From: Jaapia argillacea MUCL 33604
Taxonomy: Eukaryota; Basidiomycota; Agaricomycetes; Jaapiales; Jaapiaceae
Length of the DNA: 28,800 nucleotides
Direction of reading: 5' to 3'
NCBI GenBank assembly: GCA_000697665.1
Contig: KL197714.1
Coordinates: 1,061,738-1,090,537 of the forward strand
The notes under the pieces are model-generated. The model had not been told where the DNA came from. It was given only the letters and a program-made list of their open reading frames with translations, and searched no databases. Position numbers and translations under genes: made by a program. This document shows positions 1-28,800 of this stretch, in pieces (position 1 is the first letter of the stretch; each line of letters opens with the position of its first letter).

Positions 1-31
1 CGCTTTCGGATGGATACGGGAGCAACAATAG

Positions 32-172
32 GAAGTACATCATGACAATATCTGCGTCGCATTCGATTTCGAGGACGAAGGTCAACATCGCGACGGAACT
101 CTGGAATGGCCACCAGCTTCCGCGGATCAACTGTTCGCCAACATCCAGCGTTGTTTCTCTTCTTCAGTTTGA
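32..172 (+). CDS. possible 3' terminal exon of a gene entering from the left edge
   Basis: After a good acceptor (CAATAG ending at 31) the plus strand reads open to a TGA at 170-172. It encodes about 46 residues, including DFEDEGQHRDGTLEWPPASA. Codons favour C or G in third position, as in real genes here. No protein family is recognised. The last 46 bases overlap, antisense, the well-supported last exon of the minus-strand gene A1, so this is either a 3'-overlapping convergent gene or a chance open frame. The rest of the gene would lie outside the window. Confidence 0.25.
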   Translation, partial: EVHHDNICVAFDFEDEGQHRDGTLEWPPASADQLFANIQRCFSSSV

Positions 173-1260
173 GGGCGAGGAGGTTTTCTGAATGGTGCAT
201 CCCCGTCAACAGGAATGGCACATGAGGGATGGGAAGGGTTCTTCGAATGGCAGAAAAAATCGGAATTCCCCAATCTGCGGAAACCAACCTAGAAGATCAC
301 CAGGACGGAAAACTGATGAGTGACGATAACACAACCTCGGGAAAACCGTACTTTACAGGCAAACCGAATGATACGTTCTTTTTTGTCCTCGAATGCAGCT
401 GTTTCCTGGGGTGTGAATGGCGCGAACGGGTTACGCGCCGGTTCAAGGTTATGCAAGACAGTGGGCCACATCACCAAGGTTTTCCCTTGCTTGAAGTCAT
501 CAAGGAAGAGGAGTCGAGATAACGCCCAAGTACCGACTCCGCGGCATCGCCACTCTTCTTTAATCACAATTTCCTCCACGTAGATCATTACTCCGTCCTC
601 AGGGAAATCTCGAGCTTTCCAACATCCCGCCGCGGAGACATAGGGAAGAAGATGACCGCCGTTGTCGAATAGTAAGGCCAGCAAAGCCAATTCCTTCACG
701 CATCAACATGAATCAGCATATCGATTCGATCTAGCCTGAGAGAATGTCGTACCCGAGACCTGCCATCAAGAGCGTCAAAGAAACCCCAACCATATTGTCA
801 AGGATGGGGTAATCACTTGGACATTGATATGCCTGACCGTGTCCCACTCATCATTTTTGATGTTGACTGTGAAAACCTTCACGTGACATCTCGTTAGCGG
901 TGTCCAGCATATAAGGAGAGAAAGCAAGAACCTTGAGCCACGCCAACGAATCTTCTCCCCTATCGTCTTCTTCCTCCTCTTCATCATCATCAAGGATCAG
1001 CTCCGGACAGTTGCGGTTCATGCGTGTCACGTTTAGGCTGAAACCCTTGAGGTGGGCAGGGGGAAGCAGCTTGCAGATCTTCTTGTGATTAGGCCACTCC
1101 GCCGCTTGGCAAGTTTGAGAGCAACTGGAGTGATCATAACTGTCAGGATCAAGGACCGATTTGACTGTGAGGCTCACTATACGGAAGACGAGCAACCTGA
1201 GCATCTTTGAAGGACAACTTCAGAGGCTTGGTTGGGACAGCTGGGATTCTCGCAACTCAT
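127..1260 (-). CDS. MYND zinc finger - GNAT-like protein A1, with a 1-nt frameshift
   Basis: First of three tandem paralogs. Exons (minus): 1260-1178, 1124-932, 876-753, 693-352, 288-127; introns are 53-63 nt. The product would be about 300 aa. Residues 3-45 form a complete MYND finger (CSGC, YCSQTCQ, W-P-N-H-K-K-I-C), normally a protein-interaction module. An acidic stretch (DDDEEEEEDD) follows, then a GNAT-like domain with R-C-R-G-V-G near residue 182 (acetyl-CoA loop, R/Q-x-x-G-x-G) and VGFRRLGNSDFFC at the start of exon 5. Exon 3 is 124 nt, against 123 in A2 and 120 in A3. The extra base, near 787-791, shifts the frame just after V-I-T-P-S-L-T-I-W and reaches a TGA unless corrected. This is either a recent pseudogene or a base-call error. 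The substrate is unknown. The start is the ATG aligned with A3. Confidence 0.75.
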
Positions 1261-1675
1261 CTCGAGGGGGAAGTGTTTGGAAGGCGCGTTGCAAAGGGGC
1301 GAAGCTCTTAAATAGAGTTGTCACTGAACACGAGGAAGCCGTCACCGCGAGCCCTCATGGGTTTCGCTTCTCCCCGCGATTCTTGCTAAGTACGGGAGAA
1401 GAGGGCACATTTGTCATATCTTTAGCTCTTGATACGACAAGATGGCGAAGGAGAAGCAAACCTGAGGCCTCAGGCCATAAGAAACGCCGGCAACCCTACG
1501 CTGCTTGATGGAAGTCTCAGGCTTTGGCGAAGCCGAAGCCAAGGGGTCGGCGAGGACGTGCTTGCATTGGCGCTATGCTCGGGCAGTCACAGATCACCAG
1601 ATAATAATATGGCTGATTACCTTCGAAGACGGGCTCCTTACGTCAAGTTATAACGTAGCGATCAGATGTTCATTA
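1261..1675. other. intergenic region upstream of A1
   Basis: Apart from the promoter signals near 1307-1350 and a GTCACAGATCACCAG string near 1586, resembling one upstream of A2, I see no gene. Short open frames here lack splice partners and family resemblance. The region ends at the inverted-repeat element. Confidence 0.5.
1307..1350 (-). promoter_or_regulatory. A1 core promoter: TATA-like box and GTCAC element
   Basis: On the minus strand a TATTTAAG box (1314-1307) lies 47-54 nt upstream of the A1 ATG. Gene A2 has the same octamer at 48-55 nt. On the plus strand, GTCACCGCGAG starts at 1341, 81 nt upstream of the ATG; the related GTCACGAGTT sits 83 nt upstream in A2 and A3. Confidence 0.5.
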
Positions 1676-1980
1676 GAGAGTTTGTGGAGCAGCCACCGGA
1701 GCCACGTGGTGGCTCGCGTGCCTTGTGCAAATATGGTATGTGGTGGCAAATTGCCGGTGGCTGACGGGCTCTTCGTCATTTATCAATGTGTGCAGCCCAT
1801 AGGAATATATGTGATGCCCATCAGTGCTTGTAGAGTACATTTTGCCGCATAATGAGAGATCTCTACCATGATCTTTGTGCTGTTGATGCACTTCTTTGCT
1901 GAGCCACCAGCTCGTAGCCACCAGTTTGCACAACGCACGCAAACCCCCACGTGGCTCTGGTGGCTGCTCCACAAACTCTC
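1676..1980. mobile_element. 305-bp terminal-inverted-repeat element (MITE-like) with TA flanks
   Basis: The left end (1676-1731) starts GAGAGTTTGTGGAGCAGCCA, and the right end (1925-1980) is its reverse complement. The 56-nt arms differ at about five positions by eye. Both ends are bordered by TA (1674-1675 and 1981-1982), as expected for a target-site duplication of Tc1/mariner-type or similar elements. The interior has extra GGTGGC/GCCACC strings and no transposase-sized reading frame, so it would be non-autonomous. It lies between the 5' side of A1 and the 3' end of A2. Confidence 0.75.
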
Positions 1981-2123
1981 TATTGGTGAACACAAAATGG
2001 CCACTATGTAACGTACACACAAGCAGGAGTCTACTAGATACCCAGAGATTACATTGGCTAATGTTTGCTTGCCAAGAAGATAACAATATTCACCCAACGT
2101 CCGATATCATAGTGGCGAGGAAT

Positions 2124-3264
2124 CTAGAAACCGTTGGCCAAACGCCTGCGATACATCTCGGCTTCGGTACGAGGAGGTGGTGGCTCTTGATACTCTGCAT
2201 CGGCGTCAGCAGGTATGGCGCGTGAGCCATGGGATGGGAGTTTAGCATAACAGAAGAAATCAGAGTGTCCAACCCTGCGGAATCCGACCTAGGATATATG
2301 AACGGGTGGTTAGTGGTATGGAGACAAAGCGGTCAGCAAGGCGAGAAAGGATATGCTCACTGCGCGATAGAATTTTATGATCCGATTCTGCTTCATAACC
2401 CATGCTACTTCCTCCTGAGGCGTTGGCTCCAGATGATTCAAGACAGTGGGCCAAGTGAACATGAATCGAGCGTGCTTCAGCTCATTCAAGAGAAACAACC
2501 TCGGGAGGGCCCAGGTGCCCACACCCCTACCACGCCACTTCTCTTCAATAATAAGCGAAGCTACATACATAAGCACTCCATCTTCGTCGAAATCCCTCGC
2601 CTTCCAGCACCTGGTCCCTGCATGGGCGACGTTTGATTGGAGATCCCCGTAATCGTCGAATAGAAGAGCGAACTGAGACAACTCCTGGAGGCAATAAGGA
2701 CCAGTTAGCGATGAGAAGCGAGTGGAAAGGAAAGAGGCAGCGTACGCGTGACATCTCGTCGAGGCAATCAAAAAAACCATCTCCATCAGTTCTAGCGGGG
2801 TAAATTAGTTGAATAGCGACACGCCCGACAATTGCACCCTCAGCGCTCTCGATTTTGACACCCAAATTCTGCAACATGTTTGAGTTCCGCGTCACGAAGA
2901 GCGACATGGAAAACCTACCTTGAGCCAGGAGTCCTCAGAGAATACTTCGGAATAATCCTCCTCTGGATACTCTTCTGGGTCGTCATCCTCTTCTGAGTCA
3001 TCATCCTCTTCATCTATGTCACTTGCTTCGTCGCGTTCTACAACCAGTCGGAGTCCTTCAACAAAGGTACCCCCTGAGCAAGTATCACTAGCACCAGGAG
3101 TCGCGGCTTCCTGGCACACCTGAGAGCAACTAGAGGTACCGTTAGCAGATATGGTGAGGAACGCAGGTCGTCACTCACCACACCGTAGCGGCATGACAGT
3201 TAGGACAGCTTGAAAGCCGACTTTCTGAAACGTCTGCAGGGCGATTAATGTTCTCGCTGGTCAT
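2124..3264 (-). CDS. MYND-like - GNAT-like protein A2 (degenerate finger)
   Basis: Exons (minus): 3264-3179, 3129-2919, 2868-2746, 2684-2361, 2288-2124; introns are 49, 50, 61 and 72 nt, and phase is kept throughout, giving 302 aa. The finger is decayed. CPNC and C-S-Q-V-C remain, but the first Cys pair (C3, C8 in A1) is S and R, and W-P-N-H-K-K-I-C has become T-P-G-A-S-D-T-C, so a ligand His is gone. A very acidic linker (residues about 68-95) precedes a well-kept GNAT-like domain: R-G-R-G-V-G at about 191-196 and VGFRRVGHSDFFCYA at about 249-263. The C-terminus is Pro- and Arg-rich. The gene looks intact and expressed, but its MYND module probably no longer folds around two zinc ions. The acetyl acceptor is unknown. 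Confidence 0.85.
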
Positions 3265-3633
3265 AGTGGAGGTAAAGAAGGGGAGGAGGAGGATCCGCGA
3301 GGGATGGGAGACTTAAATACTAGGCGTCACAGATCACGAGAACCATGTCACGAGTTTTCGACGGAAGGGAATGGCTGCAAGATGACTCTTTGAAGACCTG
3401 TGAGTTGCGGATCTGAACAGAGATTCGACCTTCTCGAGCTCGTCGAACCGAGGAACAGCAAAATACAGTCGATACCCACCCATTTTGGTGTGTAATGCTC
3501 GCATCCGTATATATTGAGACTGGGCATGGTGATACACAGTGGTCCTGACTTGAAGTATTGATATATACTCATTCGTGACAAGATAAATGGGTGCTCTTAC
3601 CTACAATATCAATTCGCATAACGCGGGAGACTA
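3265..3633. other. intergenic region between A2 and A3
   Basis: This holds the A2 promoter signals and the short region downstream of A3. No gene, RNA or repeat is seen. Open frames on the minus strand here have no counterpart between the other paralogs. Confidence 0.5.
3312..3356 (-). promoter_or_regulatory. A2 core promoter: TATTTAAG box, GTCAC/ATCAC repeats
   Basis: TATTTAAG (minus strand, 3319-3312) lies 48-55 nt upstream of the A2 ATG. On the plus strand GTCAC at 3326, ATCACGAG at 3333 and GTCACGAGTT at 3347 form a cluster. The last string recurs exactly 83 nt upstream of the A3 ATG as well. Confidence 0.5.
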
Positions 3634-4776
3634 TCATCGCCGCGCGGCGGACAAGGCTGCCACCATCTCATCGATGCTCATCCTTGGGGAGGGCGGAGGG
3701 GAATGATGCTTTGCATCCTCTTCGATAGAGATCGAACGTGAACGATGTTTCGGGTCTTTGGCAAAACAGAAAAAGGAGGAGGTACCAACTCTCCTAAAGC
3801 CCACCTGTCATAGGCGAGCGAGCAAAGTCAACAAAGAAGTCGAGTCGACTTGAAGGATCTACCAGGAGGGAAACTCACCTTCCGGAAAAATGCAGCGATG
3901 CCCTCCTTCTTCGCAGCCCACTCGGCCTTCTGCTGCAACGTAGGTTCCTGACCCACCGGCACAGTCGTGGGCTCAAGGTGGTTAAGAACTGTGGGCCAAG
4001 TGAACAAGAATCGTGCCTTCTTCAGTGGATCGAGCAGGTACAATCTGGGGAGGGCCCATGATCCAACACCCCTGTCACGCCAAGGTTTTTCGACGACGAG
4101 TTCCTCGATGTACACAAGAATGCCACCTGGGGATGTATCTTTGGGCGACCAACAGCCGCTCCCCGCCTTACCGACGGATTTGAGGAGCCTGCCGTCGTCG
4201 TCAAAAATAACGGCAAATTGGGACAGTTCCTGCCGACGAGGGCATAGATTTAGGAACGCAAGGAAATGATATCAAGGAAGGACGTACGGATGATTCTTCG
4301 TCGAGGGAAAGGAACAGCCCCTCATATGCCTTGGACGGAGTGATTATTTGGATTTTGATACGGCCGACTGTCTCGCCTTCTCCACTGACGATGTTGATAT
4401 GGAGATGCTAAAGAGACATACGGGATGAGTTGAGTGAAGCTTCAGCTGACGAACAGATATGTAGATGAACTTTGAGCCAAGCGGTATCGCTTTCCTCATC
4501 TTCATCCTCGTCGTCGCCATCTCCTTCCTGCGCCTCGTCATAGGTGACAATCAAGTGGAGGCCGTTCACAACGATCTTGGAACATTCTTTCTTGTGGCTC
4601 GGGGCAGCAGCTCTCTTGCAGGCGTCGGAGCAACTGCGTTAAACCATTCGACATCAACAGTACTTGTGGGTGGGAGAGGACAAAGAGACTCACTATGCGG
4701 CTGTTTTGCACAAAGAGCATTGGGAGAGGTTGAGAGCGGAGCTCTTTGCAGTACAGTTGGCATTGTCGCAGCTCAT
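3634..4776 (-). CDS. MYND zinc finger - GNAT-like protein A3 (intact)
   Basis: Exons (minus): 4776-4694, 4633-4471, 4407-4288, 4229-3879, 3804-3634; introns are 58-74 nt, giving 295 aa. The MYND finger (residues 3-45) has all ligands: C-D-N-A-N-C, CSLC, YCSDAC, H-K-K-E-C. An acidic linker follows. The GNAT-like domain has R-D-R-G-V-G at about 173-178, PRLYLL and WPTVLNHLEP, then VGFRRVGTSSFFCFA opening exon 5. The exon 1 length (83 nt) and all intron phases match A1. This copy is the best reference for the family. The GNAT fold and acetyl-CoA loop suggest an acyltransferase recruited by the finger to a partner protein; the substrate is not evident. Confidence 0.88.
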
Positions 4777-4823
4777 GTTGGTCGAAGAATAAGATACAGG
4801 GGTAGCGGAACGGGATATTGGAT

Positions 4824-4868
4824 GTCACAAAGGTTGTTATAATTGTCACGTGTTTGCTGTCACGAGTT
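4824..4868 (-). promoter_or_regulatory. A3 upstream GTCAC cluster
   Basis: GTCAC occurs at 4824, 4845 and 4859, that is 48, 69 and 83 nt upstream of the A3 ATG. The distal copy is GTCACGAGTT, identical in sequence and distance to the A2 copy. No TATTTAAG box is seen here. Confidence 0.4.
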
Positions 4869-4916
4869 GGACTTGGAGAGCACGGAAGTCGCAAATAGGA
4901 TGAAATTGGCTCGTAT

Positions 4917-5712
4917 CTATGGCTCCAGAAGCTTGTAATCGCCTTCGTCGAGCACCATGATACCAAGCGAGGCATAATCCCGTTCCCCGTTCGAACTAGC
5001 AGGTGGCTTCTGCCTCCCCCTCTCATGCCTGGCCAACCCAGCTTCGACCAAGCCACATCGGCCATTCCTGTCGACACTTTGAATTTTGAGAAAGGAAGGA
5101 CTCGGCAGTGATGCGTTATTGACGTCGAGCGGAGGTTGTGGGTGTGTGGTCGAGGATGAAAGGCAGTCGATAAGCCAAAACAAGTGGCACCGGACTCCAA
5201 GATCACCAGATAGCTTCACAGTGATTGTTACAGCATAGCTCAACAACAGTTCGAAGACTCGTGCCTTTGGAAGGATTATTTTAGACACCAATCTTTTCCT
5301 GGAAGAGTGACGTTCGTCACCGAGCTGCAGTAGCCAAGTCGTTAAGTAGACACGCTTTCGCAAGTCTTCCTCTGAGTAGACGGCGACTGACGCGGTTAGT
5401 TCGTGGATCAATACGATGATGACCGTGGAGATTCATACACAATAACGAGTAGTCTTGTAGCAGGAAATCGGGGACGGCTATAAGGTTGAATCTCGCGAGA
5501 CTTTTAGGCTGGCCTGCCTCGAAGACAGTTTCTCAACTTGAATCATTGCGGTTCGTGCAGTCAACTTCCCAGCACCGCTTGATCATTGGATTTGGGGCAA
5601 CGTCCCATCGCAAATACGATCTATCCCTTGCTCGAGACTGTATTTCTGAGTAAGTGCTTCTGTTGGTGATGAATAAATGGCGAACATATTCCCCACTTAC
5701 CTTGCACGGCAT
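4917..5712 (-). pseudogene. B0: decayed relic of the second MYND family
   Basis: Pieces line up with B2 in order along the minus strand. A start codon is at 5712, with a GTAAGT donor and CAG acceptor. A finger start follows, RCWEVDCTNRND, then N-C-L-R-G, where the second Cys of the CxxC has become Gly. Next come a T-R-Y-C micro-exon before GTATGA, a 16-nt AGGAAGACTTGCGAAA exon whose donor is now GC, G-K-D-W, and YAVTITVKLSGDLGV (B2: TAVTVAMKLSQDFSN). PRPHTHN appears in another frame, and finally ASSNGERDYASLGI. Frames change at least three times and the 3' end stops at TAG 4917-4919, before the conserved C-terminus. It is therefore a pseudogene with eroded splice sites. Confidence 0.8.
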
Positions 5713-6204
5713 AGCTAGAAAGCAGAGCGTGCCGTGAGTGGAGAAGAAATCAACAACACAGTCACGAGTTTGTGACCTCTTGTGACTTCCAGATCACCGA
5801 CTCTCCGACGATGAGCTCCCCATCATCCAACGTTCAGCGTTGTCAACGGTCAAATATCTGAACATGAAGGTCTATGTGGGGACTGACCTACCACGAAGTC
5901 CAGTCTTAGATAGGTGACATTGTTTGATAACCGTGGCATGCTCTCGTTTGGTTCTTGGTCCTTCAATATGAAGCCTTGAAGCTACGCCTATTGTTTCCAA
6001 GGTATCTTTGGAGCGGCTTATCCGGCCCACCAAAAACGATTCAACCCTCCTGGACGGATTGCTGGCGCTCCGAAGAAAACTTGCCATTGCGATAACCAAT
6101 GGTGTTTCCTGGCCTCAAAATAGCGGCAGCTTCTTTGTGATCACGAGGTTAGCCACCTTGAAGCTTGATAACGGGTCAACAAAGTTCCACGCAGGTGTTA
6201 AGAC
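5713..6204. other. intergenic region between B0 and the dehydrogenase gene
   Basis: The left part carries the GTCAC/GTGAC cluster of B0; the right part should be the promoter of the short-chain dehydrogenase. Open frames on both strands here show no spliced partner or family motif. No TATA box stands out. Confidence 0.45.
5761..5797 (-). promoter_or_regulatory. relic promoter motif upstream of B0
   Basis: GTCACGAGTT (5761-5770) is followed by GTGAC at 5772 and 5782 and GATCACC near 5792. The first ten bases equal those upstream of A2 and A3. They lie about 50 nt upstream of the B0 start. Confidence 0.35.
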
Positions 6205-7377
6205 ATGTCGATATCGATTAACGAGCGCGTTTGGTTCATCACAGGTAGGACTGAGGCTACCTCTAACTTATTGCATATCTGCGATCACTGATTTACACTT
6301 TCGCAGGGGCGAACTCAGGTTTTGGACTTCGGCTTGTCTCCTCAGCCCTTTCCCGAGGAGATCGCGTTATCGCATCCGCCCGTTCACTAGACAAGATCCC
6401 TAAAGAGTTCTCCAAGCTGAATGGCCAACAGAATCCTCACTTCCACCTGATACAGCTCGACGTAACGGAATGCGAAGAGACCATTCAACAGAAGGTCAAT
6501 GAAGCGATTTCCGTGTGGGGTAGGGTCGATGTCTTGGTGAATAACGCTGGTTTTGCTTTATTCAGTCTCCTGGAGGAAGCAGGGCATGTCTGATCTTCGA
6601 TCCCAATCAAGGAAACGATTGCTGATGGACGACTAGGGCCGTAGGAGCGATGAAGCAGTTCGCTACGAACTACTTTGGCGTTGTCAATGTCACAAACGCA
6701 ATACTACCGCACATGAGGGAGCGGAAATCTGGGTCGATCATCATCATGGGTAGCAGAAGCGGCTGGAAGGCAGACATACCCGTACGTCCCAGCCTCCCGT
6801 CCTCGGAACCTCCAGCCATGTTGACATCTTAAAACTAGGGTGTTGGTTCGTCGACTTGCAAACTCCGAGGTTTGACATTTGGTAACTAACCAGTGGGGGT
6901 AGGACACTACGCCGCATCCAAAGCAGCTGTGCATGGTTCGTGATAAGTATCTTCCCCGGAGTTCCTGTGAATCCTGATGAAACTACAGCGTATGGAGAAA
7001 CCCTGGCAGTGGAACTTGCGTCGTTTTCTATTCGCGTCCTCATTGTCGAGCCTGGTCTCTTCCGGACGGAGGGCATTCACGCGTCGGGTCACTACAGTCC
7101 CAACCCCATCGCAGATTATGATTCACTGCGTGGACAAGTCCTCCACCGTACAGAGACGCTAGGTAAGCGCCGGACAGAAATCGGTGACCCGAGAAAGGCG
7201 ATGGATCTACTTGTCGATATTGTTAGAGGGGAGGGTCGAGTAGTTGGGAAGGAGTGGCCTTTGATTCTAGTGCTGGGAGAGGACGCCGATAAAGACGTTC
7301 GAGCAAGTTGTAGAAGGATAGAAGGACTATTGGATGAGTGGAAAGAGGTGACTTGGGATACGAGATTAGTCGAGTAG
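6205..7377 (+). CDS. classical short-chain dehydrogenase/reductase (SDR)
   Basis: Exons: 6205-6244, 6307-6583, 6637-6781, 6839-6845, 6903-6935, 6989-7377, giving 296 aa. The Rossmann signature TGANSGFG spans residues 13-20, NNAG 92-95, and the active site is Ser about 145 with YAASK (Tyr159, Lys163). R39 after the second strand (ASARS) and no acidic residue there suggest NADP(H). The typical PG-motif VEPGLFRTEG follows. The intron at 6584-6636 is GC-AG (GG/GCATGT...CTAG), and the fourth exon is only 7 nt (GGTGTTG). Both are required to give the normal LEEAGAVGAMKQF and PGVGHYAASK sequences. It is a soluble oxidoreductase acting on an unknown alcohol or ketone; no pathway genes sit beside it. 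Confidence 0.9.
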
Positions 7378-7954
7378 CCTGCCAGTGGGTATTGGAGGGG
7401 CCGACGGTTCTTGGCCATGGTGCGGGTAGACGTACAGTAATCGACCTTCCAGTCCTTCTGATGATAAAGGTCGAGTACGTTGAGTATTTATCTGTATACT
7501 GCCTACACGATGATCGTCACCTTCGCATTCACCACGAGATATGTATCTTCGAATCTTCCTGCTCCTGGGCTTGGGCTACTGGGCAAAAAAAAACGCAATA
7601 ACCGTGCGGGGATGATGATCGGTCGCATGTGGGGTAACACCCCTATCTGGCTCTTAGCGTCGGCGATGATTTGCTGGCCTACGCCGACGTCGCTGAACCT
7701 GTTTTGTCCGATGGTTGATTCATGATCACCAGGTCAACGCAATTTGTATCCACTTACAGCAGAGATCGGTGTCTGGAAGGCCTAAATTTTGATGGTTTAC
7801 AATCACGCGGAAAATCACTTTCACAACAAGTTGGCGGCGAGATAACTCGTCCGACGATGGACAGCCCTTGACGACCTTTCTCTGTTGGCATTCTTGCTTG
7901 ATACCTGTAACTTGTCTCTCCTTTGCATTCCCCTTCATCTGGGTCTATTTCTAA
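7378..7954. other. intergenic region
   Basis: I see no gene. A short A-run is at 7586-7594. Open frames on both strands lack splice support. The right end is pyrimidine-rich, as in fungal 5' regions, before the next start codon. Confidence 0.45.
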
Positions 7955-9010
7955 ATGTCACTCGCTGTATCATCTTTTCCGGACGCATCTTTCCGAACAC
8001 CCTCTCCCGAAAACCTTATCTCCGACTATGAGCGGGCTCTCCAAGGCACAAGCCCTCGTGTAACGAGGCAAGGTTGTTCGCGCTCTCCAAGTCCGGGAAA
8101 CCACAGTCAGTCTATCGCTTTCATTTTAGACTAGACGAGTCTGAAATCGCCTCTCCTTTGCTTAGCCATGCCTACCTCTCCAGAGCTAGCGAGCCATCGG
8201 TCAGCCACAAGGGTTCATCGACCTCAACCTAACCTTCCATACATCTCCACTACATCCCAACATCCTACCGTTGCGTGCATGGTCATTCCCCCAACTCCCT
8301 CGATCCCCGCCGTCACGACGAAGCAAAGCATCCGCGAGTTGGGGCTAGGAGGAGTCAGCTTTCCCCCAATACCACAGATCTCTCCGACTCGGACATCGTC
8401 CGGGTCGCCATCAAAATATGATACTGAGAGGGAGTTGGGGGGAGCAGGATTTGAACCTCGTAAGAAGCGGTCGTCGGAGAAGGAGAGGAAAGTTCGGGCG
8501 CTTCCACCCGTTCCTCACCCAAACTACGGTTCTTCATCGTTTGAGAAGACGAGGACGAAGGAGAACACCCTCCAACCCGAGGTTGTGAACCGTGCTCGAT
8601 CCAAGTCCTTATCACCCTCTCGGTTTCCGGAGCAGCCAGTAAGGCGCCCCCCGCCACCGCTCGACAGCCTAGACCGTGATCGTACCAGAACTCTCAGTTC
8701 CCAGTCCCAGTCCCAGGACGTGGGTAGTCGTCCCACCCGCCCATCTATGACCCGCAAGATTCCTCCTACCATCGATACCCCACTCCCATCTAAATACCCT
8801 AACGCTCCTTCAAGACAGAACAATAGCCGCCCCCGAACTGCCTCCTCCCATGGTTCAACTCATCAACTCCACCCTCATTCCTCTGCTTTCGAAGAGAAGA
8901 AAACCTCAGAGCTCATGGTCATTACCCAAGAAGCCGGCAGCGATATCTGGGAGGAGGTTCACATCATCGACATCATCCCACGTTTACGGGAGCTACGAGC
9001 GGCAGTGTGA
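7955..9010 (+). CDS. Pro/Ser/Arg-rich disordered protein, hypothetical
   Basis: Two exons are proposed: 7955-8072 and 8166-9010, joined by a 93-nt intron (AG/GTTGTT...TTAG), giving 320 aa. The ATG at 7955 gives a coherent N-terminus (SPENLISDYERALQG). Without the first exon, an ATG at 8168 would give 280 aa. Composition is dominated by Ser, Pro, Arg and Thr, with basic patches (EPRKKRSSEKERK) and SQSQSQ, so most of it should be unstructured. The C-terminal 35 residues look folded or helical (SDIWEEVHIIDIIPRLREL). There is no signal peptide or membrane segment, and no family is recognised. Many S/T-P sites suggest phosphorylation. The gene converges on the bestrophin gene. Confidence 0.65.
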
Positions 9011-9352
9011 GATTTCCATCGGACGTTGTAGAGACGGACAAGTATCATATCTTTTGTTATCTAGCATATCGCTCTTGCTGCTAAGTTTGTAAAACATACA
9101 TTACCATACCGTTTGTAGTCGTAACGAGTCCGGACATTGGGCGCAGTAGGATAGATTTGGATCAAGATTTTGTTGTATCAACCCAACTGCAACCCTTTAG
9201 ATCCCATCCTTCCCCATAGCTACCAACCTGATACGTGTTACAAGTTGTCAAAGTTTCATTAGTCGGAAGTCCGAGGGGAAGCGCCTTTCATAAACTGATC
9301 AGCCCGTGACCAGCACGGTGGATCATTCATTTCACAGCATGGGCATCAGGCA
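9011..9352. other. convergent 3' region
   Basis: This 342-nt gap separates two genes that end toward each other. It should hold both 3' UTRs. I see no further gene, RNA or repeat. Confidence 0.45.
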
Positions 9353-11516
9353 TCATATGTAATGCTGATGCCCACCCCTCGTAATCTCATCCACATCCCT
9401 CCAGCTCTTCAAAAGCGTCCTCCTAACACTGTACATGCCTGTTTCGGATCCATGGTATTCATGGCTCACATCCGACATCATTTCTTCAGCCGTTCGCCGG
9501 TCAGCTGGGGCGAACGGTTGGTTGTACGGGGAGAAGATATAGCTTTCCGGGGAGGGGGCGGTGTGCTGGACAGAAAGTCAGATTGAGAAAGAAAGAGGGG
9601 AAGTATCGTACCGCGGTAATCTCTTGGAGCTCTCGTTGGATAGCGAGGCAGAAGCCATCCAGATCTAAGTGTCGCAAGTGTCAGCGACGAGTGTATGTTC
9701 CACGATTCCGCAAGTAAGGGTACCAACCCAAATCATTCTCGTCGTAATTGAAGGGGTTCTCGCTGTAAATCAGTGTGAGTTGGACAGACACCATCGGGCG
9801 GAGGCTGAAGGACTGACATTTCCTGCCCAATCTCGAGGAAACCGAGGAGTAGGAATGCCGCAAAGGCGGTCGCGCTGTGTCGTGTCGTTATTATCTCAGA
9901 TGAATGGAATTGAAAGCAGATGACGAACGGAATGGTCAGCACTTTATAAGCGCTGTACACTTGGAACTGGGTAGGATCGGTGAATTCGTGACTTCTAAAA
10001 CCAATCCTACTAAACAATGATTACTCACAGGCAGCAACAATAGGTAGATCCTACGAGAACCGACGAGAAATATGAGATAAACCCGAGGGTAGAAAACAAA
10101 CACCCACCATAATGACATCCTTAAATGAGCCTGATAAGCAAAAGGCAGAGGTGTACTCTGAATCCTCTCTAAATTCGTCACGGCATCCTGCAGCGCCGCG
10201 ATACCATTCGAAATCCCTGTAGCGATCGCCGGTTGTAATAATCCCTTCTTCAGTAACCAAGCCAAGTAGCTCGACAAGTATAAACTGATCTCGAGCGGGA
10301 TGTTGGATTCGATAAGGGGTGGGGGAGCTTTTCTACCCAGTACAGTGCGTCCGTCGGAGGGGGCGGCCTTAGATCGCAAGGCGAATTTGAAGAAACGGAA
10401 GAAGGGAAAGTAATCGAAAAAGCCGGTGCTAGGTGGGTTACGAGCAGGTTTGAGAGGATACTCAGATGGAACTTTGGGAAGGACTTGTTCGGGGTCAAAA
10501 CGATCGTGCTTTCGACGGTGGGCGCGAGCCGCGCCATTAAAACGAGGCAACGTATCAGCCTGAGGATTAGGATCAGGTGATGTGCTTCCAGATGGAGCTG
10601 GTTGTTTTTCGGAGGATGTTGATGGGTAGAGTGTGTGGGAGCCGAGTTCAGAGGCTTTCCAGAGAGGGAGCATATCCTCATCTCGGGGTTCTTCGGGAGG
10701 ATGAATAGAATAGCGGGGGAGGTAACAGACCAGTGGATAGAGGTCCTCGTAGTATATTCCTGGTTCGCCACGGAGCGAGTGCTAGAAAATTACTCAATAA
10801 CTGAGAAGGAATAACGATCAAAACAACATATCCACAAACCTTCGTCGACACTGAAAATGCTTGGATCTGGACGGATTGTCAGGAGAAAGCACAGTGTATC
10901 TTGAGAAAAACAAAGTACAAGGTTGATCATGGTCTTCTTCTCAATGACCGCTGCCAAAGTCAAGCTTCTCTTCTTACTTCCGTCGTCATCTTCGGGAAGT
11001 TTCTGGTCCTTGTCGTCTCTCTCGGACGGGACATGATTCCAAATCTACGAGGTCGTCAGTCAGACTTCAGGGATAACATCATCCACATTCAATTCAGGAT
11101 TACCATATGTGCCAGATTACGAGAAGCGAACAAAATACCCGTCCACAGTTTCCTACCCTCCTGGTATCTGATCCCGATTTAGTTCGTGTGATCATCAAAT
11201 CCCAAGCGGGAATTGTAAGAAGCTTACCGCTCATAAGCGGAGGAGGTTCGGAAAGAGATGACCAAACCGAGGACGGTACCCAATACTGTCAGCAGCTGGT
11301 TTGAGACAGCCAATGAGACGTTCGTCCGCGACGATACGAGGTACACCACTACAGTTCATGTAAGAGACTTGGCTCAAAGCCGAACATTGGGGTGAAAGTG
11401 AGCTTACTGGTTGCCACCAAGGTGAAGAAAAGGACCTCTGGCCAGATGTCGTTGACAACAGTAGCCTGGAACTTTTTCCTGTTCCAATTCCTGAACAAAG
11501 GGTTCGTGGTAGGCAT
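9353..11516 (-). CDS. bestrophin / UPF0187-type anion channel
   Basis: Eleven exons (minus): 11516-11408, 11348-11228, 11167-11104, 11044-10919, 10866-10840, 10781-10108, 10050-10029, 9966-9818, 9762-9728, 9664-9612, 9565-9353. All phases agree and give 530 aa. Fungal UPF0187 landmarks appear in order: WPEVLFFTLVATMVYLVS (first membrane segment), GTVLGLVISFRTSSAYERY, GRKLWTGILFASRNLAHMIW, HSLRGEPGIYYEDLYPL, NLERIQSTPLPFAYQAHL, a membrane pair around LWIYLLLLPFQVYSAYKVL, and the closing ENPFNYDENDLDLDGFC and IQRELQEIT. A long disordered loop (about residues 190-310) is inserted before the NLERI motif. The family forms pentameric chloride or anion channels; membrane location in the cell is unknown. 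Exons of 22 and 27 nt are unusually small. The gene is divergent from the GST gene. Confidence 0.93.
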
Positions 11517-11859
11517 GATCGATTACTTCTTGAGCTTTAGTGGTATGGTGGGTCGAGCAAATTCTGGTAGGTGAGGTATAGGGAAAAGAAAGGGGGGGCA
11601 CGATGTGAACGAGGCATTTGTTGTCCATCAGTTCGTGGGGGCCCACGCTCCCAAGCACCTTCGCAGTGGTTATGACATCCCATGAGAGCCATCTTGGCGG
11701 TCCAGATGTGCTTGCGCTCTAGTCCATAGTGGACCTTCCCAAGACATGGTCTATCGTTGGTCCTTTGGGTCCCGCAACAACTGACGTCATGCGTGAAGGT
11801 GGCATTCGCAAAATCGAATCAACGAACTTGAGGACCCATACTCACTCCCATTGACCATC
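11517..11859. other. shared upstream region of the bestrophin and GST genes
   Basis: A 343-nt divergent promoter region. A run of seven G occurs near 11591-11598. No clear TATA box or gene is seen. Confidence 0.45.
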
Positions 11860-13059
11860 ATGGCGACGAGCAAAGATTCTGGTAAAAGATATCATACACA
11901 ATGCACCGGTGCGGCGCTGGAGACCGTCAATAAACATAGCGATCCCGACTCAGCAGATATAACGCTCTTTGGCAGCTGTTTCTGCCCTTTCGTCCAGAGG
12001 GCTTGGGTTGCTTTTGAGTATTTGGACATCCCGTACCGGGTGAGCCTCCATCCATCTCAATCATTATTCTAGATCTGTCCGTTGACTCGGATCTTTCTTG
12101 ATCTCACCAGTACTGTCAGTAATGTCAGTTGTTGCATGATCGCCTTGATGCGAACATCGACTGTCTACAGATGAGGTCGATCCATACAAGAAACCACAAG
12201 AGTTGCTTGAGGTATCTCCCAAAGGCCTCGTTCTCGGGTTAAAGTTGCACAAATACGAGCCACCTCGCGCTCTGAATGAGAGCACTGTCATTATGGAGTA
12301 TTTGGAAGAGTATGTTCACAATCCATTATTGATTAACTTCTGTGACCCAATCGAAATCCCCATCACCAGCATTGCTGTGCATAGCACGCAGAGATCGCTC
12401 TTACCTCCCACCTCTGAGCCATGTAATATTCGACCTTGTTTTTAAATTTGCACCTCTCTAAGACCGCGATTACATTATCAGATGCCCGAGCTTTAGTGCG
12501 TCTCCAAGCAGACCATGTCAACCGAAACCTTGTTCCGTCTTTTTATCGCTACCTTCAATCCCAAGACGCCTCTGACCAGATCGAAACCGGCAAAGAATTC
12601 CTAACAGCTCTCGAACAACTCGCCCATCAATTCGAGAGGGCCGAAAAGGAAGAACCGCAAGCCTTGGGCTTGTGGAAGGATGGTGGAGAGCTTGGTTGGA
12701 CAGACGTCATGGCTGGACCTTGTAAGGTGTCATTCTCCCCTTGTCTGGTTGTCAGTGTCAATGATACTTTGATGCTACTAGGGTTATTCCGCGCGAGCAA
12801 TGTTTTGAAGCACTATCGCGGTTTCGAGTTACCGGAAGGACCCAAATTCCGAGCATACTTGGACCGGTTGTTCGATCACCCTGCGTTTGCGAGAACGTGC
12901 AGCACAGAGCAGTTGTACCTCGACAGTTACGAGAGGTAGCCTATCAACTTTTAGCTTCGATTGGACGCTCACCACTCGCGACACGACAGGTATGCGCACA
13001 ATCGTCCCAACACAAGTCAAGTCGCGAATGCCATCAATTCTGGGCGTGGGCTACCCTGA
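11860..13059 (+). CDS. glutathione S-transferase-like protein (omega/Gto-like)
   Basis: Exons: 11860-12039, 12111-12114, 12171-12309, 12370-12422, 12482-12721, 12782-12935, 12990-13059, giving 279 aa. The thioredoxin-like N-domain has a Cys-type active site (F-C-P-F-V-Q-R, Cys42), D-P-Y-K-K-P, the glutathione-binding N-E-S-T (Glu98-Ser99) and an all-helical C-domain (YARALVRLQADHVN, WTDVMAGPWLFR). Frame requires a 4-nt exon (TACT, 12111-12114), which yields PYRYYEVDPYKKP. A single intron leaves the exons out of phase. The normally invariant cis-Pro of V-P-x-L is Leu here (G-L-V-L-G-L, residue 83). It probably acts in glutathione-dependent thiol transfer or reduction, or is weakened by the missing Pro. 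Cytosolic, as no targeting signal is seen. Confidence 0.88.
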
Positions 13060-13409
13060 ACGAATGAATGCGAAAATAGCGAGAAGAAATTAACGTATCA
13101 CCTGAAGTCTACGTGGATGTAAGAAATATTATGATGTTTGCATTGGGTCAATGGGTGGCTTGCATTCTACCGATGTTCCTTTGGCCGTTCAAGACCCTTC
13201 TGATTCCCCAAGCTGTCAAGGGATGTTCAGTACAACGAACTACAGCAACTACGAACTGAGGAGGAAGCACATAATCGCTACGTGGCCAAACACTAGTATT
13301 TAGATCACTAAACGAGGGAATCGAATAAAGGTACAAATTTTACAGCAGAAAGCGTAAGCAAAGTAGGAAAGGAAAGGTATGTGGGTAGTTAATATCATGA
13401 CATCGCAGG
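13060..13409. other. convergent 3' region
   Basis: A 350-nt gap between the 3' ends of the GST gene and B1. No gene or repeat is seen. Confidence 0.45.
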
Positions 13410-14438
13410 CTAGTTACCAGACCCCCGGTTGGGCGAATCTCTCTCCACTTGTCTCTTCAAGTCGGCCAACCAATCAATTGACGGATCCACGAGCTGGGGA
13501 GCGCGGGCGAGCCACCTGTCGATGCAAATGGGTTTAAATATCAATCCGAACCTCACGTCGATTGGCAATTTATGTTCCCCCTCATTCAACGCCAACACGC
13601 CAACCATGGCGAAGTCAGTCTCCCCATTGGTCCTCGCCAACATTGCCTTCCTTTCTTTCTCATGTTGCTCGAATCCGTCGTCAAACGACCCTGGGCCATG
13701 CACTTCCATGAGGATCTTGAACTGCCGCACCCCAACCACCATGCAGGACTTGATGGTGAATCGCGAGCCGAAATTCGAGTGTGGTCTCGGCTGCATGATG
13801 ATGTACATGGCAAGTTTGGAGATATTGGAGAAATCTTCATTGAGTTTCAGGGCGGGCACGACAGCGCAGGTGAGCGAGATGTCGAATCGCGCGACCCAAT
13901 GACGCAGCTGCCTTTGAAAGATTGAATCTGCCCTGGGTCCGGCACTTCTCAGTTTGGCAGCTATTGTTTTGCAGTTATCTTTATGCCAAGGCCAGTCCCG
14001 CCCTGTAGAACATGATAGGCGATTTGTAGGTCCCCACAACGAGAGCCTGATGTTACTTACGTTGACATTCCTTACTCTTCGTGAGATGAGGGCAAGATCG
14101 TCAAAGATCTTCGGGTCAGGGGTTAACGTGGACATACGCAGTAAACCGCAGTCCTTGAAGTCGAGCGATGAAATTAATCACGACACATGTACATTCAAGA
14201 TGACTGTGAGCGAACTCACTGACATTGAGCACACTTCTTCAAATTTTTGTGGTTCGCGCATTTGAATCCGTTGCAGAACCTGGTGGGCATACTCTTGTCA
14301 TAAACACGAACCACTGGGGTAGATCCCTCCGGTACAACCTCTGGATGGAGTTGGAATAGATGCATAACTATCATTCGGCGGTCAGTAGACGATTCGAGCG
14401 ATTAGCTACCCACGAGATATTAGTGGAATCTCGGGCAT
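13410..14438 (-). CDS. MYND zinc-finger protein B1
   Basis: Exons (minus): 14438-14414, 14367-14220, 14153-14138, 14076-14061, 14002-13410, giving 265 aa. A complete MYND finger is assembled only when two 16-nt exons are included: C-N-G-F-K-C, CAQC, VYCSKECQ, W-P-W-H-K-D-N-C. The remaining 190 or so residues form a domain shared with B2-B4. Its landmarks are RHWVARFDISL, LNEDFSNISKLAMYI, PRPHSNFGSRFTI, a charged helix EQHEKERKAML, NGETDFAMVGVL, and the C-terminal D-W-L-A-D-L-K-R-Q-V-E. The N-terminal exon (MPEIPLIS) is less certain; EVVPEG matches B2. MYND fingers bind Pro-rich peptides; the C-domain has no known function I can name. Tandem with B2. Confidence 0.85.
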
Positions 14439-14852
14439 GGTGGAGGGAGGTGAAAGCAAGGTCAATCCGTCACAGAAGCATCACGCACTGATAAAGTCAC
14501 GGTTGGTCTGGACAAATGGCGGTCTTTGCATATGCTGAAAGAATGCACCGTTTGTGGAGGGCTATGCTGACCTTGATTGTTAGGGCGCGACTCCAAGATG
14601 TTCATCAATTGTGTGGGATGTGATGGAATGCAAAGTGGAAAGTCAAACAACTGTCAGCACATGTGTTCGAGGCACCCAGTAGACAACTGTATTGGTTCAT
14701 TCATCAATTCAAGCGAGGTGTACTGATTGGGAAGAGATGTCAGTTCAATCAAGAAATGGAGAAGAGTATCCAAAGGAACGTACAATTACAATTACAGGAA
14801 GGATGACCGGAAGGCGCAAGATCTTCCTTGACCAGGTATATGTAGCCGCCGC
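14439..14852. other. intergenic region between B1 and B2
   Basis: Contains the B1 promoter side and the short 3' flank of B2. No further gene is seen. A small open frame on minus (14650-14462) has no support. Confidence 0.45.
14469..14500 (-). promoter_or_regulatory. B1 upstream GTCAC pair
   Basis: GTCAC at 14469 and at 14496, with ATCACG between them, lie 31-58 nt upstream of the B1 ATG. The arrangement resembles the clusters before A2, A3 and B0. Confidence 0.3.
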
Positions 14853-15891
14853 TCAATCCGCCACACGAGTTGGTAAGTCCTTCTCCACCTGCATCTTCAA
14901 CGTACCCAACCAATCCAGAGTGGGATCCGTCAATTGCGGGGACTTCGCCATCCCCTTATACACAGGGACCGGCTTGAATCTGGACTCAGGTTTCAACTCC
15001 CCAGGAAGTTTATGCCTCCCCTTGTTCTCTGCGATGATACCAACAATAGCGTAATCCCGCTCCCCGTTGGAACTCGCCTTCAACAACGCTCTTTGCTCCT
15101 CGTGCTGAGCCATCGTCCTTTCGTATTCCTCCATATTAACCTGCATCTCCCTAGACCTTTGTTCAAATATTGGGAGAGGAACGACTTCGCAAATTGCGAT
15201 GGTAAACTGAGACCCAATATTGGAGTGTGGTCTGGGACGCAGGACGATGTACATGGCCATTCGGGAGACATTGGAAAAGTCCTGGGAGAGTTTCATGGCA
15301 ACTGTGACTGCAGTTATCAACGATATGTCGAATCGAGACGTCCAATGGCGGAGGTGCCTTTGTAAGATAGGCTCGGGGTCGGACGAAAGGCCGGAGCTGA
15401 TATGGGCGCATTGCCCTTTGTGCAGAGGCCAATCCTTGCCTGAACAATCAAACAGCCTTAGCGCGGATGCAGCCAAAATAGGCCTGATAATACTCACGTT
15501 GACACTCCTTGCTCTAAATGAAGGGTAAACATGTCTGGTTAGTATTCGTTCGGTGATAATGGAAAACAAGGTAAAAACATACACAATAAAGTGTGGTCCT
15601 ATACGGTTCAAAGGAGGTGAGGGCGACCCGCGAGTTCTTGCAGGTAGTAAGACTGACCTGCATCGAGTACACTTCATCAAGTCCCTCGAATTACAGCACT
15701 CTGCTTCAGCGCACTGTCTAATGGGCATGCTTTCATCGTACGTGAGGCCCGCCTCTGGCTGAACACCCTCGGGGACAATTTCTGGAAAAGACAGGGGTAA
15801 GTAGCGTTCGTTACAAACTTCAGCGCGAATGCGAAGAGGTGGATGTATACTTACTTTGTACTCGTACTTCACGAATGCCTGGGCGAGACAT
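14853..15891 (-). CDS. MYND zinc-finger protein B2
   Basis: Exons (minus): 15891-15855, 15781-15658, 15598-15583, 15513-15498, 15439-14853, giving 259 aa. I chose the ATG at 15891 because exon 1 (MSRPGIREVRVQ) then splices in phase to KIVPEGVQPEA, matching EVVPEG of B1. A longer upstream open frame ends out of phase and lacks an ATG. The finger is complete: C-A-E-A-E-C, CTRC, LYCSKECQ, W-P-L-H-K-G-Q-C. The shared C-domain shows RHWTSRFDISL, LSQDFSNVSRMAMYI, PRPHSNIGSQFTI, NGERDYAIVGII and D-W-L-G-T-L-K-M-Q-V-E-K-D. It is closest to B1 and to the relic B0 (ASSNGERDYA is identical in B0). Confidence 0.87.
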
Positions 15892-16270
15892 GCTTGGACA
15901 ACTCTGAAGATCTTATTGAGGACCTTGTCGACGTTGTGGTTTGGCGCCAAATGCCAAATTTTGGGCAAAAAGGCCTGGGCTGGGGGAGAACTTGAAGGTA
16001 ATCGGTCACATAGGTGTGATTGGTGACAAGGCGTGCCACTTTGTGTTGTCGAACGGAAACTTGAAGGTTCACCAGATTTCAGATCAGAGGTAGCCTCCAA
16101 ATCTCCAACTTAAGTCGTATCACCGCTTCCTCACGGCGGCAGGATAACAACCGCAGAGTACGCACCATGCACGAGTTGAACGGATAGTACTATGTGCCCA
16201 CCAAACTCAAGCGGTACTTATCATCAACTTTGCCATTCATCGAAACTAGGACTTCGCCACGGCTTCGTCG
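15892..16270. other. intergenic region upstream of B2
   Basis: GTCAC at 16005 and GTGAC at 16023, spaced by ATAGGTGTGATTG, lie about 114-136 nt upstream of the B2 ATG. Long open frames read through here on minus but start without ATG and do not splice in phase. Nothing else is seen. Confidence 0.4.
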
Positions 16271-16636
16271 ATGGCCTCGATTCTGAACTTCATCTCCGGA
16301 TTTCAATGGCCACTCCTACTCTTCCTGGTGTTGAGCGAATACCATGTCCCTACCACCGGTCTGTCACAGGAGGTAATTTTACGGCTGGCACCAAGGAAAA
16401 GATTCCACAATGGCGGCGACTTCCAGGAGAGGTCGAGGTTGAAGATGATAAAACGACTTCGACAAGTGAATATCGAGCTGAAGGGCGAGAATGACGCCGC
16501 ACGTCATGGTATGAAAGTGAGCTCAGCTTGCATCCATATCAAAATTTTTACACTTACAGAGGGTTCGTTGGGGAGCCAATCTTGGAAACCGGACCCCAGT
16601 CATCATCCTAGTAATCTAGAGTGGGTAGGCAAGTGA
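16271..16636 (+). CDS. small putative membrane protein, hypothetical
   Basis: Open without interruption for 121 codons. If two good-looking introns are removed (16373-16426, 16509-16559; GTAATT...CCAG and GTATGA...ACAG), the product is 86 aa. Both introns are multiples of three, so the frame cannot decide. The N-terminus has a hydrophobic segment (F-Q-W-P-L-L-L-F-L-V-L), followed by a basic helix (RLKMIKRLRQVNIELKGEN). This fits a small single-span protein of an organelle or the ER. No family is recognised. It could also be a chance frame in the B2-B3 promoter region. Confidence 0.35.
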   Translation: MASILNFISGFQWPLLLFLVLSEYHVPTTGLSQEVILRLAPRKRFHNGGDFQERSRLKMIKRLRQVNIELKGENDAARHGMKVSSACIHIKIFTLTEGSLGSQSWKPDPSHHPSNLEWVGK

Positions 16637-16809
16637 GGAATTGCAGCGCGTCATTCTTCACGAGGTTGGGGTCTGGAGGAAAAAGGGACTTCGTCACATC
16701 TGCTTTCCATCATCCTGAGAAAAATTACGTCGAGCCAGTGTGAATATGATGATCGTACATCGAAGCTGTGGGAGGCGAAGGGCCTCATTATACGAACGGT
16801 CATGGTCAT

Positions 16810-16836
16810 GTGACAAGTGACACTGTCACGTTTAAG
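16810..16836 (+). promoter_or_regulatory. B3 upstream GTGAC/GTCAC cluster
   Basis: GTGAC at 16810 and 16817 and GTCACGTTTAAG at 16825-16836 lie 88-114 nt upstream of the B3 ATG. The two inner sites face each other as an inverted repeat (GTGACACTGTCAC). The TTTAAG resembles the A1/A2 TATA-like box. Confidence 0.4.
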
Positions 16837-16923
16837 ATCACAATTCCGAGCCTTTCCCACCTTCCCTACCCGTCGAATTCTGAACAACTCCTTCATCCCT
16901 CATAAATCACCTCACGAGAAGCC

Positions 16924-17879
16924 ATGGTCCCCTCTATCAAATCGAGCGACTTGGTCATCCTGCCCGACCTCCATTGTCGTGCGTTCGGTTGCACGAATTC
17001 TGAAAAACTGAAAAAGTGTGCTCGTTGCAAGTGAGCTTTTGCTCTAGCGACGTTTCGGGTTGTTTTCTAACCGACCCTCTAGAAATACATATTATTGTGT
17101 ATGGTTGCCCCTCGTTCTCGATCATCCGATTCCATCTGACTTTGGGCTCATTCCATTCGCAAACAGAGCACCGAGTGTCAACGTGAGTCTCAGCTACCAC
17201 CGCTATCAAAGGCCGATTCACAGCCACCTCTGTACTTATCCTCCGTTCACCAGGAAAACACTGGCCATTCCATAAACCCCAATGTAACATAACCACAGAT
17301 TACCAACCTGGCCTACCTGATCAGGCCGAACCCATCCTTCGTCGACACTCCCGCTACTGGATAGCACGATTTTGCGACTCCATCTCTGAAGCGATCAGGG
17401 TGGGCCTCGACCTCTGCCACGACTTTACCAACATCACTCGCTACGGGATGTTCATAACCTTGTACCCTCGTCCTCATCCCAACATCGGTTCCCGATTCAC
17501 AATTCACGAGATCGACATTATGGCTCTCGACCAAATCGAGCTTCTCATTGAACATATCACCCCAGGTGCTGGTGCACGAATGATGGCACAGCACGAGGGA
17601 CAGCGAGTGATGGTGAGAGAACAATCGAAAGGAGACCAGGATTGTGCACCGGTTTTGCTCTTGACGACCAATTTGGGACCGCATCCCCTCCCCTCGCCAA
17701 CACCTATGGCGCCGGACCTTAGGTTTCGGTCAGTTTGTGTATCGAAGGGGAAGTGCGAAACCCTTGCGCGATATCCGAACTTGGTGCCGTATGGGTGGGA
17801 TGCGAAGTTGAATTGGAAGGAGAATCTGATCAGGCAGGTTGAGGAGGATAATCCTGTACCCAGTATAACTTTGGCGTAG
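16924..17879 (+). CDS. MYND zinc-finger protein B3
   Basis: Exons: 16924-17030, 17083-17098, 17167-17182, 17254-17879, giving 254 aa. The exon lengths 107, 16 and 16 are identical in B4. Finger: C-R-A-F-G-C, CARC, YYCSTECQ, W-P-F-H-K-P-Q-C. The shared C-domain shows YWIARFCDSIS, LCHDFTNITRYGMFI, YPRPHPNIGSRFTI, AQHEGQRVMV, QDCAPVLLL, then PYGWDAKLNWKENL and I-R-Q-V-E-E-D. It lacks the short upstream exon of B1/B2 and starts directly before the finger. With B4 it forms a subgroup (same first exon length; Y-W-I-A-R-F-C-D-S-I-S). Confidence 0.9.
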
Positions 17880-18411
17880 CTTAGGTCGACAACGGGTCTC
17901 GGGTCGGACGTAGCAAAAGATTTGAGACTTGCAAATGCGGGCTTCTATATATACCACTCTCCAGAAAGTTGGAGTTTCCTTCCGAACATTGAGGAACTGC
18001 GCACTATCGAATTTACTAGAATCGATGTGGGGCTGAGGGGGACTGGATCAGAGGTACCAAATATATCTGGGTCGGTGGGTTCTGTTCGTTGAAGGATCAT
18101 CTAACTGCCAGTAAAGCAGAGGAACGGATAAAATGAAACTAGAGGATTGCTGATCTGATTTTCCGAAACAGAGGGAGAAAATACAAGGCAGGAGGAAAGC
18201 ACAGGTTTCGGAGAACGAGCCCAGCCACAAGATGTGACATACCGTGACCTCGGCATCACGTCTTCTCCGTGAGGACAAATTTGCCTTGTTGGCTATTCTC
18301 GTCGTTATAGGTGCAGCAAGCAAACGGTCTTTCGTCACCGTAGCTCCTCCTCATCGACCACCACCACCATCGCCGACCCTCGTCGTGCCATCCAACCCGT
18401 CGCCATCCACT
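17880..18411. other. intergenic region with a possible N-terminal extension of the next gene
   Basis: From 18244 the frame of the next gene is open and encodes a hydrophobic run (F-A-L-L-A-I-L-V-V-I-G-A-A-S) that looks like a signal peptide core, but it has no ATG. An upstream exon may exist. Otherwise nothing is seen. Confidence 0.4.
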
Positions 18412-19150
18412 ATGTCTCCTTCCAAACCCGATTTCCACCGTCGTCAAATTCAACAACAAAACCCCCCAGCCACCACCAGCCAAGGCCCAGCATCCTCCCA
18501 ATCCGCCTCTGGCTCCCAATCCCGTTCAGCCTCTTCTTCATCTGCCATCCCCCAAACCGCACCAGCTGGAGGCCTAACGATAACCCAACCACCCCAAACC
18601 GCAACATCCTACTACAAACTCGCCCCCAACAACCTAATCACCTTCGCCTGGAACTTCACTTATCTCATATCCACCCCCGCTCATCTGACCGTTTCTGCGG
18701 TTTGTGATAATGGGAATACGTACCCTGTGGGACCGACGAACGGGATTATACCGGGGGCGGCGACGAGTGTAGTTTGGGATCCATATGCTTATAATCAGGC
18801 GAACTTGGCAACGCCGCTTGTGCAGGGGAGTTATACGTTGAATATTTGGGATGAGAGAGGTCCGGGTAGTGCGAGGGAACCGGGGAAGTTGGCACCCAAC
18901 AGTGCGTTGCAGTTTGCGTTGTACACACCACAGGGGTATACACCGATCGCTAGTGGTGAGCTCTTTTTATCGGTTTCTTGGATTGTGTATTGGGAAGTTG
19001 ATGGGTTATTGCTATGCGTTTGTAGGTTGGCAATGCGGAACGTGTTCGTCAGCCTCGTTGGCCGCTCATCCAGCATTCACGGCCATCATCGCCTCCTTCA
19101 TCGTCATGTTCCTCTCGGGATACAGTATCCTCCGACACTCCCTGCATTAG
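18412..19150 (+). CDS. DUF7137-like, C-terminally anchored surface/secretory protein
   Basis: Exons 18412-18955 and 19026-19150 (70-nt intron), giving 222 aa from the ATG at 18412. A low-complexity Ser/Gln/Pro stretch (residues 10-50) is followed by a beta-rich domain with the family signature: YYKLAPNNLITFAWNFTYL, the NGNTYPVGPTNGIIPG block, LVQGSYTLNIWDERGP and FALYTPQGYTP. A C-G-T-C pair and one C-terminal membrane segment (A-F-T-A-I-I-A-S-F-I-V-M-F-L) close it. The domain probably faces the lumen or cell exterior, so a signal peptide is expected; the open frame upstream of 18412 encodes one without an ATG, so the N-terminus may be incomplete. An N-F-T glycosylation site is visible. Function unknown. 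Confidence 0.8.
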
Positions 19151-20265
19151 GCATTAGAACACCCCATGCCCCCTCTACGACCCTTGGAAACGGACGCAAT
19201 GCGCGTGTAGATGAAAAGGCAGCCGATTCGGCATTACCCCTAGTCTAGGTGGAATAAAGAACTCTGGTCAAGGACACTGGCACTCATTTTGGCTCTGACT
19301 TTTCTTTTGATTCATAACGACCCTGTTCACGATATTTGCATCAACTCATATACGTACCTCCTCATCCCTGTCGTTTACGCTGGTTCTGTTCTGTTTCGTT
19401 GCATCAATGGACCATAATCTTGACTCTTTTTTAGGTACTTTATATATCATGGATCGTGGTGATAATGAAATGGTAGATTTTGGAACTGGTGTAGCGACGT
19501 TCATACCCTGAGCCCACTGCCTGTGCGATGGTTGAGTGGACGAAGGCCATTGTTCTGTTCAGGGTTAGTAACGCAAGGTACCGTGCTGTAAGCGATGTAC
19601 GCATCTGCCCAGACTGCACCTGTGAGGTTGCTTTAGAGCTCACCATATATGGTTAATCATGGCAACGAGGTTACTCGGTTGGCGACACTTGCCCGAAGGC
19701 AAACGGCGCGGTCCGGAGATAAGCAAGTAAGGAGGGGAAAGTGACACAAGAGGGAAGTTTCGGATTTGCCCCATAGCGGAGTAAGGAGCGCCCGGTTACC
19801 ATTGGGGAGTATACATGTGGGGAAATTCCCCTGTGAGTGATGGAACCGTTGGGCTGGAGGAGGGATATGGTCGTCAAAGAATGGCGTCGCGACATAGAAC
19901 TTGAATAATGCGGCAGCTCGATAGCAGGAGAACTAAGCAGAGATTGTGATCCGTCCAGCGTCGTGCCGATCTTGGGTTTTGTGTTGATAAGACATGACGG
20001 TATTCGCGTTTTTTAGCTTGAAGGAGCTTATGGAAGCCAAGTGGGCGGATGGTGTGAGGTTTCAATTGGGACGATATAGAGGTTATAAAGGTTTTGGATT
20101 GCTTAAAACATTCGATTGTCGAGGTGCTAATGTTGTCTTTCCCAAAGTTCTCCTACTAATAACGAAATAGTCAGCTCCAATCTGTAGACGTTCAGGAGAT
20201 ACGTACAGCAAATCATTCCATGACCATCCACAATCAATACGAGAGATTTCGCGAGCCAATCTCTA
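19151..20265. other. 1.1-kb intergenic region
   Basis: This is the longest gap in the window, downstream of two convergent genes. Small palindromes such as GGGGAAATTCCCC near 19819-19831 occur. I find no convincing coding exon, tRNA or repeat; several short minus frames have no family resemblance. Confidence 0.4.
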
Positions 20266-21194
20266 CTATACAGAAGGCGGAGGAGCTCGAGGTATCGGCA
20301 AGTCCTCATCAACCACCTTCTGCAAATTCTCCCTCCAATCCAACTTCGGATCCCATCCATACGGCAGCGCAGACGCCTCACACTCACTTTTCACCACAGC
20401 TATCGACCTAAACTTCAAACGAGGGTATATTGAATTATCCGGCGAAGGTATCTTATGTTCTCCTTTATTAACAGCGAAAATCAACACAGGTGCCGAATCC
20501 TGTTCGCCATTAGTTTGTTCCTGTAGAGCTTGACGTTCAATATGATGTTGCTTCATCATTTGTTCGACGGTACCGGGAGAGACGCTTCCGAGCAAAACGG
20601 CGAATGAGGAGAGAGTGAGGAGGGTGATTGAGTGGATGTGGAATCGGGCACCGATGATGGGGTGTGGGCGGGGATGGAGAGTGATGAGTAATCCGTATTT
20701 GGAGATGTTGGAGAAGTCGTGGGTGAGGTTAAAGGCGAACATCATGGCGTCGGAGATGGAGTCGCAGAATCGCGCTATCCAGTAACGGCAGTGACGTCGG
20801 AGGAGAGGTTCGGGTTCATCTCCTGTGCCTGAGGGAGTGGTGATTGATATGTCGCATTGGGGTTTATGAGTTGACCAGTGTTTTCCTTCGCGTTGATGGA
20901 TTTTGACGGTGTGAGGATGGGTTGGAGGGTGGAGGGAGACTCACTTTGACATTCTGTGCTCTGGTTTAGAGTGGTGGTTATGTGGTGTGGAGGGTTAGTG
21001 AGGGTTAGACGTACACAATAATAGGCGTTCCTGTGGAGAAGGATGGTCAGACGTGGTCCGGATGGAGTGATGAAGGAGAGAGCTGACTTGCAACGAGCAC
21101 ACTTTCGCAGCTTTTTGGATCTCCCGCAGTACAGCGCTCGACATTGGATGTCGGGGAGAATGGGTTGTTCCGTCGGCGGATTGGTGGTGCTCAT
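20266..21194 (-). CDS. MYND zinc-finger protein B4
   Basis: Exons (minus): 21194-21088, 21030-21015, 20960-20945, 20885-20266, giving 252 aa. Finger: C-R-A-L-Y-C, CARC, YYCSTECQ, W-S-T-H-K-P-Q-C. The C-domain shows YWIARFCDSIS, LTHDFSNISKYGLLI, HPRPHPIIGARFHI, QMMKQHHIERQAL, NGEQDSAPVLIF and PYGWDPKLDWRENL, and the protein ends in a Pro-rich tail. B3 is its nearest paralog, with shared exon lengths and no upstream mini-exon. B3 and B4 end toward each other around the DUF7137-like gene, so they arose by duplication with inversion. The start is the first ATG in frame before the finger. Confidence 0.9.
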
Positions 21195-21592
21195 CGGCGA
21201 GGTCGGGGTGGTCAGTGGCCTAAAGGGTGGACGAAAGTGCAGAAGTTGAAGTCGGTCGGGATGTTGCAATGAAGGGTTGTTTCCACGTGACGTGGATTCC
21301 TGGCAGTGGTCGGAGCTCACCGAGTTCTCGGTTTCTCTGCTTTGCGCTGGAACTATCGCAGCTTGACGCTGGTTTACTGATATTATCCGCGAGTCTACGA
21401 CCGAGCGACGCAAGGCACTGTATAACTCTTGACGAACCACTGACGACCAGTAACGGTGCGCCACATCTTCACCACACCCCATGACCCGGAACTTACACTC
21501 GCCGACGAATGACCATGTTGCAGAAGCATATCTAAATCCTGCAATCTCCCTCTCGCAAACCCATCAACCTCATCGAAAGTGATCCCGCTCCA
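21195..21592. other. divergent promoter region between B4 and the Iks1-type kinase
   Basis: A CACGTGACGTGG string at 21285-21296 combines an E-box-like CACGTG with GTGAC. Open frames on both strands here are not supported as exons. Confidence 0.4.
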
Positions 21593-24500
21593 ATGATCGA
21601 TACCTCCCTTCCACCTTCTCCGCGCCTCCAAACTGCCCTGATCCCCCTCAGTACTCCCTCACCCCCGCCTTCCTCAACAGCACCACCAGAAGACTGGCAA
21701 CCAGTCTTCCAAGCCTCCAACCAAGTAGTCTTGTATAACCCTACATCGCACGCTCTCTCCATACGCAAGACTACTCCACAATACCCCTTAGTGTGTCCGA
21801 ATTGCCATCGGCCATTTCCACAGGCTTTGCACCATACGGATCATGACGAGGATGAGGAGGGAGTAGGAGAGGAGGAAGAGGATGATGTAGGACCTAGCAC
21901 GCACGCGTCAAATTATTTCCAGTTATTGGCAACATCCAGCATGGACGAGATTACGAGTCGGCCCTCTATACCTCCTCCTCCTCCTCCGCTACCGGCTTTG
22001 CGAGCGCCTTCGTATTCTTCGTCGCCACCTGGGAGTGGGCGACAAGGGAATGGGAACGGGAATGGGAATGGGAGGGGAGGAGGGGAAGAAGGGATCTCGC
22101 GTGCTAATATGGCTGATGGGTATTTTGCGAGGTTCTTCAAGGAGGAATGTAGACTTGGTATGGGAGCCAACGGGACTGTTTTTCTATGTCAGGTAAGTCT
22201 TCGTCTGTCCGACATATTCTTTACCACCCCTATCCCCTACTTTTATTTAACTCTCCCCTGCCATCTTCATCCTTCCTCCATCGCTCCCACTCTCGTCCTC
22301 TTTGACTCCATCGTTCCCTACTAACTCCATCTATCCAGCACGTCCTAGACTCCCACCCCCTCGGCCATTTCGCAGTGAAAAAAATAGCAGTCGGACAATC
22401 CCATTCATACCTCCTCAACATCCTACACGAAGTTCGACTGTTGGAGACGTTGAGACATCCGAATATTATTACTTATCATCATGCGTGGTTGGAGATGAGC
22501 AAGTTTAGTTTATGGGGGTTGGAGGTTCCTACGCTTTTGTGAGTTTTTTTGGTTTCCTGTAGAGAGGTGGGATGGGGGTTGGACGCGTGGGTGTGTGCTT
22601 GTCTGAGATGTGTGTATGCTGAGGGTATGCGCGTCTGAGCTGGGTGTATGCGCATTTGATCCGGGTGTATACGCATTTGAGTTGAGTGTATGCACGTCCA
22701 ACTTGATCTACGTCTATCCAATCTATTTCTATCCCTCCTCCTCACTCCTCCTCCCTTCCCAATCCCTACTAACACCCTCACCTAGCGTCCTAATGCAATG
22801 GGCAGAAGGAGGTTCCCTCGACGACCTAATCTCATCCCGTACAGGAGGTCCAACTTCATCGCCCGCACCTTCAGCTACTTCGCGGTCTGCGAGGATACGA
22901 GCGTTCAAGGCTGCGCGGGAGGAGAGGGCTTTGCGTGAAGAAGGTGGTGGTGGAGGAGGGACGGGGAAGGGAGCGAGAGGTGGGAGAGGTGGGTGGATGG
23001 GCGTTCATTTGTTTAGTGCAGAAGAGGTTGGGGGGTTGTTTGGGGATGTTGTTGGGGGGTTGGGGTTTTTGGTGAGTTGCTTTTCGTTTGATTTCTGTTG
23101 TGCTTCTACTGCGTCGGGATTGAGTCGTCCACCCGGTCTGGGCTGGTTTTGATTCGAGTTGCGTCTATTGACCTTCGTTTCGAGTGGTTTCGTCGTCGTT
23201 TTGGGCTCAGGCTCAGGTTTTTTTTCAATCTCTGATTTACGTGGCTATAGCACGACAAGTCGATCTTGCATTTAGATTTGAAGCCGGGGAATGTGTTGTT
23301 GACTTGGGATGAAGGTGCTTTGATGTACGTCCCTTTTTTTTTTTTGCTTCCTTTTTGGTTGTTGTATCTTGCTAGCTTTTCCATATCCTTTCGTTGTGTC
23401 CTCGCTATCCCACTGACACCCGCCAACGGTTTTTTTTATCACAGACCACGGGCCATGCTTTCGGATTTCGGAACTTCGAGAGATATGTTACAATCTTCCA
23501 AAGCTAGGTCTGGGAATACCGGGACGTGAGTCTTTTCTCTCTTTCGTCTTTTCATATTCGTTCTTCGTCTCTCCTTTCTTTCTCCGATCCTTCACTCAAC
23601 ATCGCCCCATCGCTCTCTCCATTCTTCCCCGAAATCTTTCACTCTACGAATACTTACCCCGGATCCAACTGACCTATCAATGATCTCCACACAGCCTCGA
23701 ATACTCATCGCCCGAATCCCTACCTTCCCCCCAAACCGGTTATCTAGGTCAAGTAGATTCAAAAGCGGATATGTGGTCGCTTGGGATGATCTTGCATAAG
23801 ATGTTGTTTTTCCGTTTACCATACCGGTACGTTTTCGATCTAAATACTGGGGTGGTATCGAAGATGCGTTCGAAAGAACGTTTCCTGGTGACGTTCTCAA
23901 GAGCCGTGGTTCATACTCGTCTCCTTTGGGTATATTTTGACTTTGATTGTTGGATTGATTTGTAGGTATGCGGAAGATGGACAGGGTGGAACGAAAGGCG
24001 GTGTGGACAGGTTGGAAGCTGAGGTTCTTAGTTACCCAGGGTGAGTCAAATGACTCCTTACCTTTGCCTCCTGGGTTTTAGGCTTATTGTGTTGTCGTGT
24101 AGGTTCAAGACAACGTCGGAACTAGTAACCTCTTTCGAATCCCGACGATTACCCAAAGCGTATCTGTTCCTGTTGGAAAAGTTGTTGACGCCAAGACCGG
24201 GTGGGAGACCGAGTTGTGAGAAGGTGTTGACAGCCATTCATGAAGGGCAGGTGCGTTTGTTACAAACCCTTCTGTGCAACGAGTTGGTATTTATACAACG
24301 ATTTCGCCATGACTTTGTAGCTCAACCCAATAAAACCAGACCCGAAGGCCTCTTCGTCTACCACATCCCTCGTCACAGTCCCCCGTCGACCTCCTCCTCC
24401 ACCCATCTCCGACCCTATCTCTCTCCATCAACGTCACAACCACCCCCATCACGAAACTGGAGAGTCTCAAGACCTCGCCTCGCCTCCCAGCGTAGGCCGG

Positions 24501-25108
24501 ATCATCGAAGAAGACTCTGGTGCACCTTCTCGTAGGTCCACTGCTGAACCCCCGGTAGAACATGAATCACATTTAGGTGATTGGGAAGTCAGAGAACTTA
24601 AAGGGAAAGGGAGGCGGAGGGATCGTTCTCAGCCTAGAGAATCGACACCGCTTTTGGGTTTGCCGTCGGGTACGGTTGGGATGTGGGGGAATTTGTGGTT
24701 GAAGGTTTTGGGAGTTGGGGATCTTGGGGTTGGGGTTTTGAGGAGGCCTTTTGGGTTTGGGGGTGGAGGTGGAGGTGGAGGTAGGTTGGATAGGAAGAAG
24801 GTGGTGGAGAGGCTTGTGAAGAGTTGTTTGTTGGTTGCCAAGGTTCGTTCTTCCTCCCCCGCTTCTCGCCTTTTACCCGCGCTTGGAGGGACACTTTGCT
24901 TACCCGAGTTGCGTTCGTTTAGATTCTAACCCTCCCATATATCTGCCCCAACCTGGATACCAGACCCAAACCTTGGGTTTGGGGAACAGTGTTGTTATTG
25001 GGAGTTGCGGATACAGTGCTCGATGGGTTTGGCGTGTCGGCGTTATTGGGTTGTTTGCATGTTGGGATCGTTTGGGCGGGTTGGAGATGGTTCAGGTGTT
25101 GTATCTGA
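21593..25108 (+). CDS. IKS1: Iks1-type serine/threonine protein kinase with C-terminal membrane segments
   Basis: Ten exons: 21593-22192, 22339-22538, 22786-23071, 23251-23324, 23445-23525, 23695-23826, 23966-24040, 24103-24250, 24321-24842, 24923-25108, giving 767 aa. The N-terminus has WQPVFQASNQVVLYNPTSHA and C-P-N-C, typical of Iks kinases. The kinase domain spans about residues 180-480: P-loop G-M-G-A-N-G (189-194), A-V-K-K (214/215), catalytic loop H-L-D-L-K-P-G-N (Asp371, Lys373, Asn376), SDFGTS (Asp394), S-P-E and D-M-W-S-L-G. The HLD form of HRD is normal for this family. A Gly/Arg-rich insert sits between VLMQWAEGGSLDDL and the catalytic loop. The C-terminal 60 residues hold two hydrophobic segments. 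Most introns are long (62-247 nt) compared with neighbours. Substrates are unknown; membrane-tethered signalling is likely. Confidence 0.92.
22600..22704 (+). repeat. imperfect 21-bp tandem repeat inside an intron
   Basis: About five units of 21 nt, best seen from 22642 (GGGTGTATGCGCATTTGATC and variants at 22663 and 22684), lie inside intron 2 (22539-22785) of the Iks1-type kinase. They explain why this intron is the longest in the window. Confidence 0.65.
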
Positions 25109-25443
25109 CTTTTATGATTTTCGGACTTTGGGTGCTTGAAGAGTTCACGGTATGTATTTGTAGGGATGAAATGGTGATATTTGGTTGATGCACTCTTTCG
25201 ACTCTTGCGGGTTGTGAGGCTGTGATCGTGAGGACTTGGTGAGGCTATGTCACGCTATGTCGTTCGCGAAGATGCGATGGTTGATGTACAGATTCACGCT
25301 GATATCGATGGTCACTGAGCTTGATTTGACACAGGTATGGGGTAATGATGCTTCGGTCTCCACATACCAGAATCAACAGTTGGCAGTGCAGTGACTCAAC
25401 CCTCCAGGAAGGATACCCACAATGACATCCACCTTCTACCAAC
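25109..25443. other. intergenic region before the pseudokinase gene
   Basis: A 335-nt region that should hold the 3' end of the kinase gene and the promoter of the next. No TATA box or other element is clear. Confidence 0.45.
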
Positions 25444-27693
25444 ATGCCCGCGAAACTCCCATCCATCCCGCCACTAGTCAACCAAATCCTCTCTGCAGCG
25501 CAAGCAGCCCCGGTACCAGGTCTCTCGCCTGCGCTTGAAGTTCTGAAATCCTGTATTGATGCGTACAACCAAGTCAAGACTAATCAAGGAGCTTGTGCCG
25601 ATTTGTTGGCTAGGGCTGCGGATTTGGTGAATAAGGTTAATGGTTTGGTGAAGGATTCAGAGACGGGAGATCCGATGGAGAGAGCGTTGAGCCAGCTTGT
25701 GTCGTAAGCTCTCGTGTTTCCCTTGCATCGACTTTGTTCCCCGTTGCTGAATATCGTTTTACACGTTGCATAGATGCCTTGTGGAGGTCAAGACAACGTT
25801 GACCTTCGCTGGAAAACACAACTTTATATACTGGCTATTTCATCAAGACGACATTGCATCTTCTATCGCGGTAGCCAACTCGAGCATTAATGATGCTTTT
25901 CTTCTCTTTAACGTCCGTAACGCCCCTCTCGCTTTATCCTCTGACTGACCAAACCATCTACCCTAGATCAAGAGTGACATCTTGATATATAACTAAGCCA
26001 AGAACTACCACCAAGAAGTCCTCGCAGGTCTATCTGAACTGAAACCCGTGCCCTCTGCGAGTAACCTGCAAGATAAGGAACTCAGGGCGGCGTTGCGCAG
26101 GGTACGCACACCCTCTCCGCATCACTATTACATCTTATCCGCATTTCCATTTTTTTAACCATGCAACTAGCTTCTGATTGAAAACAGCTCACCATCACCA
26201 ACATCGTTGCAAGCTGCGCTGAGTGGCCTGCTTTCCACCACACCATCTAACTCGTCAGAAGCAGACCTCCCTCCCTACGTTATAACAGCATACGAAGTTG
26301 CAAGCGATACTCAAGTGTATGAAGGTCCATGGGGTGCAATTTGGAAGGGTAAATGGTGTGGGTGTGTGGTGGCTATCAAAAAGTTGAGTAGCGACGTTGG
26401 ACGGGAAGTGAGTGCGAGGCTGCTTCGCATCATCTGCTGATGGTCGAACTACCTTGAATTGATGCGGTGTACTATCGACGGTAGGATCTTGAAAGACAGG
26501 TGGCAATATGGTCGGGACTTCGGCACGAGAACGTTCTCCAGGCATTTATCTCTCGAGTTCCTCTATCTCATCCTAGAGCTGACCATTCATTCGACAGTTC
26601 TATGGCGTATCCACGGCAAGCACAGTACCTTTCCTCGTCTCCCCGTTCATGGAGAATGGCACCGTAATGGAACATCTCGAACGCAATCCCAGCTCAGAAG
26701 TCAATCGGTTTAAAATGGTATGTGCTTTGCTACTGGGCCTCGTTTATTGGCTATGGTGTTGCTTAACTTACTAGTCGCTTGTCTCCAGATCACTGGTATC
26801 GCGTACGGTATGCAGTATCTCCATTCTCGTAACTTCATTCACGGGAACCTCCAAGGTGTAAGTAACAGCCCTCTTCTCTTCTTCCCATCTTCCCACCTTC
26901 ATGCCATACCTAACACGCCCCCTTAGTCAAACGTTCTCCTTACCTCAACCTCTCCGCCACGACCTGTTCTGTCAGGTTTCGGCCTAACGAAACTCAAACA
27001 TGATACACTCTCCCGCTCAACCGACCAGGCTTTCATCTCACGTGTCCTTCATTCACCTGCAGCAGTCGGTGAGAGACGTTGGATGGCACCTGAACGACTT
27101 GGTTTGGGGAAGGTGAGTCGAGCAGTGGATGTTTGGAGCTTTGGATGTACTGTTCACGAGGTCAGTTGTTTGTTTGCTGACAAACTTGTGCAGTCTGATG
27201 GCGAATTCGTTGTGTTTGTTTGGGGTTAGATATTGACGGGTAGACCACCTTTCGACGATCTTGACCCAGCTACCATTAGAAAACACATTCTGGGAGCTCG
27301 AAACACGCCGATCTCGACCCACCTTCCTGTCCCTCCCCATCTCCTGTCTTTATCAAAGGGCCAAGTGCCCTCCCCACCGTCATCGCAAATCGACGACGAT
27401 GCTGAACCTCTTACGACATGGCCCACCGATGTCGGTTTTCCCGCATTTGAGGGAGCACCACAACCTCCGTTAATCTTCCACCCTTATTACTCGACCGGCA
27501 TCAGGCGGCTAGTGGAGGGATGTTGGAGTCACGAGCCTGCCTCCAGGCCAAATTTCGATGCGATAACGTGAGTGTTGTCCTGTCCCTGCGATTTTCTGTG
27601 CTCTGAATGGAACCTAAGGACAATGCTAGCATATATCGAAGCCTCTTAAACGTCTTTACGCCAATTGTCATAATTAGGCTACGAATTATATAG
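25444..27693 (+). CDS. MLKL-like protein: N-terminal helical bundle + C-terminal pseudokinase
   Basis: Ten exons: 25444-25703, 25774-25912, 25967-26101, 26171-26407, 26485-26541, 26598-26717, 26789-26857, 26927-27160, 27230-27567, 27630-27693, giving about 550 aa. Residues about 20-165 form an all-helical region (LEVLKSCIDAYNQVKTNQGA, ADLLARAADLVNKVNGLV, SSINDAFLLFNIKSDI) like the MLKL-NTD class common in mushroom fungi. A linker leads to a TKL-like kinase fold (about 218-535). Its glycine loop is broken (Y-E-G-P-W-G-A-I-W), VAIK is kept (Lys248), the catalytic loop is H-G-N-L-Q-G-S-N (Asn336 for Asp) and DFG is G-F-G (356-358). WMAPE and DVWSFGC are kept. It should bind but not hydrolyse nucleotide. 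TAA at 25994-25996 interrupts exon 3 unless an alternative intron (25917-25997) is used, giving 541 aa. The intron at 26542 has a GC donor. Confidence 0.82.
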
Positions 27694-27886
27694 ATACCGT
27701 TCAATAATGGGTGTACTCGGCGTAGTGAATGACACTCAGATGTCGACCCCATTATAGCTTTGAATTGAAGCTGTCGCCACCACGGGAGCGAGAAGCTTTC
27801 GTGCCTTGGCATGAGCAGGTGTGCACGAATGAGAAGATGATGGTGGTATAATACCCAAAGAGTATCCCTTTCGCAATATTAGAAAG

Positions 27887-28800
27887 TCATTCCCAATCCA
27901 ACTTCGTTAAGATGTCTTTGACATTGGTATACCCAGATGTTCCCTTCGATGCCCATCTAGCATCCGCAACGAACGTGTGCTGTTAGAGAAGGGACAAGGT
28001 TTTGAGGTCGATGAATTGGTCCCACCAAGCATGGTCCTCCCTCTTCTTGTTCAGTATTCGGGCTGAGCACATCCATCTGAAGTAGGGATCTACCCTCGCA
28101 TTGTTCGCCTTGAGAAGCACTCGGGCATCCAGATTCCCATAAGCCCAACGAGTATTTGCCTTGGATTGACACAGAACTGAGTAGACAGGAAACCCCATAG
28201 TCACCATGACTCACCTCTCATCTCCCAGCCAAATATCTTCACTCCGTCCAGTGGCTCATAATTGTCATATACATCACTTGGAAGGTCCATGATCTCAAAA
28301 TGGGGCACCTCCGGTTTTGGCGCCAGTACCCACTCCTTCACATAGTTAGCTTGTAACCTGCATAACTCCTTTTCAATAAGCATCTTCCTAGAATCTTCTC
28401 GTCGACGTAAGAGGGATTTATGATCGCCTTCCGAGTCTCCAGTAAGCCCTTGCGACTCCCGGTTGGTGGAGACAGTGGGCGCGATATCATCGACGATTCG
28501 GAGATTGTAAGATGATGGGGGTACCGCGAATGGATTGTCGAAAAACGGCTGCTGAAAGCAACTCGTGTCCTCGTCTTCAGTTTTTGGACACACAAACAAC
28601 TGCAAGAATCGATCGCCTTCTCCTTTCTCGGGATCACCAAAGATGCGAAGGGCATCGCGGAAGTCATCCGGAGTGTTGGGAGAAGATAGGTTGACTTGGA
28701 TGGCGGGGATCATCGGGTATGAGCATATGGAACAGACGGGCCATTCTTCGGTGGGAGAGAGGTAGATCTCATTTCCCCAGACTGTTGCCGACGCGCATTG
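27887..28800 (-). CDS. DUF1963-like protein, partial (5' part beyond the right edge)
   Basis: The first visible exon (from beyond 28800 to 28215) encodes VWGNEIYLSPTEEWPVCSIC, S-Y-P-M, A-I-Q-V-N-L and FLQLFVCPKTEDED. This order, W-P-x-C-x-x-C then an x-Q-x-x-L strand and L-Q-L-F-V-C, resembles fungal DUF1963 proteins and, less closely, PDCD2. The central part is charged and helical (RRREDSRKMLIEKELCRLQA). Downstream exons are 28176-28094 and 27979-27887 (ending KDILTKLDWE, stop TCA 27887-27889). The first of these needs a 38-nt intron, shorter than any other here; an alternative 55-nt intron changes the frame. The 3' structure is therefore tentative. It converges on the pseudokinase gene, 193 nt apart. 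Confidence 0.55.

Follow-up and report, generated by a model that had tools for sequence, protein, structure and literature searches.

An MLKL-like gene in Jaapia argillacea with a predicted pseudokinase domain and an in-frame stop

Does the basidiomycete Jaapia argillacea encode a protein built like MLKL, in which a helical bundle is joined to a kinase that has lost its catalytic acids, and does that gene still read through from one domain to the other? The question is raised by a gene on contig C6 of the strain MUCL 33604 genome (43.7 Mb in 95 contigs). We analysed the 28,800-nucleotide stretch of DNA that contains it (C6:1061738-1090537), referred to here as the window. A first-pass annotation of the window had described the gene as a fusion of an MLKL-type N-domain with a doubly dead pseudokinase.

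Gene structure and the kinase domain

The first-pass annotation placed the gene correctly: an ATG and a stop codon bound a gene of 10 exons on the forward strand (Table 1). We built the exon model by eye, choosing junctions that keep the reading frame, and checked it by script. The nine introns measure 54 to 77 bases; eight have a GT donor and one is of the GC-AG type.

Table 1. Features of the gene, and places of a related N-domain family on contigs C8 and C6. Positions given without a contig are those of the window.
Feature	Position	Strand	Basis
Whole gene: MLKL_N-like domain, brace-like linker, predicted pseudokinase; 10 exons, 9 introns	25444..27693	+	gene model
Exon 1: aligns with extra N-terminal helix and helices 1 and 2	25444..25703	+	sequence alignment only
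Intron 1: GTAAGC..TAG, phase 2	25704..25773	+	gene model, paralog alignment
Exon 2: aligns with helices 3 and 4 (CLVEV...FIYWLFHQDDI...DAFLLFN)	25774..25912	+	gene model, alignment
Intron 2: GTCCGT..TAG, phase 0	25913..25966	+	position and phase as in C47 and C8 N-domains
Alternative intron 2: GTAACG..AAG, removes the stop and a conserved segment	25917..25997	+	low support
Exon 3: post-bundle segment containing the in-frame stop	25967..26101	+	gene model
In-frame TAA, codon 143 in the canonical splice form	25994..25996	+	
Exon 4: second linker segment and kinase N-lobe	26171..26407	+	
P-loop YEGPWGAI	26318-26341	+	within exon 4
VAIKK	26369-26383	+	within exon 4
Exon 5: helix C, Gln where C61 has Glu	26485..26541	+	by-eye comparison with paralogs
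GC-AG intron directly after exon 5	26542-26597	+	gene model
Catalytic loop HGNLQG / SN, Asp to Asn and Lys to Gln	26834..26932	+	
Intron dividing the catalytic loop, HGNLQG / SN	26858-26926	+	gene model
LSGFGLTK: Gly in place of the DFG aspartate	26969..26992	+	
MAPER, retained	27083-27097	+	
DVWSFG, retained	27128-27145	+	
Third N-domain family, C8	C8:1341498-1342194, C8:1477420-1478116, C8:1481068-1481764		
Third N-domain family, C6	C6:599468-600146, C6:609388-610072, C6:645272-645969, C6:671572-672269, C6:720081-720769		

Elsewhere in the window, three tandem paralogous frames (289-702, 2310-2804 and 3828-4271, minus strand) have in common, by eye, a GVG(T/S)WAL(P/S)RL-type motif; our guess is that they are acetyltransferase-like, and Pfam assigned no family to 2310-2804. 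Four further paralogous frames (13410-14177, minus; 14853-16109, minus; 17187-17879, plus; 20266-20940, minus) have a PRPHxxxGxRFxI-type block in common, again by eye, and form a local gene family; the one frame of this family that was scanned (14853-16109) gave no Pfam match. Single frames matched Bestrophin_2 (9936-10781, minus, E=4.9e-10) and DUF7137 (18238-19248, plus, E=9.1e-49).

The C-terminal part of the protein matches the Pfam family PK_Tyr_Ser-Thr (E=3e-38) and is of TKL type; chance is ruled out as an explanation of the kinase fold. All motifs read in the first-pass annotation are present (VAIK, HGNLQGSN, GFG, MAPE and DVWSFG), and the annotation was right about the order of the domains and about both catalytic acids being lost. 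The HRD and DFG aspartates of an active protein kinase are absent from the gene, which reads HGNLQGSN and SGFG in their places. Compared by eye with the closest paralog, the domain also lacks the first P-loop glycine and the helix-C glutamate (RQV(AIW) against HEI(AIW) in the C61 kinase). It keeps the VAIK lysine, the loop asparagine, MAPE and DVWSFG, and has a Ser/Thr-rich stretch between GFG and MAPE. Judged from these residues, the domain is a predicted pseudokinase. Animal MLKL is likewise a dead kinase in which the VAIK lysine is kept and DFG shows a GF-type change. The gene has the MLKL-family feature of a C-terminal pseudokinase that lacks the catalytic aspartate and retains the VAIK lysine, and its domain order and bundle-kinase linker are as in animal MLKL (PF22215 plus pseudokinase).

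The HG-type loop, which had been read as a further likeness to MLKL, proved to be common in this genome. Genome searches reported 163 and 120 kinase matches, from which we examined 8 and 30 loci, several of them overlapping. The first kinase scan covered 30 loci with a pattern that did not require HG (nine of the loci were re-examined later) and returned HRD-type (e.g. L001-L008), HCD (L021) and HG-type loops. We then assembled a set of 17 kinases using a pattern that required HG and a DFG-like motif, adding by hand the window kinase and those on contigs C61, C47 and C21. In this set, which is biased to relatives of the window kinase and excludes HRD- and HCD-type kinases, 14 members read HGD with DFG and three are dead: the window kinase (HGN, GFG), C47 (HGG, DLG) and C21 (HGG, GFT). 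Also left out were L023, L029, L034 and L039, in which only the DFG motif was read (as DFG), and L032, in which neither motif was read. An HG loop is no evidence for MLKL because active-looking kinases of the same genome have it: besides the window kinase, at least 14 combine HGD with DFG, and we therefore rejected the loop as a mark of MLKL-like proteins.

The best kinase matches outside the gene itself were those on C61 and C47 (36% identity, E of about 4e-17 and 5e-17). These were also its nearest neighbors by path in a tree of the 17 kinases, where support was weak (64/50); the highest identity to the window kinase was that of L025b (43% over 87 columns). The C61 kinase is intact (HGDLK and SDFG), while the C47 kinase reads HGGLN and SDLG. 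Both stretches carry an MLKL_N-type domain with a kinase, but the domain is complete on C47 only; on C61 it is cut by the contig end and only its last 12 residues were matched. The two loci (L043, C47:44500-50500; L044, C61:135600-138735) are 93.8% identical over 3092 bases and may be haplotypes or duplicates. Because one kinase is intact and the other dead at this level of identity, such losses can be recent. If the kinase tree is right, the motif loss in C47 would be independent of that in the window gene.

The third dead kinase lies elsewhere in the tree on a long branch. At its locus (L040, C21:180024-183647, minus strand) a NACHT-like module (NPHP3_N, E=2.2e-10) precedes, on the same strand, a pseudokinase that reads HGGLQG and VGFTA, and the sequence makes it possible that the two form one gene encoding an NLR-pseudokinase fusion. 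The group to which the window kinase belongs is TKL-type and expanded in this genome, and on that basis it probably corresponds to the FslK kinases. The part of PMC3937382 available to us describes these as TK-like kinases that are retained and expanded in Agaricomycetes and likely active; the window kinase differs in this last respect, and the group likeness is one of description, not of sequence. A scan of prokaryote genomes for relatives gave 52 pattern matches and, as expected, none was confirmed.

The N-terminal domain and its probable tie to MLKL_N

We compared the N-terminal domain with known bundle families, a check the first-pass annotation had proposed for MLKL-type, HeLo and HELL profiles. 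Three cuts of the canonical N-terminus matched Pfam MLKL_N at E=0.083, 0.057 and 0.054, with 12.8-13.4 bits against a cut-off of 27. For a 541-residue protein from an alternative splice form, the Pfam search did not list MLKL_N. Neither HeLo nor HELL was listed at E≤10 for the window N-domain, in a search whose HMMER filters drop most matches above about 0.1. Against the PDB, the N-domain alone gave four chance-level matches (best 0.68), none of them MLKL; the whole protein matched 2373 PDB sequences, of which the best 60 did not include MLKL. Profiles A2 and A1 recovered mouse MLKL at E=0.71 and 1.2, respectively; the 11 matches of profile A3 did not include it. An hhalign comparison with a mouse MLKL fragment gave a probability of 3% and an E-value of 0.015. 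Because the gene's own matches in Pfam, NCBIfam and PDB are weak or absent, we do not take these searches as proving MLKL homology directly.

The MLKL identity of this domain is credible only through its C47 paralog. Aligned with the C47 N-domain, the window N-domain scored above 1000 of 1000 shuffles in each of two tests; the C47 domain in turn matched MLKL_N at E=2.5e-4 over 124 residues, with 21.0 bits, below the curated cut-off of 27. The window domain is thus homologous to an N-domain of the same genome that matches MLKL_N, and this sequence relation most likely places it in the group of basidiomycotal MLKL_NTD-like (BaMLKL) domains. The MLKL-type assignment made at first pass therefore stands in two steps, from the window to C47 and from C47 to MLKL_N, and falls short as a direct match. 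The C47 N-domain alone had no PDB match at E≤10, and the N-domain on C8 matched no Pfam family. Searching the genome exon by exon with the MLKL_N profile returned nothing at E≤10; this silence says little because the C47 domain was also missed.

Intron positions add to the link among these domains. By eye, the phase-0 intron 2 follows LLFN in the window gene, GLFG in C47 and KLFD in C8, at the same position and phase. It has branch-like CTGAC sites at 25941 and 25945, about 21-25 bases ahead of the acceptor. Intron 1 coincides with a phase-2 intron of C8 when 17 residues are counted back from a common phenylalanine, but the two are four residues apart in a gapped local alignment; C47 has no intron at this place and has one further upstream. 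Sharing of intron 1 with C8 is weakened as a candidate, and the case for shared introns rests on intron 2, because the intron 1 coincidence depends on the alignment.

Eight places on C8 and C6 carry a third family of N-domains, related to that of C47 (Table 1). Behind the N-domain of the C6 copy near 720 kb lies a region that by eye resembles a very eroded kinase; Pfam gave no match there.

Between the bundle and the kinase match, the window protein has roughly 65-90 residues, a range that depends on where the bundle end is placed, in which crude propensity alone suggests two helical segments. By a crude measure, the segments of the extra N-terminal helix, of helices 1 to 3 and of the first linker helix were more amphipathic than most shuffles. 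For helix 4, the piece that follows it and the second linker helix, no clear excess over shuffles was seen.

The in-frame stop and the history of the frame

The first-pass annotation overlooked a TAA at codon 143. When the homologous intron 2 is used, exon 3 reads IKSDILIYN, the stop, and then AKNYHQEV. In this homology-supported splice form the protein would end after 142 residues, directly past the bundle, and would lack the linker and pseudokinase. A continuous frame through both domains fails in that form and is open only with other junctions. Counting GC donors, 26 junction combinations in the scanned stretch give stop-free full-length products, and these junctions delete the post-bundle segment that aligns with C47 and C8. 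Since the supported splice form lacks a continuous frame, the gene cannot yet be counted as a member of the MLKL family proper. The stop may be an error of assembly, a polymorphism, a genuine null or a codon that splicing bypasses; the gene is possibly a null allele in the sequenced strain.

One explanation of the stop is that the gene is a decaying pseudogene: an active MLKL_N-kinase like that on C61 was duplicated, and the copy lost its catalytic residues, then its frame, and is now functionless. The TAA itself agrees with this account, as do the weak splice sites (e.g. GTCCGT and the GC-AG intron) and the C61 kinase, which keeps HGD and DFG while its 94%-identical sister on C47 reads HGG and DLG. 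The first-pass annotation had named orthologs with intact HRD and DFG as a sign that this copy is simply decaying; C61 comes near to this with its HGD and DFG, but it is a paralog.

The extent of damage argues against decay. We simulated neutral substitution on the coding sequence until two, three or four of the four catalytic residues had changed (400 runs each). With two residues changed, the median was 8 stops and 5.75% of runs had one stop or none; with three, the median was 14 and the fraction 0.25%; with four, the median was 20 and no run had so few, in a simple model that omits indels, takes the present sequence as ancestor and uses four residues picked after the loss was seen. The window gene has one in-frame stop in 1653 coding bases and 10 exons, a count from which the frame-keeping choice of junctions could hide frameshifts. 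The modelled comparison suggests that the frame was still being kept when the catalytic motifs disappeared and that the stop came late; the stop may be recent or strain-specific. Decay of a functionless copy is unlikely on this evidence, if not strikingly so.

A candidate executor and its counterparts

We tentatively favor a reading in which a fungal MLKL_N-type bundle and a kinase with lost acids form an MLKL-like lidded executor that is now stopped in this strain, and we hold it at slightly less than an even chance. The gene would be a divergent member of a fungal, probably Agaricomycete, family that joins an MLKL_N-type four-helix-bundle domain to a TKL-type kinase. In the window lineage the kinase would have lost its catalytic acids (HGN, GFG) and helix-C glutamate with the frame kept, probably becoming a pseudokinase lid. 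By analogy with MLKL, this lid and the short linker, which could act as a brace, would hold the bundle inactive. An upstream signal may free it: the Ser/Thr-rich stretch that separates GFG from MAPE could be phosphorylated, a ligand could bind, or an NLR partner could act. The freed bundle would oligomerise and damage membranes. In the sequenced strain, where the stop falls just past the bundle, the main transcript would therefore yield either no stable product or nothing beyond the bundle, as a fragment of 142 residues.

We compared the gene, by published description, with related proteins. In the first-pass annotation, a fused pseudokinase would make a self-contained fungal executor; passages of a 2025 review (PMC12881547) note fungal HELL-kinase and HELL-pseudokinase proteins, which by their description combine, like the window gene, a bundle domain with a kinase or pseudokinase in one protein. 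Since HELL/MLKL-type fusions of this kind are in print, the architecture is already known. An excerpt of PMC11476962 names a Basidiobolus protein as a fungal MLKL; we can set it beside the window gene by that label only. In the part of PMC8778642 available to us, MLKL-family homologs are reported from Glomeromycotina only among the early-diverging fungi surveyed. The accessible part of PMC9815663 describes BaMLKL domains, with an extra N-terminal helix, in fungal NLRs and small proteins. By that description the window N-domain is of the same kind and has a pre-bundle segment where BaMLKL has the extra helix, but BaMLKL sits with a NACHT domain, whereas the window domain sits with a kinase and is followed by a stop. 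The sections of PMC10197012 and PMC12258605 available to us contain no statement on MLKL-kinase fusions, and we found no description in the openly licensed literature of a member with lost acids and a stop, as in the window.

Plant MLKL proteins, as described in part of PMC10951266, have the domain order of the window gene in a different lineage and include both the AtMLKL pseudokinases and Pm13, a predicted active kinase. Kinase state alone does not decide function because plants have active-looking and dead kinases in the same architecture. From sequence, the window gene is MLKL-like in architecture; killing activity would follow by analogy. Against animal MLKL itself the direct sequence match is not significant, and the HG loop of the window kinase is also that of active-looking kinases here.

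It is improbable that the protein is instead a decoy or scaffold, which would take part without catalysis in a network of kinases or NLRs, for example as bait for foreign effectors or as an allosteric partner of active kinases, and would leave membranes intact. The mixture of active-looking Pm13 and dead AtMLKLs in plants (PMC10951266, in the part cited above) would fit such a role, as would the C21 pseudokinase, which lies immediately after a NACHT-like module. At E≤0.01, 51 NACHT matches were counted genome-wide; the fungus thus has a fairly large number of NLRs, with which pseudokinases could act as partners. However, no NACHT match was listed in the window and the nearest listed on the contig is about 295 kb away, and the N-domain belongs to the MLKL_N/HeLo type; according to passages of PMC12881547, members of this type that have been studied act on membranes.

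A broader proposal, which we consider quite improbable, is that kinases of the expanded group repeatedly became pseudokinases when tied to immune modules, and that splicing of intron 2 arms or disarms the executor by producing either a bare 142-residue bundle or a lidded full-length protein. The window and C47 kinases would have died on MLKL_N-type bundles and the C21 kinase behind a NACHT-like module, while the 13 other kinases read stayed intact; their flanks, examined over roughly 1.5 kb, showed no such module. That the N-terminus is an ordinary helical adaptor unrelated to MLKL is very improbable: its direct matches to profiles are weak, and MLKL_N scores no better than a chance family, but the homology to C47 and the shared intron speak against it.

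As the in-frame stop cautions, motifs alone do not suffice to call the gene a working executor. If the protein works as the favored MLKL-like reading proposes, it would provide a testable fungal counterpart of MLKL and AtMLKL, with bundle, linker and dead kinase in one protein. The nearly identical C47/C61 pair, with dead and intact motifs, would then offer a way to ask when and why the kinase of a death protein may die.
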